Part shown: in pieces, positions 1-64,000 of the stretch
Numbering within the stretch: position 1 is the first letter of the stretch
Layout: every line of letters starts with the position of its first letter
Source of the DNA: Deltaproteobacteria bacterium
GTDB lineage: Bacteria > Myxococcota_A > Polyangia > Polyangiales > JADJMO01
Direction of reading: 5' to 3'
NCBI GenBank assembly: GCA_025363655.1
Contig: JANYDK010000011.1
Location: 1-64,000 of the forward strand
Length of the DNA stretch: 64,000 nt
Position numbers and translations under genes: made by a program
The notes under the pieces: generated by a model
Databases searched by the model: none
The model's input: the letters and a program-made list of their open reading frames with translations, nothing else
Told to the model about the DNA's origin: nothing

Positions 1-79
1 GCGGGCGCGGGCGCGGGCGCGGGCGCGAGGGATAGCGCGGGCGACGGTGATGGCGCGGGCGACGGTGATGGCGCGGGCG
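1..79. repeat. GC-rich tandem repeats in coding sequence
   Basis: Six-base GCGGGC units run over about 1-28, followed by two copies of an 18-base unit (35-52 and 53-70) and part of a third. All unit lengths are multiples of three, so the partial gene on the minus strand stays in frame and gains Pro-Ala-Pro-Ser steps. Confidence 0.7.
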
Positions 80-140
80 GCGGAGCGGGCTTCGGGGCCG
101 GGGCCGGTTTGACGTTGAGCTGCGGAATGACGACGTCCAT
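1..140 (-). CDS. Start of an Ala/Pro-rich protein (partial)
   Basis: Only the first 46 codons are in the window; the gene continues past the left edge. The protein begins MDVVIPQLNVKPAP and then becomes almost purely Pro, Ala and Ser. An AAGGA ribosome-binding sequence lies about 12 bases before the ATG at 140, which supports this start. It follows ccmC on the same strand and may share its operon, but it does not look like CcmD or CcmE. No function can be assigned from this fragment; the Pro/Ala tract suggests an extended linker. Confidence 0.5.
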   Translation of the reverse strand, partial: MDVVIPQLNVKPAPAPKPAPPPAPSPSPAPSPSPALSLAPAPAPAP

Positions 141-153
141 GATCAGAGTGATC

Positions 154-222
154 CTTCTCGTTTCGCCAAAGATTGCTTCGCAACTTTGGCCGCTTCGGTC
201 AATCTCACTCCGCTCGGTTGCC
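154..222 (-). repeat. Dispersed ~70-bp repeat, copy 1
   Basis: Read on the minus strand, this segment matches the plus strand at 57669-57738 with about four mismatches and one indel. It overlaps the last codons and stop of ccmC. Its core (165-190) is an almost perfect hairpin, GCCAAAG...CTTTGGC with inner TTGC/GCAA pairs. It looks like a mobile or REP-like intergenic repeat rather than a gene. Confidence 0.7.
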
Positions 223-948
223 GAAGCCTTCTTCTTCGCCGAGGAGCTCGTACGCTTCTTCTTCGAGGACGCGGAGGCGGCGGGCGAGGAGCTCGGTGCG
301 GATGCGGGTCCAGAGGAACAGCACCGCGAGCGACGTGAATGCCGCGAACGACCAGAGGAGCGCGGGGACCATGCGCGGGTCGAGGCCGCCGCCGCCTTGG
401 CCGATGACGCGCGGGTGTTGGCCGCTCCAACGTTGAACCGCGTAGTGGATGATGGGGACGACGCCAGCGCCGAGGACGCCGAGCGCGGAGGCGAATTTCT
501 TCTCGGCCTCGCCCTCGCCGCCGAAGCCGCGGAGCACGAGGTACGCGACGTAGATGAGGAGCGCGAGGAGCGTCGTCGTCAGGCGCGGATCCCACGTCCA
601 ATACGTTCCCCAGGCCTTGCGCGCCCAGAGCGGGCCGCTGACGAGGACGAAGGCGCCGAAGGTGACGGCGAGCTCTCCACCGGCTTGGGCGAGGGCGTCT
701 CCCTTGACGTTGCCGGTGCTGAGGTACCACGCGCTGCCGGCAAAACAAGCTCCGGCACCGATGTACATGACGTAGGCGGAGGGGACGTGGAAGTAGAAGA
801 TCTTCTGGACGATGCCCATCTTCGCTTCTTGCGGGGCGATGCCGAAGATTTGGTAGAGCGCGTAGAGAAAGAGGCCCGTCGTGAGGGCGACGAGGACCGG
901 GCCGAGCACGCGGCCGAGCGAGCCTGGTTCTTTTTCGGGAGTGCTCAC
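205..948 (-). CDS. ccmC: Heme exporter/cytochrome c biogenesis protein CcmC
   Basis: An integral membrane protein of 247 residues with about six membrane segments. In the system I cytochrome c maturation pathway CcmC delivers heme to CcmE at the periplasmic face. The sequence shows the family landmarks in order: FYFHVPSAY near residue 50, the tryptophan-rich WGTYWTWDPRLT loop near residue 115, and a second conserved histidine in IIHYAVQRWSG. Length is normal for the family. GTG at 948 is preferred over the TTG one codon earlier. Its C-terminal codons lie inside a dispersed repeat, so the exact C-terminus may be recent. Identification is firm. Confidence 0.93.
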   Translation of the reverse strand: MSTPEKEPGSLGRVLGPVLVALTTGLFLYALYQIFGIAPQEAKMGIVQKIFYFHVPSAYVMYIGAGACFAGSAWYLSTGNVKGDALAQAGGELAVTFGAFVLVSGPLWARKAWGTYWTWDPRLTTTLLALLIYVAYLVLRGFGGEGEAEKKFASALGVLGAGVVPIIHYAVQRWSGQHPRVIGQGGGGLDPRMVPALLWSFAAFTSLAVLFLWTRIRTELLARRLRVLEEEAYELLGEEEGFGNRAE

Positions 949-1001
949 CAAACGAAGTTACTACCAGCCGCGGCGTCGAGAAGCGAGTTAGGCGCGACTG
1001 C

Positions 1002-1340
1002 CTACTGCCCCCCGCCCTGTACGAGCTGCTTCGCGCCTTGGGCGACGCGGTCGACGAGCTTGGAGGTGAGGTCGACGACCTCGACGTAGCGATACACGCC
1101 GGCTTGGAGGGCGAGGAGATCGCCGGCAGAGACGTCCTTGCCGACGCCGGCGGTGACCCGCTTCATCAGGCGTTCACCTTGCTGCACCTCGCTCAGCGCA
1201 CCCGCGAGCACGGTGGTGAAGCTCTTCTCCGGCGGCGACGCGGCCTTGGCCGGTGGCTGCGATGGAATGGCTGGTTTGGCGGTGGATTTCGTTGCGGCCT
1301 TCGATTTGCCGTCGAAGACCAGGGGCGGACGCTCGCTCAT
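1002..1340 (-). CDS. Small protein, possibly type III secretion YscI/EscI-like
   Basis: A 112-residue soluble protein with a Lys/Pro/Ala-rich first third and a helical C-terminal half. The stretch SAGDLLALQAGVYRYVEVVD, followed by an amphipathic SKLVDRVAQGAKQ helix, resembles the C-terminus of YscI/EscI inner-rod proteins and FliE, where a leucine-glutamine motif precedes a packing helix. This is a by-eye resemblance only. No other type III secretion gene is visible here, although the locus could extend elsewhere. It lies 64 bases after the Ser/Thr kinase gene on the same strand and may be co-transcribed with it. Confidence 0.5.
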   Translation of the reverse strand: MSERPPLVFDGKSKAATKSTAKPAIPSQPPAKAASPPEKSFTTVLAGALSEVQQGERLMKRVTAGVGKDVSAGDLLALQAGVYRYVEVVDLTSKLVDRVAQGAKQLVQGGGQ

Positions 1341-1404
1341 GATCGGAGGTCGACCGCTCCGCGGAGACGGTTGCGAAAAACTCTCCGTCTCTCGCGGCTG
1401 GCTC

Positions 1405-2874
1405 TCAGTGCTTGAAGACGCCGGCGGCGTACAACCCACCGAGCACGCCGCCGAGGATGATCAGCGCCACGGCGATCTTGGTCGCGATGCCGGCGCCAGG
1501 CCGCATGTTGGGCTCGGGCTCGTACGCAGTCGTCGAAGTGTTGCGCGTCGGCTGTTTGACGAGCGGCGCGTTGCGGGGGACGTCGAGCTCGATTCCGGCG
1601 CTCGGCGGCGCGGCGATCGCGCGAGCAGGCGGCGGAGTGTGCAGTTGCGGGACCGGCGGCCCCGAAGCGGCAGCTGGGGGTTCTTCGTCTTCCAACGAGG
1701 AGAGATCGCCGGCGGCGATGTTGGTGAGCGTGGTGCGCGCGCCGGTCTTGTTGCGCAGCTCTTTCTGCCATGCACCGGCGTCGATCGGGAGCGGCGTCGA
1801 AATTTGCCCCTTGGGCGCGATGCCGAAGGTGCCGGCGTCGAGTGCCTTGGCGCCGCCGCCCTCGCCTTCGATGGACTGGAATTGGAAGACCGCTTGCTCG
1901 GCCCACTGGAGGAACTGTTCGACGCCCGAGCCACGCGCGGCTTCACGCTCGCGACGACGCTGCTCCATCGCGCTGTGCACGAGATCGCTGATTTCGAAGT
2001 CGGTGACCGGGTGCTGGCCGAAGCGATAGAGAAAGGCGTTGAGATCGACGCCGAAATCGCGGGCTGACGAGTAGCGCTGGTTGGGATCGCCGGCGAGCGC
2101 GCGCGCGAGGATCGGCTCGAGCTCGGGCGGCACGTCGGGGCGGATGCGGGTGATCGGCGGGACGATCGCGCGCTGGACCATTTGCACGGTCTCGAGATCG
2201 GTCTTGCCGAGGAAGAGGCGACGACCGGCGAGGAGCTCCCAGAGCATGATGCCGATGGCGAAGATGTCGGCGCGCGCGTCGACCTCGTTGCCCTTGGCGG
2301 CCTCGGGCGCGAGGTAGCTGAACTTGCCCTTGATGATGCCGGGCTCGCTCTTTTCGAGCTGCGTGTTCGCCTTGGCGAGGCCGAAGTCCACGATTTTGAC
2401 TTCGCCGTGCTTGGTGATGAGCACGTTGGGCGGCGACATGTCGCGGTGCACGATGTGCAGCGGGGTGCCCGTCTCGTCGACGAGGTGGTGCGCGTACTGG
2501 AGGCCCTTGGCGAGCTCGATGGCGATGTAGACGGCTTCTTCGCAGGGGAAGGGGCGGTTGCTGTTCTTCAGCGTGTCGATGATGCCGCGCAAGTTGGCGC
2601 CGTCGACGAACTCCATGACAATGAAGTAGGTGCCGTCGCCGACGCCGATGTCGAACACCTGCACGCAGTTGCTGTGCGAGAGACGCGCGGAGAGGCGCGC
2701 CTCGTCGAGGAACATCTTGATGAAGGTTTCCTTCGCCGCGAGGTGCGCGAGGACGCGCTTGATGGCGACCTGCTTGCGGAAGCCCTGCAGGCCGATCGAC
2801 TCGGCGCGGAACACTTCCGCCATGCCGCCCGATTCGAGGCGATCGATGACGCGGTATCTCTGGTCGGAGGCCAT
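1405..2874 (-). CDS. Membrane-anchored Ser/Thr protein kinase
   Basis: A 489-residue Hanks-type kinase. The glycine loop (SGGMAEVF) is near residue 16, the ATP-binding lysine sits in VAIKRVL, the catalytic loop is VHRDMSPPNV near residue 142, DFG follows near 163, and an APE-equivalent is seen in LAPEAAKG, so the enzyme should be active. After the kinase domain comes about 150 residues of Pro/Ala-rich linker. A single hydrophobic helix (KIAVALIILGGVLGGLYAAG) ends the protein. This is the common myxobacterial layout with the kinase in the cytoplasm. The ATG at 2874 is chosen because the kinase fold starts directly after it; the longer reading frame adds only low-complexity residues. Confidence 0.93.
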   Translation of the reverse strand: MASDQRYRVIDRLESGGMAEVFRAESIGLQGFRKQVAIKRVLAHLAAKETFIKMFLDEARLSARLSHSNCVQVFDIGVGDGTYFIVMEFVDGANLRGIIDTLKNSNRPFPCEEAVYIAIELAKGLQYAHHLVDETGTPLHIVHRDMSPPNVLITKHGEVKIVDFGLAKANTQLEKSEPGIIKGKFSYLAPEAAKGNEVDARADIFAIGIMLWELLAGRRLFLGKTDLETVQMVQRAIVPPITRIRPDVPPELEPILARALAGDPNQRYSSARDFGVDLNAFLYRFGQHPVTDFEISDLVHSAMEQRRREREAARGSGVEQFLQWAEQAVFQFQSIEGEGGGAKALDAGTFGIAPKGQISTPLPIDAGAWQKELRNKTGARTTLTNIAAGDLSSLEDEEPPAAASGPPVPQLHTPPPARAIAAPPSAGIELDVPRNAPLVKQPTRNTSTTAYEPEPNMRPGAGIATKIAVALIILGGVLGGLYAAGVFKH

Positions 2875-3006
2875 GGGAGGAGGATCTCTCTCGATTTCCG
2901 CGGAAAACGTGCGGTGCTGATCGACGAGGGTCCCATTCACGTATCGGCGGGTCAAGCCGAATACACGCGGAGCGAGCGGAGGGAGCTGCGCGTCTCTCGG
3001 CGCGTC

Positions 3007-4059
3007 TCAGGGGATGGCGCTCTTTGCGCAGCGGAACCCGAGGTCGGGTTGGCGCGAAGAAGGAAGGCGTTGGAGGCGTGAGGCGCCGCGCGTCATGGCG
3101 AGTGGCTGCAAGTACGAGCCTCCGCGGATGACGCGAAAGATGCCGTTCGCGGGGCCGGTCGGCTGATCGAGAGCGTCTTCGTCGTAGCCGTCGTCCCAGA
3201 TGTCGTTCACCCATTCGGCGACGTTGCCGGAGAGATCGACGATGCCTTCGGGCGTGCGACCTTCGGGGAAGCTGCCGATCGGCGCGAGACCGAAGAAGCC
3301 GTCGTCGTCGTCGGCGATGCCGGCGAGGATGAGGCCGGCGACCGACGAAGGCAGCCCCGCGCCGTTGGTCGCCGTCTTCGGGATGATGATCGAGCCACCG
3401 TCGAGCGTGCCATGGTTGCCGAGCTTGGGGTTCGGCAAGTTGCCCCAAGGAAACCTCCGACCGGCGAGGCCGCGCGCGGCCCGTTCCCACTCGGCCTCGG
3501 TCGGGAGGCGCGCCTTGCGAAACGCACAATAGCGAACGGCGTCGTCCCAGGCGACGAGCGTGACCGGGAGCTCGTCGCGATCGTGCTTCGGATCACCATG
3601 GACGATGCCCGACGCCAGGCAATCGCCGGCCTCCACGCAACGACGATAGTCGGCGACCGAGACCTCGGTGCGATCGATCGAGAACGCGGCGAGCTTCACC
3701 TTGCGCGTGGCCGGATAGAGCAGCTCGCTCGACCCCATCGGTCCACCGGCGCCGAGGGTGCGAACGACCCCTTCCCCGGCGAACTGCTTGGCGTCACAGA
3801 ACTTGCCGAGCACGTCCTTGCGACAGAGCTCGATGGCGAATTTCTGATCGGACGCGTCGGAGCCGAGGAAGGTTTCGCTTGCAGGAAAAAAGGCCATTCC
3901 CGTCGGCGGAGCGATGAGCAGCGCGGCTCCCGAGGAGGTGTCGACCGATTGTTCCTTCGGCAGCGGCGGCGTCGGCGGCGTCGGCTTTTTCGGAGCTGCG
4001 CCGAGCGTGCACAGCGCGAAGAACGCGCCGAGGACGAGTGCGAGGCGACGGCGCGGCAT
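3007..4059 (-). CDS. Secreted SUMF1/FGE-domain protein without catalytic cysteines
   Basis: A 350-residue protein with an N-terminal signal peptide (MPRRRLALVLGAFFALCTLG) and a C-terminal formylglycine-generating-enzyme-like domain. Recognisable motifs are IDRTEVSVADYRRCVEAGDC, LPTEAEWERAARG, FPWGN, VDLSGNVAEWVND, RVIRGGSY and LGFRC. True aerobic FGE carries two cysteines just after the RGGS motif; here that stretch reads LQPLAMTRGASR and has none, so sulfatase-activating chemistry is unlikely. Such domains often serve as carbohydrate- or protein-binding folds. It is encoded in the same direction as the Ser/Thr kinase and could be part of its signalling unit; that link is inference. Confidence 0.88.
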   Translation of the reverse strand: MPRRRLALVLGAFFALCTLGAAPKKPTPPTPPLPKEQSVDTSSGAALLIAPPTGMAFFPASETFLGSDASDQKFAIELCRKDVLGKFCDAKQFAGEGVVRTLGAGGPMGSSELLYPATRKVKLAAFSIDRTEVSVADYRRCVEAGDCLASGIVHGDPKHDRDELPVTLVAWDDAVRYCAFRKARLPTEAEWERAARGLAGRRFPWGNLPNPKLGNHGTLDGGSIIIPKTATNGAGLPSSVAGLILAGIADDDDGFFGLAPIGSFPEGRTPEGIVDLSGNVAEWVNDIWDDGYDEDALDQPTGPANGIFRVIRGGSYLQPLAMTRGASRLQRLPSSRQPDLGFRCAKSAIP

Positions 4060-4110
4060 GGCGTCGGGATCGTAATACGGAACGCGCCCACGCGCGCCCA
4101 CGCGGACAAC

Positions 4111-4310
4111 GAGACAACGGTCTGCCTCCTCGCCGGCTGCGTGAGCGGCGACGACGTCCTCGCCACGCGTCCCGAATCGAACGACACGCAGCCGCCCGCG
4201 TCGGCGCCGGATACTCGACCGGGCTGAGCCCTGGAACCACGCAATTTTGGCTCGTTCAGAAGACCGGTGGCGGTTGCGGGACCTACACGCTGACGTTCAC
4301 GCCGACGTGA
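4111..4310 (+). pseudogene. Remnant of a secreted lipoprotein gene
   Basis: In one frame the stretch to 4227 reads TTVCLLAGCVSGDD and then a Pro/Ser/Asp-rich linker ending at a stop, which looks like the end of a lipoprotein signal peptide. In the next frame the DNA continues as TTQFWLVQKTGGGCGTYTLT and stops at 4310, a typical C-terminal beta-strand ending of myxobacterial secreted proteins. No start codon with a signal-peptide n-region is present. A gene with its 5' end deleted and a frameshift near 4210 is the simplest reading. It fills most of the 324-base gap between the SUMF1 gene and the ClpB-like gene. Confidence 0.4.
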
Positions 4311-4383
4311 TCCGTTTCACCCTTGGGTCGTCACGACGTGATGGGGCGCGCGGGGGCAGATTTGATCTACTCTCCCTCCCCCG

Positions 4384-7020
4384 ATGCCTCCGACCCAAAC
4401 GCTCCACCTCGATCGCTACACCTCCGACGCGCGGGCCCTCGTCGCTGGCGCGCAGCAGCTCGCCGACGAGCGACAGCACACCGACGTCGAGCCGATTCAC
4501 CTCCTGCACCGCGCGGTCGATCGCGATCGCGGTATCGCCGAGGTCTTCAAGCGCGCCGGCGCCGAGCCGAGCGATCTGCTCGCCGAGGCCGATGGCGCGC
4601 TTCGTCGTTTGCCCAAGGGCACCGGCGAGGCGTACCTGGCGCAAGCGTTCATCGAGCTCCTCGGGCGCGCCGAGCGCGACGCCGAACGCGAGAAGGTGAA
4701 AGAGGTCGGCGTCGAGCACGTGCTCAACGCGCTCACGCAAGAGATCCGCGGAGCCGCGGGCGCGGTCCTCCAGGCTTGTCACATCGGGCCAGGCTCGCTT
4801 CGTCCGCACATGGCGGCGCTGAAGACGACGCCGCGGGAAAATACGCTCACCGGCATCGCCGGCATGAGCTCGGTGTCGACCGGCGGCGCCACGCCCAACG
4901 ATCTCCTCGCGCGCTCCACCGTCGACATCGTCGAGCAGGCGAAGAAGGGCGAGTTCGATCCGGTCATCGGTCGCGACACCGAGGTGCGACGCGTGCTCCA
5001 GATCCTCGAGCGACGGGCGAAGAACCATCCGCTCCTCGTCGGTGAGGCGGGTGTCGGCAAGACGGCGATCGTGCGCGCGCTGGCGATGCGCATCGCCGCC
5101 GGCGACGTGCCGCGCAACTTGGTCGACGCGCGCATCCTCCAGCTCGATCTCGGCGGAGTCATCGCTGGAGCCAAATTGCGCGGGGAAATCGAAGAACGAC
5201 TGCGCGTCGTCTTGCTCGCTTGTCGCCCGCAGGAAGGGCAGAAGACCGAGACCATCCTCTTCATCGAGGACCTCGCGGCGCTCTTCGGCGGTGCCAGCGG
5301 CGGCGCAGGCGTCGGTGAGCTCTTGAAGCCGACGCTGGTGCGCGGCGACGTCCGCATCATGGCCGCGGTCTCGACCGAAGGCCTCCGCAAGATCAACGAG
5401 AAGGACGCCGGGCTCCTCCGCCGGCTCACGGTCGTCGAGATCGACGCGCCCGACGTCGAGAAGGCCAACGCGATTCTCCGCGGCGTCGCCACCCGCTACG
5501 AACGTCACCACGCGGTGCGCATCGGCGAAGGCGCGATCGTCGCTGCGGTCCTCCTCGCCAAGCGCTACGTGCAAGATCGTGCGCTCCCCGACAGCGCGCT
5601 CGATCTCCTCGACGAGGCCTCGGCCCGCAAACGTGTCGAGCTCGAGAGCGTGCCCGCCGAGGTCGACGACAAAATCCGCCGGCTCGACTCGCTCAAGGCC
5701 CAGCTCGCCGCGGTCATCGACGACGACGATCGCCAGAGCAAACAGATGCGCGGCAAGCTCGAGAAAGAGATCGCCACCCTCGAGCCCGAGGTGAAGGAGA
5801 CACGCCACAAGATGACGTCTCGCAAGGGCGCGATTGCCGCCGCCGGCGCGCTGCGAGACGAGCTCACGGGGAAGGAAAAAGAGCTCGCGGCGGCCACCGC
5901 AGGCGGCAACTACGCCAAGCTCGGTGAGCTCGAGCACGTCGCCATCCCCGACTTGAAGCGTCGCCTCGCCGCCGCCGAAGAGGCGGTCGGCCGCGAAGGG
6001 GGCATGGGCTCGAACGTCGTCGACGAGAACGACATCGCCAAGATCCTCGCCGATTGGACGGGAATTCCCGCGCAAAAGATGCTCGAGGGGGACGCCGAGA
6101 AGCTCTTGAAGATGGAAGAGCGACTCTCGGCGCGCGTCGTCGGACAGACCGAGGCGACGAAGGCGGTGTCGAAGGCGGTGCGTCGTGGTCGGCTCGGATT
6201 GCGTGATCCGGGCAAGCCGATCGGCTCCTTCCTCTTCCTCGGCCCCTCGGGTGTCGGCAAGACCGAGCTGGCGAAGGCGCTCGCCGAGTTCCTCTTCGAC
6301 GACGAGCAGGCGATGACCCGCCTCGACATGTCGGAGTTCATGGAGAAGCACATGGCGCAGCGCCTCATCGGTGCGCCGCCAGGCTACGTCGACAGCGAAG
6401 AAGGCGGGTTTTTGACCGAAGCGGTGCGTCGTCGCCCGTACTCGGTGCTCCTCTTCGACGAGGTCGAGAAGGCTCACGCCGACGTCTTCAACTTGCTCCT
6501 GCAGGTGCTCGACGACGGGCGCCTCACCGACGGTCGCGGTCGTCAGGCCGACTTCTCCAACTGCGTCGTCATCATGACGAGCAACATCGGCTCGCAGAAA
6601 ATCCTCGAGACCGATCCGAAGATCTTCGAGAGCGAAGAGGGCCGCGACGCGCTGAAAGACGTGCTCCGCGACGAGCTGCGCAAGTTCTTCCGGCCCGAGT
6701 TCCTCAACCGCATCGACGACGTCATCGTCTTTCGCGCGCTCGGCAAGGAAGACCTCAAGGGCATCGCCACCATCCAGCTGCGCAAGCTCGACAAGCTCCT
6801 CGCCGACCGCGAGCTCAAGGTCACGCTCACCGACGCCGCGCGCGATCGGCTCGTCGATCTCGGCTACGAGCCCGGCTTCGGTGCGCGTCCGCTCCGTCGC
6901 GCGATCCTCCGAGAAATCCAGGATCCGCTCGCCGAGGAGATCCTCCGGGGCGGCTACGCGCCGGGCACGACGATCAAGGTCGACGTCAAGGACGACGACT
7001 TCACGTTCGCCAAGGGCTGA
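4384..7020 (+). CDS. ClpB/ClpA-type AAA+ unfoldase
   Basis: An 878-residue Hsp100 protein: N-domain (1-150), first AAA+ module (Walker A GEAGVGKT near 220), a shortened middle coiled-coil region (about 395-530), and second AAA+ module (Walker A GPSGVGKT near 620, Walker B VLLFDEVEKAH near 690, GAPPGYVDSEEGG pore loop). The second module looks intact. In the first, the Walker B reads ILFIEDL instead of the usual ILFIDEL, and the sensor region (STEGLRKINEKDAGLLRR) also departs from the standard TT-DEYRKYIEKD-ALERR pattern. That suggests altered or lost ATP hydrolysis in ring 1. The middle domain implies a ClpB-like disaggregase rather than ClpA; a type VI ClpV role is less likely. It probably has its own promoter. 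Confidence 0.88.
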   Translation: MPPTQTLHLDRYTSDARALVAGAQQLADERQHTDVEPIHLLHRAVDRDRGIAEVFKRAGAEPSDLLAEADGALRRLPKGTGEAYLAQAFIELLGRAERDAEREKVKEVGVEHVLNALTQEIRGAAGAVLQACHIGPGSLRPHMAALKTTPRENTLTGIAGMSSVSTGGATPNDLLARSTVDIVEQAKKGEFDPVIGRDTEVRRVLQILERRAKNHPLLVGEAGVGKTAIVRALAMRIAAGDVPRNLVDARILQLDLGGVIAGAKLRGEIEERLRVVLLACRPQEGQKTETILFIEDLAALFGGASGGAGVGELLKPTLVRGDVRIMAAVSTEGLRKINEKDAGLLRRLTVVEIDAPDVEKANAILRGVATRYERHHAVRIGEGAIVAAVLLAKRYVQDRALPDSALDLLDEASARKRVELESVPAEVDDKIRRLDSLKAQLAAVIDDDDRQSKQMRGKLEKEIATLEPEVKETRHKMTSRKGAIAAAGALRDELTGKEKELAAATAGGNYAKLGELEHVAIPDLKRRLAAAEEAVGREGGMGSNVVDENDIAKILADWTGIPAQKMLEGDAEKLLKMEERLSARVVGQTEATKAVSKAVRRGRLGLRDPGKPIGSFLFLGPSGVGKTELAKALAEFLFDDEQAMTRLDMSEFMEKHMAQRLIGAPPGYVDSEEGGFLTEAVRRRPYSVLLFDEVEKAHADVFNLLLQVLDDGRLTDGRGRQADFSNCVVIMTSNIGSQKILETDPKIFESEEGRDALKDVLRDELRKFFRPEFLNRIDDVIVFRALGKEDLKGIATIQLRKLDKLLADRELKVTLTDAARDRLVDLGYEPGFGARPLRRAILREIQDPLAEEILRGGYAPGTTIKVDVKDDDFTFAKG

Positions 7021-7027
7021 CCTTCCG

Positions 7028-7873
7028 GTGGGCGTTCGCGATCGGGTCGTGTCGCTGCTCGCGCGGGTCGCCACCGCGCGGGTGCCGCGTCGCTTCCCGA
7101 TGCCGGCCGAGGCGCGCGAGCTGTCGCTCTCGTCGGGCGACGGCACACGCATCAGCGCATGGGTCCGCGAACCGATGGGCAGGTCACGCGACGCAATGGG
7201 CGAACCCTGCGCGACGGTGATCCTCGGTCACGGCTACCGCGACGATCGGCGGCAGCTCTACCTCCCCCTCGCCCCTGCCCTCGCCTCGCGCGGCGTACGC
7301 ACGATCGCTCTCGATTTTCGGGCCCACGGCGCGAGCGAGGGAGACTTCATCACCGTCGGTCACGACGAAGCGCTCGACGTCGAGGCCGCGCTCGCCCACG
7401 CGCGGACGCTGTCCGGCCTCGTCCTCTACATCGGCTTCTAGATGGGCGCCGCGGCCTACCTGCTCTCACGCGAAGAGGCCGACGCTGCGCTCCTCGACTC
7501 GCCGTACGACACGCTCGAAGCGGCCATCCACGCCCGCCTCGATCTCTTCCGCGTGCCGCGTCGAGTGCTCGAAGGGCGCCGACGTCTGCGCGATCATGCA
7601 CGATTTCCCGAGACGCACGCGGTTCGTCCGCTTGATCGGGTGCCGCATCTCCTCTGCCCGACGCTCTTTCTCTTCGCGCCGCGCGATCTCTGGCTCGGCC
7701 CCGAGGTGCGGGCGCGGTTCACCCAGGCCCTCGCGCCGGCCAGCACCCTCGAGCTCCTCGCCCGCGGCGGACACCAACACTTGCACGAGGAGTGGCGACA
7801 GCGAGCTCTTCGCTTCGTCGACGAACGGCTCGCCGCCCCTCGCGGCAATCCCGCAAATCGCGATCGAGGTTGA
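7028..7873 (+). pseudogene. Alpha/beta hydrolase split by an amber codon at the nucleophile
   Basis: The first 137 codons from GTG at 7028 give an alpha/beta hydrolase N-terminal half (CATVILGHGYRDDRRQ oxyanion region, then LDFRAHGASEGD). Strand beta-5 then reads VLYIGF, followed by TAG at 7439-7441, and the frame continues MGAAAYLLS. The family motif here is G-x-S-x-G, so TAG sits exactly where the catalytic serine codon belongs; TCG to TAG is one base change. The second half keeps the acid region (CPTLFLFAPRDLW) and a histidine region (GGHQHLHEEW) without further damage. It starts eight bases after the ClpB-like gene. Either a recent null mutation, a sequencing error or read-through. Confidence 0.8.
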
Positions 7874-7898
7874 CACCGCCGGCTACGGCGACTACCTA
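7870..7898 (+). promoter_or_regulatory. Sigma-70-type promoter of tRNA-Val
   Basis: A perfect TTGACA (7870-7875) is followed after 17 bases by TACCTA (7893-7898). The predicted start, about seven bases further on, leaves a leader of roughly 40 bases before the tRNA. The -35 box overlaps the stop of the broken hydrolase gene. Confidence 0.75.
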
Positions 7899-7945
7899 AC
7901 GCACCCTCTTGCGGCGTCGTCTTCGGACGGCGGCGTGGAGACCCC

Positions 7946-8061
<116 letters not shown>

Positions 8062-8087
8062 GCGAAGAAGCCGATACTCCCCCGGTC

Positions 8088-8260
8088 GTCTCGCTCGTCG
8101 CCTCCGCGAAGCTCCACAAGCTCGAGCCGGAGCGCTACTTGCGCGACCTCGCCCGCGTCATGCCGGTCTGGCCGAAGAATCGATACCCGGGCGAGACTCG
8201 ATCTCGCGCAGCTCGACATGCCGCTCGGGCCGCTCGCCGTGCCGCCGCGAGAGGCTCAGG
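8088..8260 (+). pseudogene. IS66-family transposase C-terminal remnant
   Basis: One frame reads SLVASAKLHKLEPERYLRDL, then ARVMPVWPKN, the conserved C-terminal tail of IS66 transposases. After about 8180 the similarity continues in another frame as RARLDLAQLDMPLGPLAVPP. The frame change and the missing upstream domain show a dead fragment of less than 60 codons. It begins 27 bases after the left att-like repeat. Assignment rests on recognition of the family tail, not on a search. Confidence 0.65.
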
Positions 8261-8381
8261 CCGAAAAGGCGGTGCGGGGCCACGCACGTAGAGTGCGTCG
8301 GCGCGAACCGTCAGACGAGACGGGGTCGTGCAGCGGATACATACCGGCTGACTCCGCCGCGTCCTCAAGACCCGATCCTTC

Positions 8382-8444
8382 TTAGATCGCGAGACAGATC
8401 TGTTCGCGTAGCTCCAGGGTCAGCTTCGATGGCCGCCCCATCTT
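8382..8444 (-). pseudogene. Truncated HTH/terminase-small-subunit-like start
   Basis: The frame begins MGRPSKLTLELREQICLAI and stops. GRPSKLT-x-E-x-x-x-x-I is the usual opening of phage terminase small-subunit-like and homeodomain-like DNA-binding proteins, which normally run well over 100 residues. The stop after 20 codons leaves only the beginning of the first helix. A longer frame upstream to 8600 is acidic and unrecognised. Confidence 0.4.
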
Positions 8445-8756
8445 CGTGCCCTTCTTCTCCTCTGCGGTGCGCCGCCCGGCTCCGACGTTCGGCGCAGACG
8501 CGCCGTCAGCTTCGTGCTGCTCCTCACCGTCCACGAGTTCGTCCGCATCCTCGTTCCTGTCGCCGCCCATCGAATTGTCCAGGCGTCCCGCCTCGCTCAC
8601 GCCTCGTACCTCTCGTTGGATCCTGCCGCGTCCGCTTCTTGTCTCCCAAGCTTAATCCGGAACAGCCGTCATCCGTTCCGCCTCAACTCGGTGATGGAAT
8701 CGCCGACCGCGCGCTACGTTGCTCGCCGCGCAACTCTCCTCCGGTTCGTGTCGAAG

Positions 8757-9002
8757 AGCACGAGCGACGGCGCGAACGCGACGGACGAAACCGTGGGGAC
8801 CGGCCTCCCCGACGGGCCGATGGCCTCGCAGGTCGTCTCCGGTGGCTCCGGCTGGGCATGGGTCGAGGCCGGCGGCGTTTGGACGCGCCCTGGCAAACTC
8901 CCATGGCGACGTGAGCTCGCGGGCGAGTGGAGCCTCGGCGGCGCCGGTTCGAAGGACGTCTGGGCCGTCGGCGCGCACGGCATGATGCTTCACCGGAAGT
9001 GA
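8757..9002 (+). pseudogene. C-terminal fragment of a DVWAVG-repeat propeller protein
   Basis: The frame ends in GGAGSKDVWAVGAHGMMLHR and a stop codon. S-x-x-DVWAVG-x-x-G-x-x-LH is the hallmark blade motif of large secreted beta-propeller proteins in myxobacteria. Only the last blade and part of another (SGWAWVEAGGVWTR) are recognisable. No start codon or signal peptide is in place, so this is a gene tail carried here by rearrangement. Confidence 0.5.
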
Positions 9003-9127
9003 TGGGCTCCCACCACCGGTGGTCGCCGTGGAGCAGATTGCCGGCTGTCTCGCGGTGCGATGCCATCTATCCGGCTGCAAACAGATCACGGCCATCGTCT
9101 GCAATGCGACGGGAAGCGCCCCACCTC

Positions 9128-9229
9128 GCGGGTGACGGATCTCCCGTCGCGTACGCACCCCCGTACCGCGCGGGTGACGCGTCTCCCGTCGCGTACCTAC
9201 CCCCGTACCTCTCGGACGACGTGTCTCCA
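9128..9229. repeat. 42-bp tandem repeat, two and a half units
   Basis: Units lie at 9128-9169 and 9170-9211 (five differences in 42 bases), with a diverged partial unit at 9212-9229. The period is a multiple of three and both strands stay open, but no convincing gene contains it. Confidence 0.7.
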
Positions 9230-9686
9230 GATAGAGCGTCTTGCCCTCCCTCTCGCCGACATGCAGCGTGTACGACTCGGCCACTACGACCGCCACTCCC
9301 ACCGACCATGCTCGCCAGATCTCGGATCATGATGGTCACCTCGGGAAAAGAGGACCATTCCCTCCGGCATGAGGCTCGTCACCACCGCGGGTCAGGATCA
9401 CGCCACCCGGGATCGATGGTCGTCGTTCCTGGGTGTCACTGCCATTGGCCGCAGCATCCTGTTCGTCGTCGCCGCGAGTCATGGCGCTGGCCGCGAGACG
9501 CTGGTCGTCACCCCGCATCTCGTCGGCAGCAACCGGCCCATCGCGGCATCGACCGCCTCGTTTTCCGTGCCCTCGCGGTGCCCCCTCACGTCTTCGAAAA
9601 TCGTCCTCGACCGACGGTCGAACCGTCCTCCTGTCCACCTCTTCCTAGAGAGGGGCAAGCACGCCGCTCGGGGAAGGACCGTAGTC
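9230..9686. other. Gene-free part of the element
   Basis: Several frames are open by chance because of base composition, but none has a credible start, domain or ribosome-binding site. I see no gene, tRNA or array here. The last 10-15 bases form the leader of the gene at 9687, including an AAGGA sequence. Confidence 0.4.
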
Positions 9687-10223
9687 ATGAGCAAAGCACA
9701 ACCGAACAATGCCGCCGTGGTGAACGACACGACGCGCCGCCTGCACGCGCTGAAGGCCTACGTCGACAACAAGGCGCTGATTCCCATCGACGGCGAGCCG
9801 CACAAGCTCACCGAGCTCCTCGCGCTCTACCAGCGTAGTCTCGAGACCCGGGCACTGCTCGCGACCAAACGCGCCGAGGTGAAGGCGGCCATGGTCGAGC
9901 GCGCGAGCGCCGAGAAGAAGCGTCGCGCAGCCGACCGCGCGTTGAAGCCGTGGGTGATCAACACGTTCGGTGAGCAGAGCAAAGCGGCGCACGACTTCGG
10001 CTTCCCGCCGTCGCGGGCAGCGAGTCGCACGGCTGAAGAGAAGATGAAGGCCGTCGAAAAGGCTCTGGCCACGCGCAAGGCTCGTCACACCATGGGTACG
10101 GTGGAACGGCTGAAGATCAAGGGGGTGATCGCGGCGGCGGTAGTCGCCGAGCCAGTCGAACCGATGACGACGAAGTCCAACGGCGCGTCGGCGCCGGCGG
10201 TGAATGGGGTGTCGCCGCATTAA
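9687..10223 (+). CDS. 178-aa protein of an uncharacterised, often multicopy family
   Basis: A basic helical protein. It begins MSKAQPNNAAVVNDTTRRLH, continues with a region containing IPIDGEPHKLTELLALYQRS, then a long Ala/Lys/Arg helix, and ends with the characteristic RKARHTMGTVERLKIKG and a Pro/Ala-rich tail. I recall similar hypothetical proteins ending in ARHTMG-(K/R)-x-Q-x-x-x-IKG in Myxococcota and Planctomycetota, often in several copies per genome, but their role is unknown. The ATG at 9687 is preferred over the longer frame because an AAGGA sequence stands about 10 bases before it and the family start fits. It is the only intact gene in the middle of the tRNA-bounded element. Confidence 0.75.
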   Translation: MSKAQPNNAAVVNDTTRRLHALKAYVDNKALIPIDGEPHKLTELLALYQRSLETRALLATKRAEVKAAMVERASAEKKRRAADRALKPWVINTFGEQSKAAHDFGFPPSRAASRTAEEKMKAVEKALATRKARHTMGTVERLKIKGVIAAAVVAEPVEPMTTKSNGASAPAVNGVSPH

Positions 10224-10252
10224 ACGAGACTGCCGCGCTGCGTGCGTGGCCA

Positions 10253-10300
10253 GGGCCGAAAGGGAAGTTGGGTGGGGTTCGAGTCCCCACCGGCCCTCCA
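10253..10300 (+). pseudogene. tRNA-like 3' fragment ending in CCA
   Basis: GGGCCG (10253-10258) can pair with CGGCCC (10291-10296), and TGGGG-TTCGAGT-CCCCA (10273-10289) is a perfect T arm, followed by discriminator T and an encoded CCA (10298-10300). Only about 14 bases separate the 5' acceptor strand from the T arm, so D and anticodon arms are missing. It looks like an acceptor-T-arm minihelix left from a deleted tRNA or an attachment-site scar. The encoded CCA contrasts with the local tRNA-Val, which has none, and suggests foreign origin. Confidence 0.5.
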
Positions 10301-10396
10301 GGTGATTTGCGTGGGCTGATGACGCGGGGGCTCAGCGCGATCGGCGGGCCCTGAGGTTGCACCGTAACCCCTCGGGCTATGGCTCGACGACTTCAC

Positions 10397-11467
10397 TCAC
10401 GCAGCGCTGTTCGTCTTCTTCTGGGGAACGATCGACGGCCGAGGAGTCGACTTGGTGAACGTCTTGTAGGCGTCCGCGAACTCGTCGCCGAAGGTGACGC
10501 TGAAGGCGTCGCCGTCTTGATCGGCGAGGTGCCGGTGCTTCTCGGCAAACACCTTCCAGAGCGCCTTGGTCTTGCCGAAGAGGCCACCGCCACCACGTCG
10601 TTCGACCTCGCGCTCGATCGCCGGAGGTGCCATGTCGTCGAGCAGCGCTCGCACGCCGCGAAGCGTGGCATCGACCATCGCCAATTGGTGGACGACGAAG
10701 TCGGCGAAGACGTCCTCGAGCACGCGTAGCGTTTCGACGCCTGGATCGATGACGTGCAGGACCGCGGTGGCGATTTGGATGGGCGACTTCGCTTCGGTGA
10801 TGGCCGACACGCTGAGAGGCTGTCGCACGTTGAGCTGCTTCTGGAACATACGCGTCCCCTCGCGCAGCGGAATGACCACGGCGAAGAAGAGGTCGAGCGT
10901 CTGCTTGATCTTGTTGAGGAAGCGGAGGACCTTCTCCGCATCGTCGAGGGTTCCCGCCTGGTAGAGCAGCGCGAGCTGCCGCAACCCCTGCAAGGCCACC
11001 TGCGCCGGATCGCGCGGCGGCCGGCCCGTCCCCGACGGGAGAGTCGGCTCGGCGATCATCGTCTGCCACGCCTGCCCGCCCGCCGAGTCGCTCGACGCCA
11101 TCATCACGTTGGTGTGATTGTCGATGAGCACGCGCACGACCGGCACCGGCGTAAAGCGAAATTGGATGGGGCCGATGTCGAAGGAGTGACCGATGGCAGC
11201 GAGGTCGACGGCCTGGTGCGGCGTCAGCGGTTGCCCGTTCACCATCACCGGGTTCTTGCTTCCCAGGTCGCGGAGGAAGAACTGTTCGCCCCGCCGCTCG
11301 ACGACCGCGTGGAAGTTGGAGACGAACGGCAAGTCGAGCTGCAGCGCATTGAGCACGCTGCGACCGATGCGCAGAGGGAACCGATCGAACGTGCGATCGA
11401 GCACGTGACCGTTGCGCGTGTCGGTGGCGCGGAGGGAGAGGCCGAGCGGGGTGGGTTTGGCGTTCAT
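10397..11467 (-). CDS. FHA-domain protein with type VI secretion C-terminal domain
   Basis: A 356-residue protein. The N-terminal FHA domain (about 15-105) shows FPLRIGRS, SNFHAVVERRGEQFFLRDL, GSKNPVMVNG, the phosphothreonine-binding fold. The C-terminal half carries the T6SS-associated FHA pattern: RGVRALLDDMAP, then KALWKVFAEKHRHLAD, then VTFGDEFADAYKTF. In type VI systems such proteins (TagH/Fha) take part in threonine-phosphorylation control of assembly. No tss gene is nearby, so it is an orphan, and it lies inside the tRNA-bounded element. It could respond to the Ser/Thr kinase encoded at 1405-2874, but nothing here proves it. Confidence 0.85.
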   Translation of the reverse strand: MNAKPTPLGLSLRATDTRNGHVLDRTFDRFPLRIGRSVLNALQLDLPFVSNFHAVVERRGEQFFLRDLGSKNPVMVNGQPLTPHQAVDLAAIGHSFDIGPIQFRFTPVPVVRVLIDNHTNVMMASSDSAGGQAWQTMIAEPTLPSGTGRPPRDPAQVALQGLRQLALLYQAGTLDDAEKVLRFLNKIKQTLDLFFAVVIPLREGTRMFQKQLNVRQPLSVSAITEAKSPIQIATAVLHVIDPGVETLRVLEDVFADFVVHQLAMVDATLRGVRALLDDMAPPAIEREVERRGGGGLFGKTKALWKVFAEKHRHLADQDGDAFSVTFGDEFADAYKTFTKSTPRPSIVPQKKTNSAA

Positions 11468-11587
11468 GGGTCCTGCGGGGGGGCGTGGTTCGTCGCCTAC
11501 CTTCCCTGTTCGGCACGAGGCCGCCGCGAGTTGCGTGCGCGCCCCCTTTCCCTCTCGATTCGCGACGGCCTCGGCGTCCAGCGCTTT

Positions 11588-11659
11588 GTCGCAGGTTCAA
11601 GCCCAGTCGCGCCTACAGAAGAGTCCGAGAAAACAAGGCCGGTTCGAATCGACCTGGTG
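11588..11659 (+). repeat. Right 72-bp direct repeat (att-like), 3' tRNA-Val fragment
   Basis: A second copy of 7990-8061, containing the T arm and acceptor 3' strand of tRNA-Val but no D arm or anticodon, plus 44 downstream bases. It differs at two positions (11593 and 11652). Confidence 0.85.
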
Positions 11660-11711
11660 ATGATCGCGAGCTGGCTTGCTCGTCCTCTGCCTCGACGCTA
11701 AGCGCTGAGGG

Positions 11712-12224
11712 GTGAAGCGAGCCGTCGAGACCACCACCCTTCCCTGCACGCCCGAAGCGTTTTGGAGCGTCTTTCTCGACGCCGAGTACCTGAAGAAGCT
11801 CTATGTCGAGCAGCTTCAGTTCAAGAGCTTCGCGATCCTCGAGCTCACCGATTCGACGCGTAAGCTCGCCGTCAGCCCGAAGATGAACCTCCCGGGCCCG
11901 ATCGAAAAGTTGATTGGCGACAGCTTCGCCTACGAAGATCACGGCACGCTCGATCGCGCGAAGAACGAGTGGACGTGGCGGATGATGCCGCCGTCGGGGC
12001 AGAAGGCGCGCAAAGAAGTGGTCGCCACCCGCGGCTCGGTGCGCGTCGAGACGATCTCGAAGGCCGAGCTTCGACGCACCGACGAGATCATCATCGAGGG
12101 CAAGGTCTTCGGCGTCGGTGGGCTCATCGAGTCGAGCGCCGAGAAGGAGTTTCGTTCGGCGATGACCAAGGAGCTCGCGTTCTTGCGGACCTGGCTCGCG
12201 CGCACCGTCACTCCCGCCACGTGA
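11712..12224 (+). CDS. DUF2505/SRPBCC-like protein
   Basis: A 170-residue soluble protein that begins MKRAVETTTLPCTPEAFWSV, continues FLDAEYLKKLYVEQLQFKSF and ends with AMTKELAFLRTWL. The order of a phenyl-rich first strand, a helix with a Tyr/Leu motif, a curved sheet and a long C-terminal helix fits the SRPBCC (Bet v 1-like) fold and in particular DUF2505, a family of unknown ligand. It lies just outside the right att-like repeat. Its 3' end overlaps the convergent gene at 12208 by 17 bases. Confidence 0.65.
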   Translation: MKRAVETTTLPCTPEAFWSVFLDAEYLKKLYVEQLQFKSFAILELTDSTRKLAVSPKMNLPGPIEKLIGDSFAYEDHGTLDRAKNEWTWRMMPPSGQKARKEVVATRGSVRVETISKAELRRTDEIIIEGKVFGVGGLIESSAEKEFRSAMTKELAFLRTWLARTVTPAT

Positions 12225-12945
12225 GATAGCGAACGCTTCCTCCCATCCCGACCTCCATCGTCGAGGCAGCGGGGAACGCGACGGCGCTCGGGAAATAGTT
12301 CGCGTATGGCGTCCAGGTGCGCTCGCCGGTGCCTTTCGCGACGAGGCGCGGTTTGCCGCCGTCGATGGGGATGCGCAAGACGTCGTTCGCTTCGTTGCGA
12401 CAGAGGAGCCACGCGCCGCCGGGAGAAATCGCGGGTGACGCGCAGGAGGCAAAGGACTTCTCGACGCCGGTCGCGAGGTCGCGCCTTGCTACGTCGACGA
12501 CGTACGTGCCGAGAGACTTCGTCGGTCTCAGCCGCGTGTAGAAGAGATGCCGTCCGTCGGCGCTGATCGCGTAGTCGTTCTCGACCGGGAGCGCCCACAC
12601 CGGCCGCACGTCGCTGAAGAGCCACCCCTCGGCGCGACAACTGTCCCCACCGCAGGAGATCTGCACCCACACCGAGATGGCGTGACCTCCGGCGTGGATG
12701 CAAGCGCCTGCGCTCTCGAACGCGTCGGGCATGCGCAGGCCGAGGATGGCCTTCGCGTCGGTGCGTGAGAGGTCGCGACAGCCGAACTCGCGCGCGACGA
12801 CGTTGCGAATTCGCGCGAGCTCTTTGGAGTGAGAGGCGACTTTCTGGCCGGCGTTCGCCAATGACACGACTGACGCGAATGACGCGAACGACACGAGCGA
12901 AAGACCAGTCATAGCCACGAGCGCGACGACGGAGTGACGAGGCAT
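12208..12945 (-). CDS. Secreted protein of unknown function
   Basis: A 245-residue protein with a signal peptide starting MPRHSVVALVAMTGLSLVSF. The hydrophobic core is built partly from a 9-bp tandem repeat (SFASFASVVS). The mature part has cysteines spaced as CRD, ACIHAGG, ISCGGDSC and a region with DYAISADGRHLFYTRL and SPAISPGGAWLLCRNEA that resembles single blades of a WD40/TolB-like propeller. No enzyme motif is seen. The ATG at 12945 is chosen over the GTG at 12996 because the signal peptide begins there. Confidence 0.6.
   Translation of the reverse strand: MPRHSVVALVAMTGLSLVSFASFASVVSLANAGQKVASHSKELARIRNVVAREFGCRDLSRTDAKAILGLRMPDAFESAGACIHAGGHAISVWVQISCGGDSCRAEGWLFSDVRPVWALPVENDYAISADGRHLFYTRLRPTKSLGTYVVDVARRDLATGVEKSFASCASPAISPGGAWLLCRNEANDVLRIPIDGGKPRLVAKGTGERTWTPYANYFPSAVAFPAASTMEVGMGGSVRYLTWRE
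12862..12897 (-). repeat. 9-bp tandem repeat, four units
   Basis: On the plus strand the units are TGACACGAC, TGACGCGAA, TGACGCGAA and CGACACGAG. They encode part of the signal-peptide core of the gene at 12208-12945. Confidence 0.8.
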
Positions 12946-13012
12946 CGCCTCGAACCTGCCAGTCGCGTCCACGCTGGGCCAAGCTACGGGTCTCACATGA
13001 GCGTGACGCCGA

Positions 13013-13891
13013 TCAATCGATGAAGCCGAACGAGAACAGGTGCTCGTAGGTCGTCCCCTTCGACTGCACGAGCGCGAGTTGCGGGCTGGCGCTCGTCGTG
13101 AGGTCGATGCCGAGGCTGGTCAGGTAGGTCTTCGCTTCCTTGGTGTGCGCGAAGTGGTTCCACGAATCGACGTAGAGACCGCTGACGCAGGCGTTGGACA
13201 TGCGCGGCATGACGCCGTGGCCATCGAGCACGAAGTGCAGGCGTCCAGTTTCGAATCCATCGGAGCCGAAGAGCGGCTCTTCGATGAGCGACTCGGCGAG
13301 GCTCGGGTGCGCGACCGAAATCACGACCTTGCAGCTCGAGGGTCCGAGCGCGCAAATCGACACGGAAATGGCTTTGTTGGAGGCGTCCGAGAGCGGCGCG
13401 TGGAGAAGCGCGATGACCGTCTCGGAGACGATCAAGCTGCCGCTGCCAGAGAAGCCCGTCGAACGCAGATCGATGCAGCTCGCGTCCTCGCTGGTCACCG
13501 AGTGAACGGCGCCGGCGATGATCTTGGTCGAGTAGTCGGACACCGTCGCGCCACCTTTGCCGGTCGATGCGTTGGTGATTTCGAACTTCTGGAGGAAGAG
13601 ATCCGATGATGAGGCCGGCGCGGTCGTGTCGGAGGCTCCGCTGTCCCCGCTGTCCCCGGCATCGACGGAGCCCGAATCGAGAGCGCCGCCGTCGGTAGGA
13701 GTGCCCGTGTCGATCGCACTCGTATCCGTCGCACTCGTATCGGTCGTGCCCGTGTCGTCGTGGCTGCCGGCGTCCGCGCTCGCGGTGTCGTCGACGCTGT
13801 TGCAGCCGACGGCGAGGACCGAGAGGACAAGGGCAGCGACACTGACCGCGGAGGGGTTCGGTGAAGAGAAGTGGGTTCGTCGTCGGTTCAT
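13013..13891 (-). CDS. Lipoprotein with Asp/Thr/Ser-rich linker
   Basis: A 292-residue protein. A signal peptide ends in the lipobox LAVGC near residue 30. It is followed by about 65 residues dominated by Asp, Thr, Ser, Ala and Gly (repeats such as TDTSATDTSAIDTG) and then a globular domain starting SSSDLFLQKFEITNAST. That domain contains three or four cysteines and no motif I recognise. The linker type recurs in several lipoproteins of this window and probably keeps the domain away from the outer membrane. The unrelated gene at 12208 lies downstream. Function unknown. Confidence 0.8.
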   Translation of the reverse strand: MNRRRTHFSSPNPSAVSVAALVLSVLAVGCNSVDDTASADAGSHDDTGTTDTSATDTSAIDTGTPTDGGALDSGSVDAGDSGDSGASDTTAPASSSDLFLQKFEITNASTGKGGATVSDYSTKIIAGAVHSVTSEDASCIDLRSTGFSGSGSLIVSETVIALLHAPLSDASNKAISVSICALGPSSCKVVISVAHPSLAESLIEEPLFGSDGFETGRLHFVLDGHGVMPRMSNACVSGLYVDSWNHFAHTKEAKTYLTSLGIDLTTSASPQLALVQSKGTTYEHLFSFGFID

Positions 13892-13989
13892 GCGGGCTGT
13901 TGTATGACCCGCGCGTCACGGCGGAAGCGGCCGAGTGAGCATTAACGGAACGATTAACGCCCGCGGGTCTCCCTCAGGCGACTGCGTCG

Positions 13990-14262
13990 ATGGGAGACCG
14001 CAAGGCGCTTCGTCCTGCGTTTCCCGACCTTCGCGTCGAGATCCACGCGCAAGTGGCCGAGGGTGACCTGGTGACCACGCGGAAGGCGATCCACGGGACC
14101 CATCGCGGCAACCTGTTCGGCATTGCGCCGACGCAAAGGGCGGTGACCCTCCAAGTGATGGACGTGGTGCGCGTCGTCGAAGGTCGTTACGTCGAGCACT
14201 GGGGAATGAACGATCTGCCCAGCATCTTGATCGCGCTCAGCAAGTCGAGCGGCGAGAAGTAA
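13990..14262 (+). pseudogene. Half of a SnoaL-like ester cyclase
   Basis: The 90 codons give a clear C-terminal half of a SnoaL/NTF2-like cyclase: RPAFPDLRVEIHAQVAEGDL, then GTHRGNLFGIAPTQRAVTLQ and VVEGRYVEHWGMND. Family members are about 130-140 residues and begin with a helix and strand that are missing here. The frame upstream of the ATG reaches a stop within 60 bases without coding for them. It is most likely a 5'-deleted gene, though translation of the half from 13990 cannot be excluded. Confidence 0.55.
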
Positions 14263-14310
14263 CGCCTGCGTGTGTGCCCGAGGCGGCGTGGCCTGCTACG
14301 TTGAGACGAC

Positions 14311-14718
14311 ATGCTGATCTTCATCCTCATCCCGTTCGTCGGTGCGACCCTCCTCGGTGCTGCGCACGACGTCGGCGGCGAGGGAGCCACCCAAGCGCCG
14401 TGGGTGCGCGTCGATCCCGACGGGCCCGTCGCGCCGAACTTCGCGAGCCCGCCGCGTCACATCCGCTTCGGTCTCGATTTCGACGTCGCCTTCGTCACCG
14501 GCGCGCGCTGGCTTCGGCTCGGCTTCGACGGCGGCGCCGACGACGTCATTCGTCTCGATGCTTTGGAGAAGGCGCCCGCGCGCGTGTGGCACGACTCGCT
14601 CGGCGCCGTGCCCGAGCCACGTCACATCTATCTCTCGGTCGACGACGCGCTCGCGACGGAGCCCATTTCGGCGACTCCGCCGCCTCCGCGCTGGGTACGT
14701 CCTTCCCTCGACGAGTGA
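14311..14718 (+). CDS. Hypothetical protein with N-terminal hydrophobic segment
   Basis: A 135-residue protein that starts MLIFILIPFVGATLLGAAHD, a signal anchor or signal peptide, and continues with a Pro-rich, strand-forming region (RHIRFGLDFDVAFVTGARWL). I do not recognise the family. Steady coding character and a sensible start suggest a real gene. It converges on the histidine kinase gene, leaving only nine bases between their stops. Confidence 0.5.
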   Translation: MLIFILIPFVGATLLGAAHDVGGEGATQAPWVRVDPDGPVAPNFASPPRHIRFGLDFDVAFVTGARWLRLGFDGGADDVIRLDALEKAPARVWHDSLGAVPEPRHIYLSVDDALATEPISATPPPPRWVRPSLDE

Positions 14719-14727
14719 TCGCTCGGC

Positions 14728-16653
14728 TCACTCGGCCGTGAGCGAGCGACGAACGGCGGCGAGCAGGTCTTCCTGACGGAATGGCTTGCGCAGATGGGTC
14801 GAGAGCGAATCGGGAGAGTTGCCGAAGGCGCCCCCATCGCCGCTCATGAGCACGACGGGAAGATTCTGCCTTTGCTCGCGAAAGAGCCGCACCAGATCGT
14901 GACCGTTCTCGTTGCCGCCGAGCCAGACGTCGGTGATGACCAAGCTCACCTCGGAGCCGTGCGCCGACCAGAGCTCGCGTGCGGTGACGGCGGTCGTCGC
15001 TTCGAGGATGCGATGACCATGACGCTCGAGGAGACGTCGAACGGCGCGCCTCACCGCGTCCAGATCGTCGATGAGGAGCACGGTCGCGCCAGCCTTCGGC
15101 TTCTCGGGCTCGCGTCGCATGCTGGCGGCGATCGGCGCGTCGGTCTCGGGTAGGAAAATGGAGAAGGTGGTGCCGAGGCCGAGCTCGCTCTCGACCTCGA
15201 CGAAGCCGCCGTGCTTCTCGACGATGCCCCAGACGGTAGCGAGCCCGAGGCCAGTGCCGCTGCCCGGTTGCTTGGTGGTGAAGAAGGGATCGAAGATTTT
15301 CTTCAAGTGCTCGGGCGAGATGCCGACGCCGGTGTCGGAGACGCGGAGCGCGAGAAATTGGCCTTCGGTGCGCAACGGTCGGCCGGCGACGGCTGCTGCG
15401 TCGAGCGTCACGGGCGCGACGACCACGCGCAAGCGACCTCCGTCGGGCATGGCGTCGCGCGCGTTGACGACCAGGTTCATCACCACCTGATCGAGGTGTC
15501 CGGCGTCGGCGATGACGCGGTGACCGGGCACGAGCTCGCTCTCGACCCGCACGCGATCGCCGAGGAGTCGTCGCACCATACGCAGCGTCGAGTCGACGCA
15601 GGCCGCGAGCTCGACCGACTTGCGCTCGTTCGGTGATTGCCGCGCGAAGGCGAGGAGCTGACGCGTGAGGTCGGCGCCGCGTACCGCCGCTTGGACGATG
15701 GTTCCGGCCATCTCCGTGAGGTCGGCGGCATCGCGCGGCTCGGCGACGAGCTCGGCGGTGGCGAGGATGACGGTGAGCACGTTGTTGAAGTCGTGCGCGG
15801 CGGCAGCGGCGAGGCGACCGATGGCGTCCATTTTCTGCGCGCGGCGGAGGTGCTCTTCGAGGGCGACGCGCTCGGTGATGTCTTCGGCCGAGCAGAGTGC
15901 GCCGGTGGCGATGCCAGCATCGTCGCGCACGAGGACGGTATGAAAACGCACCGTTCGTTCACGTCCGGCGAGCGTCGAGATGGTGACCTCGCCTTGCGGA
16001 AACGCCGGCCGTGCGCCGCGGATCACCTCGGCGAAGAGCTCGCGCGCGACGCCGCGGTCGCCGGGACGGGCGAAGCTCTCGAAGACGTCGCGACCGACGA
16101 TTTGCGACGGCGCGCCTTCGAGGAGGCGCGCGCCGGCGTCGTTGCAGAGAGTGATGCGCGCGTCCCGATCGACGGCGAGGACGAGGTTGGGGATGATCGC
16201 GAGGTAGCGCGCTGCCGCTTCTCGTTCACGAGCGAGCGCGGCTTCGGCGACGCGCAGACCTTCGCGCTGTCGAGCCTCGCGCATCTCCCGGCGGAGGACC
16301 TCCGGGAGCCGCGTGAGATGCGATTTCGAGACGAAATCGTGGGCGCCGGCGCGCATGAGCGCCACCGCGGCCTCGTCACCGACCGCGCCCGAGACGACCA
16401 CGAAGGGGACGTCGAGCCCGAGCTCGGCGTAGATTTCGAGCGCGCGCGGGGCGCCGAACGTAGGCAGGTTGTAGTCGGAGACGATGGCGTCGAAGTGACC
16501 GCCGGCGAGGACCTCGCGAAAGGCGGCTTCGGTCTCGACGCGCGTGACCGTGACGGCGAGGCCGGCCTTGTCCAAGGTGCGTACGAGGAGGCGCTCGTCG
16601 TCGTCGGCGTCCTCGACGAGCACCAGGCGCGAGCTCGCAGGCGCCGACGTCAT
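14728..16653 (-). CDS. Hybrid sensor histidine kinase (REC-PAS-HisKA-HATPase-REC)
   Basis: A 641-residue soluble protein. It opens with a receiver domain (about 8-125, acceptor Asp in IVSDYNLP), followed by a PAS domain (about 150-265), a dimerisation/phosphoacceptor helix with the H-box [15 protein letters not shown] near 295, and a HATPase domain with N box ([13 protein letters not shown]) and G boxes ([19 protein letters not shown]). A second receiver domain (acceptor in [10 protein letters not shown]) ends the chain. No membrane segment is present. Its ATG at 16653 overlaps the stop of the upstream response regulator as ATGA, so the two are translationally coupled. Confidence 0.93.
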
Positions 16654-17087
16654 TCGTGCGGCCAGCGGTTGAGGAGTGACCAATAGAGACCGAGCTTGCC
16701 CACCGCCTCGACGAACTCGTCGAAGGCGACCGGCTTCTGCACGTAGCTGTTGGCGCCGAGCTGGTAGCTCTCCACGAGATCGCGATCTTCCGAGGACGAC
16801 GTGAGCACCACCACCGGCACGTGCCGCGTGCGTTCGTGCTTGCGAATGGTGCGGAGGACCTCGAATCCGTCGACCTTCGGGAGCTTGAGATCGAGGAGGA
16901 CGACGCAGGGGAGCTGGAGCGCGTCGTCGGGGCGTCCGGGATCGGCGCCGAAGAGGCTGACGAGCGCGTGTTCGCCATCCTCGACGTGGACGATGTCGTT
17001 CACCAGCTTTTGCTTGCGGAGCGCGCGCAGCGTCAGCTCCGCATCGTCGGGCGTGTCCTCGACCAGGAGGATATGAGGGGGCCGCAC
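16650..17087 (-). CDS. Single-domain response regulator (Rcp1-like)
   Basis: A 145-residue stand-alone receiver domain: acidic pocket [11 protein letters not shown], phosphoacceptor in [13 protein letters not shown], conserved Thr in VVVLTSS and Lys in YVQKPVAF. The long loop after strand 2 and the sequence pattern resemble Rcp1-type regulators that pair with phytochrome-like kinases. It has no output domain, so it probably passes phosphate within a relay. Translation is coupled to the downstream hybrid kinase by a four-base overlap. Confidence 0.93.
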
Positions 17088-17177
17088 GTGATTTCGCGTC
17101 CTTCTCGTCCGGTGGCCGGCTTCGCCAGGCGTTCCGAGCGGTAGTGGCGACTGGAGAATATCGATATCCTACGCAAG

Positions 17178-18893
17178 GTGTCGAGCGAAGGTCCCTCTCC
17201 CGTTCCCCCGCCCGAATCGGCCCAGAAAAGCGTCGCCGCGCTGACGGCGGAGAACGCGGCGTTGCGTCGAGAGAACCAGCAGCTACGTGCGAGCGCCGAG
17301 CGCACGTTGCGGGTGTCCGAGCAGCACTCGCAGGCGCTCATCGAGCACGCTCCCGACGCCATCGTCGTCATCGACGTCGAGAGCGGCCTCTTCGTCGACG
17401 CCAACCCACCGGCCGAGCGACTCTTCGGTCTCACCCGCGCAGAGCTGCTCACCCGCGGCCCCGTCGACACCAGCCCCGAGATGCAACCCGACGGCCGCTC
17501 CTCCGCCGAGGCAGCCCGAGAGGCCATCGCCGAAGCGCTCGCCGGCAAGACGCCGGTCTTCGAATGGACGCACGTCGGTCCATCCGGGCGTCGCATCCAG
17601 ACCGAGGTGAGGCTCGCTCGTCTCCCCGACGTCTCGCGCGCGCTCGTACGCGGGAGCATCTTCGACATCACCTCGCGGAAGCTCCTCGCGCACGCGACCT
17701 TGGCCGTGCAGCGCGTCACCGCCGAAGTCACCGGACATGCATTTTTCAAGCTCCTCGCGCAGGGGCTCGCGCGGGTGCTCGACGCGCGCTGGGTGATGAT
17801 CGGCCGGCTCCAGGGCACCGAACGGGAACGCGTCCGCACGGTGGCGCTCTTCGCCGACGGCGCTCTCGCCGACGACATCGAATACTCGCTCGCCGGGACA
17901 CCTTGCGAGAACGTCGTCTCCCAGAGCATGTGCGTCTACGAATGCGGCATCCGCGGGCTCTTCCCCGAGGACGAGCTCCTGGCGCAGATGGGCGCCGAGA
18001 GCTACATCGGCGCGCCTCTCTTCTCCGGCACTGGTGCTCCACGCGGCGTGCTCGCGGTGCTCGACGACAAGCCGCTGGTCGAGACCGAAGCGACGCGCGC
18101 GCTCCTCGCCATCTATGCCTCGCGAGCGAGCGCCGAGCTCGAGCGTCTCTGCGCCGAAGACGAGATGCGCGCGCTCAATGCCAGCCTCGAACAGCGGGTC
18201 GCCGAGCGCACCGCGCAGCTCACCACCGCCAACGCCGAGCTCGAGAGCTTCTCCTACTCGGTGTCGCACGATCTCCGCGCGCCGCTCCGCTCGATCAACG
18301 GCTTCGCGGCTGCCCTCGTGGAGGACGCCGGAGACGGCCTCGACGCCGTCGCCAAGGAGCACCTCTCGCGCATCCTCGGGGCGAGCGCGCGCATGAGTCA
18401 GCTCATCGACGACCTCCTCGGGCTCGCGCGCATCTCGCGGCTCGAGCTTCGCCGGAGCGACGTCGACGTCACGGCGCTCGCGGGCGACGTGATCGCGGAC
18501 CTCCGTCGCGCCGACCCGAATCGGGTCGTCTCGGCCACGATCGCCGAGGGACTTCGCTTCGACGCCGACGCCAACCTGCTCCGCGTCGCCCTCGGCAATC
18601 TCATCGAAAATGCCTGGAAATTCAGCTCCAAGAGGGCCGAGGCGCACATCGAGATCGGAGCGACCGAGGCGCGTGGTCGCCGCTCGCTCTTCGTCCGTGA
18701 CGATGGCGCCGGCTTCGACATGGCCTATGCGGGCAAGCTCTTCGGTCCCTTCCAACGGCTCCACGGCGCCAAGGAGTACGAAGGCTCGGGCATCGGGCTC
18801 GCGCTCGTGCAACGCATCGCCGCGAGGCACGGCGGCGAGGTCTGGGGCGAGAGCGTGCTCGGCAAGGGCGCGACCTTCTACCTCGGGCTGTGA
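17178..18893 (+). CDS. Sensor histidine kinase (PAS-GAF-HisKA-HATPase)
   Basis: A 571-residue cytoplasmic kinase. A short coiled coil (about 20-45) is followed by a PAS domain (EHAPDAIVVIDVESGLFVDA), a GAF domain (about 175-325, with CENVVSQSMCVYECGIRGLF), the H-box in SYSVSHDLRAPLRSINGFAA near 365, and the HATPase domain (NLIENAWKFSS, DDGAGFDMAYAGKLFGPFQR, GSGIGLALV). The ...SHDLRAPL... and FGPFQRLH signatures are those of phytochrome-type kinases. The start is GTG at 17178. It is transcribed divergently from the Rcp1-like regulator, with 90 bases between, and is followed by a LuxR-type regulator, its likely partner. Confidence 0.92.
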   Translation: MSSEGPSPVPPPESAQKSVAALTAENAALRRENQQLRASAERTLRVSEQHSQALIEHAPDAIVVIDVESGLFVDANPPAERLFGLTRAELLTRGPVDTSPEMQPDGRSSAEAAREAIAEALAGKTPVFEWTHVGPSGRRIQTEVRLARLPDVSRALVRGSIFDITSRKLLAHATLAVQRVTAEVTGHAFFKLLAQGLARVLDARWVMIGRLQGTERERVRTVALFADGALADDIEYSLAGTPCENVVSQSMCVYECGIRGLFPEDELLAQMGAESYIGAPLFSGTGAPRGVLAVLDDKPLVETEATRALLAIYASRASAELERLCAEDEMRALNASLEQRVAERTAQLTTANAELESFSYSVSHDLRAPLRSINGFAAALVEDAGDGLDAVAKEHLSRILGASARMSQLIDDLLGLARISRLELRRSDVDVTALAGDVIADLRRADPNRVVSATIAEGLRFDADANLLRVALGNLIENAWKFSSKRAEAHIEIGATEARGRRSLFVRDDGAGFDMAYAGKLFGPFQRLHGAKEYEGSGIGLALVQRIAARHGGEVWGESVLGKGATFYLGL

Positions 18894-18911
18894 GCCCCGC
18901 GCGAGTCCGCT

Positions 18912-19547
18912 ATGCTCGGCACCTCGATGGAGCGTGACGGAAAGTCGGTGACGATTCTCCTCATCGACGACGAGGAACCGGTGGCAAAGGCCGTGCAAGC
19001 GACCCTGCGCACGCTCGGGTATCGCGTGCCCGAGGTGGTGACGAGCGCTGGCGCCTTCGACGCAGCCCTCGATCGTGTCCATCCCGATCTCGTCCTCCTC
19101 GACATCGACCTCGGAGGTGAAGCCACGGGCATCGAGCTCGCGGGACGGGTGCCACTGCACGTGCCCTTCGTCTTCCTCTCTGCCCACGCCGACGATCGCA
19201 CGCTCGGGCTCGCCGGCGAGCGGCGTCCCGCCGGTTTCGTCGTCAAGCCGTTCGAGCGCGCGCAGCTCGCGGCCGCGGTCGAGATGGCGTTGGCCGGGCG
19301 TCGTTCGAGCCCCGATGGCGCAAGCGCGCTCGCCGACGTCCCCGAACTGGCACCGCTCTCGCGACGTGAACGCGAGGTGCTCGAGCAGCTCGTCGCGCAC
19401 AAGCGAGCACCGGCCATCGCCAAGGCGCTCTTCATCAGCCAGCACACGGTGCGCAATCACCTGAAGAAAATCTTTTCGAAGCTCGAGGTCCGTTCGCAGC
19501 AAGAGCTGCTCGATCTCGTCACCAACGCGGCCACGAAGCGCCGCTGA
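18912..19547 (+). CDS. Response regulator with LuxR-type HTH
   Basis: A 211-residue regulator. The receiver domain has an acidic pocket in LLIDDEEPV, phosphoacceptor in LVLLDIDLGG and lysine in GFVVKPFER. The C-terminal LuxR/FixJ HTH reads LSRREREVLEQLVAHKRAPA, then ISQHTVRNHLKKIFSKLEV. It should bind DNA as a dimer after phosphorylation. An in-frame ATG at 18927 is an equally good start. It lies 18 bases after the PAS-GAF kinase gene and is probably its cognate regulator. Confidence 0.92.
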   Translation: MLGTSMERDGKSVTILLIDDEEPVAKAVQATLRTLGYRVPEVVTSAGAFDAALDRVHPDLVLLDIDLGGEATGIELAGRVPLHVPFVFLSAHADDRTLGLAGERRPAGFVVKPFERAQLAAAVEMALAGRRSSPDGASALADVPELAPLSRREREVLEQLVAHKRAPAIAKALFISQHTVRNHLKKIFSKLEVRSQQELLDLVTNAATKRR

Positions 19548-19601
19548 CCGGTTCCGGCCATCCGCGTCGCGCGGACCGACGTGAGCACGCCGCGGGTCTG
19601 C

Positions 19602-21941
19602 TCAACCAAGCGAAAAACGGAAGGTCGCACCCTTGCCGACGCGCCCTACGCCTTCGACCGTGCCCTGGTGCCGCCGGACGATGCGCTGCACGGTGGCGAG
19701 GCCGATGCCATCACCGGCGAAGTCGGTTCGACTGTGGAGCCGTTGAAAGGGCTGGAATAGCTGCCCTGCGTGCGCGGGATCGAAGCCGATGCCGTCGTCC
19801 TCGACGAAGAACGTCGGCGACGCAGCGCCCTCGACCTTGCCGACCGTGATGTGCGCATGGGCGCGCTCACTCGTGTACTTCCAGGCGTTGCCGAGGAGGT
19901 TCTCGAGCACCGCGCGCGCCAGCGTGGCGTCGGCGTGACAGCGCAGTTCGGGTGCGATCGTGACGTCGACGCGGCGATTCGGCTCTGCCCGCGCGAGGGT
20001 CTCGTGGATGTCGCGGGCGAGCGCCGAGAGATCGACGTCGACGCGCACCAACTCACGACGGGAGGCGCGCGCGAGCACGAGGAGACCGTCGATGAGGTTG
20101 CTCATGCGCGCCGTCGCCTGCCGGATACGCGCGAAGTGCTTTCGCGCGTGCTCGTCGAAGGCGGCGCCGTGCTCGTCGAGGATGATCTTCGAGTACCCGT
20201 CGATGGCGCGGAGCGGCGCGCGCAAATCGTGCGACACCGAATAGGCGAACGACTCGAGATCGGCGTTGGCCGCTTCGAGATCGCGCGTGCGTTCGCTCAC
20301 GCGGCGCTCGAGGGTGGTGTTCATCTCGCGCATCGCCACCTCGGCCTCGCGCTCGGGCGTGCGATCGATGCCCGTTCCGACGACGAATTTCACCTCGCCG
20401 TCGGCGTCGAGAATGCAGGAGTTGGCCCACGCGATCCAACGTCGTCGCCCATCGCGCGTCAGCCAGTCGTTCTCCAACCAGCTGGGAAATTGGCCCGCTG
20501 CAAGGTTGGCGAAGGCCGCGCGCGTCTCGCCCTGCTGCTCTTCGGGGACGAAGACGTCGAAGAAGGGCCTGCCCACGACCTCCGACGAGGGCCAGCCCGT
20601 CACCGATTCGCAGGCCGGATTGAAGAGGACGACGCGCGCGTTGCGATCGAGCACCACCACGAGCGCGCCAACGACGTCGAAGACGGCCCGGTTGAAGGCG
20701 TCGAGCTCGCCGAGTTGGACCTCGAGCGCGTGTCGATCGCTGATGTCACGAACGACCGTGACGATGGCACCGATGTCCGGATCGTCGAGATAGTTGGTGC
20801 GCAGGGACTCGGCGTATCGCGACCCGCCGCCGGGCAATCGCATGCGGAACTCGTGTCGGAAGCGGACGCCCGGATGATCGATGCACTCCTGCCAGCGCTG
20901 CCGATAGACGGGGAGATCTTCGGGCTGGATGAGCTCGTGGACGTCGCGACCGATCAGGCTCTCGCCCGGACGACCACCGACCGCGGCAGCGGCCGGGCTC
21001 GCGTAGAGGAAGACCCCCTCGCGCGTGAGCAAGCTGAGCGCGTCGGGACTGGTCTGGACGATCGCTCGGAAAACGCGCTCGGTTCGCGCCAGCGCCTCGG
21101 CCGTCCGACGCTGCCGCGAGATGTCGAGGACGAACGTGATCTGCTGATCGCCTTCGAGCGAGGCCGAGCCGACGAGAACCGCGACGCGCGTGCCATCCTT
21201 ACGGAAGTACTCCTTCTCGATCGCCGCGACGACGCCGGCTCGACGAAGCGTGGCGACCAGCTCGGCGGTGAGGTCCTTCCACTCTGGCGGCGTCAGCTCG
21301 TCCCATCGCAGCCGCCCTTCGTCGAGATCCGCGCGCGTGTATCCGAGCATGCGGAGCACCTCGTCGTTGGCCTCGAGGATGCGGCCCGAGAGATCGGTGA
21401 TCATCACGCCGAAGATTCCAGCGTCGACGAGCCGGGCGAAGCGCGCCTCGCTGCGACGAAGAGCGGCTGCCTGTTCGGCGGCGAGACGCTCGAGCTCGCT
21501 CTTGTATCGATGACGCACGAGCGAGCACGCTCGGCGCCAGAACTCGTTCATCGCCGCGAGTACCAAGGCGACGTGCCCGAGGGCTCCGCCGTGCGCCTCG
21601 AGGATCAGCGGAATGCTGTGCTGTTGGACGACGGCGACGAGGTCGGTGATCTCGTCGAAGTCGATGCCGAGCTGAGCGAAGGACTCCGCGCGGCGGAGAA
21701 AATAGGCTCGAAGTGCCCGCCAATCGCCCCTCTCGTGAGCTGCTCGGACGACCGCCAAGTCCTCGCGACCCATCTCGAGCGCGCGCGCACGGAAGGCGGG
21801 ATCGGCGATCGCGGGGACGAGCGCCTCATGCGCACCGATGCTCCGCTCGACGATGAGATCGTAGCTCGCCGTGTGGAGCGTCCAATAGTCACGGAATGCG
21901 GCGAGACGTTCGCCTTCGAACCATGGCTCCTCGACGCTCAC
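19602..21941 (-). CDS. Multi-PAS sensor histidine kinase
   Basis: A 779-residue soluble kinase. The N-terminal 150 residues form an all-helical region of unknown type. Three PAS domains follow (starting near 168, 300 and 425; e.g. LVDAGIFGVMITDLSGRILE), then HisKA with SYSVSHDLRAPLRAIDGYSK and HATPase (NLLGNAWKYTS, DDGIGFDPAHAGQLFQPFQR, GDGIGLATV). The GTG at 21941 overlaps the GST stop as GTGA, so translation coupling is likely. It is the last gene of a four-gene minus-strand run with the epimerase, cupin and GST genes, an unusual setting for a kinase. No cognate regulator is adjacent. Confidence 0.9.
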   Translation of the reverse strand: MSVEEPWFEGERLAAFRDYWTLHTASYDLIVERSIGAHEALVPAIADPAFRARALEMGREDLAVVRAAHERGDWRALRAYFLRRAESFAQLGIDFDEITDLVAVVQQHSIPLILEAHGGALGHVALVLAAMNEFWRRACSLVRHRYKSELERLAAEQAAALRRSEARFARLVDAGIFGVMITDLSGRILEANDEVLRMLGYTRADLDEGRLRWDELTPPEWKDLTAELVATLRRAGVVAAIEKEYFRKDGTRVAVLVGSASLEGDQQITFVLDISRQRRTAEALARTERVFRAIVQTSPDALSLLTREGVFLYASPAAAAVGGRPGESLIGRDVHELIQPEDLPVYRQRWQECIDHPGVRFRHEFRMRLPGGGSRYAESLRTNYLDDPDIGAIVTVVRDISDRHALEVQLGELDAFNRAVFDVVGALVVVLDRNARVVLFNPACESVTGWPSSEVVGRPFFDVFVPEEQQGETRAAFANLAAGQFPSWLENDWLTRDGRRRWIAWANSCILDADGEVKFVVGTGIDRTPEREAEVAMREMNTTLERRVSERTRDLEAANADLESFAYSVSHDLRAPLRAIDGYSKIILDEHGAAFDEHARKHFARIRQATARMSNLIDGLLVLARASRRELVRVDVDLSALARDIHETLARAEPNRRVDVTIAPELRCHADATLARAVLENLLGNAWKYTSERAHAHITVGKVEGAASPTFFVEDDGIGFDPAHAGQLFQPFQRLHSRTDFAGDGIGLATVQRIVRRHQGTVEGVGRVGKGATFRFSLG

Positions 21942-22705
21942 AGGCCCCCCCGATGCTCGCGGACGAGCCGCTCGGCGTGCTCGCCCGCTGGATGGGCTCT
22001 CCAAGCACGCACCTGCGCCGCGGCCGCGGGAGGCAACTCTTCGAGCCTCGGAAGTCGCCCGCCCGAATCGTCGGGGAAGACGGCTGGCGCAGCGAGCGCG
22101 GCGAAGGTCAGATCGGCCGCGGTGAGAGAGTCTCCGACGAGAAATTTTCGCCCGTCGGAGAGGAGCGCGCCGACCTGGGCGAACACCTGCTCGATCTTGG
22201 CGAACGATCGCGCGGCGCCAGCGGCGTCGATCTTCATCGAGCGACGAATGGCGACGCGCACGAGCGGGAGGAGCACCGTCATCGTCGATCGCTGGTAGCG
22301 CGGCGCGCTCGTCTGCGCGGCGAAGAGCTGGCGCAACAGCCGACGATCGGCGAGGAGCTGAAAATACGCCCACCTTCGTGTGTGCGGCCCGAGCTGGACG
22401 TCGAACAGCTCTTCGAGCCGAAGCACCTCCGCGCGCTCTTCCGGCGTCTTGCCGAAGAGCCCGAGCTCGGGACGACGGCGATCGATCCACGCGAGAATGT
22501 CGCTGGAGTCCCGGAGCACGCCCTCGCCAGTGACGAGCAGTGGCGTGCCGTGTTTACCGCCCGCGCGACGCACCGCCGGCACATGAAAGAGCGGAAGGTG
22601 CGCCGATTCACGGTACTCGATGCTCGCGCGATCGAGCGCCCAACGCGCCTTCTCGCAGAAGTGGCTGAACGAAATGGTGACGAGGGTGGGGATGGGCATG
22701 GGCAT
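21938..22705 (-). CDS. Glutathione S-transferase family protein
   Basis: A 255-residue protein with the GST two-domain layout. The thioredoxin-like N-domain starts VTISFSHFCEKARWALDRAS, where S-x-F-C-x-K-x-R is the redox/GSH site, followed by GTPLLVTGEGVLRDSSDILA with the conserved Ser-Asp that binds the glutamyl part of glutathione. A helical C-domain contains LVGDSLTAADLTFAALAAP, the N-capping box region. The substrate is unknown. It is three bases downstream of the cupin gene and overlaps the kinase start, so it belongs to that operon. Confidence 0.88.
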   Translation of the reverse strand: MPMPIPTLVTISFSHFCEKARWALDRASIEYRESAHLPLFHVPAVRRAGGKHGTPLLVTGEGVLRDSSDILAWIDRRRPELGLFGKTPEERAEVLRLEELFDVQLGPHTRRWAYFQLLADRRLLRQLFAAQTSAPRYQRSTMTVLLPLVRVAIRRSMKIDAAGAARSFAKIEQVFAQVGALLSDGRKFLVGDSLTAADLTFAALAAPAVFPDDSGGRLPRLEELPPAAAAQVRAWRAHPAGEHAERLVREHRGGL

Positions 22706-22708
22706 GAT

Positions 22709-23632
22709 TCATTCTTCGAGCAGCGCGCGTGGCTGCGGCGTGACGCGAGGGACGAGGCGTTCGTAGGCGGCGAGCCAGAGCCGTCTCGTCGCGTCGGCGG
22801 TGGCGACGAATCCACGTTTCTTCAGCTCGGCCGCGACCACCGTCAGCGCGCGATGATGAAGCGGCGCGCCGGCGAGCACGCTCCACGCCGAACGCTCGCC
22901 CTTCCAACTGAAGCACGTCGCCAAGTTGACGGACGGCTCATGCGCAAAGACGCAGTGCCACCAATACTTGGGGATGAGCAACGCCTCGCCGGCCGTCAGG
23001 GTCGCCACCTGCGGCGCCGCCTCGGCAAAGCGAGGAAAACGCTTCAAATCAGGCGCAAACGGGTTGATCGGCGACTCCGCGCTGCCGTACCGATAGAGCT
23101 GCCGATGCTGCGGTGGCGGCACCAAGAGGAACGTCTTGCGACCGCTCACCTGGAGGTTGAGGTTGTCGAAGTTGCCATCGTGGTGGAGCGACGACATCGT
23201 CCGCGCCGGCGCGATCCAGAGCGTGCTCCGTGGATCGTGGGCACCGTCGGGCATCAGCGCGTCGAAGGGCGGTGGCCGCTTCGCGAGGTCGTCGCGCATC
23301 GCCGGCACGCGGGCGAGGAACTCGAGCCCCTTCCATCGTTCACGCGTATCCCCCGCCAGCGCGCCGGAGATCCACGCGCCGAGAGGCCGCCTCCGCAACG
23401 TGCGCTCTCCGACGTAGACCTCGCGCGTCTCCTCGACCTCGATCGTCGCATCGGCGTAGCGCGAAGCGATCGCCGTCGGCGACCAGCGCGCGCACCACTC
23501 GATGGCGTGCGCGGTCTCGAACGAGAGGACGACGGGCCGATTCTCGGCCAGATACCCGTGAGCGAAGGAGGCGCGATCGAAGCAATGCGCGCGCACGCGC
23601 TCGATCGATGGATGGCTCTGAACGACGGACAC
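22709..23632 (-). CDS. JmjC/cupin_8-type Fe(II) oxygenase-like protein
   Basis: A 307-residue protein with the cupin-like JmjC fold. The iron site looks complete: the H-x-D motif in SSLHHDGNFDNLNLQVSGRK and the distal histidine in LIPKYWWHCVFAHEP. The 2-oxoglutarate-binding lysine could be that of SGRKTFLL. Relatives hydroxylate proteins, tRNA or small molecules, so the substrate cannot be named. An N-terminal helical region (about 1-60) carries the usual RPVVL strand. It sits between a nucleotide-sugar-epimerase-like gene and a GST gene in one operon. Confidence 0.85.
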   Translation of the reverse strand: MSVVQSHPSIERVRAHCFDRASFAHGYLAENRPVVLSFETAHAIEWCARWSPTAIASRYADATIEVEETREVYVGERTLRRRPLGAWISGALAGDTRERWKGLEFLARVPAMRDDLAKRPPPFDALMPDGAHDPRSTLWIAPARTMSSLHHDGNFDNLNLQVSGRKTFLLVPPPQHRQLYRYGSAESPINPFAPDLKRFPRFAEAAPQVATLTAGEALLIPKYWWHCVFAHEPSVNLATCFSWKGERSAWSVLAGAPLHHRALTVVAAELKKRGFVATADATRRLWLAAYERLVPRVTPQPRALLEE

Positions 23633-23662
23633 CTGCGCGAGGATATCGCAGAGACGCGAACT

Positions 23663-24643
23663 TCACGCCCCTCGAGGTCGAGCGCTCGCCCCGGCATCGC
23701 CGCCCTGCAGCTCCGCGAGGAGCGCCTTGGCCGCCTCGGGCCACGTCGGGAGCTGGAAGCGAAACCCCGCCTCGAGGAGTCGCGTCGGCACCACGCGTCG
23801 ACTCTTGAGGAGCAGCTCGGTGTCGGTGCGAAGGGCGAAGGCGCCGATCTCGAGCATCCACTTCGTCGCCGGCAACCCGATGCGAACGCCCGCCGCCAGC
23901 CGAATCGCGTGCATGAATTCCGCGTTGGGAAGCGGGGTCGGCGCCGCGAGGATGACGGGGCCGTCGAGCTCTTCGTGATCGATGAGGAAACGAATCGCGC
24001 GCACCAAGTCGGCGCCGTGGATCCACGACACCCATTGCTTGCCGCTCCCCGAAGCGCCGCCGAGCCGACGACGAACGAGACCGAGCAGGACGTCGAAGAC
24101 GCCGTCGCGATCGGCGCTCATCACCATCGACGTGCGCAGCGCGACCTTCCGCGTGCCGTCCGTCTTCGCGTCGGCGAGCGCTTTTTCCCAGGCGATTGCG
24201 ATGGCGACGCTGCGCGCCCAATACGCCGGCACGTCCCGTTCGTCGCCGCCGAGGATGCCGGTCTTCTCGTCGTTCGCTGCGTCGAAGCGGTGGGCATAGA
24301 TCGTCGCCGTGCTCATCTGCAGCCACAGGGGCGGAGGCTTCTTCGCCGCCGCGATCGCCTCTCCGACGACGCGCGTCGAGAGGACGCGCGAGTCCATCAT
24401 CTGCCGCAGGTTCTCCTCGGTGTACCGGCAATTGACGGTGCGACCGGCGAGGTTGATGACCACGTCGGCGCCATCGAGCTCACGCGCCCAATCGCCGAGG
24501 TGCTCACCATCCCACCGCACGCCGCGCCCGAGCGAGCCGCCGCCACCGCGCGAGAGAATCACCACCTCGTCTCCACGTGAGAGGAACTCACGGGCGAGGA
24601 GCGCGCCAACCTGCCCTGTGCCGCCGGGAATGATCACCTTCAT
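23663..24643 (-). CDS. TIGR01777 (SDR39U1-like) epimerase
   Basis: A 326-residue Rossmann protein. The NAD(P) motif is MKVIIPGGTGQVGALLAREF at the very N-terminus. The family signatures VINLAGRTVNCRYTEENLRQ, a W-x-Q-x-ST segment (LWLQMSTATIYAH), KQWVSWIHGADLVRAIRFLI and a C-terminal EAGFRFQLPTWPEAAKALL are present. TIGR01777 members are atypical short-chain dehydrogenases related to SulA/YfcH; their substrate is unsettled. It is the first gene of the four-gene run, with 30 bases to the next gene. Confidence 0.9.
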   Translation of the reverse strand: MKVIIPGGTGQVGALLAREFLSRGDEVVILSRGGGGSLGRGVRWDGEHLGDWARELDGADVVINLAGRTVNCRYTEENLRQMMDSRVLSTRVVGEAIAAAKKPPPLWLQMSTATIYAHRFDAANDEKTGILGGDERDVPAYWARSVAIAIAWEKALADAKTDGTRKVALRTSMVMSADRDGVFDVLLGLVRRRLGGASGSGKQWVSWIHGADLVRAIRFLIDHEELDGPVILAAPTPLPNAEFMHAIRLAAGVRIGLPATKWMLEIGAFALRTDTELLLKSRRVVPTRLLEAGFRFQLPTWPEAAKALLAELQGGDAGASARPRGA

Positions 24644-24696
24644 GATGCGTTCGGCCGGAGATTACTCGGGAACGCGCCGGAGAAGCGGCCTGCGGC

Positions 24697-25968
24697 TCAG
24701 AACCCCGTTGCTGGCTTGGCCCGCACGAGGAGGCCGTAGGTCGGATCTTCGACCACCGCCTTTCCGAAGATCGTGAGGTCGGCGCTGGAGTCGTATTTCC
24801 CGTTGTGCGAGAGCGCGAACCAACCGTCGTCGGCCGCGCTCGCCGGATCGTCCCACGCCCAAGCGAGCCACCCGAGCCCCCGCGCCTCGCACTCTTTCAT
24901 GACGTCGGTCGGCGTGATCTTGGTCGGCGACGGACCGATGTCACGACCCGGCCCGAACTCACCGACGATCACGGGAAATCCGAGCGCCGCCAGCTTGTCG
25001 AGGGCGGTCTTCAAATCGATCTGCCACGAGGCGCCGCCACCGTTCGCCCAGTTGCCGTAGATGTGCTGATCGAAGATGACGTTCTTCTGTGGATCGGCGG
25101 CGAAGACGTCGGCCGCGTATTTGACGAGGTCGTCGTTGTCCTGCCCGCAGCCTCCGGAGGTGACCGAAATCGTCGAGAGGTACCCGGCCGCGCGCAGCTT
25201 CTTCACCGCCGAAACATAGGCATCGCGCCAACCGGTCCCCGAGGGGCCCCACTCGTTGGCGATGTTGAGGATCATCTTGTCGTCGAGCGTCTTCCAAGCG
25301 CTCGCCTGCGCCACCCACTTGTCGACGATCGCCGAGACCGTCGCCGCGTCTTCTTTGCACGTGCCGTCCCAATTTCCCGGCATCGGCACGATGTGGTTGT
25401 CGATGCTCGTCTTCATCAGCCCGAGGTTGGTGGCCGTGGGCTGCGCGAAATCGATCACCCATCGCTCGGTGTTGGCGTGCGTCTTCGGAATGCCTGGCGA
25501 CGAAGCGTCCCAATGCAATTTGTTGAGACCGCGAATTCGGAACTCGTGCCCGCTCGGATCGTAGAGCTTCCCGTCGCGAACGAAGAAGCCCTTGCCGGTG
25601 TTGGTGCTCGGCCGCACGACCGTACCGCCGCTGTCGGTGGATGCATCGGTGGGCGTATCGGTACGCGTATCAGTGGGCGTATCCGTGGGCGTATCGGAGA
25701 GAGAGTCGGCGTGCGCGTCAGCACCGCCGCTGCCGGTATCGGTCGGCGGGGAGCCCGTGTCTCCCGAGGCATCGCTCCCCGCTTCGAGCCCCGGCGTCGT
25801 ATCGGTGAGATCGCCCGAATCCGTTCCGTCGGCGCCCCCGTCACCGCTGCTGCAACCGATCATGCACGCGGTGCATGTCAGGAGAGCGGCGATCGATGTG
25901 ATCGACGTGATCGATGCGCGAGAAATGGAGGACGCGTGACTGGGCGGGGAAGTAGGTCGAGGTGCCAT
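24697..25968 (-). CDS. GH5-type glycoside hydrolase lipoprotein
   Basis: A 423-residue protein. The signal peptide ends with a lipobox (CTACMIGC, C near 40), then a linker of about 65 residues rich in TDTPTDT and Ser/Gly. The catalytic TIM barrel begins near 115 (KGFFVRDGKLYDPSGHEFRI, RGLNKLHW). The acid/base is seen in MILNIANEWGPSG and the nucleophile in FPVIVGEFGPG, the paired glutamates of family GH5. Likely substrates are beta-mannan or beta-glucan. The ATG at 25968 is chosen as the beginning of the signal peptide. A surface-anchored glycanase for polysaccharide degradation is the simplest role. Confidence 0.9.
   Translation of the reverse strand: MAPRPTSPPSHASSISRASITSITSIAALLTCTACMIGCSSGDGGADGTDSGDLTDTTPGLEAGSDASGDTGSPPTDTGSGGADAHADSLSDTPTDTPTDTRTDTPTDASTDSGGTVVRPSTNTGKGFFVRDGKLYDPSGHEFRIRGLNKLHWDASSPGIPKTHANTERWVIDFAQPTATNLGLMKTSIDNHIVPMPGNWDGTCKEDAATVSAIVDKWVAQASAWKTLDDKMILNIANEWGPSGTGWRDAYVSAVKKLRAAGYLSTISVTSGGCGQDNDDLVKYAADVFAADPQKNVIFDQHIYGNWANGGGASWQIDLKTALDKLAALGFPVIVGEFGPGRDIGPSPTKITPTDVMKECEARGLGWLAWAWDDPASAADDGWFALSHNGKYDSSADLTIFGKAVVEDPTYGLLVRAKPATGF
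25891..25917 (-). repeat. 9-bp tandem repeat, three units
   Basis: Units GATCGATGT, GATCGACGT and GATCGATGC encode the ITSITSI part of the GH5 signal peptide. Confidence 0.75.
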
Positions 25969-26017
25969 CGCACTACAGAGGCCACCTCCCTCCCCGATCG
26001 GCTCACGGGGTGCGAAG

Positions 26018-26989
26018 ATGCCCCCTCCCATGCCTCGAAAGCGTCCGATCTCCAGCGAAGTGCGGGCTGAGCCTCCGACGTTGCTCACGAGTGCCGAGGT
26101 CGCGACCTTACTCCGCGTGCATCCGAAGCACGTGTATCGGCTGCTGCGCGACGGTCTCCCGGCTCGACGCGTCGGCGGCGAGTGGCGCTTCGTCCGCGCC
26201 GACGTTCTCGAGTGGTCGAAGACTGGCGCGAGCGCTTCGAGCGACGCAAGTGCAGTGTCCGGCGCGAGCGAGGCTGCCGATGGACCGGGATCGATCCGGC
26301 GAAACGACGAACGACGCATCGTCGCGCCCCCGCTGCTCGCAGCCAACGGCGACGTCGCGGTCGAGCTCCTCTTGCAGCGTCTGTGCGAGCGCACGAGCAC
26401 GCCGCTCGGCTTCGTCTCCGCCGATCGCGATACCGGGCTCGAGCTCCTGGCGCGTCGCAAGGTCCTCGCGGCCGGCACGCACGGCCTAGTGCCACCGCGC
26501 GATCTGGCGGGCGATCGATTGGTGCAGATTCATCTCGTGCGTCGCGCCATCGGGCTCGTCACGCGCAAGGGCGACAAACCACGCACGCTCGCCAAGCTCG
26601 GAAAAACACGCCTCGCGAGCCGACCGGCGACCGCGGGGGTGCGCCTGCACCTCGACGCCGCATTGCGCGCGGAGGGCCTCGATCCCCAGCTCGTCCACGA
26701 GCGCGCCGTCTTGTACGCCTCACACCGCGACGTCGTCTGCTCCATCGCCGCCGGCGCCGCCGACCTCGGCATCGCCTCCGCCGCCTGGGCCGCTCGCCTC
26801 GATCTCGCCTTCACGCCGATGGTCGACGAGCCCTACGGCCTCACGCTCTTCGCCGAAGATTTGGGCGATCCGCGCGTCGTGCAGCTCTGCGAGCTGGCCC
26901 AAAGTGCCTCGTTCCGCAGCGCGCTCTCCGCCGTCCCTGGCTACGTCGCCGAGGGAAGCGGAAGCATCCATTACGAAGTCATCGATTGA
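26018..26989 (+). CDS. HTH regulator with PBP-like ligand domain
   Basis: A 323-residue one-component regulator. An excisionase/MerR-like HTH comes first (LLTSAEVATLLRVHPKHVYR, LLRDGLPARRVGGEWRF), then a Ser/Ala linker, then a periplasmic-binding-protein-like domain (PBP_like, PF12727) with FVSADRDTGLELLARRKVLA, GLVPPRDL and DLGIASAAWAARLDLAFTPM. In this family the second domain senses a small anion such as molybdate or another ligand, but the ligand here is unknown. ATGs at 26018 and 26030 are both possible. It is divergent from the GH5 gene, with only 49 bases between the starts, so it may control that gene. Confidence 0.85.
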   Translation: MPPPMPRKRPISSEVRAEPPTLLTSAEVATLLRVHPKHVYRLLRDGLPARRVGGEWRFVRADVLEWSKTGASASSDASAVSGASEAADGPGSIRRNDERRIVAPPLLAANGDVAVELLLQRLCERTSTPLGFVSADRDTGLELLARRKVLAAGTHGLVPPRDLAGDRLVQIHLVRRAIGLVTRKGDKPRTLAKLGKTRLASRPATAGVRLHLDAALRAEGLDPQLVHERAVLYASHRDVVCSIAAGAADLGIASAAWAARLDLAFTPMVDEPYGLTLFAEDLGDPRVVQLCELAQSASFRSALSAVPGYVAEGSGSIHYEVID

Positions 26990-27375
26990 GTCAGATACGC
27001 CACCGCTGCCTTTTCGTCGTCGAAGACGTGCGCCTGCGCGCCGCGATTCTTGGCGAGCCGCGTCGACTGCAGCTTCCCCACCGCGGTGCGTACCAAGGTC
27101 GCGACCTTGGTGAACCGACGCGTGAGCGCAGCGATGGCGACGTTGGCCTTGGCCTCGAATGCTTCATCGTTCCGCGGCGGCGCGCGCCGAATGTCGATGA
27201 GTAGCTTCATGCCGGGCGGCACCTTCACGATCGCATCGCGGAGGAGCAAGTACGACCGCTCGACCGTGTCGGCGTCGGGATAGGCGAGCTCGTTGCGCTC
27301 GTAGCGCACGAGACCAACGGCCGCATCGACCGTGACCCGCGACCAGGCGTCTTCCACCAGCAGCGTCGACGTCAT
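26971..27375 (-). CDS. Small SpoIIAA/STAS-like protein
   Basis: A 134-residue soluble protein beginning MTSTLLVEDAWSRVTVDAAV. Its alternating strand-helix pattern (GMKLLIDIRRAP, then ALTRRFTKVATLVRTAVGKL, and a C-terminal VFDDEKAAVAYL) resembles the SpoIIAA-like/STAS-like fold found in many myxobacterial conserved hypotheticals. No catalytic motif is seen. Its 3' end overlaps the convergent HTH regulator gene by 19 bases, so transcription of one may affect the other. Confidence 0.6.
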   Translation of the reverse strand: MTSTLLVEDAWSRVTVDAAVGLVRYERNELAYPDADTVERSYLLLRDAIVKVPPGMKLLIDIRRAPPRNDEAFEAKANVAIAALTRRFTKVATLVRTAVGKLQSTRLAKNRGAQAHVFDDEKAAVAYLTQSMTS

Positions 27376-27420
27376 GACCCGACGTGCATCATGCCACACC
27401 ACACGCCGGCGCGATGTCAC

Positions 27421-27849
27421 CTACGAGGCGTCGATCTGCTTCCCGAAAACGACCCGCAGCGCGAGCCCCACCCCCGCGAGCAGCGCCATGGCCGTGAGAA
27501 ACCAAGCACCTACATTCCACCCCAACGCCGGCCAGAGTCGCAACGAGAGCCCGACCAGCGGCGTCGCCACGAACGCCACCGCGAACGCCCGCAACCCAGT
27601 CGGCAACGTGCGCACCTTGAGCTTGAGAAGCGCCACATCGATGGCCGCGAACACCAGCAGCTGCGCAATCGCGAGCCCAGTCAGCGCGAGGAACCATAGG
27701 ACCCACTTGCCGATCGTGAGATAGGGGAGCCACGCCAGCCACTGGGGAATGCGGTGGAGCGAGGCACTTGCTGCCGCGAAGGCCCAACCACCGGCGAAGG
27801 TGCCGAGCAGAAGGGGGCGCATCCAAGCGCCGAGGGTGGGGCGGGGCAT
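27421..27849 (-). CDS. Small membrane protein
   Basis: A 142-residue protein with about four hydrophobic segments (PLLLGTFAGGWAFAAAS, VLWFLALTGLAIAQLLVFAA, FAVAFVATPLVGLSL, WFLTAMALLAGVGLALRVVF). Positively charged loops (KLKVRTLPTGLR) suggest which sides face the cytoplasm. No family recognised. It is 45 bases upstream of the SpoIIAA-like gene and may be co-transcribed. Confidence 0.65.
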   Translation of the reverse strand: MPRPTLGAWMRPLLLGTFAGGWAFAAASASLHRIPQWLAWLPYLTIGKWVLWFLALTGLAIAQLLVFAAIDVALLKLKVRTLPTGLRAFAVAFVATPLVGLSLRLWPALGWNVGAWFLTAMALLAGVGLALRVVFGKQIDAS

Positions 27850-28107
27850 GAAGGAACGATGGACATGAGCGGGACGGCTAGCAATGGTTGTGACGTTTCT
27901 TCATGAGCGCGGGTGCAGGCGCGGGCACGGGCGCAGTTTGCCCCCTTCCTCCGGGACTTCGAGCCCGATGAAAAGAACAGTTATTTCCATATGTTGACCC
28001 TCAGCCATATCGACAAAGCTGGCCCGGTCGGGCGAGGCGAAGCATTCGAAGGATGCGCCCTTTTTCTGCTCTTCGAGGGTGTGGGGGCTGGATTCATACA
28101 GCATGAG
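27850..28107. other. Intergenic, locally A+T-richer stretch
   Basis: This gap contains a run around 27970-28015 that is A+T-rich for this genome and includes TTGACC. A 67-codon minus-strand frame (27901-28104) starts two bases after the FKBP stop, but it has no recognisable motif. It may hold promoter elements of the flanking genes; nothing firm is visible. Confidence 0.3.
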
Positions 28108-28673
<566 letters not shown>

Positions 28674-28677
<4 letters not shown>

Positions 28678-29012
28678 TTCTCGCGCTCGTGCTTTTCAGT
28701 CTTCTGAGTCTTCTGAGTCTTCTGAGTCTTCTCACTGTTCTCACTCTTCTCGAGCACGTCGAAGGCGACGTCGGCCGTCGCACCGACCAACTTGTTCACC
28801 ACGCGAATGGCGCCATGCACGCCCGTCACGGCGACGTCGTGCACGGCGTGGACGATCTTGGCGGGAGCGCCGACGTCGGGCAGATCCTCGAGGATGGCGA
28901 AGGGACGCGCCGCGGTCTCCTTCTGCACGCGCTCGACCGCACGCGAGCCGTGCTCGACGGCGTCGATCAACAACGATTTCAGGCCTCGCCACCGCTTCCA
29001 GTTTTCGCTCAT
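28674..29012 (-). CDS. 112-aa partner protein of the alpha/beta hydrolase
   Basis: A helical protein beginning MSENWKRWRGLKSLLIDAVE. The middle (RAVERVQKETAARPFAILED, then VHAVHDVAVTGVHGAIRVVN) resembles the helical region that precedes the catalytic domain in some PGAP1-like alpha/beta hydrolases. Here it is a separate gene, overlapping the hydrolase stop as ATGA and the FKBP start as GTGA. The last 25 residues are a Lys/Thr/Glu tail built from 9-bp repeats (KTQKTQKTQKTEK). It may bind or regulate the hydrolase; that is inference. Confidence 0.6.
28698..28751 (-). repeat. 9-bp tandem repeat, six units
   Basis: Plus-strand units: three AGTCTTCTG, then AGTCTTCTC, ACTGTTCTC and ACTCTTCTC. They encode the Lys-Thr-Gln tail of the 112-aa protein. 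Confidence 0.85.
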
Positions 29013-30049
29013 GCGTCCCCTCGGTCGTCGCGATCGTCGCGATCGTCGCGATCGTCGCGATACCAATCACGGATGTGCGTATAGACGTCAGGATGATGGG
29101 CGAGCGGAAGGTGCGCCACGCCCGGCAGAATTTTTACGTGGCCCGGCGGCAGCGCCAAGCCTTCGGCGTCGACGACGTGACCATCGGTCGCGCTCGGCAC
29201 CGGCACCATCATGTCGCCGAAGAGCCGCGCGAAACGCACGTCGTCCCAGAGCGCACCCGCGATGAGGTAATGACGAATGGAAGGCAGGAGCGGCACCGGA
29301 TGACGCGGATCGCGAAGCGAGAACTGATGGGTGCGACGCGCGCGATCGTCATGACGGAGATCGGCGTCCCCGAGATCTTTCACTCCGTCGCTGCGTAGCT
29401 CGCCGATGTCGGCGATGAGGCGTGTGTACGGATCGGGGATCGAGCGCATCACGCGTGTGAAGACGCGACCGACGCGTTCGAGCGGCGCTCCCAGATGCGG
29501 CGTCCCGACGTAGAACGCACGGCGCACCAGCCGCAGCCATGATGCGTCTCGTGCGTCTCGCGCGACTCGCGCGGCCGGCGCGTCCAGCTGTTCGAGGCTC
29601 GCGAGGTGGCAAGCGCTGCGGAGGACGAGCCCTCCCATGCTGTATCCGAAGGGAATGATCTCTTCGAGCGGCGTCGGCCAGACGTCGACCAACGTGCGGA
29701 GGAGCCCCGCCAGCGTCGCGCCGTTGTCGGCGATGGCGAGGCCGGAGTTGTAACGGAGGTAGAGGGGCGTGGTGCCGAAGTCGCGCGCGTGCATCGAGCC
29801 GTAGTCGCTACCGTCGGGAAACGCGAAGACGCCCTCGGTGCAGCTCACGCCATGCAGGAGCAACGTGACGCGTGAGCTCGCTTCCGGATGTGCACGCGCG
29901 AGGGCTTCGCGCTCCAAGTCGAGCAGCTCACCGCCGTGCGGGTCGCGAACGAAGCGCATCTCGGTGGCGAGCCCGTTGCCGGTGCGCGCGAGGTAGTCAC
30001 CGATCACGCCGTTGAGGACGCCGAGCGTGAAATCGAGCTTCTTTCCCAT
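29009..30049 (-). CDS. Alpha/beta hydrolase (PGAP1/lipase-like)
   Basis: A 346-residue hydrolase. The oxyanion strand is SRVTLLLHGVSCTEGVFAF and the nucleophile elbow IIPFGYSMGGLVLRSACHLA (G-x-S-x-G) near residue 155. A short-chain segment (RAFYVGTPHLGAPLERVGRV) is typical of lipases/PGAP1-like proteins. Candidate acid and base are in MVPVPSATDGHVVDAEGL and ILPGVAHLPLAHHP. No signal peptide is obvious. The C-terminus is a RDD repeat tail (DWYRDDRDDRDDRDDRGDA). It is the first gene of a coupled three-gene operon and is divergent from the gene at 30290. Ester or lipid substrates are likely. Confidence 0.85.
   Translation of the reverse strand: MGKKLDFTLGVLNGVIGDYLARTGNGLATEMRFVRDPHGGELLDLEREALARAHPEASSRVTLLLHGVSCTEGVFAFPDGSDYGSMHARDFGTTPLYLRYNSGLAIADNGATLAGLLRTLVDVWPTPLEEIIPFGYSMGGLVLRSACHLASLEQLDAPAARVARDARDASWLRLVRRAFYVGTPHLGAPLERVGRVFTRVMRSIPDPYTRLIADIGELRSDGVKDLGDADLRHDDRARRTHQFSLRDPRHPVPLLPSIRHYLIAGALWDDVRFARLFGDMMVPVPSATDGHVVDAEGLALPPGHVKILPGVAHLPLAHHPDVYTHIRDWYRDDRDDRDDRDDRGDA
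29025..29060 (-). repeat. 9-bp tandem repeat, four exact units
   Basis: Four copies of TCGTCGCGA on the plus strand encode the Arg-Asp-Asp tail of the alpha/beta hydrolase. Confidence 0.85.
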
Positions 30050-30289
30050 CCGCCCTCAGCTGCGCCGGAGCGTGGTCGCGTCTTCGGCGGGGCGGAAGGC
30101 CGAGGGCCAGCCGGCGCGAGCTCGACGCAGAAAACGCTCACCCGTGCCGATCGCGCACACGGCGACGAGACTCGCCACCGATGGGGAGCGGAGCAGACAG
30201 GCGACTCGATGCGAGATCGGCATCGGCGACGAATACGTAGGAAAGCAAGCGCAACGCGCGCTGGCCTGCCCGTTGCACTACCGCTCGAC

Positions 30290-31021
30290 ATGACCTCGAA
30301 ATCACTCGCCACCTTCGCGCTGACGGCCATCCTCGTCAGCAGCGTCAGCCTCGTCAGCCTCGTCAGCCGCGCTCATGCCTACGACGACGGGCCGCCGCCC
30401 GACTTCAGCGACGACAAGCCCGCGGCGCCGGCGCCTGCTCCGGCGCCTTCACCGAGCTTCGTTCCTGCGCTCGCACCGACCTTCGCCGCCGCACCTACGG
30501 CATCTCCGAACGTCGCGCCCTCGTTCAACGACGGAAGCGCAAGCGAAGGTCCGCGGCGCGAGAGGAAGGTCTTCTACGGCTGGGAGAACATGGTCGTCAG
30601 CTACAGCGGTCTCGCTCTCTTCTACGGCGGAGGCTTCTCGTCTGGGCCGGAGAAGGCGATTCTCGGCGCCGCCATCTATGCGCTCGGCAGCCCCATCGTC
30701 CACATCGCCAACGGCGACAGCGGCGGCAAGGCGTACGGCGCTTTGATGATCAACGCCCTCACGCCGGTCGTCTTCGGCGCCCTCGGCCACACCACCGACC
30801 GTCCGTGTTCGCCGCACGACGAAGAGTGCGATCTCGGTCACATCAGCGGAATGATTTACGGCGCCATGCTCGGCAGCCTCGTCGCGCCGCTCCTCGACGG
30901 GTTTCTCCTCGGTTGGAAGCCGGAGAAGACGCCCGAGTTCGGCATCGCGCCGACGATGACCTTGGCGCGGAAGGAAGATCCGACTTCGGCGACGACCGTC
31001 GGCGTCAGCGGTTTCTTCTGA
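30290..31021 (+). CDS. Exported protein with Pro/Ala linker
   Basis: A 243-residue protein. The signal peptide contains a 9-bp repeat (VSSVSLVSLVSRAHA; cleavage after AHA). Next comes a Pro/Ala-rich linker of about 50 residues, then a hydrophobic, Gly-rich region (KVFYGWENMVVSYSGLALFY, ILGAAIYALGSPIVHIANGD, ALMINALTPVVFGALG, GMIYGAMLGSLVAPLLDGFL) that could be three membrane helices or beta-hairpins. I do not recognise the family. The ATG at 30290 is chosen because it opens the signal peptide. Confidence 0.65.
   Translation: MTSKSLATFALTAILVSSVSLVSLVSRAHAYDDGPPPDFSDDKPAAPAPAPAPSPSFVPALAPTFAAAPTASPNVAPSFNDGSASEGPRRERKVFYGWENMVVSYSGLALFYGGGFSSGPEKAILGAAIYALGSPIVHIANGDSGGKAYGALMINALTPVVFGALGHTTDRPCSPHDEECDLGHISGMIYGAMLGSLVAPLLDGFLLGWKPEKTPEFGIAPTMTLARKEDPTSATTVGVSGFF
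30332..30367 (+). repeat. 9-bp tandem repeat, four units
   Basis: Units CTCGTCAGC, AGCGTCAGC, CTCGTCAGC, CTCGTCAGC encode the core of the signal peptide of the gene at 30290. Confidence 0.8.
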
Positions 31022-31052
31022 GAGTGCACGATACGATTCAAGCTGGAATTTA

Positions 31053-31072
31053 CGAGAAATGGGAACTTCTCG
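31053..31072 (+). promoter_or_regulatory. Inverted repeat between two genes
   Basis: CGAGAA (31053-31058) and TTCTCG (31067-31072) are separated by eight bases. It lies after the gene ending at 31021 and 34 bases before the ExbD-like start. It could be an operator or a weak hairpin; no T-run follows. Confidence 0.3.
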
Positions 31073-31105
31073 CGCGGCGCCCGGTCGCTCGACAAGGAGG
31101 TGACC

Positions 31106-31651
31106 ATGGCAGGTGTCGAGGATGTCGGAGGTGGAGGTGGGCGGAGTAGGCGCAACGTCGATACGGCGATCAACATGGTGCCGTTCATCGACCTCTTGCT
31201 CGTGACGGTGTCGTTTCTGCTCATCACGGCGGTGTGGACCTCTCTCGCGCGGGTGTCGGTGTCGCCGACCGACACGCATGGCTCGACGAAGGTGCACGGG
31301 CCGCCCGGGCCAGCCTCGCTGCACGCACGCATCTCGACCGAGAAGGGCACCGTCACGCTGCAATGGCAGGACGGCACGCGCTACGACGACATCGCCACCG
31401 TGCCCCTCGACGGCGGGAAGGAAGACGCGCTCCGCGACGCTGTGCGCGCTGCCTATGCGGGGGGCCTCGCGGGACGTCACCTCGCCGCCGACTTCGACGT
31501 CACGAACGTGAACGAAGCCTACGTCCACGCCGAGGCGAAGGTGCCCTTGCAGACGATGATGACGGTGATCGACGCCATCGACGCGACCACCCGCAAGCTC
31601 GACGAGAAGACGACGATTCCCGCGTTTCACGTCAGTTTGTCGTCGACCTGA
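31106..31651 (+). CDS. ExbD/TolR-like membrane protein
   Basis: A 181-residue protein with a Gly/Arg-rich cytoplasmic start, one membrane helix (NMVPFIDLLLVTVSFLLITA, with the conserved aspartate of ExbD/TolR in FIDLLL) and a periplasmic domain of about 130 residues. A strong AAGGAGG (31094-31100) stands five bases before the ATG at 31106 and fixes this start over the upstream GTG. ExbD-type proteins transmit proton-motive force with an ExbB partner; none is adjacent here, so it must work with a partner encoded elsewhere. Confidence 0.85.
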   Translation: MAGVEDVGGGGGRSRRNVDTAINMVPFIDLLLVTVSFLLITAVWTSLARVSVSPTDTHGSTKVHGPPGPASLHARISTEKGTVTLQWQDGTRYDDIATVPLDGGKEDALRDAVRAAYAGGLAGRHLAADFDVTNVNEAYVHAEAKVPLQTMMTVIDAIDATTRKLDEKTTIPAFHVSLSST

Positions 31652-31657
31652 CGAGCG

Positions 31658-32551
31658 TCACGTCACCGCGAACTGCGGGAGCTGCCCGATGCGTTCGAGC
31701 GCGTCGGGCGGCGCGTCGACGGGGAATGCGGCCGACGATCGCCCGAGGCGTTCGAACCAGCGGCGATCGAGCGGTTCGGCGAGCTCGCGTGCGTCGAACG
31801 CCCCGACGGTCGCGCGCTTGTTGTCACCCGTCACCGGACCGAAGCCGACGGCGAATCCCGCAAGGAGCATCGCCGAACGAATCGCCGTCGCGCCGCTGAA
31901 GGTGTGCACCGCGACGCCGGCACGACAGACCCGACGGAGCGCAGCGAAGGCGGCGACCGTCCACATTTGGGGATTGGCGCGGGGCGAGAAGGGATCCCAG
32001 AAGACGATGTCGGCCATGCCCGCGGCCTGCGTTTCGAGCGTGAGAGGGAGCTCGCCATCGACGTAGCGCCAACGCGTATGACGGCAGGAATGCTCGCCGG
32101 ACTCGAGTACCGCGCTGGCCGCCGCGAGCGATTCACCGACGAAGCCGAATGCTTCGGCGTTCTCCTCGGCGAGCGCGAGCGAGAATGCGGCGAGGCTGCG
32201 ATCGAAGCTGACGATCTCGAGCGTGCGCTTCGCATCGTCCCGTGCATGCGAGGAGTGCGAGGAGTGCGAAGAGTGCGATGCCTTCCACGCCGCGAGGGCG
32301 TTGCTCCCGGCGCCGAGTCCGATATCGAGCAAGACGAGCGGACGACCGGGAGTACTTTCACCCAGTCTTTCTCGCACTCGCGCGGGTACTATATAAATAC
32401 GTTCTGCTTCTTCGATGGGGCCGGTCACCGGATGCATCAGCTCTCCGGTGAGGCGATCGCGCACCGCCCGCGCCCCAGCACGAGTGGTCACCACCTCGCA
32501 ATCGAGACCGACGCCGCGTGTGAGCGGGAGTGTGAGCGGGGCATGCGTCAT
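31658..32551 (-). CDS. MnmC-like tRNA methyltransferase (DUF752)
   Basis: A 297-residue SAM-dependent methyltransferase of the MnmC N-domain type, which methylates aminomethyl-uridine at tRNA wobble position 34. Motifs: the N-terminal entrance (EVVTTRAGARAVRDRLTGEL), SAM site LVLLDIGLGAGSNALAAW, the acidic strand EIVSFDRSLAAF, and the catalytic FWDPFSPRANPQMWT, which matches the D-x-F-S-P-x-x-N/K-P-x-x-W family motif. C-terminal motif KRATVGAF. A run of 9-bp repeats gives the insert SHSSHSSHSSHARDD after motif I. It overlaps the tgt stop as ATGA, so synthesis of the two tRNA-modification enzymes is coupled. Confidence 0.85.
   Translation of the reverse strand: MTHAPLTLPLTRGVGLDCEVVTTRAGARAVRDRLTGELMHPVTGPIEEAERIYIVPARVRERLGESTPGRPLVLLDIGLGAGSNALAAWKASHSSHSSHSSHARDDAKRTLEIVSFDRSLAAFSLALAEENAEAFGFVGESLAAASAVLESGEHSCRHTRWRYVDGELPLTLETQAAGMADIVFWDPFSPRANPQMWTVAAFAALRRVCRAGVAVHTFSGATAIRSAMLLAGFAVGFGPVTGDNKRATVGAFDARELAEPLDRRWFERLGRSSAAFPVDAPPDALERIGQLPQFAVT
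32247..32273 (-). repeat. 9-bp tandem repeat, three units
   Basis: Plus-strand units TGCGAGGAG, TGCGAGGAG and TGCGAAGAG encode the His-Ser-Ser insert in the MnmC-like protein. Confidence 0.8.
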
Positions 32552-33702
32552 GCTTCTTCCGGCAAGCGTCGACCCGGCCGGACGGCGCCGTGCTCGTGGC
32601 GATCGATCGCCTCGAGCTGCGCCGCCGACCAACTCGCGTAGACGCCCGCTTCGATGGCCTGCCGCGCGCCGCGCATGAGCGCTTGGTAGTGGTGGAGGTT
32701 GTGCATCGAGAGGAGCCGCGGTCCGAGCGGCTCGCCGCACTTGAAGAGGTGGTGGAGGTAGGCGCGGCTGAACTTGGTGCAGGTGACACAATCGCAGGCT
32801 GCGTCGAGGGCGACGTCGGCAATCGCGTAGGGAGCGCGGGTGATCTTGACGCGCCCACTCGAGGTGAACGCGGTCCCTTGCCAGCCGAGGTGGGTCGGCA
32901 AGATGCAGTCGAACATGTCGACGCCGGCGGCGATGGCGTGGAGCAAATCAGGGGGGGTGCCGACGCCCATCAGATAACGCGGCTTCTTTGCTGGAAGCAG
33001 CTCGGCGGAGAGGCCGATGACGTCTTCACGTTGCGTGCGCGTATCTCCGACTGCGAGACCGCCGATGGCGAACCCGTCGAAGGGATGCTGCGTGAGGAAG
33101 GCCGCCGACTCGCCGCGGAGCGAGGGCACGAGACCACCTTGGACGATGGCGAAGAGCGCCTGACGCGGCTCGGTCTTCGCTGCCAGGCTACGGAGCGCCC
33201 AACGATGCGTCCGCTCCATCGCCGCGCGCGTGGCCTTTTCGTCGGAGGTGGAGTCGATGCAGACGTCGAGCACCATCATGATGTCGGCGCCGATCGCCGT
33301 TTGCAGCTCGATCGAGCGCTCGGGCGAGAGCATGTGCATGCGCTGATCGACGTAGCTGCGAAACCGCGCGCCGCGCTCGGAGATGGTGCGATCGGCGGCG
33401 AGCGAGAAGATCTGGAAGCCGCCGCTGTCGGTGAGCACCGGGCCGTCCCAGCCCATGAAGGCATGCACGCCGCCGACGCGACGGAAGAGCTCGATGCCTG
33501 GACGAAGCATCAAGTGGTACGTGTTGGCGAGGAGCACTTGCGCGCCGACGGTGCGCAAATCGTCGGGGGTGAGCCCGGTGACCGTCGCGCGCGTACCGAC
33601 GGTCATGAACGCAGGCGTATCGGCGACGCCGTGCGCGGTGGTCAGCCGACCGCGGCGCGCACGCGTCGAAGAATCGGTCGCGAGGATTTCGAGACCGAGC
33701 AT
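32548..33702 (-). CDS. tgt: Queuine tRNA-ribosyltransferase
   Basis: A 384-residue bacterial TGT, which replaces guanine-34 by preQ1 in tRNAs for Asp, Asn, His and Tyr. Motifs in order: GVADTPAFMTVGTRATV, LLANTYHLMLRPG, GWDGPVLTDSGGFQIFSL (base-binding Asp), GGLAVGD, YLMGVGTPPDLLHAIAAGVD and MFDCILPTH with the catalytic aspartate. The zinc site is CDCVTC with the later HNLHHY. The segment around MMVLDVCIDST differs from the usual LDEC-x-P pattern. Length is normal. The stop overlaps the MnmC-like start, and the lipoprotein gene upstream ends seven bases before the ATG. Confidence 0.95.
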   Translation of the reverse strand: MLGLEILATDSSTRARRGRLTTAHGVADTPAFMTVGTRATVTGLTPDDLRTVGAQVLLANTYHLMLRPGIELFRRVGGVHAFMGWDGPVLTDSGGFQIFSLAADRTISERGARFRSYVDQRMHMLSPERSIELQTAIGADIMMVLDVCIDSTSDEKATRAAMERTHRWALRSLAAKTEPRQALFAIVQGGLVPSLRGESAAFLTQHPFDGFAIGGLAVGDTRTQREDVIGLSAELLPAKKPRYLMGVGTPPDLLHAIAAGVDMFDCILPTHLGWQGTAFTSSGRVKITRAPYAIADVALDAACDCVTCTKFSRAYLHHLFKCGEPLGPRLLSMHNLHHYQALMRGARQAIEAGVYASWSAAQLEAIDRHEHGAVRPGRRLPEEA

Positions 33703-33709
33703 CGGGTGA

Positions 33710-34636
33710 CTAGTCGAGGCGCCCGTTGAGCGTCATCGTGTTCTGCACGCGCATGGTGCCGCCGCTGCCGGTGGCGCCGTAGCCGTAGATGCGAATCTCG
33801 ATCGCCCCGGATTTGCCGGAAACGCCGCCGATCGTGACGGTGGTGGTCGTGTCTTTGGCGAAGGGAGTGCCGAGCGCGGTGAAGGTGTCGACGCTGGTGC
33901 CGACCGATCCGTTGGTCGGACCGGTGCCCGACGATTTCACGTCGACGAAGAGCGTCTCGAGGCTCACGAGGCATCCCGACGCCGGCGTGACGGTGAACGT
34001 CAGGTACTTGCCTTTGTCGGCGCTGGAACCGACACCCCAGCTGCTGGAGTTGAACGAGCCTGAGCCGGCCGTGGCGGTGAGCCCGCTGGTACCCGTCGAG
34101 CGCGTGAGCGTGCCGCTGGTGATGCCGCTGACCACCGTCTTCGCGGTGGCGCTCGCTTCGCCGCCGGCGAGCGCGCCGAAGTCGAAGGTCACGAGCGGGC
34201 CGTCGAAGCCCTTGTTGACGCAGGTGGAGAGCGCGTCGGACGGGGTGATGGCGTCGGCGGTGTCGGCGATCGCGCTGTCGGCGGTATCGGCCGTATCGGG
34301 TCCGACGTCTTTGCCCGAGTCGACGATCGTCGTGTCGGCAGTGTCGGCAGTGTCGCTGCCCGCGTCCTTGGTGTCGGCCACGCCGGTGTCGACGGCGGTC
34401 GTGTCGGGGCTGCCCGTGTCCCCCGTCGACGTGTCGGGTTTGGTCCCGCTGTCGTCGACGTTGGTGTCGTGCCCGCCGCTCGAGTCATCGACGCGGCTGT
34501 CGACGCCCGACCCGGTGTCGTGGGTGATTGGGTTGGTGTCCCCAGAGCCGTCACCGACCGCGCAACCGATGATTCCAAAGCTGGCGAGGGCCACTGAGAG
34601 GCCGATCACCGCTGCCCGACGTTGTTGACACTGCAT
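33710..34636 (-). CDS. Lipoprotein with long Asp/Thr linker
   Basis: A 308-residue protein. The signal peptide ends with lipobox IIGC near residue 25, followed by about 110 residues dominated by Asp, Thr, Ser, Gly and Ala (DTADTADTTIVDSGKDVGPD). The C-terminal 150 residues form a Gly/Ser/Thr-rich beta-sandwich (GPLVTFDFGALAGGEASATA, SGTLTRSTGTSGLTATAG, GAIEIRIYGYGATGSGGTMR) resembling a carbohydrate-binding or fibronectin-like surface domain. Homology is not certain. It precedes tgt by seven bases; the link is positional. Confidence 0.8.
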   Translation of the reverse strand: MQCQQRRAAVIGLSVALASFGIIGCAVGDGSGDTNPITHDTGSGVDSRVDDSSGGHDTNVDDSGTKPDTSTGDTGSPDTTAVDTGVADTKDAGSDTADTADTTIVDSGKDVGPDTADTADSAIADTADAITPSDALSTCVNKGFDGPLVTFDFGALAGGEASATAKTVVSGITSGTLTRSTGTSGLTATAGSGSFNSSSWGVGSSADKGKYLTFTVTPASGCLVSLETLFVDVKSSGTGPTNGSVGTSVDTFTALGTPFAKDTTTTVTIGGVSGKSGAIEIRIYGYGATGSGGTMRVQNTMTLNGRLD

Positions 34637-34744
34637 CGGCCCTGCTTAGCACTGCGACCCGGCGGCGGTCGACGTGTGGGGCCGAAAAATCCGCATCGGG
34701 TGTACAGAACAAATCTTTGAAGACGCTTCTGCTGCGGTCTTGTG

Positions 34745-35362
34745 TCAGCGCAACAGATAGCGCCGAATCATCGCCGACAGCTCACGTTGCAAGAGGCCGC
34801 TCTCGAGTTGGGCGCGGTAGTCACGGGTGGCGGTGCGGACGACCGCCATCACCGTCTTGACGACGAGGTCGGCGGCGAAGTCGAGATCTTCGGGGACCAC
34901 GCGCGCGCGGTGGTGCTCGAGCGCGACGCGGACCATCGTCACCGCCTCGTCGGTCATCACGAGGCCGAGCCCGAGCTGACCGAGGTTCGAAGCCTCGCCG
35001 TACCAACGTCGATAGAGCTCGAGCTTCTTGCCCGCGACCTCTGCGAGCACACCGACGAGGACCTCGATCGCGTCTTCGAGCGGCTTCTCCGCGAGCACGC
35101 TCGCCTTCGCTCGGAGTGCCGTCAGCTCGTCCTGCCACATGCGGTGGACGACGGCCTCGACGAGCGCCTCTTTGGTAGGAAAATAGTGATAGAGCGTGCC
35201 GATCGAGACGCCCGCCGCTTCGGCGATCTTGTTCGTCGTCGTCGCCGCCCAGCCCTCGCGCGAGACGACGCGCTCGGTGGCATCGAGGAGCACGCCGACC
35301 GTGTCCTGCGCCCGCTGCTGGCTCGGCACGCGTCGCGGCGCGGTGCGGACTTTTCGCGGCAT
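34745..35362 (-). CDS. TetR-family transcriptional regulator
   Basis: A 205-residue regulator. The N-terminal HTH (about 20-70) reads LLDATERVVSREGWAATTTN, KIAEAAGVSIGTLYHYFPTK, with the TetR signature G-x-LY-x-(H/Y)F at its end. The C-terminal half is a helical ligand-binding/dimer region. It is transcribed divergently from the propeller lipoprotein gene at 35506 with about 140 bases between. That gap has an A+T-richer segment near 35430-35465, a plausible place for both promoters, but no clear palindrome was found. Confidence 0.9.
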   Translation of the reverse strand: MPRKVRTAPRRVPSQQRAQDTVGVLLDATERVVSREGWAATTTNKIAEAAGVSIGTLYHYFPTKEALVEAVVHRMWQDELTALRAKASVLAEKPLEDAIEVLVGVLAEVAGKKLELYRRWYGEASNLGQLGLGLVMTDEAVTMVRVALEHHRARVVPEDLDFAADLVVKTVMAVVRTATRDYRAQLESGLLQRELSAMIRRYLLR

Positions 35363-35505
35363 CGATCGAGGAGTGAGCCTATCGCGGGAATCGGAGAATC
35401 GAGCACACCGGGGAAGCGATCGCGAATCGGTCGTGATTTTTCGAGTGAATCGTCTTTTGGCAATCGAGTACCGCCGACCTCCGCCGCGTGGTTATCTCCC
35501 GCCAC

Positions 35506-38022
35506 ATGTCGCACCTGCGCACCGCGCTTCCTCTCCTCGCGTTCGTAGCTCTCCCGCCGCTCTTCGGCGTCGCCTGCGGCAGCAAGAACGATGCAGCGAA
35601 ACCGCCGAACGACGAGGCGCCTGTCTTCGCGCTCCAACCGAAGAGCCCGTGGCCGAAGTTCCGCGCCAATGCGCAACAAGACGGCCACAGCGATCAGAAG
35701 CCGAGCAGCCTCGCGCCCCGAAGCGGCGTCTTCTGGTCGTTCAAGACCGCGAAGGGCATCTTCAGCTCGCCGGTGATCGGCGCCGACGGGACCATCTACC
35801 TCGGCTCCGCCGATCGCTCGTTCTATGCGCTCGGCAAGGACGGCAAGGTCCGCTTCCAGGTCCCGACCGGCGAGATCATCGACAGCTCGGCGCTCCTCGA
35901 CGACAAGGGCCGCGTCTACTTCGGCTCCGGCGACGGCAAGCTGCGCGCGCTCGACGCCGCCACCGGGAGCGTCGTCTGGACCACGACGGCCGACGATCCG
36001 AAGGTCAACAAGGCCTTCATCAATTGGTTCGAGGGCAACGTCTCGATCGATCGCAAAGGACGCCTCTGGGTCCCCAACGACGACTTCTTCCTCTACGGCG
36101 TCGATCGCGACGACGGCACCATCGTCGAGCGTCGGAAGATGCCCGATCAGACGTGGTCGCTCCCCGCCTTCGACGCCAAGAGCGGCCGCATGATCGTCGG
36201 CAACAACAACCTCCTCGCGGCCCTCGGTCAGAACGTCTTCGCGTGGGAGGAAGACGGCTCGCAGTCGTGGGACTCCTCGACGCTCGGCACCATCGCCGCG
36301 AGCTTCATGCTCACCCCCGAAGGCCTCGCGGTGGTCGGCGGCTTCGATGGCTACGTGCACGCGTGGGACGGGGCGACGGGCGAAGAAAGGTGGTCGTTCG
36401 CGACGCGCGATCACGTCTACGCCAGCCCGGCACGGCTCCCCGACGGCGGCATCGTGCAAGCGTCGACCGATGGCACCGTCTACGTGCTCGAGCCGAAGGA
36501 CGGCAAGCTCCGTTGGACCTTCGACGTCCACGAGCCGGTGCGGAGCTCGCCTGCGATCGACGGCGACGGCAACATCTACCTCGGCGGCGGTGACGGACGT
36601 CTGTGGGTGTTGAAGAGCGACGGCACGCTCAAATTCTGCGTGAAGCTGATCACCGAAGCGCGCAACGATCTGAACGCTTCGCCTGCCCTCGGGCTCGACG
36701 CCGTCTACCTCGCGGGCGAGAGCGGCGACATCTTCTCGGTCCCGTACGATTGGTGTCTACGCGACGATCAAAAGGGGACGCCTGCGTGCGCACCGCCGCC
36801 GGCCTCGACCGATGGAGCGAAGCTTCGCTACACCACCGCGCTCGGCGCCGTGCTCGAGAGCGCGCCCGAAAGCATCGAGGCCAATGCTCCCATCGCGCTC
36901 AGCCTCGTCGTGCGGGAAGGCGGAAATCCTCGGCTCGCGGTGCTGGACGCGAAATCGATCACGGCGAGCGCGACGCCGGCAGTCGACCTCGACGTCGCGG
37001 TCTCGGGCGACGGCAAGTTCGTCGTCGTCACCCCCAAGGGTGCCTATCCCGCGGGGCTGCTCACGCTCGAAGTGAAAGGCAATTATCTCGTCGATCTCGA
37101 TCGCGATGGGCTGCGTCTCTCCAAGGGTGTCGTCGGCGGCACGGTGCAGACGAAGCTGAGCTTGAAAGTGAAGGACGCCGTCGCCGCGGGCACGCTCGCG
37201 TTGCCCCACGATGGCGCCGCAGCGACCGCCTTCGAGCTCTCGCGCCTCGCGCTCCCGCTTCCCACCATTCTCCCGAGCTACAACCAAATCGGCTTCGATT
37301 CGCTGCACTACGTGATCGGCCTCGTCGAAGGGGACGCGAAGAAGGGCGTCGCCTTCATGGCCGGTGGCGCGCGGAAAGAGGGCTCCGACGTCACCACCCT
37401 CGACCCCGCCACCAAGGCGCTGATGCCACTCTCGTACACCTTCGAGGGTGGGCGTCTGACGCTGCTCAACAGCGACGGGTTGGTCGTCGAGGTGATGAAC
37501 GCGACGATTCCCTTCCGCAGCTTCCGCATCGCCGCGACGCTGGGAGCCGAGCTCTCGGCCCTCGACGACGCGCAGCTGACCGGCAGCACCGTTTGCGCGC
37601 AAGTGCCTTTTTATGGGCCGTTTCTCCAAAATCTCGGCCTCTGCAATCCGCAGACGGACGTCCTCTCGGTGCTCGGCGGCGCCAAGCTCACGCCGTGGAA
37701 GGCGACGCCGGCGCAGCTCGAAGCGACGTTCGCGCTCGATGCCGCGGAGGTCAGCGCGACGGTCACCACCAGCACCAGCTCGCCGGGCAAGAACGTGAAG
37801 GCGAGCGAGCACGTCGTCTCGCTCCTCCTCGTCGACGCCACCACCGGTGCTCCCGTGAGCCTCGATTATGGCTTGAAGACGACCCGTGACGTCGACGCCG
37901 GCGGCAACGTCGCCAAGGTGCACGTACCCGTCACCGGCAAGACGCTCCCGAGCACGATGCGGGCCTATCTGATGGTCGACGTCTCCCCGGCGGCCACGGG
38001 CTCACTGACGACGGCGCACTGA
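35506..38022 (+). CDS. PQQ-type beta-propeller lipoprotein
   Basis: An 838-residue protein. The lipobox GVAC follows MSHLRTALPLLAFVALPPLF. The first 400 residues contain six or more PQQ/pyrrolo-quinoline-type blades (GADGTIYLGSADRSFYALGK, GRVYFGSGDGKLRALDAATG, GDGNIYLGGGDGRLWVLKSD), which form a propeller like that of BamB or PQQ dehydrogenases. Blade motifs are scaffold-like and no enzyme residues are obvious. The C-terminal 400 residues are beta-rich and unassigned. The ATG at 35506 is used; an in-frame GTG lies six codons earlier. Confidence 0.85.
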   Translation: MSHLRTALPLLAFVALPPLFGVACGSKNDAAKPPNDEAPVFALQPKSPWPKFRANAQQDGHSDQKPSSLAPRSGVFWSFKTAKGIFSSPVIGADGTIYLGSADRSFYALGKDGKVRFQVPTGEIIDSSALLDDKGRVYFGSGDGKLRALDAATGSVVWTTTADDPKVNKAFINWFEGNVSIDRKGRLWVPNDDFFLYGVDRDDGTIVERRKMPDQTWSLPAFDAKSGRMIVGNNNLLAALGQNVFAWEEDGSQSWDSSTLGTIAASFMLTPEGLAVVGGFDGYVHAWDGATGEERWSFATRDHVYASPARLPDGGIVQASTDGTVYVLEPKDGKLRWTFDVHEPVRSSPAIDGDGNIYLGGGDGRLWVLKSDGTLKFCVKLITEARNDLNASPALGLDAVYLAGESGDIFSVPYDWCLRDDQKGTPACAPPPASTDGAKLRYTTALGAVLESAPESIEANAPIALSLVVREGGNPRLAVLDAKSITASATPAVDLDVAVSGDGKFVVVTPKGAYPAGLLTLEVKGNYLVDLDRDGLRLSKGVVGGTVQTKLSLKVKDAVAAGTLALPHDGAAATAFELSRLALPLPTILPSYNQIGFDSLHYVIGLVEGDAKKGVAFMAGGARKEGSDVTTLDPATKALMPLSYTFEGGRLTLLNSDGLVVEVMNATIPFRSFRIAATLGAELSALDDAQLTGSTVCAQVPFYGPFLQNLGLCNPQTDVLSVLGGAKLTPWKATPAQLEATFALDAAEVSATVTTSTSSPGKNVKASEHVVSLLLVDATTGAPVSLDYGLKTTRDVDAGGNVAKVHVPVTGKTLPSTMRAYLMVDVSPAATGSLTTAH

Positions 38023-38046
38023 GCGGCTCACGGACGGGTACGCGGT

Positions 38047-38598
38047 TTACCGCCACTCGCGCTGCAGGAGCGCGTAGATCGCGGTGTCGGTCCATTCGCC
38101 TTTCCACCACAAATTTTCGATGAAATGCGCCTCTTTCCGCATCCCGAGCTTCTCGGCGATGCGGATGGAAGCGACGTTGCGCGGGTCGACGTCGACGTAG
38201 AGGCGATGCACGTCGAGCTCGCGGAACGCGAAGTCGGCGAGCGCACGGGTGGCCTCGGGCACATAGCCCCTCCCCCATCGATCGCGACGAACGACGTACC
38301 AGAGGGCCGCCTCTCGCTGCTCGACATCGCGCACGTGCACGCCCACTCGCCCGACGACCTCGCCTTTGCCCCCTTCGTCACACTCGTCACACTCGACGAT
38401 CGCCAAGTCGTAGAGCGTCCGCTTCTCGACGTCCGACTCGGAGCGCACCCGTGCGATGTAGGCGCGGCTCTCGTCGAGCGTGCGCACGCCGTGACTCTGG
38501 TAGCGGACGACCTCGACATCGGACTCGTAGACGTTGCACGCCTCGACGTCGTCCATAGTCAGCTCACGGAGGCGCAATCGCTTCGTCGACAATTCCAT
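38047..38598 (-). CDS. GNAT-family N-acetyltransferase (RimJ/RimL-like)
   Basis: A 183-residue GNAT protein. It opens with the RimL-type MELSTKRLRLRELTMDDVEA, has the acetyl-CoA-binding segment RDRWGRGYVPEATRALADFA and a C-terminal RLYVDVDPRNVASIRIAEKL, GMRKEAHF. It probably acetylates an amino group of a protein N-terminus or a small molecule; the acceptor is unknown. A pair of 9-bp repeats encodes the Asp/Glu/Cys loop CDECDEGGKG. It converges on the propeller lipoprotein gene and precedes the DUF885 gene on the opposite strand from that gene. Confidence 0.9.
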   Translation of the reverse strand: MELSTKRLRLRELTMDDVEACNVYESDVEVVRYQSHGVRTLDESRAYIARVRSESDVEKRTLYDLAIVECDECDEGGKGEVVGRVGVHVRDVEQREAALWYVVRRDRWGRGYVPEATRALADFAFRELDVHRLYVDVDPRNVASIRIAEKLGMRKEAHFIENLWWKGEWTDTAIYALLQREWR

Positions 38599-38613
38599 CG
38601 GGCGTTCCTCGGA

Positions 38614-40401
38614 TCACTCGGCGTGCATCGCTTTGCGCGCCAACTTCATGGTCGGCGAGCCCGCCGAAAGCAGCTCGTCGTGAAACGCGCGCTCGGAGAA
38701 ACCAGGCTTTCCCTCGAGCGCGTGGCGAATCTTCATCATCTCGGTGAAGCCGTAGAAGTACGTCGTCAGCTGCGCGCTCGAGAGCCGCGCCCGCTTCCAC
38801 TTGCCCACCGCCTCGCCCTCTTCTTGGAAGGCCTCGTTCATCATCAGCGAAAGGGCGGCCTTCTCGTCCATCGACCCGGCGTGCACGTCGTGATCGAGGA
38901 GTGCGTTGACGCACATCCGCAAGACCATCTTCTGCCGTTGCAGCCGCACCTTCGGCCCGCCGAAGCCGTATTTCGACATCAGCCACTCCGAATAGACCGC
39001 CCACCCTTCGACAAAGGCGCCACTGGCATAGACCGCGCGCACCTTCGAAGGAAAACGGTTGTTGTGCATCAGTTGGAGGAAGTGCCCAGGCATCGCCTCG
39101 TGCACCACCAGGTCGGTGAGCATCCCGGCGTTGTATTCGCGATAGAACGACTCGACGCGCTTCTCTGGCCACCCCTTGGGGGTCGGCGAAATGGCGAAGA
39201 ACGTCTCTTGATTCGCCTCCAGCGGACCCGACGAATCGCAATAGGCGATGGCCACACCGCGGCGCCATTCGGGCATTTCGATGACCCGACAGGGCTCGGT
39301 CGGCACCGTCACGAGGTCGTTTTTTTTCACGAACGCGGTCGCCGCGGTCAGCAGCTTCTCGGCGTCGCCGACGATGGTGGCGTTGGTCGAACGATCTTTC
39401 GCGACTTCGTCGAGCACCTTGCGAAGAAAGACCCGCTCGTCTTCCGCGTTGGCCAGCGCCGGCAGTTTGGCGCTCGGAAAGAGCACCGGCCAAAGCTCCT
39501 TGCTCGTCGAAACCATTTCTTTCTTGGTCGTCTCGAGGAGCACGCGCGCCTCGGCCGCGAGGGCGTCGATGTCGATGGCGTCGCCGAGCTCGAAGCGGAG
39601 CTTCTTCTCGAACTTGGCGCGCCCGAGGCGAAAGTCTCCGTCGCTGCGCGGGAGCAAGTCTTTCTCGAGGAAGGTCTGGAAGTCGTGGAGCGCCGTCGCA
39701 CATCGCCCCGCCGCGGCGACGAGGCTCGCCTTCTTCGCCGGCACCTTCGCGGCGAACGCCGGCACCTCTTGCTCGCAGAGACCGATGAGCCCGCGGTTCT
39801 GATCGATCGCCGTCTCGGTCGACACGTGGGGCGAATGGGCGAGCCGACTCTTCGCCGCCGCCACCACCACCGCCACACCATCGAGCCTCTTTTCCAGGCT
39901 CGTCGCGCGCACGTCGAGGCTCGCGAACTCGCGCGTGATCATCGGATCGAGGCCGCTGCCGATGAGTGAGGTGTAAAGGACCGGATCCCAATCGGCGTCC
40001 TTCAGCTCGTCGATGCCGAAGAGGGCATAGCGAAGTTGGTTCAGCACCACCTCGCGATCGACGCGCATCGCCGCGTCGAGATCGGCCTCGGGAAGGGCGG
40101 CGAGCTTCTCGATCCATCCTTGGGTGGCCGCGCGATCTTTGGCGTCGCCTTCCTTCGACATGTCGGGCCAACGCTCGTCCTGCGAGTGGTCTCCCGCGCC
40201 GGTGGCGGCGGTCGGGCTTCGTCGAAACGCGTCGGCGAGGTAGTCGGCGAAGAGGTTGGCCGCGTCGGCGTGCGCGTCTTTCATGTTCGTCTCCGGCTTC
40301 GGCGAGGGCGGCATGGTGGGCGTGGGTGTTTTCCCACCAGGACCACAGGCGAGCACGCCCGCGAGGGTGAGAATCGCGAAAGTGGGCTCATGGCGGCGCA
40401 T
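38614..40401 (-). CDS. DUF885-family metallopeptidase lipoprotein
   Basis: A 595-residue protein with a lipobox (AGVLACG) and a mature domain of the DUF885 family. The zinc motif is H-E-x-x-x-H in LTDLVVHEAMPGHFLQLMHN near residue 430. A second ligand region follows (SGAFVEGWAVYSEWLM, with the E-G-W-A-x-Y pattern). C-terminal motif SPTMKLARKAM. DUF885 proteins resemble thermolysin-clan peptidases, and the enzyme should act in the periplasm or at the outer membrane. The ATG at 40401 opens the signal peptide; longer frames are low-complexity. Confidence 0.88.
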   Translation of the reverse strand: MRRHEPTFAILTLAGVLACGPGGKTPTPTMPPSPKPETNMKDAHADAANLFADYLADAFRRSPTAATGAGDHSQDERWPDMSKEGDAKDRAATQGWIEKLAALPEADLDAAMRVDREVVLNQLRYALFGIDELKDADWDPVLYTSLIGSGLDPMITREFASLDVRATSLEKRLDGVAVVVAAAKSRLAHSPHVSTETAIDQNRGLIGLCEQEVPAFAAKVPAKKASLVAAAGRCATALHDFQTFLEKDLLPRSDGDFRLGRAKFEKKLRFELGDAIDIDALAAEARVLLETTKKEMVSTSKELWPVLFPSAKLPALANAEDERVFLRKVLDEVAKDRSTNATIVGDAEKLLTAATAFVKKNDLVTVPTEPCRVIEMPEWRRGVAIAYCDSSGPLEANQETFFAISPTPKGWPEKRVESFYREYNAGMLTDLVVHEAMPGHFLQLMHNNRFPSKVRAVYASGAFVEGWAVYSEWLMSKYGFGGPKVRLQRQKMVLRMCVNALLDHDVHAGSMDEKAALSLMMNEAFQEEGEAVGKWKRARLSSAQLTTYFYGFTEMMKIRHALEGKPGFSERAFHDELLSAGSPTMKLARKAMHAE

Positions 40402-40461
40402 CGCTGCCGAGTAGCGCGAGCCGGTGAGCGCGAGAAGGCATACCGGTGCTAGTGTCCGCTC

Positions 40462-40665
40462 GTGTCGCTCGACGTCGACGCCGCCATCGCCAAAGCCGGA
40501 GACGAGCTCGGCCTCCCTTCCTACTACCGCGATTGCGTGAAACCACTCTTGCGCAGCGGTCCTGTGGGATATCCGCGCTGCTGCGGCGGCGGATGCGAGC
40601 CGTGCGCCGAGACCCTCGCTGCCGTCGCCGATCGCGCGCGTGAGCTGCTGGACGCCGAGCGATGA
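40462..40665 (+). CDS. Small Cys-rich protein coupled to the M28 peptidase
   Basis: A 67-residue protein starting with GTG. Its last third holds the cluster GYPRCCGGGCEPCAETLAAV: four cysteines in CC-x3-C-x2-C. The pattern resembles the short CCG-x-GC-x-PC segment of the oxidoreductase-like domain (PF09791). It could bind a metal or disulfide partner. Its stop overlaps the peptidase ATG as ATGA, so both are made together. It lies 60 bases from the divergent DUF885 gene. Too short for certainty. Confidence 0.55.
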   Translation: MSLDVDAAIAKAGDELGLPSYYRDCVKPLLRSGPVGYPRCCGGGCEPCAETLAAVADRARELLDAER

Positions 40666-41732
40666 GCGACGAGCCGACATCCGTACCCCCGCCCGCACCC
40701 GCGCGCGGCCTCGCCGGGTTCTGGTCGAGGCGCAGTCGCAACACCAAGCGGCGCCTCGTCTTCTATCCGTCGCTGGCATTTTTGCTCATTTTGCCGCTGT
40801 TTTTCATGATGTGCATGCCCGGTGAGAGCTACCAAGGCGAGGCGCCGGTGCTCGACGAAAAAGAACGCGCGCTCGTCGGCTCGCTGCGCGAAGACGTGAC
40901 CGCGCTCGCCAAGACCATCGGCGAGCGCAACCACCCGCATCCAGATGCGCTCGTCCGTGCACGTGAGTACGTCTCAGGAGCGTTCACGCAGGCTGGATAC
41001 CAAGTCCATGCCCTCGACTACGTCGTCCTCGGCAGCGGGCTCGCCACCAACCTCGAGGTCGAGCTCAAAGGCACACGGCTCCCGAACGAAATCGTCCTCG
41101 TGGGCGCGCACTACGACTCCGTCGAAGGTTCGATGGGCGCCGACGACAATGCCAGTGGCGTCGCCGGTCTCCTCGCGCTCGCCCGTGCGTTCGCCGGCAA
41201 GCCGCGCGCACGCACCCTCCGCTTCGTCGCCTTCGCCGACGAGGAGCCGCCCTATTTCTGGAACGACGCGATGGGCAGCCTCGTCTACGCGCGCGCCTGC
41301 AAGAAGAACGGCGACGACATCGTCGCCATGCTCTCGCTGGAGACGATTGGCTACTACCGCGTCGGACCGAAGACGCAGCATTACCCCTTTCCGATGGGCC
41401 TCTTCTATCCCGATCACGGCGACTTCATCGCCTTCGTCGGCAACCTCGGCTCGCGCGGCCTCACCCGCGACGTGGTCCGTATTTTCCGCGAAGCGACGCG
41501 CTTTCCCTCGGAGGGCGTGGCCGCGCCGAACCTCATTCCGGGCATCGGCTGGAGCGACCAATGGTCGTTCTGGGAGGTGGGCTATCCCGGCGTGATGGTC
41601 ACCGACACCGCTCCGTTTCGGAATCCCAATTACCACACCCAAGGGGATACGCCCGAGACGCTCGATTACGATCGTTTTGCCTTGGTCGTGAGTGGCGTGC
41701 AGAAGGTCGTCGAGCGACTGGCCGATCGCTAG
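40662..41732 (+). CDS. M28-family zinc aminopeptidase, membrane-anchored
   Basis: A 356-residue protein with a basic N-terminus, a single membrane segment (LVFYPSLAFLLILPLFFMMC, about 30-50) and a peptidase domain facing the periplasm. Zinc-site motifs of family M28 are in order: IVLVGAHYDSVEGSMGADDN (His and Asp ligands), VAFADEEPPYFW (Glu-Glu), and NPNYHTQGDTPETLDYDR (His). The length and layout fit the Q- or aminopeptidase-type M28 proteins. Its last bases overlap the convergent phosphoesterase gene: the CTAG at 41729-41732 contains both stop codons. Confidence 0.92.
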   Translation: MSDEPTSVPPPAPARGLAGFWSRRSRNTKRRLVFYPSLAFLLILPLFFMMCMPGESYQGEAPVLDEKERALVGSLREDVTALAKTIGERNHPHPDALVRAREYVSGAFTQAGYQVHALDYVVLGSGLATNLEVELKGTRLPNEIVLVGAHYDSVEGSMGADDNASGVAGLLALARAFAGKPRARTLRFVAFADEEPPYFWNDAMGSLVYARACKKNGDDIVAMLSLETIGYYRVGPKTQHYPFPMGLFYPDHGDFIAFVGNLGSRGLTRDVVRIFREATRFPSEGVAAPNLIPGIGWSDQWSFWEVGYPGVMVTDTAPFRNPNYHTQGDTPETLDYDRFALVVSGVQKVVERLADR

Positions 41733-44596
41733 TCGTCGTCGACCTCGAGTCCCAGCTTCTTCCGTTCGATGCGCGCGCGCGCCGCTGCCTCCACCGCCGG
41801 GGGCAACGACTGCAAAGGCTCATTTCGCAGCGCGCGCACCACTTGGCGATCGAGCGCTGGGTTCTCGTCGACCTCTTGCAGCTCCCACGACTCGGTGAGG
41901 AGCAGCTCCGGCTTCGTCGCCGCCTTGGCGCCGCACTCGAGAGGCCATTGTCGCTTCTGGTAGTTCCAAGGGGTGAAATCGGGTGTCGAGGTGAACATGT
42001 CGTAGGGAATCGCCGCGTGCTCGGAGATGGCATTGGAATAAGGCACTCCGAGGATGTGCGCGAACATCTTGTGGAGCCCGGCCACGTCCATGTGCGTATG
42101 ACTCACGTATCCCTTCTTCACCCACGGGGAGACGAGCACGATCGGCGTGCGATGGACGTCGATGTGCTCGCCACCACCCGACGGATCGTCCTCGGTGATG
42201 ACGACCAGCGTCGAGGCCCAGGTCGGGCTGTGCGAGAGCGCGTCGATGAGCATCCCCGTCCCTTCGTCGTTCACCGCGATCATCGATCCCGGCGAAATTC
42301 CCGCGCCGAAGCCGTGCGTGTGATCGTTCATCAGGCACGCGTAGGTGAACGCCGGGAGATCGCAGGTGACGCGGATGCGACCGCCGAGGTAGCAGGCGCG
42401 CTCGACGTCGGGATATCCGAAATTGGCTTGGGAGAAGCCGCCCGGATACTGACTGTCGACCGGAGTCTGCCCGGCGACCGGCTTGGGGAGGCCGAGCGCT
42501 TCTCCGAGAATGGTGATGGGCACTTTGTTCGCCAATAGCCAATCGAAGCCGCCACCATAATCGGGTTGTCCGAGCGGCAAGACGCCGCCCAGCGGCAAAA
42601 CGTTTCCGCGGATGTCGCGGTTGTATTGATCGGTCGGCCACGTGCGCTCGTTGACGTCTGCACTGCGGCCGTAGACCGTCCAGAAGTGCCCCTGCTCGGA
42701 GAGCTCGGCGGCCGTGTAGTAATTGTCCGAAAGCGAGAAGTCGCGACCGAGCTGGCGGAAATTCTTCCACAGCTCGTCCATCTTCTCCTTCGTCTTCAAG
42801 ATGGTCAGATCGGCCTTCCCTTCGACGCCGGGAAAATCGCCGAAGACGCCGTCGAAAGACTTGTTTTCACGCACGACGAAGATGATGTGCTGAATCTGCT
42901 TCGACGGACCTTTGGTGTTGGTCGTCGGGATCGGGAAGTCGTCGGCGCCCTCGGGACAGGTGACCTTCGGCGCGCCTTCGAGCGCGGCGACGTCGTCGTT
43001 CTTCTTCACCGCCGCTTCACCAGCGACGAGCTCGCTGGCAGTCGGCCGATTCAAGGCTTGCACGGTGCCCGACATGTGATCGGAGACGTTGGCGTCGGCG
43101 ATCGCATAGTACGTCGGATCAGAGTCGACGTTGCCGCCGCGCATGTTGGCGATCACCACGATACCGGCGGGAAGAACGACCACCCCACTCGGCCACCAAC
43201 CGGTCGGCACGCGCCCCGAGGGCGTCAGCGTCGGCGGCGTCGTCGTCGTGTCGACGGTCCACGTCGCCAGCGCGTTCATCCCCGCGAGCGTCGCGTAGAG
43301 CCTCTTTTGTAGAGGATCGTAGGCCAGCGTGCTCGGATCGCTGCCGTGCAACTTGGTCGCGCTGTCGGCGGGAATGCTGGTGCTGGTACCGGCGACGCGA
43401 TCGACGAGCGTGAGGGTGTCGCCGAAGGCATTCGCGGACACCAACCAGCGCGCGTCGAGGAAGGTGAAGCCCTCCGGATCTTGATCGGTCGCGAAGTGTC
43501 GCGTCGTCTTCGGCGCCTTCGGATCGGTGATGTCGACTTCGTCGAGGGTGCGCGCGCCCCAGTGCGAGACGTAGACGAAGCGCCCCGTCGGATCGTTGGG
43601 ATCGAAGGCCGCGGCGAACGCCTCCTTGTTTCCCAAATCGGTCTGCCCGGTGAGCGTGCCGAAGGTCGGTGAGCCGGCGCCGACGTCGAAGACGAGGAGA
43701 CTCTTCTCGATCACGCCCGCGGCGACGAGGCGCTTTCCATCCGGCGAGGCGGCGATCGCGGCCACGTGCCAGGGAATGTCTTTGCCCGTGCTGCTCACCG
43801 ACGACGGCAATTTGAGCGAGCGCGCGTCGTCGCGAGTGAGAACGCCGGTGGCAGTGTCGACCTTGATCGCCTGCACGACTTTGTCGCTGGTGGCGACGTA
43901 GAGCAAATCAGGCGCGACGAAAACGGCGCTGGAATTCAAGGTCTCCGGCGCATCGAACTTCACCAGGCCGCGCAGCGGATCGTCGCCCGCGAGGAGCTTG
44001 TCGACGTCGAGCAAGCGAACGACGTGCGGCCCTTGCCCGGTGTCGACGGTGACCACCCAACGCTTGCTGGTGAGGCCGATTGCGCCGAGGAAGGTCGTCA
44101 GGCCACCGGGGAGCACGGCGTCACGAAACATCCACTCCTTGCCCATCGGCTTCACGCGCCTCCCCTCGGGGAGCACCGTCGTCGCCGCATCGGCGGGATC
44201 TTTTCCCGCGTACTTGATCGCGTCGCCGCTCGACGCGCTGACCGTGCACTTGCCGGTGATCGCCGCCGGAGGTTTTCCATCCCACGTGCCGCAGGTGTCG
44301 GCGTGGGGAATCCCGTCCCACGCCCCGAGCGCGGGACACGCATAATTGCCTGCGATTTCCGGGCAATCCTTCTGCGGACAGTCGTATCCACACGACGTCG
44401 GTGGAATGACGAAGTCGGTCGGATCGGGGAGGTTGCCGGTGTCCTTGCCTGCGTCGACGCCGACGTCGTTCTGCGGGGGCGCGTCCTTCGAATCGCCTCC
44501 GCAACCCGACACCAAAGGCGCCAAACCGGCGCCGAAGGCGAGCAGCGCCAACGTCGAAGCCACGCCCATACGCCGATGGCCAATCACCAAGCTCAT
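41729..44596 (-). CDS. Propeller-phosphoesterase lipoprotein
   Basis: A 955-residue protein. Lipobox LVSGC near residue 30, a short Asp/Gly linker, a Cys-rich segment (TSCGYDCPQKDCPEIAG), then a YVTN-like beta-propeller (about 130-500; e.g. GRFVYVSHWGARTLDEVDIT, DPLQKRLYATLAGMNALATW). The last 350 residues are a phosphoesterase/phospholipase C-type domain: QHIIFVVRENKSFDGVFGDF, DNYYTAAELSEQGHFWTVYG, and LVVITEDDPSGGGEHIDVHR. This domain order is found in myxobacterial surface phosphatases. It likely acts on phosphate esters outside the cell. The ATG at 44596 opens the signal peptide. Confidence 0.88.
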   Translation of the reverse strand: MSLVIGHRRMGVASTLALLAFGAGLAPLVSGCGGDSKDAPPQNDVGVDAGKDTGNLPDPTDFVIPPTSCGYDCPQKDCPEIAGNYACPALGAWDGIPHADTCGTWDGKPPAAITGKCTVSASSGDAIKYAGKDPADAATTVLPEGRRVKPMGKEWMFRDAVLPGGLTTFLGAIGLTSKRWVVTVDTGQGPHVVRLLDVDKLLAGDDPLRGLVKFDAPETLNSSAVFVAPDLLYVATSDKVVQAIKVDTATGVLTRDDARSLKLPSSVSSTGKDIPWHVAAIAASPDGKRLVAAGVIEKSLLVFDVGAGSPTFGTLTGQTDLGNKEAFAAAFDPNDPTGRFVYVSHWGARTLDEVDITDPKAPKTTRHFATDQDPEGFTFLDARWLVSANAFGDTLTLVDRVAGTSTSIPADSATKLHGSDPSTLAYDPLQKRLYATLAGMNALATWTVDTTTTPPTLTPSGRVPTGWWPSGVVVLPAGIVVIANMRGGNVDSDPTYYAIADANVSDHMSGTVQALNRPTASELVAGEAAVKKNDDVAALEGAPKVTCPEGADDFPIPTTNTKGPSKQIQHIIFVVRENKSFDGVFGDFPGVEGKADLTILKTKEKMDELWKNFRQLGRDFSLSDNYYTAAELSEQGHFWTVYGRSADVNERTWPTDQYNRDIRGNVLPLGGVLPLGQPDYGGGFDWLLANKVPITILGEALGLPKPVAGQTPVDSQYPGGFSQANFGYPDVERACYLGGRIRVTCDLPAFTYACLMNDHTHGFGAGISPGSMIAVNDEGTGMLIDALSHSPTWASTLVVITEDDPSGGGEHIDVHRTPIVLVSPWVKKGYVSHTHMDVAGLHKMFAHILGVPYSNAISEHAAIPYDMFTSTPDFTPWNYQKRQWPLECGAKAATKPELLLTESWELQEVDENPALDRQVVRALRNEPLQSLPPAVEAAARARIERKKLGLEVDDD

Positions 44597-44645
44597 GCCC
44601 GCGACGTTCGCACGACCCACGCGGGGCGGCGAGACCACGCACGCG

Positions 44646-45455
44646 TCAACGACGACGCTTCGCCTTGGCGGGGATCTCGCTGGTTTTCCCCGACGCCACC
44701 AGGTCGCCGAGCGACTTCTCCATCTCTTGGGAGAAGACGACGCGGACCGCCTCCAGCCCCTGCGGGCGAATCGCCGCGAAGGCCGCCGAGATGTCTTCGG
44801 CCGCGATTTTTCGACCGAAACCGTCGCCGATTTTCTCGAAGAAGAACTTGGTCAGCTCTTCGGCGGCGCGGCTCAAATGCTTGCGGAGGATCTTCTGCGC
44901 GATGGCGCCGGTCTCGACGTCGATGCCGGATTTTTCGAGCTGCAACGCCACATGCAAGAGCGCCGGACTGCGCACCATGAAGCCGTGCCCCTGCCGCTCG
45001 ACGAGGCCGAGACGTGACAAATCGGAGACGAGCCCGGGGCGACGATCGCCGATCATCTGGTGGAGCTCGGTCTCGGTGACGATGCGCGGCCTATCGTCGG
45101 CCCACGGCTCCTTCAAACGATCTTCGAGGCCGAGCCACTCACCGAGCGAGAGCTCACCCTTGTCGACCTGCGCGAGCAAATCGCGAATGGCGCGGATCGA
45201 CAGCCCTCGATCTTGCAGCGAGGCGATGAGCTCGAGACGCTCGACGTGCGCCTTACCGTAATAGGCGACGCGCCCGCGAATCTGCGGGCCTGGCAGCGCG
45301 CCCTTCGATTGGTAGAAGCGAATCGTCCGGCTCGGAACGCGGGACGCCGCTGCGAGCTCGTCGATGGTGTACTCCGGCTCGGACTCCACGGCCGGCTGTC
45401 CCGGCTCGGCGTGCGCCGCGTGGTCATCCTGCTTCACTTCGTGCGTCCCGCTCAC
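44646..45455 (-). CDS. MerR-family regulator
   Basis: A 269-residue regulator with GTG start at 45455. The MerR HTH is EYTIDELAAASRVPSRTIRF, YQSKGALPGP, and the wing RGRVAYYGKAHVERLELIAS. The long C-terminal part (about 130 residues after LGLEDRLKEPW) is helical with no metal-type cysteines, so it probably binds an organic ligand. It lies 32 bases downstream of the desaturase gene on the same strand. The palindrome in the desaturase promoter is a candidate binding site (inference). Confidence 0.85.
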   Translation of the reverse strand: MSGTHEVKQDDHAAHAEPGQPAVESEPEYTIDELAAASRVPSRTIRFYQSKGALPGPQIRGRVAYYGKAHVERLELIASLQDRGLSIRAIRDLLAQVDKGELSLGEWLGLEDRLKEPWADDRPRIVTETELHQMIGDRRPGLVSDLSRLGLVERQGHGFMVRSPALLHVALQLEKSGIDVETGAIAQKILRKHLSRAAEELTKFFFEKIGDGFGRKIAAEDISAAFAAIRPQGLEAVRVVFSQEMEKSLGDLVASGKTSEIPAKAKRRR

Positions 45456-45487
45456 GCGCTCAGAATCACCCCAGGCGAGCACGTTTG

Positions 45488-46651
45488 TCACGCCATCTCT
45501 CGCGCCACCGCGTTGGCGGCGGACATCGGCGAGGCGCTCTTGCGGCTGAGGGCGGCGATGTGTTTCAGCGCCAGCCACAAGGTCTTCGGCCAGCTCGCCG
45601 AGCGATAGGTGACGCCGTACTTCTCGCAAACGGCCCGGACTTCGGGGGCGATTTGTCGCAAACGCGGCGGCGGCAAGCGCGGAAAGAGGTGATGTTCGAT
45701 CTGCAAATCGAGCCCGCCACAGAGCACGGAGATAGGCCGCGAGACTTGGTAGTTGTTGGTCGCTTCGACCTGCATCGCGTACCACTGGCCCCGACCGTGC
45801 GCACGCGAACCAGCCTCGTAGGCCTTCGTCTCCGGTCCGACGTGACCGCAATAGATGGTCGCCGCCGAGTAGAAATCGCGCATCGTCTCGGCCAGCCAAT
45901 TGCCCAGCAGCACCTTGAGAAACCCCGGCCCCGCCAGCAGCGGAAAGAAGAGGTAGTTCTTCAGGTAGTACGGCACGTACTTGCGGAGGGCTTTTTTGTA
46001 AGCCGCCCAGCGCGAGGCGCGCGAATCGTCCTCCACGAAATCGAACTTCTCCGGCCGACCATTGCCGAACCAGACGTCGTTGACGCCGGTGAAGTGGAGA
46101 TTCATCAGCAGCCCGAAGTTGGGAAACAAGAAGAAGAGCGTGAAGGGCAATTGCCAATAGTTGTGGAACGCGTGCGGCGTCTGATGCGTCAGGCGCACCG
46201 GCCCGAAGTGGATGTCGGGGTCCTTGCCGGCGACGTTCGTATACTGGTGATGCCGCACATTGTGCCCCGCGCGCCAGCTCTCCTCGTCGATCGGCACGTC
46301 CCACGAAAACTTCTTCGAGTGGAACCGCCCTGCCCCCTCGAGCTTGTCGTACGCGCCGTGCAGCGCGGTGTGCCCGACCTCCGTCGCCTGCAGTTGCTTG
46401 TGCACCCACAGCGCCGCGACCCCGGCGGTGAAGCCAATCGGCTCGAAGCTGAAGTGGAGGAGCACACGCCCCACCACCTCCATCGCCCGCGAAAACCCAT
46501 CGAGCCGCCGCACGTAGCGCAGATCGTCCTCCCCAACCTCTCCCTCTATCCTCGTGCGAATGGCATCGATCTCCTCCCCGAAGGCCTTGAACCGAGCCTC
46601 GTCGGAGATGGGAGATGCGAAAACGAGGGGAGAAGCGGCGTGGGCTGCCAT
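45488..46651 (-). CDS. Membrane fatty acid desaturase
   Basis: A 387-residue integral membrane protein of the FA-desaturase superfamily. The di-iron histidine boxes are HTALHGAYDK (H-x3-H), WRAGHNVRHHQYTNVAGKDP (H-x3-HH) and LDLQIEHHLFPRLPPPRL (Q-x2-HH), the last with the Gln of front-end and linoleoyl-CoA-type desaturases. Two hydrophobic pairs separate them. A GGAGG ribosome-binding site stands eight bases before the ATG at 46651, which settles the start. It is expressed from a strong promoter with an operator over the start region, and the downstream MerR-type gene is a candidate regulator. Confidence 0.92.
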   Translation of the reverse strand: MAAHAASPLVFASPISDEARFKAFGEEIDAIRTRIEGEVGEDDLRYVRRLDGFSRAMEVVGRVLLHFSFEPIGFTAGVAALWVHKQLQATEVGHTALHGAYDKLEGAGRFHSKKFSWDVPIDEESWRAGHNVRHHQYTNVAGKDPDIHFGPVRLTHQTPHAFHNYWQLPFTLFFLFPNFGLLMNLHFTGVNDVWFGNGRPEKFDFVEDDSRASRWAAYKKALRKYVPYYLKNYLFFPLLAGPGFLKVLLGNWLAETMRDFYSAATIYCGHVGPETKAYEAGSRAHGRGQWYAMQVEATNNYQVSRPISVLCGGLDLQIEHHLFPRLPPPRLRQIAPEVRAVCEKYGVTYRSASWPKTLWLALKHIAALSRKSASPMSAANAVAREMA

Positions 46652-46673
46652 GCGGACCTCCTGACACGAAGAC

Positions 46674-46695
46674 TGTGACACCAAACGATGTCACA
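46674..46695 (-). promoter_or_regulatory. Palindromic operator of the desaturase gene
   Basis: TGTGACA (46674-46680) and TGTCACA (46689-46695) form a perfect inverted repeat with an eight-base spacer. It starts right next to the -10 box, over the expected transcription start, where a bound protein would block initiation. Confidence 0.65.
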
Positions 46696-46723
46696 TTGAT
46701 AACAGGCGCAGTTCGACTGTCAA
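46696..46723 (-). promoter_or_regulatory. Promoter of the desaturase gene
   Basis: On the minus strand TTGACA (46723-46718) and TATCAA (46701-46696) are 16 bases apart, a good sigma-70-type promoter in a genome where such sites are rare. It points to the desaturase ATG at 46651. Confidence 0.7.
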
Positions 46724-46780
46724 GGTAGCGCCCAGGCGCCCGCGCCCGCGCTCACGCCCGTGCTATGCACCGCGCCCCAC

Positions 46781-48781
46781 ATGGCCCACAAAACCCCGGT
46801 CAAAGACCTCCTCTCCGCGCGCGGACAGCTCGATGCCGACGTCCTCGGGATCCAACTCCTCGACGCCCCGAAGACGGCGCACGTCGACGAGACGCTCGTC
46901 GATCTGCACAGCGAGATCGCCGACGACACGCGCTACAAGGTCGTGAAGCGCGGCGAGAAGCTGGCGCTCGAGCTCATCCGTCACTCGACGGCGCACGTGA
47001 TGGCCGACGCGGTGCAGCGGCTCTTTCCGGGGACCAAGGTCACGTTCGGGCCGGCGACGGAGAACGGGTTCTATTACGACTTCGACCGCCCCGAGGGGAC
47101 GTTCAGCGACGACGACCTCGCCAAAATCGAGAAGTCGATGCGCGAGATCATCGCCAAGAAGGCGCCCTTTTTGCGCGAGAAGATCGAAAGGCAGGCGGCC
47201 GTCGAGCTCTTCTCGAAGAAGGGTGAGACGTACAAGGTCGAGTGGATGCAGACGCTCCCCGAGGGGACCGAGTTCACCATCTACAAGCACGGCGCGGCGG
47301 GCGAAGAGTGGGTCGACTTCTGCAAGGGGCCGCACGTGCCGAGCACCGGCGATCTCGCGGCGATCAAGCTCACCAGCGTGGCCGGCGCGTATTGGCGCGG
47401 CGACGAGCGCAACCCGATGCTCCAGCGCATCTACGGCACCGCGTTCGCGTCGCAGGCCGATCTCGACGCCCACTTGAAGCAGCTCGAAGAGGCGAAGGCG
47501 CGTGACCATCGCAAGCTCGGCAAAGAGCTCGAGCTCTTCGCCTTCGACGATCGCGCGCCTGCCTCGCCGTTCTTTCTTCCGCGCGGCGCCAAGGTCTACA
47601 ACCGGCTCGTCGACTTCGTCCGCGATCTCTACGCGCGTCACGGCTACGACGAGGTGATCACGCCGCAGATCTACAGCAACGAGCTCTACGTCAAGAGCGG
47701 TCACCTGCAGAACTACCGCGAAAATATGTACATCGCCCTCACCGGCGAGGACTTCGAAGACGAGAAGAAGTTGGCGCAAATTCGCGCCGCGGTGACCCAG
47801 CAAGGCGCGCTCTCCGACGAGCAGCTCGCGCAGCTCGGAAGGGACACCAAGGGCGTGAAGCCGATGAACTGCCCGGGACACGCGCAGCTCTTCTCGCATC
47901 GCAAGCGCAGCTACCGCGAGCTGCCGTTCCGCTGTGCCGACTTCGGTCGCTTGCATCGCTTCGAGCGCGGCGGCGTCGTCCACGGCCTCGCGCGCGTGCG
48001 CACCTTCTGCCAAGACGACGCGCACATCTTCTGCACGCCGGCGCAGATGCAGGAGGAGATCGTCCGCTTCAACAAGCTCCTCGACGAGGTCTATCGCGCG
48101 TTCGGCTTCACCGACGTCGTCATCCGATTGGCGACCCGTCCAGAGAAGCGCGTCGGCAGCGACGAGGTCTGGGACGCCGCAGAGAAAGCGCTGAAAGACG
48201 CGCTCGAGGCCGAGAACCGCGAGTTCGAGCTCTCTCCGGGCGAGGGCGCGTTCTACGGACCGAAGCTCGAGTTCCACATCAAGGACGCCATCGGTCGCAG
48301 CTGGCAGCTCGGCACGATGCAGGTCGACTTCTCGATGCCGACGCGCTTCGAGCTCAAATACGTCGACGACAAGGGCGCCGATCAGACCCCGGTGATGCTC
48401 CACCGCGCCGTCCTCGGCTCGCTCGAGCGATTCTTCGCCGTCTATCTCGAGCACGTCGCCGGGCACTTCCCCGTCTGGCTCGCGCCCGAGCAGATCTGCC
48501 TCGTCACCGTCAGCGAGAAGGTCGACGCCTACGCCCGGGAGGCGCTCGAGTACCTCCGCCAGCAAGGCATCCGCGTCGCCAGCGACCTCGGCCCCGACAA
48601 GCTCGGCGCCAAGATCCGCAACGGGCGCGGGATGCGCTACCCCTACCTCGCGGTTGTGGGCGGAAAAGAGGCCGAATCCCGCGCCCTCGCCCTCCGCAAG
48701 GGCGGCGACGACCTGGGGCCGATGCCGCTGGAGGAGGTCGCCAAGAAGATCCTCGCCGAGGGGGCCTTCCCGCGGCCCTGA
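46781..48781 (+). CDS. thrS: Threonyl-tRNA synthetase
   Basis: A 666-residue class II synthetase. The editing domain has IRHSTAHVMADAV (H-x3-H) and DFCKGPHVPSTG. The catalytic core has KPMNCPGHAQLF (zinc Cys), motif 2 with RFERGGVVHGLARVRTFCQD, DAHIF, and motif 3. An anticodon-binding domain follows. Two departures from the standard: the N-terminal TGS domain is nearly missing (only about 70 residues precede the editing histidines), and about 35 extra residues (ALTGEDFEDEKKLAQIRAAV and onward) interrupt the core before MNCPGH. The ATG at 46781 is preferred over the GTG at 46760. infC follows. Confidence 0.95.
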   Translation: MAHKTPVKDLLSARGQLDADVLGIQLLDAPKTAHVDETLVDLHSEIADDTRYKVVKRGEKLALELIRHSTAHVMADAVQRLFPGTKVTFGPATENGFYYDFDRPEGTFSDDDLAKIEKSMREIIAKKAPFLREKIERQAAVELFSKKGETYKVEWMQTLPEGTEFTIYKHGAAGEEWVDFCKGPHVPSTGDLAAIKLTSVAGAYWRGDERNPMLQRIYGTAFASQADLDAHLKQLEEAKARDHRKLGKELELFAFDDRAPASPFFLPRGAKVYNRLVDFVRDLYARHGYDEVITPQIYSNELYVKSGHLQNYRENMYIALTGEDFEDEKKLAQIRAAVTQQGALSDEQLAQLGRDTKGVKPMNCPGHAQLFSHRKRSYRELPFRCADFGRLHRFERGGVVHGLARVRTFCQDDAHIFCTPAQMQEEIVRFNKLLDEVYRAFGFTDVVIRLATRPEKRVGSDEVWDAAEKALKDALEAENREFELSPGEGAFYGPKLEFHIKDAIGRSWQLGTMQVDFSMPTRFELKYVDDKGADQTPVMLHRAVLGSLERFFAVYLEHVAGHFPVWLAPEQICLVTVSEKVDAYAREALEYLRQQGIRVASDLGPDKLGAKIRNGRGMRYPYLAVVGGKEAESRALALRKGGDDLGPMPLEEVAKKILAEGAFPRP

Positions 48782-48940
48782 CCCGAACTTTCAGCCGTCC
48801 GGTCGATCTCGGGCCTCTCCATCGCCGGAACGGCGGCCCCCATACCAGGGCCGCTCGAAACGCTGTATACGCTTTCCCGTCGGCCTGTGGTCGACATGCA
48901 TAACTGCATTATCAATTGACTCTGGAGGCATCAGCACCAC

Positions 48941-49654
48941 ATGGGATTTGGCCGTCGTCCGATGGACCCGCGCGACAAGCGCCCGATGACTACGCGCGTG
49001 AACCACCGTATCCGTGTACCGGAGGTTCGCCTGATCGGCGCCGACGGCGCGCTCCTCGGGGTCGTGCCGACGCACGATGCCCTGAAGATGGCGCAGGAAG
49101 CGGGCCTCGATTTGGTCGAGGTGAACGCGAAGAGCGACCCGCCCGTCTGCAAAATCCTCGACTTCGGCAAGATGAAGTACGAGGACAAGAAGAAGGCCGC
49201 CGAGGCGCGTCGCAAGCAAACGGTCATCGAGATCAAGGAGCTCAAGCTCCGTCCCAAGACCGACGAGCACGATCTCGGCGTGAAGGTGAACCACGCTCGC
49301 CGCTTCCTCGAGACGGGCGACAAGGTGAAGTTCACGGTGCGCTTTCGTGGCCGTGAAATCACGCACCCCGAGCGCGCCTCGATGCAGCTCGCCGAAATCC
49401 TCAAGGCCGTCGACGATCTCGCCGTCGTCGAGCTCGCCCCGCGCCTCGATGGTCGCACGATGATCCTCCAGGTCGCCCCGCGCCCGCAGGTCATGCAGAA
49501 GGCCTCGCAGATGCGTGCGCAGCAGGAGAAGCTCCGCGCCCAGGCCGCCAAGGAAGGCCGCGAGCTCGCCCCCGAGCCCGAGATGCCGAAGGACGACTCC
49601 GATCTGGAGGACGACGACGACGAGGACGAGGAAGAGGTCGCCCCGGCGAACTAG
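48941..49654 (+). CDS. infC: Translation initiation factor IF-3
   Basis: A 237-residue IF-3. N-domain: NHRIRVPEVRLIGADGALLG, AGLDLVEVNAKSDPPVCKIL, DFGKMKYE. C-domain: KELKLRPKTDEHDLGVKVNH, ARRFLETGDKVKFTVRFRGRE. An acidic tail of about 50 residues (DSDLEDDDDEDEEEVAPAN) is added compared with the usual 175-180. The start is a normal ATG rather than the AUU used in enteric bacteria; a GGAGG sits 13 bases before it. The 159-base gap after thrS contains an ATGCA/TGCAT inverted repeat (48896-48909) and may hold a separate promoter. rpmI and rplT, the usual next genes, are not here. Confidence 0.96.
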   Translation: MGFGRRPMDPRDKRPMTTRVNHRIRVPEVRLIGADGALLGVVPTHDALKMAQEAGLDLVEVNAKSDPPVCKILDFGKMKYEDKKKAAEARRKQTVIEIKELKLRPKTDEHDLGVKVNHARRFLETGDKVKFTVRFRGREITHPERASMQLAEILKAVDDLAVVELAPRLDGRTMILQVAPRPQVMQKASQMRAQQEKLRAQAAKEGRELAPEPEMPKDDSDLEDDDDEDEEEVAPAN

Positions 49655-49671
49655 CCTCGATTCTCTCCACG

Positions 49672-49711
49672 AACCGCCGAGCGAGCACTCTCGTTCGGCG
49701 GTTTCGTTTTT
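49672..49711 (+). terminator. Rho-independent terminator after infC
   Basis: A 14-bp stem, AACCGCCGAGCGAG (49672-49685) with CTCGTTCGGCGGTT (49690-49703), encloses the loop CACT and is followed by TCGTTTTT. One G-T pair is the only imperfection. It starts 18 bases after the infC stop and probably also limits read-through from the convergent gene at 49727. Confidence 0.92.
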
Positions 49712-49726
49712 GTCGTCAGGCCTGCA

Positions 49727-50740
49727 TCAGTCGAGCGCGACCAGTTGTTTGCCGACGTTCTCTCCCTTGAGCATGCCGATGAACGCCGCCGGTGCGTTGC
49801 GGAGGCCATGCGCGATCGACTCGTGGACGACGAGCTTCTTCTCGCCGAGGAGACGCGCGAGTTGTCCGAGCGCGACCGGCCAATGGTCGAGGTGCTCGGA
49901 GACGATGAACCCTTGCACGCGCACGCGGTTGACGAGGAGCGAGGTGAACGACTGCACCCCGTACGGCTCGGTCTCGTTGTACTGCGACACCTGACCGCAG
50001 AGCGGCATGCGCGCGAACGCATTGAGCCGGCGGAGGCACCCGTCCATCACCGGTCCGCCGACGTTCTCGAAGAGCACATCGATGCCATTCGGCGTCGCGC
50101 TCGCCAAATCAGCGGCGAAATTGCCCGTTTTGTAGTCGATGCAGGCATCGAAGCCGAGCTCGCGGACGACGTGCTCGCACTTGCGCGCGCCGCCGGCGAT
50201 GCCGACTGCACGGCAACCATGTTGCTTCGCGAGCTGCCCGACGAGGCTCCCGACGGCACCTGCCGCTGCCGAGACGACGACGGTCTCGCCCGCCTTCGGT
50301 TCTCCGAATTTGAAGAGCCCGAGGTGCGCCGTCACGCCGGGCATCCCGAGGACGCCGAGATGGGCCGAGAGCGGCCCGCGCGTGGGGTCGACCTTGCGCA
50401 CGGCATCGCCGTTCACCGTCGCGAGCTCCTGCCAACCGAACATGCCGGTGACGTGATCGCCGACGCTCAGCTTCGCGTGCTTCGACTCGACGATCTCACC
50501 GACCCCGCCGCCGATCATGACCTCGCCGATCTCGACCTTGGCGGCATAGGACTTCTGGTCTCCCATCCGCCCACGCATGTACGGGTCGAGGGAGAGGAAA
50601 CGATTGCGAACGAGGATCTGACCGTCACCGAGAGCGATCGGCGCGACCTCTTCGATGCGGAAATTCTCGGGTGAAACCCATCCGACGGGGCGCGAGGCGA
50701 GGACGACGCGGGTGTTGCGCGACGTGTGGGGAATGCTCAT
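49727..50740 (-). CDS. NADP-dependent medium-chain reductase (CurA/PTGR-like)
   Basis: A 337-residue medium-chain reductase of the zinc-free leukotriene B4 dehydrogenase/prostaglandin reductase branch. Motifs: N-terminal ILVRNRFLSLDPYMRGRMGD, GVLGMPGVTAHLGLFKFGEP, cofactor site VVVSAAAGAVGSLVGQLAKQ, and FENVGGPVMDGCLRRLNAFA. The typical R/K pair for NADP is visible after GGARKCEHV. It likely reduces the double bond of enones or enals. It is a stand-alone gene, convergent with infC across the terminator. Start ATG at 50740. Confidence 0.92.
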   Translation of the reverse strand: MSIPHTSRNTRVVLASRPVGWVSPENFRIEEVAPIALGDGQILVRNRFLSLDPYMRGRMGDQKSYAAKVEIGEVMIGGGVGEIVESKHAKLSVGDHVTGMFGWQELATVNGDAVRKVDPTRGPLSAHLGVLGMPGVTAHLGLFKFGEPKAGETVVVSAAAGAVGSLVGQLAKQHGCRAVGIAGGARKCEHVVRELGFDACIDYKTGNFAADLASATPNGIDVLFENVGGPVMDGCLRRLNAFARMPLCGQVSQYNETEPYGVQSFTSLLVNRVRVQGFIVSEHLDHWPVALGQLARLLGEKKLVVHESIAHGLRNAPAAFIGMLKGENVGKQLVALD

Positions 50741-50790
50741 GCAGCCGATGGGATGCGCGCGCTCACGCGGCTGCAAGCGCGAGCATCGCG

Positions 50791-51615
50791 TCAGGGACAG
50801 ACGCCGTATTCGACGCCCGACAAATGCGGGCTCGAGGTCAGCGGGCCACACGTCGCGCCGCCGGGACAATCGCCGGGGAAGCCGATGCGGCACCACTGCT
50901 TGCAGTCGCCGGTGTTGACGCAGATGAAGCCGGGCGTGCAGACGAAGGGCGCGCTCTTGCACACGCCGAGGCCGGTGGCAGTGCCCGCCGCGTGGCAGAT
51001 GGTGTTGCTGCCGTCGACGAAGAGACAACCGCCGCCACCGCAGACCGCCGACGGAGACCTCGGGTCGCACTTCTCGAAGCAGACGTCGTCGCCAGGGATG
51101 TCGACGGGCGTGGTGCTGCCGCTGGGGATCGTCTGCAGCGTCTTGCAGAGCGCGCCGGTGCAGTCGGAGTCGCTGCCGCAGAACGTCTGACAGATGCCGT
51201 ACGCACAGGCAAAACCGGCCTTGCAGCGATCGAAGGACGAGCACTTGTCGTGGAGCCCGAGCGTGCCGGCGGTGATGCAACCGGTGGTGCCGTCGGCCTT
51301 GATGACGTCGCAGTTGCGCGTGGGGCAACCGCATTGGGGGAACGTCGTGCAGGTCTTGCCGGTCGGCACCGTGCACGCGACGTCGGCTTTGGTGTCGGCG
51401 ACCGCGGTGTCGTCCGGCGAGCCGGTGTCTTCCACCGTGGTGTCCGGCGGCGGCGTTCCGGTGTCGACGACGGGAGACGTGTCGATGCGCACGTCGGCGC
51501 CACCGTCCTTCCCCGCCAATGCCGGCGCCCCCTCGCCTTCGGCACAGGCGGCGGACTGAATGGCGAGCGGCACGAAGAGCGCGAGCACGACGTGAGGAAG
51601 CAAGCGGTGGCGCAT
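50791..51615 (-). CDS. Cys-rich lipoprotein with Asp/Thr linker
   Basis: A 274-residue protein. Signal peptide with lipobox QSAAC, a linker of about 50 residues with DTGTPPPDTTVEDTG, then a region containing many cysteines at short spacing (CTTFPQCGCPTRNC, CSSFDRCKAGFACAYGICQT, CGGGGC). The pattern CxxxxDCxxGxxCxxGxC repeats several times, as in cysteine-rich surface domains of myxobacteria (disulfide-bonded, EGF/Kazal-like in spacing). No catalytic motif. Start ATG at 51615. Likely an outer-membrane surface protein. Confidence 0.8.
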   Translation of the reverse strand: MRHRLLPHVVLALFVPLAIQSAACAEGEGAPALAGKDGGADVRIDTSPVVDTGTPPPDTTVEDTGSPDDTAVADTKADVACTVPTGKTCTTFPQCGCPTRNCDVIKADGTTGCITAGTLGLHDKCSSFDRCKAGFACAYGICQTFCGSDSDCTGALCKTLQTIPSGSTTPVDIPGDDVCFEKCDPRSPSAVCGGGGCLFVDGSNTICHAAGTATGLGVCKSAPFVCTPGFICVNTGDCKQWCRIGFPGDCPGGATCGPLTSSPHLSGVEYGVCP

Positions 51616-51689
51616 GAAGACCCCCGGTGGCGAGCGTACGCCGCGCGGGGCGTTCGGGCACGTGCGCGGTTTCGAGCTATATTTCGAGT

Positions 51690-52904
51690 GTGAAAGCCCG
51701 CTTCGTCTCGCCCTCGTCCCTCCGCGTGCTGGCGGCACTGACGGCGCTCTTCGTCGGTCTGCCCTGGGCGCTCTCGGCCCCCACGAGCACGGTCGATCAC
51801 TTGTGCGTCGAAGGTGAAGGCAAAGGTGTCTGTCCAATCGGCCACGTCCGCATGTGCGACAAGTCCGGCGGGCTCGTCACCTGCGCCTGCCCACCCGGTG
51901 CGAGCGCGTCGGCGCCGACGTCTTCGTGCACCGTGACCAGCGAGAAGTATCCGCCCGCGTGTGTGGTACCCGACGCGACGATCGCGGCGACCCTCGGCGC
52001 GACCTTGGAGCTCGGTACGCTCGAGGTACCGAGGCTACCGCAGACGGCGTTCGTCGGCGCCGATCTCACCGTCTCGAACCTCGATGGCAAGCTGCCGACG
52101 GCGACGGCCGACGAGCTGGTGAAGTTGGCGATGGCGCACGAAGCGCTCGAGGGCGAGGCAGCGTACGGCGCGACCACCGCGCAGAAGTCCAAGGTGGCCG
52201 GGCTCCTCGCGAAACGTGACGCCTCGGTCACCCGCGTGATCGACGTGCGTAAGGCGCTGGCAGCTCGTTTTCCAGCCGATTCGCGGATCGGCGAGCAACG
52301 CGTGGCCCTCGCGCGGGCGCTCCTCCGGCGCGCGGCCTATGCCGGGGTCGCCACCTCGGTCGTCGTCGATCGCAGCGAAGCGCGCGCGCAGCTGACGAAG
52401 ACCCGCGAGACGGCCAAGGCCTCGGTGGCCGCGCGTGACGCTGGCTTCGCGCTCGCCGAGCAGGCTGCGCGCGACAAGGACTGGAAGACGGTGGCCCTCC
52501 TCGAGCTCGACGTCCGCGCGATCGCGAGCGGCAAGAAAGACGTCGACGATCACGCCTACCTCGCCGCCGCCTCCGCGCGTCTCGCCGAAGCAAGGCTCGC
52601 GCTCGGCGATCTCTCCGCCGCACGTGACGCGCTCGTCGACGCCATCGACGCTGGCAACGTCTGCTCACCGCGCGCCGAGTGTGTCTCGGCCGCAGCGTCG
52701 TCGCGCGACGTGCTCGACCGCGTCTTCGCCGCCCTCGGTCTCCCCGCGCGCGCGATGGCGAAGATCCTCGCCGGCGGGACGATGCCGAAACAAGAGCGAA
52801 TCCGCCCGCTTTTGCGGCTCGCCGAGCTCTACGCCAAATCGCCGGGCACCACCTGCGCGGCAGCCGCCGACGAAGCGAAGGCGTGGTCGATTGCGCTGAA
52901 ATGA
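51690..52904 (+). CDS. Exported TPR-like protein
   Basis: A 404-residue protein starting with GTG at 51690 and a signal peptide (VKARFVSPSSLRVLAALTAL, cleavage after LSA). A Cys-rich region follows (CVEGEGKGVCPIGHVRMCDK, CACPPG). The rest is alpha-helical with repeated A-x-x-x-L-A-R-A motifs (ADSRIGEQRVALARALLRRA, DHAYLAAASARLAEARLALG, IRPLLRLAELYAKSPG), consistent with TPR-like helical repeats. It is divergent from the Cys-rich lipoprotein gene with 74 bases between. No function assigned. Confidence 0.65.
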   Translation: MKARFVSPSSLRVLAALTALFVGLPWALSAPTSTVDHLCVEGEGKGVCPIGHVRMCDKSGGLVTCACPPGASASAPTSSCTVTSEKYPPACVVPDATIAATLGATLELGTLEVPRLPQTAFVGADLTVSNLDGKLPTATADELVKLAMAHEALEGEAAYGATTAQKSKVAGLLAKRDASVTRVIDVRKALAARFPADSRIGEQRVALARALLRRAAYAGVATSVVVDRSEARAQLTKTRETAKASVAARDAGFALAEQAARDKDWKTVALLELDVRAIASGKKDVDDHAYLAAASARLAEARLALGDLSAARDALVDAIDAGNVCSPRAECVSAAASSRDVLDRVFAALGLPARAMAKILAGGTMPKQERIRPLLRLAELYAKSPGTTCAAAADEAKAWSIALK

Positions 52905-52944
52905 TCTCGCGGAATAGGGCGCGATGGCAGCCTGCTCACCGCGT

Positions 52945-53244
52945 ATGCGACCAGAAATGATCGGCGTGCTCGGGGTCCTCATGGCGACCTCCGCGTGCGT
53001 CGCCCCCGCGATCAGCCAGACGGCGACCAACAACGCGAACGTGCACGTCGATCGCCTCTTCGATCACGACGGGTGCACCGTCTATCGATTCCTCGATGGC
53101 AGCTACCACTACTACGTGCGTTGCATCGACGCCCCGGGGGCCCCCACGACCACGGCGCAGACCACCAACATCGTCAGCTGCGGGAAGAACTGCGCGAAGG
53201 AAGAGCTCATCTCGACGGACGTGAAGAAGGCCGCGAACCCGTGA
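52945..53244 (+). CDS. Small lipoprotein, DUF4884-like
   Basis: A 99-residue protein. The signal peptide ends LMATSAC. The domain reads NVHVDRLFDHDGCTVYRFLD, GSYHYYVRC: the C-x-V-Y-R-F-x-D-G-x-x-x-Y-Y-x-x-C pattern resembles DUF4884, a small family of unknown function found in phages and bacteria. Extra in-frame ATGs at 52924 and 52957 make the start uncertain. It follows the TPR-like gene by about 40 bases in the same direction. Confidence 0.6.
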   Translation: MRPEMIGVLGVLMATSACVAPAISQTATNNANVHVDRLFDHDGCTVYRFLDGSYHYYVRCIDAPGAPTTTAQTTNIVSCGKNCAKEELISTDVKKAANP

Positions 53245-53262
53245 ATTTGCCGTGCATTCGGC

Positions 53263-55269
53263 CTACTCGAGCAAGTGCAGCACCTGGCCGAGGAGGACGA
53301 TGACGACGCCCATCAAGCTCTCGCCGGCGATGATGCCGCTGCTCATGGCGACGGTGTACTTCTCGGCCGAGTCCTTCTTCCACTTCATGTACATCCACGC
53401 GAGCAGCGCACCGATGAACATCGAGATCGAGTTGAAGCAAGGGATGACGAACGCGAGGCCGATGCCCATCGACGACGGGATGAACTGCTTCTTCTTGGGG
53501 AAGGCGAGCTCGAGGAGTGGCAGCGCGATGCCGATGAGGCCACCGATGACGAGGCCCCAGCGCGCGGTGTAGTGCAGTTGATGGAAGCCCTTCGAGAGCA
53601 GGTTGGCGACGCCCGCCCAGACTTGCGCTGAAGGAGCAGGGAATTTGGCCGATCCGAGATCGGCCGGCGTCTTCACCAAGACGTAGAACATCGGCACCAC
53701 GACGGCGGTCCCGACGAAGGTGCCGGCGAGCTGCGCGAGGAACTGTTTGCGCGGGTTGGCACCGAGCAAGTAGCCGCTCTTCAAGTCGGTGAGGAGGTCG
53801 GCCGAGCTGCCCGCGGCGCCGGCGGTGATGCTCGCGGTCATGAGGTTGGTGGTGATGTTCCCCGGCGCGAGGAGCCCGTACGTGAGCTGGGTGATCTTGC
53901 CCATCGCGCCGATCGGCGTGGTGTCGGTCTCTCCGGTCGCACGCGCGGCGACGATGCAGAGGATGAACGACAGCGCCACCGCGAGGACGCCGAAGAAGGC
54001 CGAGATGCCGAAGTAGACCTTGCCGACGATGACGATGCCGGTGGTGGCGAAGACCATTCCGAGGATGAACCAGCTCGGCGGCACCTCGACGCGCTCGAGC
54101 GCGGCCTCGGCGTCGGCGATGACCTGTTGTTCTTTCGTCAGCACCGCGCCCGTGTTCTTTTTGCTGCCGAAAATCGCGCCGAGTCCCTTGAACGCGCGGA
54201 CCACGGTGCGCCACTGCAGGGCGAACGTGAGGAGGCCACTGCTGACCATCAACGAGGCGCCGGTCCACAAGCTCCACGAGACGATGCCGCGATAGCCGAG
54301 GCTGGCGATGCCACCCTTGGCCATGATCCACGGCGCGAGGAACGCGTAGTTGATGAGACCGGCGACGACCATCGAGATGGTGGTGCGGAGACCCATGAGC
54401 GCGCCGGCCGCGATCATGATGAGGGAGCCTTCGAAGCCGATGGTGTACGCGGCGAGCGGCGAACCCGCGATGGTGAGCTTGGGGATCTCGAGGAAGCCGG
54501 GGAAGCCCTCTTGGCCCATCGCCTTGCCGAGCTTGGTGAGGAGCGTGCCCGGGTACGTGAGGATGCGCGTGACGATGCCGCCGCCCTCGGGCGCATGTGC
54601 GTCACGGAACCAGGCGACGAGCGCGCCGACGAGGCCCGAGTAGCCGAGCGCCTTCGACTTCTTCTGCGCCTCGATGCCCTCGGCGTGAAGACTCCGGAGC
54701 GTCTCGGCGGCAGCGATTCCACTCGGGAATTTGAGCTGTTCGATGTTGACCATCTGCCGCTTCATGGGGATGGCCATGACGGTGCCGAGGACCGCCAGGA
54801 AGTAGGTCCAGAGCGTCAGCGGGATCCAGTGGATGTGCTGCTTGTTGACGATGAGGTACGCGGCCATCGCCGACGTCATCACGCCGCCCGTCGAGTAGCC
54901 CGCCGACGACGCCGTCGACTGCATGCAGTTGTTCTCGAGGATGGTCATCTTCGGACCGAAGATGGAGGGCGCGATGCGCACCAGCGTCGAGTAGATGGTG
55001 TACGAGAGCACGCACGCGGTGATGGCGACGCCGAGGCCCCAGCCCGTCTTCAGACCGACGTAGAGGTTCTGCAGCGAGAGCGCGCCGCCGAGGATGGCGC
55101 CCATCAAGATCGCGCGGAAGGTCGCCTGCTTGACGTGATCGCCTTGGTAGACCTCGCGCAGCCACTTGGTCTCGATCGCGAGCGCCGCGTCGCCGGTGAT
55201 CGGCGGGGCCTCCTTCACGACGTCGGCGGAGTCATCGGGGGTGGGGTCGGCGTGCGCGGGAGCGGACAT
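53263..55269 (-). CDS. OPT-family oligopeptide/metal-chelate transporter
   Basis: A 668-residue polytopic membrane protein with 14-16 segments. Its N-terminal half contains SLQNLYVGLKTGWGLGVAIT, ENNCMQSTASSAGYSTGGVM and NIEQLKFPSGIAAAETLRSL, which are signatures of the OPT superfamily (peptide or metal-siderophore uptake). C-terminal part includes TDTTPIGAMGKITQL, DLLTDLKSGYLLGANPRKQF and MGIGLAFVIPCFNSISMFIG. The substrate cannot be inferred. The ATG at 55269 is chosen as the beginning of the soluble N-tail. It converges on the small lipoprotein gene. Confidence 0.92.
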   Translation of the reverse strand: MSAPAHADPTPDDSADVVKEAPPITGDAALAIETKWLREVYQGDHVKQATFRAILMGAILGGALSLQNLYVGLKTGWGLGVAITACVLSYTIYSTLVRIAPSIFGPKMTILENNCMQSTASSAGYSTGGVMTSAMAAYLIVNKQHIHWIPLTLWTYFLAVLGTVMAIPMKRQMVNIEQLKFPSGIAAAETLRSLHAEGIEAQKKSKALGYSGLVGALVAWFRDAHAPEGGGIVTRILTYPGTLLTKLGKAMGQEGFPGFLEIPKLTIAGSPLAAYTIGFEGSLIMIAAGALMGLRTTISMVVAGLINYAFLAPWIMAKGGIASLGYRGIVSWSLWTGASLMVSSGLLTFALQWRTVVRAFKGLGAIFGSKKNTGAVLTKEQQVIADAEAALERVEVPPSWFILGMVFATTGIVIVGKVYFGISAFFGVLAVALSFILCIVAARATGETDTTPIGAMGKITQLTYGLLAPGNITTNLMTASITAGAAGSSADLLTDLKSGYLLGANPRKQFLAQLAGTFVGTAVVVPMFYVLVKTPADLGSAKFPAPSAQVWAGVANLLSKGFHQLHYTARWGLVIGGLIGIALPLLELAFPKKKQFIPSSMGIGLAFVIPCFNSISMFIGALLAWMYMKWKKDSAEKYTVAMSSGIIAGESLMGVVIVLLGQVLHLLE

Positions 55270-55362
55270 CTCGGCGCGATCTACGCGCAACCGACGCGGG
55301 ACGGAAGGTGTCGTCGCAGGGCTGTAATGACGCGCTGCGCACGCAATGGATAGCAAAGCTAT

Positions 55363-55992
55363 CTACATCACGGGATGCGGCACCATGTCCCGCGGACGGG
55401 GCATGAGGAGCGCGCGCAACGCCTCGGGCGCGATGCCGAGCTCGTCACCGACACGCGCCAACACGAGGTCGACGACGCGTCGGTTGGGCGGCGAAAGGAG
55501 TCGAGGAAACCAGCCGATCCACGCGCGGGCGAGCTCGGCCTCGGCGAGCGTGGGGATCGCCGCCGCGAGCTCGTCCTCGGTGGGCACCGCCTGCGCGAAG
55601 GCCGAGCGACGCGTCTCCATCGCGATCCAGAGCTTGATCGCGAGCGCACCCCGCAACCCGCGGTGATACCCGAAGAGCCCGCGCACCCACGTCGGCAAGG
55701 TGACGACGTCGATGGGGTCGGTCTTCTCCAGCAGCGCCGCGAGGGAGTCGCGTCGTTCTTCGAGGAGCTTGAAGGCGACCCGATCGAGCTCGGCGAGGAC
55801 GCCGGGAAACGCACGCGAGAGCGCCCGCAGCTCGTCCCGCGAGGGCTCGTGAGGCACGCCACGGGCGACGTCGGCGTCGCTGGCGAGCCGGAGCCGCATC
55901 ATCGTCAGATACTTCTCGTGCAACCTCTCGAGCTCGCCACGCAGCTCGGCAGGCCCAGGCGCGCTCAGCGCGTCACTCACCTCACGCGTCAC
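55363..55992 (-). CDS. Hypothetical helical protein
   Basis: A 209-residue protein, soluble and mostly helical, with ELRGELERLHEKYLTMMRLR near the N-terminus and VVTLPTWVRGLFGYHRGLRG in the middle. It ends with LLMPRPRDMVPHPVM. I do not recognise the family. It starts five bases after the transglutaminase stop and is probably co-transcribed with that gene. The OPT transporter gene follows 93 bases downstream. Confidence 0.6.
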   Translation of the reverse strand: MTREVSDALSAPGPAELRGELERLHEKYLTMMRLRLASDADVARGVPHEPSRDELRALSRAFPGVLAELDRVAFKLLEERRDSLAALLEKTDPIDVVTLPTWVRGLFGYHRGLRGALAIKLWIAMETRRSAFAQAVPTEDELAAAIPTLAEAELARAWIGWFPRLLSPPNRRVVDLVLARVGDELGIAPEALRALLMPRPRDMVPHPVM

Positions 55993-55997
55993 GCCGG

Positions 55998-57617
55998 CTA
56001 CTCACTCGAGCCAGGTCCGCACGTGCCGGCACCGGGCGTGTGGGCGATCACGGTGTAGTCACCGAGCGGCATGTCGCTGGGGATCGAGACCTTGCCGTCG
56101 AAGTTGCCGTCGGCGTCGGTGAGCAACTGCCCAGCGATGCGCTCGAGGCCGGCCCCCGTCTGTTTGAGGACGATTTCGACGCGCACCGCTTTGCATCCGG
56201 TGCCATCGCTGGCGACGAGTCGGCCCTTCACCGCCAACGATTTGCTCCGCAGCACCTCGTGGGGATCGTCGGCGACGCCATTGAGCGTCATCGTCACCTT
56301 CGAAGGTGGCGCGGCAGGTGCGGGTGGCGGCGTCGATCCGGTCGCCGTCGGCGCCGGCGGCGGGGTGGTCGGCGACGGCGTCGGCGTCTTCGTCGTCGGC
56401 GGGACGAGGTCGCTTCCCTTCGTCGCCCCTGTCGGCCACGGGAACGGATCGGGCGGCGGCTCGAACGCAGGCTGCGGCTTCTCTGGCTTCTCGGTCTTGT
56501 CGTCGAGGATTCGACCAGCCCCACCGAGATCGACGCGACGCCAGAGATAGCCGTCGAAGACCTCGACCCACGCATGCGCCTCGTTGAAGACGAAGCGCGA
56601 AGGGATGCCCTGGCCGAGCGCGGTGATCATCATGGCGAAGGCGCGGTGACGACAAACACCCTTCTTTCCTCGCGCGAGATCCATGTAGATGTCGCCGGTC
56701 ATCGGCGGGGGATCTTCGCTGTCCTTGAAAGCGCGGAAGTAGGCGACCATCGTTCGAATGGCCTCTGCCGGACGCATCGTCGTCTTGTCGACGCCGATCT
56801 CCTTGGCGATGATCTCGGCGTTCTTCTGCACCGACGAAGGGAGCACCGCGACCATCGACGCCGGGATGTCGCTCCAGTCGAAGGCCGACGACTCACCGGC
56901 GAAGGCGTCGCGCGGCGAAGCGAACTCGAGGACGAGGCGCGCCGGCCCACCGCCCTCGGCGATGATGAAGAGGTTGTCGGCGCTGTCGCGCTCGAGGCGG
57001 AAGCCCATGTGCTTGCCGCCGCTCATCGGCGAGAGATACGCCTTCTTGACGATCGACCCGGCGACCGGCGTCGGGATGCGAATCGGCTCGCCCGCCTTCA
57101 GCTCGAGCGCGATGTCGGCGAAGAACGGATCGATCGGCTCCTTCGGCGAGACCTCTTTGGTGAGGTCGACGGGGCTGCGATAGGTGCCGCGCACGCGCAG
57201 CTTGTAGTCGGGATCGACACTGTCGAAGGCCGCCAGACGCTTGAAGGGCGCGAGCGAAGGTCGAAACGGATCGTCGTAGGGGAGCGAGTCGACACGGCGC
57301 GCGTCACGATCAGCGGTGAAGGAGTCGTCGGGGACGGCGCTCTTCGTCGAATAGGTCGGCGTCTTGCCGGGGACGATCGGCCGACCGACGTCGGGAGCGG
57401 TGACCTTGCCGCTCCGCGTCTGCAACTCGGCGGCGAACCCACCCTCGATGGTGACCGCGCCGAGATCGCCGTCGGTGGTCGGATCGTACGGCACGTACTC
57501 GTGAAGCAGCGGCCCGCTGGTCTGCGCCAAGGCCGGCACCGCGACGCCGAGCGCGACGGCCAAGAGTGGCCAGCGGAGGGCGGCCAAGCGAGGACGGGAG
57601 CGAGCGTGCTTCGCCAT
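55998..57617 (-). CDS. Exported transglutaminase-like protein
   Basis: A 539-residue protein. Signal peptide (ALRWPLLAVALGVAVPALAQ), a beta-rich N-terminal region, then a transglutaminase-like core near residues 290-370: catalytic Cys in ARGKKGVCRHRAFAMMITAL, His in FNEAHAWVEVFDGYLWRRVD, with the Asp in the same strand (VDLGG). The triad is complete, so peptidase or cross-linking activity is possible. A Pro/Thr-rich linker (TKTPTPSPTTPPPAPTATG) leads to a C-terminal Ig-like domain (GCKAVRVEIVLKQTGAGL, DADGNFDGKVSIPSDMPLGD). Confidence 0.88.
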   Translation of the reverse strand: MAKHARSRPRLAALRWPLLAVALGVAVPALAQTSGPLLHEYVPYDPTTDGDLGAVTIEGGFAAELQTRSGKVTAPDVGRPIVPGKTPTYSTKSAVPDDSFTADRDARRVDSLPYDDPFRPSLAPFKRLAAFDSVDPDYKLRVRGTYRSPVDLTKEVSPKEPIDPFFADIALELKAGEPIRIPTPVAGSIVKKAYLSPMSGGKHMGFRLERDSADNLFIIAEGGGPARLVLEFASPRDAFAGESSAFDWSDIPASMVAVLPSSVQKNAEIIAKEIGVDKTTMRPAEAIRTMVAYFRAFKDSEDPPPMTGDIYMDLARGKKGVCRHRAFAMMITALGQGIPSRFVFNEAHAWVEVFDGYLWRRVDLGGAGRILDDKTEKPEKPQPAFEPPPDPFPWPTGATKGSDLVPPTTKTPTPSPTTPPPAPTATGSTPPPAPAAPPSKVTMTLNGVADDPHEVLRSKSLAVKGRLVASDGTGCKAVRVEIVLKQTGAGLERIAGQLLTDADGNFDGKVSIPSDMPLGDYTVIAHTPGAGTCGPGSSE

Positions 57618-57668
57618 GTGGTTGTAGACGCGCCAGGAGCGCGGAAGTTCCAGGCTAGCAGAGGCTCA

Positions 57669-57738
57669 GGCAACCGAGCGGAGCGAGATTGATCGAAGCG
57701 GCCAAAGTGGCGGAGCAATCTTTGGCGAAAACGAGAAG
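57669..57738 (+). repeat. Dispersed ~70-bp repeat, copy 2
   Basis: Matches the minus strand of 154-222. The hairpin core GCCAAAG...CTTTGGC is kept, although the inner pairs are weaker. It fills most of the gap between the transglutaminase start and the UDP-glucose pyrophosphorylase stop. Confidence 0.7.
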
Positions 57739-57739
57739 C

Positions 57740-58864
57740 TCAGGGCGCGACGCCCCGATCGCGCGCAATCGCCTGAATTTCCGAGCGACGGGCGTCGAGC
57801 TCGGGGCCGTCTTTCACCGGGAGAAAGCGGGTGGCGAGGCCGTCGCGCGGCACCTTGACGAAGCGAGTGTCGAGCCAGCTCGTGAGCTCGCCGAGGAGGC
57901 GCTCGAACTGTACGGCGTCACGCTCTTCGACCTTCTTGCGAACCTCGAAATACGTCCAATTCGGCCGCAAATCGCGGACCGCGCGGGCGTCGACGAGGAA
58001 CGTGTTGGTGTTGAAGGTGCGCACTTTGTTGGCGTCGAAGCCCTTGGGGAGGCGGAACTCTTCGAGCACCACCGGACGTCCGTCCCAGCGCGCGGGAATT
58101 CCGCCGCGATCGGTGCCGACCTTGTCGACCAGCTCGACCGACAGTGGCGCGCCGTGACCGAGGTGCCAGCCGAGGATCGACGGATCGACCGTCGCGCCGA
58201 GGTTGTCGATGTTGGCGATCCACAAAGTCTTGCCGCCGCGCGCCACGAACTCGTCGAGCAGCCCCGAGCGCTTGAGCGCGTCCGGGAGATCGCCGTGGCC
58301 GGTGGCGTGGAGGCTCGGAACGCCGCCTTCGCCCTTGAAAATTTGACCTTCGGGAGTGAGACGAAGCGAGATGTCTTGCTCGAAGGTGGCGATCTCACGG
58401 CCACCTTCGCGGTGCGGCGCGAGGGCGTTCTCGATCGCCTTGCTGGTGGCGAACGAGGTCATCAGCCAGAGCGGAACCTTCCCGCCGAACTTCTGCAAGA
58501 GCACGTCGATTTCGCGGACGCGGTAGCCGAGGAAGCTGATGCCCGGGAGCGCCTCGACGAGCGCCTTGACGACGCCGCCCATCCGCGTGGCCATTCCCCC
58601 GGCGAGCACCACGAAGGCGACCTCACCGCGCGCGATCGCCGCCCGACCGCGTTCGAGCGCCAGCGCACCTTCGGCAGTGGCAGCTGCCGGCGCCGGGACG
58701 ACGTCTTCGGGACGTGGCGCCTCGACGAGCCCGCCGACCCGGTTGTCACCCTTGCCGATGCGCGCCGCCCACTCTTCCAAGCGAGATTTCTCGAAGCCGC
58801 AGCGTTCGAGCTGTTCGCGCGCCTCTATCGGCAGCGACTCCAAGACCTTCGCGATCGACCGCAT
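57740..58864 (-). CDS. UDP-glucose/UDP-sugar pyrophosphorylase (UDPGP type)
   Basis: A 374-residue enzyme of the eukaryotic-type UDPGP family, making nucleotide-sugar from UTP and sugar-1-phosphate. The nucleotide-binding motif is VAFVVLAGGMATRMGGVVKA, followed by VPLWLMTSFATSKAIENALA, the uridine-binding GEGGVPSLHATGHGDLPDAL and the sugar-binding WIANIDNLGATVDPSILGWH. FNTNTFLVDARAVRDL matches the conserved FNTNN segment. It is shorter than eukaryotic enzymes (about 500). Whether it uses glucose-1-P or GlcNAc-1-P is not decided by the sequence. Confidence 0.92.
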   Translation of the reverse strand: MRSIAKVLESLPIEAREQLERCGFEKSRLEEWAARIGKGDNRVGGLVEAPRPEDVVPAPAAATAEGALALERGRAAIARGEVAFVVLAGGMATRMGGVVKALVEALPGISFLGYRVREIDVLLQKFGGKVPLWLMTSFATSKAIENALAPHREGGREIATFEQDISLRLTPEGQIFKGEGGVPSLHATGHGDLPDALKRSGLLDEFVARGGKTLWIANIDNLGATVDPSILGWHLGHGAPLSVELVDKVGTDRGGIPARWDGRPVVLEEFRLPKGFDANKVRTFNTNTFLVDARAVRDLRPNWTYFEVRKKVEERDAVQFERLLGELTSWLDTRFVKVPRDGLATRFLPVKDGPELDARRSEIQAIARDRGVAP

Positions 58865-59041
58865 CTCCCCTTTGGCCCCTCCGAGTGAGCGTACAAGAAG
58901 GCGCGACGCCCCGCGCGCAAATCGAGCGCCGGTCGATCTCGCATCGCTCGGTCACCGGACAGGTTCGCTCGGTCGCCGGACTACAAGGGACGGAACGTGC
59001 GCGACGTTGCATCTTCGGTACGATGACGCGTGGTGGGGTGG

Positions 59042-59365
59042 ATGGGACGCTTACATAAACTTTCTATGCAGTTGACGAGCGCCGCGGCGATGCTGGCGTC
59101 GAGCGCATGCGTCGTCGTCGCCAGTCGCGGACCGCGCGCCGAGATCAGCGCGCCGCCGCCGGCACCTGCCTACGAGTCACCCGTCGCGTGTGATCCCGGC
59201 TACGCGCGCGTGCCCGGCCACTGGCAGTGGAACGGCTACCAATACGTGTGGATCTCTCAGCGCTGCGTCTATCGCCCGGGCTACCGCTACGTCGAGGGCA
59301 GCTACACCACCTGCGGGGACGGCTACTGCTACCGCGAGGGCACCTGGATCGTGATCGGGAACTAG
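59042..59365 (+). CDS. Small YXWQ-type lipoprotein
   Basis: A 107-residue protein with a lipobox (MLASSAC) and a mature part rich in Tyr, Trp, Cys and Gly: YARVPGHWQWNGYQYVWISQ, RCVYRPGYRYVEG, CGDGYCYREGTW. The G-H-W-x-W-x-G-x-x-Y-x-W pattern is the YXWGXW repeat seen in small exported proteins of proteobacteria and myxobacteria, function unknown. The start at 59042 gives a basic n-region for the signal peptide; ATG at 59066 is an alternative. Confidence 0.65.
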   Translation: MGRLHKLSMQLTSAAAMLASSACVVVASRGPRAEISAPPPAPAYESPVACDPGYARVPGHWQWNGYQYVWISQRCVYRPGYRYVEGSYTTCGDGYCYREGTWIVIGN

Positions 59366-59388
59366 GCCCACTGCAACAGTCGGCAGGC

Positions 59389-59406
59389 CCCCGGCGACGG
59401 CCGGGG
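59389..59406. terminator. Hairpin between convergent genes
   Basis: CCCCGGC (59389-59395) and GCCGGGG (59400-59406) with loop GACG form a strong GC stem 24 bases after the lipoprotein stop. There is no T-run, so termination is uncertain; it could serve both convergent genes. Confidence 0.4.
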
Positions 59407-59428
59407 ATGCAACTACCAACAGCTCCGC

Positions 59429-60496
59429 CTAAGGGTTGACGAAGGCGACGTTGATCGCGTTCTCGAAGACCTCGAGGTCGCGGCGGCCGATTTCGACGGG
59501 CTCGGAGCCAGCGGTGAGAACACCGCGGGTGACTGCTTGCAAGTGCTTGCTCGGCCCGGTGATGGGGACGTTGACGATGACGACGAGGCCGGCGCGCGAG
59601 GTCCACGTGGCGCTCGGCGCAGGGAGCTCGAGGTCGCTGAGGAAGAGTCGACAGATGGCCGAACCATCGCACTTGCCGAACTTGAGGTTGCTGCTCGCTT
59701 CGACGTCGACGACCTCGACCGAGGCGTTGCCGACGTAGCGATTCTGGCAGTCGACGATGCGGCTGGCGAAGATGCCGGTGCCCGCGGGCATGATGTAATC
59801 GGCCTTGCCGGTGACCGCGAGCGCGAGGGTGCCGTACTCGGACTGGCGCAATGCGTTGATGACGATCGGCGGCGCGCCCACCTTGGTCGGGGCGAGGAGA
59901 TCGGTGGTGTAGAAGCGACGAATCGTCTTCTTCGGATCGGGATCGTCGACCATCTTCACGCGGTATGCGACGCGCTCGCCGGCGGGGAGCTTGAACGTCG
60001 CCATGCCCTTGTCGTCGGTGATGACGTGGAGGTCGGGCACGGCCGTGTCGTTCTTGAAGGAGTTCGAATAGAAGACGTCGTATTCGCCGCCGCCGATGAC
60101 GTCGGCCTTGCCGGTGCCGCCGAAGGCAACCAGGTCGAGCGTGACGTCGATGAGCTGACCGGAGGGCGCGTTGGCGTCGTCGGTGGCGTCGAAGTCGGCG
60201 TCGTTGATCGGGCCGGCGTCGCGCGGCTTGCCGATGCAGGAGAAGTCCGCCGGCTGGTTCGAACACTTCGAGCTGTCGTCGCCGAGAAGACACGGCGCGC
60301 CGGTCGAATCGACGAAGACGGTGAGCGGCGGCTGGGTCGGCGTGCTGTCGACCTTGGCGGTGTCCTCGATGATGACCGGGTTGGTGTCGGGCTTGGCGTC
60401 GTCGTTGTGGAACGAGCACGCCGCCGGAGAACCGAGGAGCGCGACCAGCACGCACCCGCACGATGAGCCCACTGCCATCCAAGCCAAGCGACGCAT
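59429..60496 (-). CDS. Lipoprotein with Asp/Thr linker and beta-domain
   Basis: A 355-residue protein. Signal peptide MRRLAWMAVGSSCGCVLVAL with lipobox SPAAC, then a linker of about 30 residues (DTNPVIIEDTAKVDSTPTQP) and a beta-rich body. Strands such as IDVTLDLVAFGGTGKADVIG, GMATFKLPAGERVAYRVKMV, LVVIVNVPITGPSKHLQAV suggest two Ig-like or bacterial carboxypeptidase-regulatory-like domains. Cysteine pairs (CQNRY, CDGSAIC) may form disulfides. The ATG at 60496 is favoured by GGAGGAGC about 10 bases upstream. Role unknown. Confidence 0.8.
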   Translation of the reverse strand: MRRLAWMAVGSSCGCVLVALLGSPAACSFHNDDAKPDTNPVIIEDTAKVDSTPTQPPLTVFVDSTGAPCLLGDDSSKCSNQPADFSCIGKPRDAGPINDADFDATDDANAPSGQLIDVTLDLVAFGGTGKADVIGGGEYDVFYSNSFKNDTAVPDLHVITDDKGMATFKLPAGERVAYRVKMVDDPDPKKTIRRFYTTDLLAPTKVGAPPIVINALRQSEYGTLALAVTGKADYIMPAGTGIFASRIVDCQNRYVGNASVEVVDVEASSNLKFGKCDGSAICRLFLSDLELPAPSATWTSRAGLVVIVNVPITGPSKHLQAVTRGVLTAGSEPVEIGRRDLEVFENAINVAFVNP

Positions 60497-60572
60497 GTTC
60501 ACAGGCAGCTCCTCCAATTTATGGACCAAATAGGGCTAGCAGCACCCGCGGCCACGTCAACCATTCAGCGCA

Positions 60573-60587
60573 GTTGCAATCTGCAAC
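60573..60587. promoter_or_regulatory. Short perfect inverted repeat upstream of a lipoprotein gene
   Basis: GTTGCA (60573-60578) and TGCAAC (60582-60587) are separated by three bases. It lies in the 135-base gap between the pilT-like stop and the lipoprotein start, about 80 bases upstream of the latter; a candidate operator. Confidence 0.3.
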
Positions 60588-60631
60588 GCCGCGCGCTCGG
60601 AAGCCGCCCTCGCGCAGCGGTTTCCAAAGCC

Positions 60632-61690
60632 TCAGAACGTCATCGCCGCGCGCGCGATGTCCTTGTCCATCACACCGGCGGCGACGAGTTGCTTCAAGTG
60701 CATTTCGAACGTCTGCATCCCGTAGGGATGGACGCCCTTCTCCATGCACTCCTTCAACGTCGGGTTGTTCTCTGGCCGCTTGATCGCTTCGCGCACCGTG
60801 CCGGTGACGACGAGAATCTCCGCGGCGAGGACGAGCCCGGCGCCGTCTTTTTTCGGCAAGAGACGCTGGGCGATGATGCCTTGAAGGTTGTCGCCGATGC
60901 GCTCACGCAGCTCTTGGACGTTGGAGTTGGGCGAGAGCGCGAGCATGCGGCCGACGGTGCGCGTGACATCGGGCGTGTGCAGCGTCGAGAGGACGAGGTG
61001 GCCCGTCTCCGCCGACTTGAGGGCGATGTCCATCGTCTCTTCGTCGCGGATCTCGCCGACCTGAATGACGTCGGGATCTTGGCGGAGCGCGGCGCGAAGG
61101 GCCGAGGCGAAGTTGTCGGTGTCGAGGCCGACCTCACGCTGCGAGACGCTCGAGAGCTCGTCGGCGTGGAGGAACTCGATGGGATCTTCGATGGTGACGA
61201 TGTGGAGCGCGCGCGTCCGGTTCATTTCGCCGATCATCGCCGCCAGGGTCGACGACTTGCCGTTGCCGGCAGCGCCCACGCAGAGCACGAGCCCGCGATC
61301 TTTCTCGGCGAACTGCTTGCACGCCACCGGACATCCGAGCTGATCGAACGTCGGGATGGTCTGCGGAATGGCGCGCATCACCACCGCCAACGTGCCGCGC
61401 TGACGATAGACGTTGACGCGAAAACGCCCGCCGCCTCGCAGCGAATAGCTGGTGTCGTACTGCTTCAACCCCGGGAGCTCGGAGCGCACCTTGGCGTCGC
61501 GGATGACGTGCTTGGCCATCGCCTCGGTGTCGTCGGGCTTCAGCTTGTCGGTCTTGAAGTAGACCATGTCGCCGCGAATGCGCGCCCCCGGCGGCTGCCC
61601 GACCTTGAGATGCACGTCGCTGGCGTTGGCCGCCACGGCCTTCATCAAGATCTGCTGAAAATAGTCTTCGGCGTCGTACGGCGTCGGCAT
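60632..61690 (-). CDS. pilT: PilT/PilU-family type IV pilus ATPase
   Basis: A 352-residue hexameric secretion ATPase of the PilT class. Motifs: N-terminal ASDVHLKVGQPPGARIRGDM, Walker A GAAGNGKSST (usual form GPTGSGKST), Asp box VTIEDPIEFLH, Walker B VIQVGEIRDEETMDIALKSA and His box ETGHLVLSTLHT. The C-terminal AIRNLIRE motif of PilT is replaced by AIKRPENNPTLKECMEKG, similar in position to PilU. It should power pilus retraction or help PilT. No other pil gene is nearby. Start ATG at 61690; the divergent MATE gene lies 70 bases away. Confidence 0.9.
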   Translation of the reverse strand: MPTPYDAEDYFQQILMKAVAANASDVHLKVGQPPGARIRGDMVYFKTDKLKPDDTEAMAKHVIRDAKVRSELPGLKQYDTSYSLRGGGRFRVNVYRQRGTLAVVMRAIPQTIPTFDQLGCPVACKQFAEKDRGLVLCVGAAGNGKSSTLAAMIGEMNRTRALHIVTIEDPIEFLHADELSSVSQREVGLDTDNFASALRAALRQDPDVIQVGEIRDEETMDIALKSAETGHLVLSTLHTPDVTRTVGRMLALSPNSNVQELRERIGDNLQGIIAQRLLPKKDGAGLVLAAEILVVTGTVREAIKRPENNPTLKECMEKGVHPYGMQTFEMHLKQLVAAGVMDKDIARAAMTF

Positions 61691-61760
61691 CCAGCTGGCA
61701 GTCTATCCGAAGGCAGGCCACCCTCGCGCTCCGAAGGCGGGCTTGCTACGAAGGTGCCGA

Positions 61761-63341
61761 GTGGCTTCCGAGCGCGCCGAAGCTTTGGCCCCACAGACGC
61801 GGCGCATCCTCAAGGGACCGCTCTCGTGGGAGGTGCTCCGCTTCGGCGCGCCGCTCGCAGTCGGCATGTTCTTCCAGGTCACCTTCAACCTGGTCGACGC
61901 CTATCTCATCGCGCGCCTCCCCGAAGGCGTCGCCGGCCCGTCGATCGGCGCGGTCGGCATCTGCGATCAAATCGCCGCCCTCGGCACCATCGTCAGCTAC
62001 GGCCTCTCGACCGCCACCGCAGCGATCATCTCGCAGAAAAAAGGCGCCGGCGACGTCGATGGCGTGCGCCGCACCGGGTGGCAGTCGCTCCTTCTCACGG
62101 CAGCGCTCTCGGTCCTCTTCGCGATCATCGGCATCGTCTTCGCCAAGCCGATCATCCACCACGTCGTCGGCGCCAAAGGCGAGGTCGCGCGCCTCGCCGT
62201 CGGGTACTTGCGCGTCATCATCGCCGGCAGCTTCAGCATCTTCTTCCTCCTTCAGCTGACGTCGATCATGCGCGCGCTCGGGTCGGCGAAGACGCCCGTC
62301 GTCATTCTCATCGGCGGCAACGTGCTCAACCTCCTCTTCGCGATCTTGCTCGTCTATGGGCAAGGCGAGAGGCCACACGTCTTCGACTGGTCGCTCCCGA
62401 TCGCCAAGCTGGTGCACGCGCCGCGGATGGAGCTCGAGGGCGCCGCATGGGCCACCATCGCCGCCCGAGGAATCGCGCTCATTCCGGCATTTTGGTTCCT
62501 CCGCACGCAGCGAGGCGATCGCATCCTCGCGCCGAAGAAGGAGTGGGTGAAGCCCATCCGTGACGAGCTCGCGCGTATCTGGGCGATCGGCTGGCCGTCG
62601 TCGGCGCAGTTCGTCGTCCGCGTCGGCGCCTTCGTCGCCACCACCGCCATCATCGCTCACGGCTTCACCACCGAGACCGATCAGACGGCGACCACCGCGT
62701 ACGGCCTCGTCTTCCGCGTCGAGTCGATGGCGCTCTTCATCTCGATGGGTTGGGGCTCGGCCGCGCAGACGTTCACCGGAACCTGCATCGGCGCGGGAAA
62801 ACCACGGCGCGCGGGCTACGCCGGTTGGTGGGCTGCCGGTTACGACGCGTGCACGATGGCGCTCCTCGCCGCCGCGATGTCGGTCTGGAGCGTCTCGGTG
62901 CTCAGCTTCTTCGACAACGAGTCGCGCGTGGTCGCGGTCGGTCAAGAGTACTTGAGCGCCGTCGGTCCGAGCTACGTCACCTACGGCGCGGCGATCGTCC
63001 TCGGCAACGCGCTCAGCGGCATCGGCGCGACGCGGCTCACCTTGCGACTCGATTTGCTGATCGTCCTCGGCGTGCAAATCCCGCTTTCCCTCGGCGCCGT
63101 CACCCTCTTCTCCCATCAGCGAACGTCGCTCTGGGGTGCCATCGCCACCACCAACGCGCTCTCGGCGATCGTTTACGGCGTCAGCTACGGCAGGCACAAG
63201 ACGCTGTGGCCCAAACGAAAGAAGACGCCGCAAGACGAGGAGGACGAAGCGGACATGGAGCCGCCGCTCTCGTCGTCCCAGAGGGTGCTGCCGGACGAGC
63301 CCAAACCAGAGCTGCCGAAATCGAGCGACGAAGCGATTTGA
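61761..63341 (+). CDS. MATE-family multidrug efflux transporter
   Basis: A 526-residue membrane protein with twelve hydrophobic segments in two bundles. N-bundle: EVLRFGAPLAVGMFFQVTFN, LVDAYLIARLPEG, GTIVSYGLSTATAAIISQKK. Second bundle begins IWAIGWPSSAQFVVRVGAFV, then GLVFRVESMALFISMGWGSA, AAQTFTGTCIGAGKPRRAGY. The paired MATE motifs support Na+- or H+-coupled export. An acidic C-terminal tail (DEEDEADMEPPLSSSQR) adds about 40 residues. GTG at 61761 is used; the TTG at 61743 is less likely. Substrate unknown. Confidence 0.9.
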   Translation: MASERAEALAPQTRRILKGPLSWEVLRFGAPLAVGMFFQVTFNLVDAYLIARLPEGVAGPSIGAVGICDQIAALGTIVSYGLSTATAAIISQKKGAGDVDGVRRTGWQSLLLTAALSVLFAIIGIVFAKPIIHHVVGAKGEVARLAVGYLRVIIAGSFSIFFLLQLTSIMRALGSAKTPVVILIGGNVLNLLFAILLVYGQGERPHVFDWSLPIAKLVHAPRMELEGAAWATIAARGIALIPAFWFLRTQRGDRILAPKKEWVKPIRDELARIWAIGWPSSAQFVVRVGAFVATTAIIAHGFTTETDQTATTAYGLVFRVESMALFISMGWGSAAQTFTGTCIGAGKPRRAGYAGWWAAGYDACTMALLAAAMSVWSVSVLSFFDNESRVVAVGQEYLSAVGPSYVTYGAAIVLGNALSGIGATRLTLRLDLLIVLGVQIPLSLGAVTLFSHQRTSLWGAIATTNALSAIVYGVSYGRHKTLWPKRKKTPQDEEDEADMEPPLSSSQRVLPDEPKPELPKSSDEAI

Positions 63342-63431
63342 CGAGCGACGCGGGCCCGCAAATACAGGCCTTCGCGAGCATTCTTCGGCGTCGGTCTTTG
63401 CGCCGCGACGGGCCTTCGGTAGAGCGGGGCG

Positions 63432-64000
63432 ATGGACCTCGAGCTCACCGAAGAGCAGCAGATGATGCGCGACACCGCCCGTGACTTCGCTCAGAAGGAG
63501 GTCGCGCCGAAGGCTGCCGAGCTCGACAAGACCGGCCGTTGGCCGAGCGAGATCGTCGCGCGCATGGGTGAGATGGGCCTCATGGGGGTCGCCATCCCCG
63601 CCGAGCACGGCGGCGCCGGCATGGACGCCATCTCCTACGCCCTCGCGATGGAAGAGATGTGCGCGGCCTGCGCCTCGTCTGGCGTCATCATGAGCGTCAA
63701 CAATTCGCTCTACTGCGACCCCATCAACAAGTACGGCACCCCGGCGCAGAAAGAGCGTTGGCTGGCGCCGTATGCGAGCGGCAAGAAGCTCGGCTGCTTC
63801 GGCCTCACCGAGCCGATGAGCGGGAGCGACGCGCAGACGATGGCCACGTTCGCCGAGCGCAAGGGCGACAAGTGGGTGATCAACGGTTCGAAGAACTGGA
63901 TCACCAACGGCCCGCACGCCGACACCATCCTCGTCTTCTGCATCACCGAACGCCCCGCCGGTGGCACCGCCGAGAACCCCGGCGGGAAGGTGAAACACAC
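63432..64000 (+). CDS. Acyl-CoA dehydrogenase (partial, runs off the end)
   Basis: The first 189 codons of an acyl-CoA dehydrogenase that continues beyond the window. N-terminal helical domain: LELTEEQQMMRDTARDFAQK, EVAPKAAELDKTGRWPSEIV. Substrate/FAD region: GVAIPAEHGGAGMDAISYAL, SLYCDPINKYGTPAQKERWL, KKLGCFGLTEPMSGSDAQTM, then WVINGSKNWITNGPHADTIL. The pattern fits short/butyryl-CoA-type dehydrogenases, but the catalytic glutamate lies outside the window. No stop codon occurs before 64000. It follows the MATE gene by 90 bases. Confidence 0.95.
   Translation, partial: MDLELTEEQQMMRDTARDFAQKEVAPKAAELDKTGRWPSEIVARMGEMGLMGVAIPAEHGGAGMDAISYALAMEEMCAACASSGVIMSVNNSLYCDPINKYGTPAQKERWLAPYASGKKLGCFGLTEPMSGSDAQTMATFAERKGDKWVINGSKNWITNGPHADTILVFCITERPAGGTAENPGGKVKH

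Follow-up and report, generated by a model that had tools for sequence, protein, structure and literature searches.

A probable recent nonsense mutation in the nucleophile codon of an alpha/beta hydrolase gene in a deltaproteobacterium

Alpha/beta hydrolases of the families Hydrolase_4 (PF12146) and Abhydrolase_6 (PF12697) share a nucleophile elbow, an acid and a histidine in a fixed order, and in relatives of the gene described here the elbow reads GFSMGA. Stop codons that stand on active-site residues are a feature of selenocysteine (UGA) and pyrrolysine (UAG) recoding, and allo-tRNAs, which are serine-charged tRNAs with non-serine anticodons (PMC7609411), could in principle place serine at a non-serine codon. 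A search of the literature on stop codons at catalytic residues turned up nothing useful. The gene considered here lies in a window of 64,000 nucleotides at the start of a contig from a Deltaproteobacteria bacterium; it keeps the order of elbow, acid and histidine and scores above the family cut-off, and differs from its relatives in that the elbow serine codon is TAG. Our analysis supports the view, to which we give a probability of roughly 0.6, that the hydrolase carries a private, recent nonsense (null) allele at its nucleophile codon.

The interrupted gene and its orthologues

The features of the locus to which the text refers are as follows.

4384..7020, plus strand: clpB/clpA-like AAA+ gene directly upstream, 77-78% identical to relatives
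7028..7441, plus strand: upstream half of the hydrolase gene, GTG start at 7028, 137 codons and then TAG
7439..7441, plus strand: in-frame TAG where all four orthologues have the nucleophile Ser
7442..7873, plus strand: downstream half in the same frame, first codon ATG (Met of GFSMG), own TGA at its end
7685..7687, plus strand: D220 codon, invariant across orthologues
7778..7780, plus strand: H251 codon, invariant across orthologues
7946..8018, plus strand: tRNA-Val(GAC), downstream, also 3' of the orthologue in three relatives

The TAG, between VLYIGF and MGAAAYLLS, is the sole interruption of the frame at 7028-7873, which holds no further stops and no frameshifts and probably opens with the GTG at 7028, to judge from its alignment with orthologue starts (MDVHDR, MALHDR). 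Codon-phase scores mark both halves as coding in the same phase, at 65 and 54 bits above the best other phase. Against Hydrolase_4 (cut-off, 27) the protein scores 31.9 bits if the stop is written as X and 37.4 bits if it is written as Ser; taken alone, the upstream half reaches alpha/beta hydrolase models, though below cut-off, and the downstream half matches none of them. D220 and H251, which we take to be the catalytic acid and the catalytic histidine, are both kept. The best solved relative, esterase 5g59, aligns IGFSMGA at the position of the stop. A structure prediction made with two sequences as input, at a mean pLDDT of 46, was of too low a quality to be used. A preliminary description had presented the gene as two intact halves in one frame, acid and histidine regions included, and had identified the missing residue as the active-site serine, one change (TCG to TAG) away; all of this was borne out.

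The identity of the missing residue follows from comparison with four genomes of the same taxonomic family, belonging to two other genera, each of which holds one orthologue. All four orthologues are intact, align across the stop, and read GFSMGAA with S at the stop column, where the codon is TCG in three and TCC in the fourth; the TAG thus replaces the nucleophile serine of the G-x-S-x-G motif, a residue that is absent from the window gene. Among the family genomes compared the stop is private to this one, and the relatives, rather than ending at the same point, read on through it with serine. An apparent stop inside one orthologue (genome G004) was rejected, since it was that gene's own terminal TGA. 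In each of the four relatives the hydrolase has the clpB-like gene before it, and in three it is followed, at a greater distance, by tRNA-Val(GAC), the contig of the fourth stopping soon after. These common neighbours, together with the single orthologue per genome, indicate one orthologous, vertically kept locus.

The downstream flank of the gene differs from that of its relatives. The gap between hydrolase and tRNA-Val is about 70 bp in the window (7873-7946) against 2.3-3.6 kb in the three relatives, where it includes a long opposite-strand ORF with a metalloprotease-like motif, DGDVVYHEFGH. A 72-nt direct repeat, 97% identical and with its copies 3598 bp apart (7990-8061 and 11588-11659), spans the 3' end of the tRNA-Val gene plus adjoining sequence, and the two copies resemble the ends of an element inserted at a tRNA gene. 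Between them, both on the minus strand, are a gene at 10397-11467 for an FHA-domain protein with a type VI secretion FHA C-terminal domain and the fragment MGRPSKLTLELREQICLAI (about 8380-8440). The fragment runs into a stop, continues briefly in frame, and has no Pfam match; it may be what is left of a phage or transposon gene.

The ATG that directly follows the TAG makes termination-reinitiation possible, and the gene could conceivably now be two genes whose halves function together or separately without the serine. We consider this highly improbable, since all the orthologues have this ATG as the Met codon of GFSMG, so that it is no new start, and the break falls at the nucleophile elbow, so that the protein would have no nucleophile.

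Internal stops and the decoding of UAG

Internal stops were sought elsewhere in the genome by two methods. A codon-phase scan first took in 1.23 Mb, with a sensitivity of 0.67 to stops inside trained genes, and later 2.0 Mb, and a paralogue comparison ran over about 2.4 Mb, 0.56 Mb of which was covered by paralogue alignments; a cruder codon score gave no discrimination at all. Most scan candidates were rejected as interruptions because they proved to be antisense ORFs or adjacent genes that share a frame. Over the approximately 2.4 Mb examined, internal stops were rare and real interruptions few, and in-frame internal TAGs numbered about three in that sequence plus genome-wide scans of four families. 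The window hydrolase was the one interrupted gene in 70 genome-wide matches to Abhydrolase_6; for Pkinase (155 found) there was one interrupted gene among the matches listed, and none of the 67 ABC family matches was interrupted. A further TAG lies in a long Cys-rich repeat protein (C116:149991, plus strand), at a place where the repeat is variable.

This scarcity bears in two ways on the possibility, which we place well short of even odds, that the real gene is intact and base 7440 wrong, whether through an error of consensus or assembly or because a draft or metagenome-derived assembly (150 contigs, 96% complete) took up the allele of a minority strain. A change that is private to this genome and leaves everything else in the frame intact is what such a fault would look like, and the very small number of lesions of any kind suits isolated errors. 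However, the paralogue-covered part showed one frameshift-like junction, and a sequence this clean implies that errors are rare too; no positive sign of an error was seen.

The interrupted kinase is the other case of a TAG on an active-site residue. Its TAG (C84:28213-28215) replaces the catalytic-loop lysine of HRDLKPEN, the gene reading HRDL, stop, PENLF, with the frame open to its end beyond; at this position the paralogues have K in 37 and S in 10 of 50 alignments. There are 47 other codons in the kinase domain one step from a stop, giving a chance of about 1/48 of striking this lysine; by a count from the sequence, some 4-5 of the one-step codons are well-known motif residues, so that the chance of striking any of them is about 1/10. 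The kinase case was not selected for the position of its stop. The preliminary description had proposed looking for other in-frame TAGs at conserved residues; one such residue came to light, the kinase lysine, internal TAGs being rare in the sequence examined. The two cases together are suggestive, a mildly surprising coincidence that chance can explain.

The machinery that would be needed to decode UAG was sought directly. Across the genome there were 53 Rfam tRNA hits, and ARAGORN, run on the loci of these and of the tRNA-Sec hits, called no tRNA with a CUA anticodon, while a loosened threshold yielded noise only; the suppressor tRNA raised in the preliminary description was thus not found in these loci. 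The best match to pyrrolysyl-tRNA synthetase (PylS) reached 27.5 bits (cut-off, 178). The RF1 gene, prfA, is above cut-off and uninterrupted, and TAG terminates 81 of 376 confident genes. UAG therefore looks like a normal stop, on evidence that is strong rather than absolute, given an assembly completeness of 96% and the chance that an unusual tRNA escapes detection. Genome-wide reassignment of UAG was rejected given the intact RF1, the frequency of TAG as terminator and the few internal TAGs, as was pyrrolysine, PylS being below cut-off. Thirteen tRNA genes on one strand (C58:2066-7368), several of them low-scoring and duplicating isoacceptors present elsewhere, are a possible tRNA array of a mobile element.

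Recoding of another stop codon does occur in this genome. A gene for selB is above cut-off and a tRNA-Sec is present with the anticodon UCA, from which a thioredoxin/DsbA-like protein with TGA at the first cysteine of its CPFC motif (C84:1178) is a likely selenoprotein. The selenocysteine system serves UGA, not UAG. Of the other, weaker hits to RF01852, all but one proved to be ordinary tRNAs or tmRNA; for the exception (C108:127860-127930) ARAGORN made no tRNA call. Selenocysteine or an allo-tRNA at UAG was rejected on these grounds.

Read-through of the hydrolase TAG, with serine or another residue inserted at the nucleophile and some full-length enzyme made, accordingly seems to us very unlikely. 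The single intact frame of the hydrolase, the second active-site TAG in an otherwise intact kinase and the precedent of UGA in the same genome would all suit it; against it are the absence of a CUA tRNA from the loci searched, of PylS above cut-off and of any defect in RF1, the regular use of TAG as a terminator and the rarity of internal TAGs. Moreover, the hydrolase needs Ser and the kinase Lys, so that one decoder could not restore both and two different ones would be required. A broader version, in which an unrecognised decoder reads through both active-site UAGs at low or regulated frequency, leaving the two enzymes active conditionally, strikes us as less credible still. If true, UAG decoding at active sites would constitute a new recoding system; the evidence favors the ordinary reading.

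Position of the stop and constraint on the gene

The preliminary description argued that a random stop would rarely land on this codon. A single change can turn 48 other codons of the hydrolase into a stop, by 58 paths in all, which puts the chance of striking the serine codon at about 1/49, a figure that is partly post hoc, the case having been chosen for its position. It is for this reason not strong evidence against chance, and a reader of whole genomes will meet such cases sometimes.

Relaxed constraint on the gene was considered through its rate of change. On an unrooted tree, the branch to this genome was 0.93 for the hydrolase against 0.13 for ClpB, a ratio of 7.0, against about 3.2 for the sums of the remaining branches, which weakly suggests that the hydrolase rate on this branch is about twice that expected. 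Weakened constraint would lengthen the hydrolase branch in this way. In a Tajima-style count, for which the outgroup was distant, the excess in rate did not fall to this lineage. Changes specific to the window gene at otherwise invariant columns were evenly spread, at 15 of 54 before the stop and 12 of 45 after it.

The observations favor the model in which one C-to-A change, private to this genome, turned TCG into TAG in an alpha/beta hydrolase gene of vertical descent. Translation would most likely stop after residue 137, ahead of nucleophile, acid and histidine, so that no active enzyme would be made; a restart at the ATG could yield the C-terminal half, likewise without the serine. The lack of other lesions in the frame points to a recent change, and its strike on the catalytic codon would be a matter of chance. 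Four intact syntenic orthologues, a clean coding frame and the failure to detect a UAG decoder in the searches described speak for the null allele, as, weakly, does the long hydrolase branch; the positional coincidence, the kinase TAG and the outcome of the Tajima-style count speak against it. We infer that the base is really present in the organism, that activity is lost and that the loss is recent. Of the three explanations first offered, a recent null mutation and a sequencing or consensus error fit best, and read-through lacks support. If the gene is a simple null allele, its interest hardly goes beyond annotation, in which both halves belong together under a single interrupted gene.

Compared with selenocysteine and pyrrolysine recoding, the hydrolase differs in that its relatives have Ser at the position in question, not Pyl or Sec, and in that no UAG-decoding tRNA was detected in the loci searched; it is likewise unlike the allo-tRNA systems, none with CUA being detected here by tRNA and tRNA-Sec models. 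The ordinary nonsense pseudogene is a different matter. The gene departs from it in that the stop, as read in the assembly, lands on the nucleophile codon. It resembles it in that a single stop, private to the lineage, breaks a frame which is whole in all other respects and open in its relatives.
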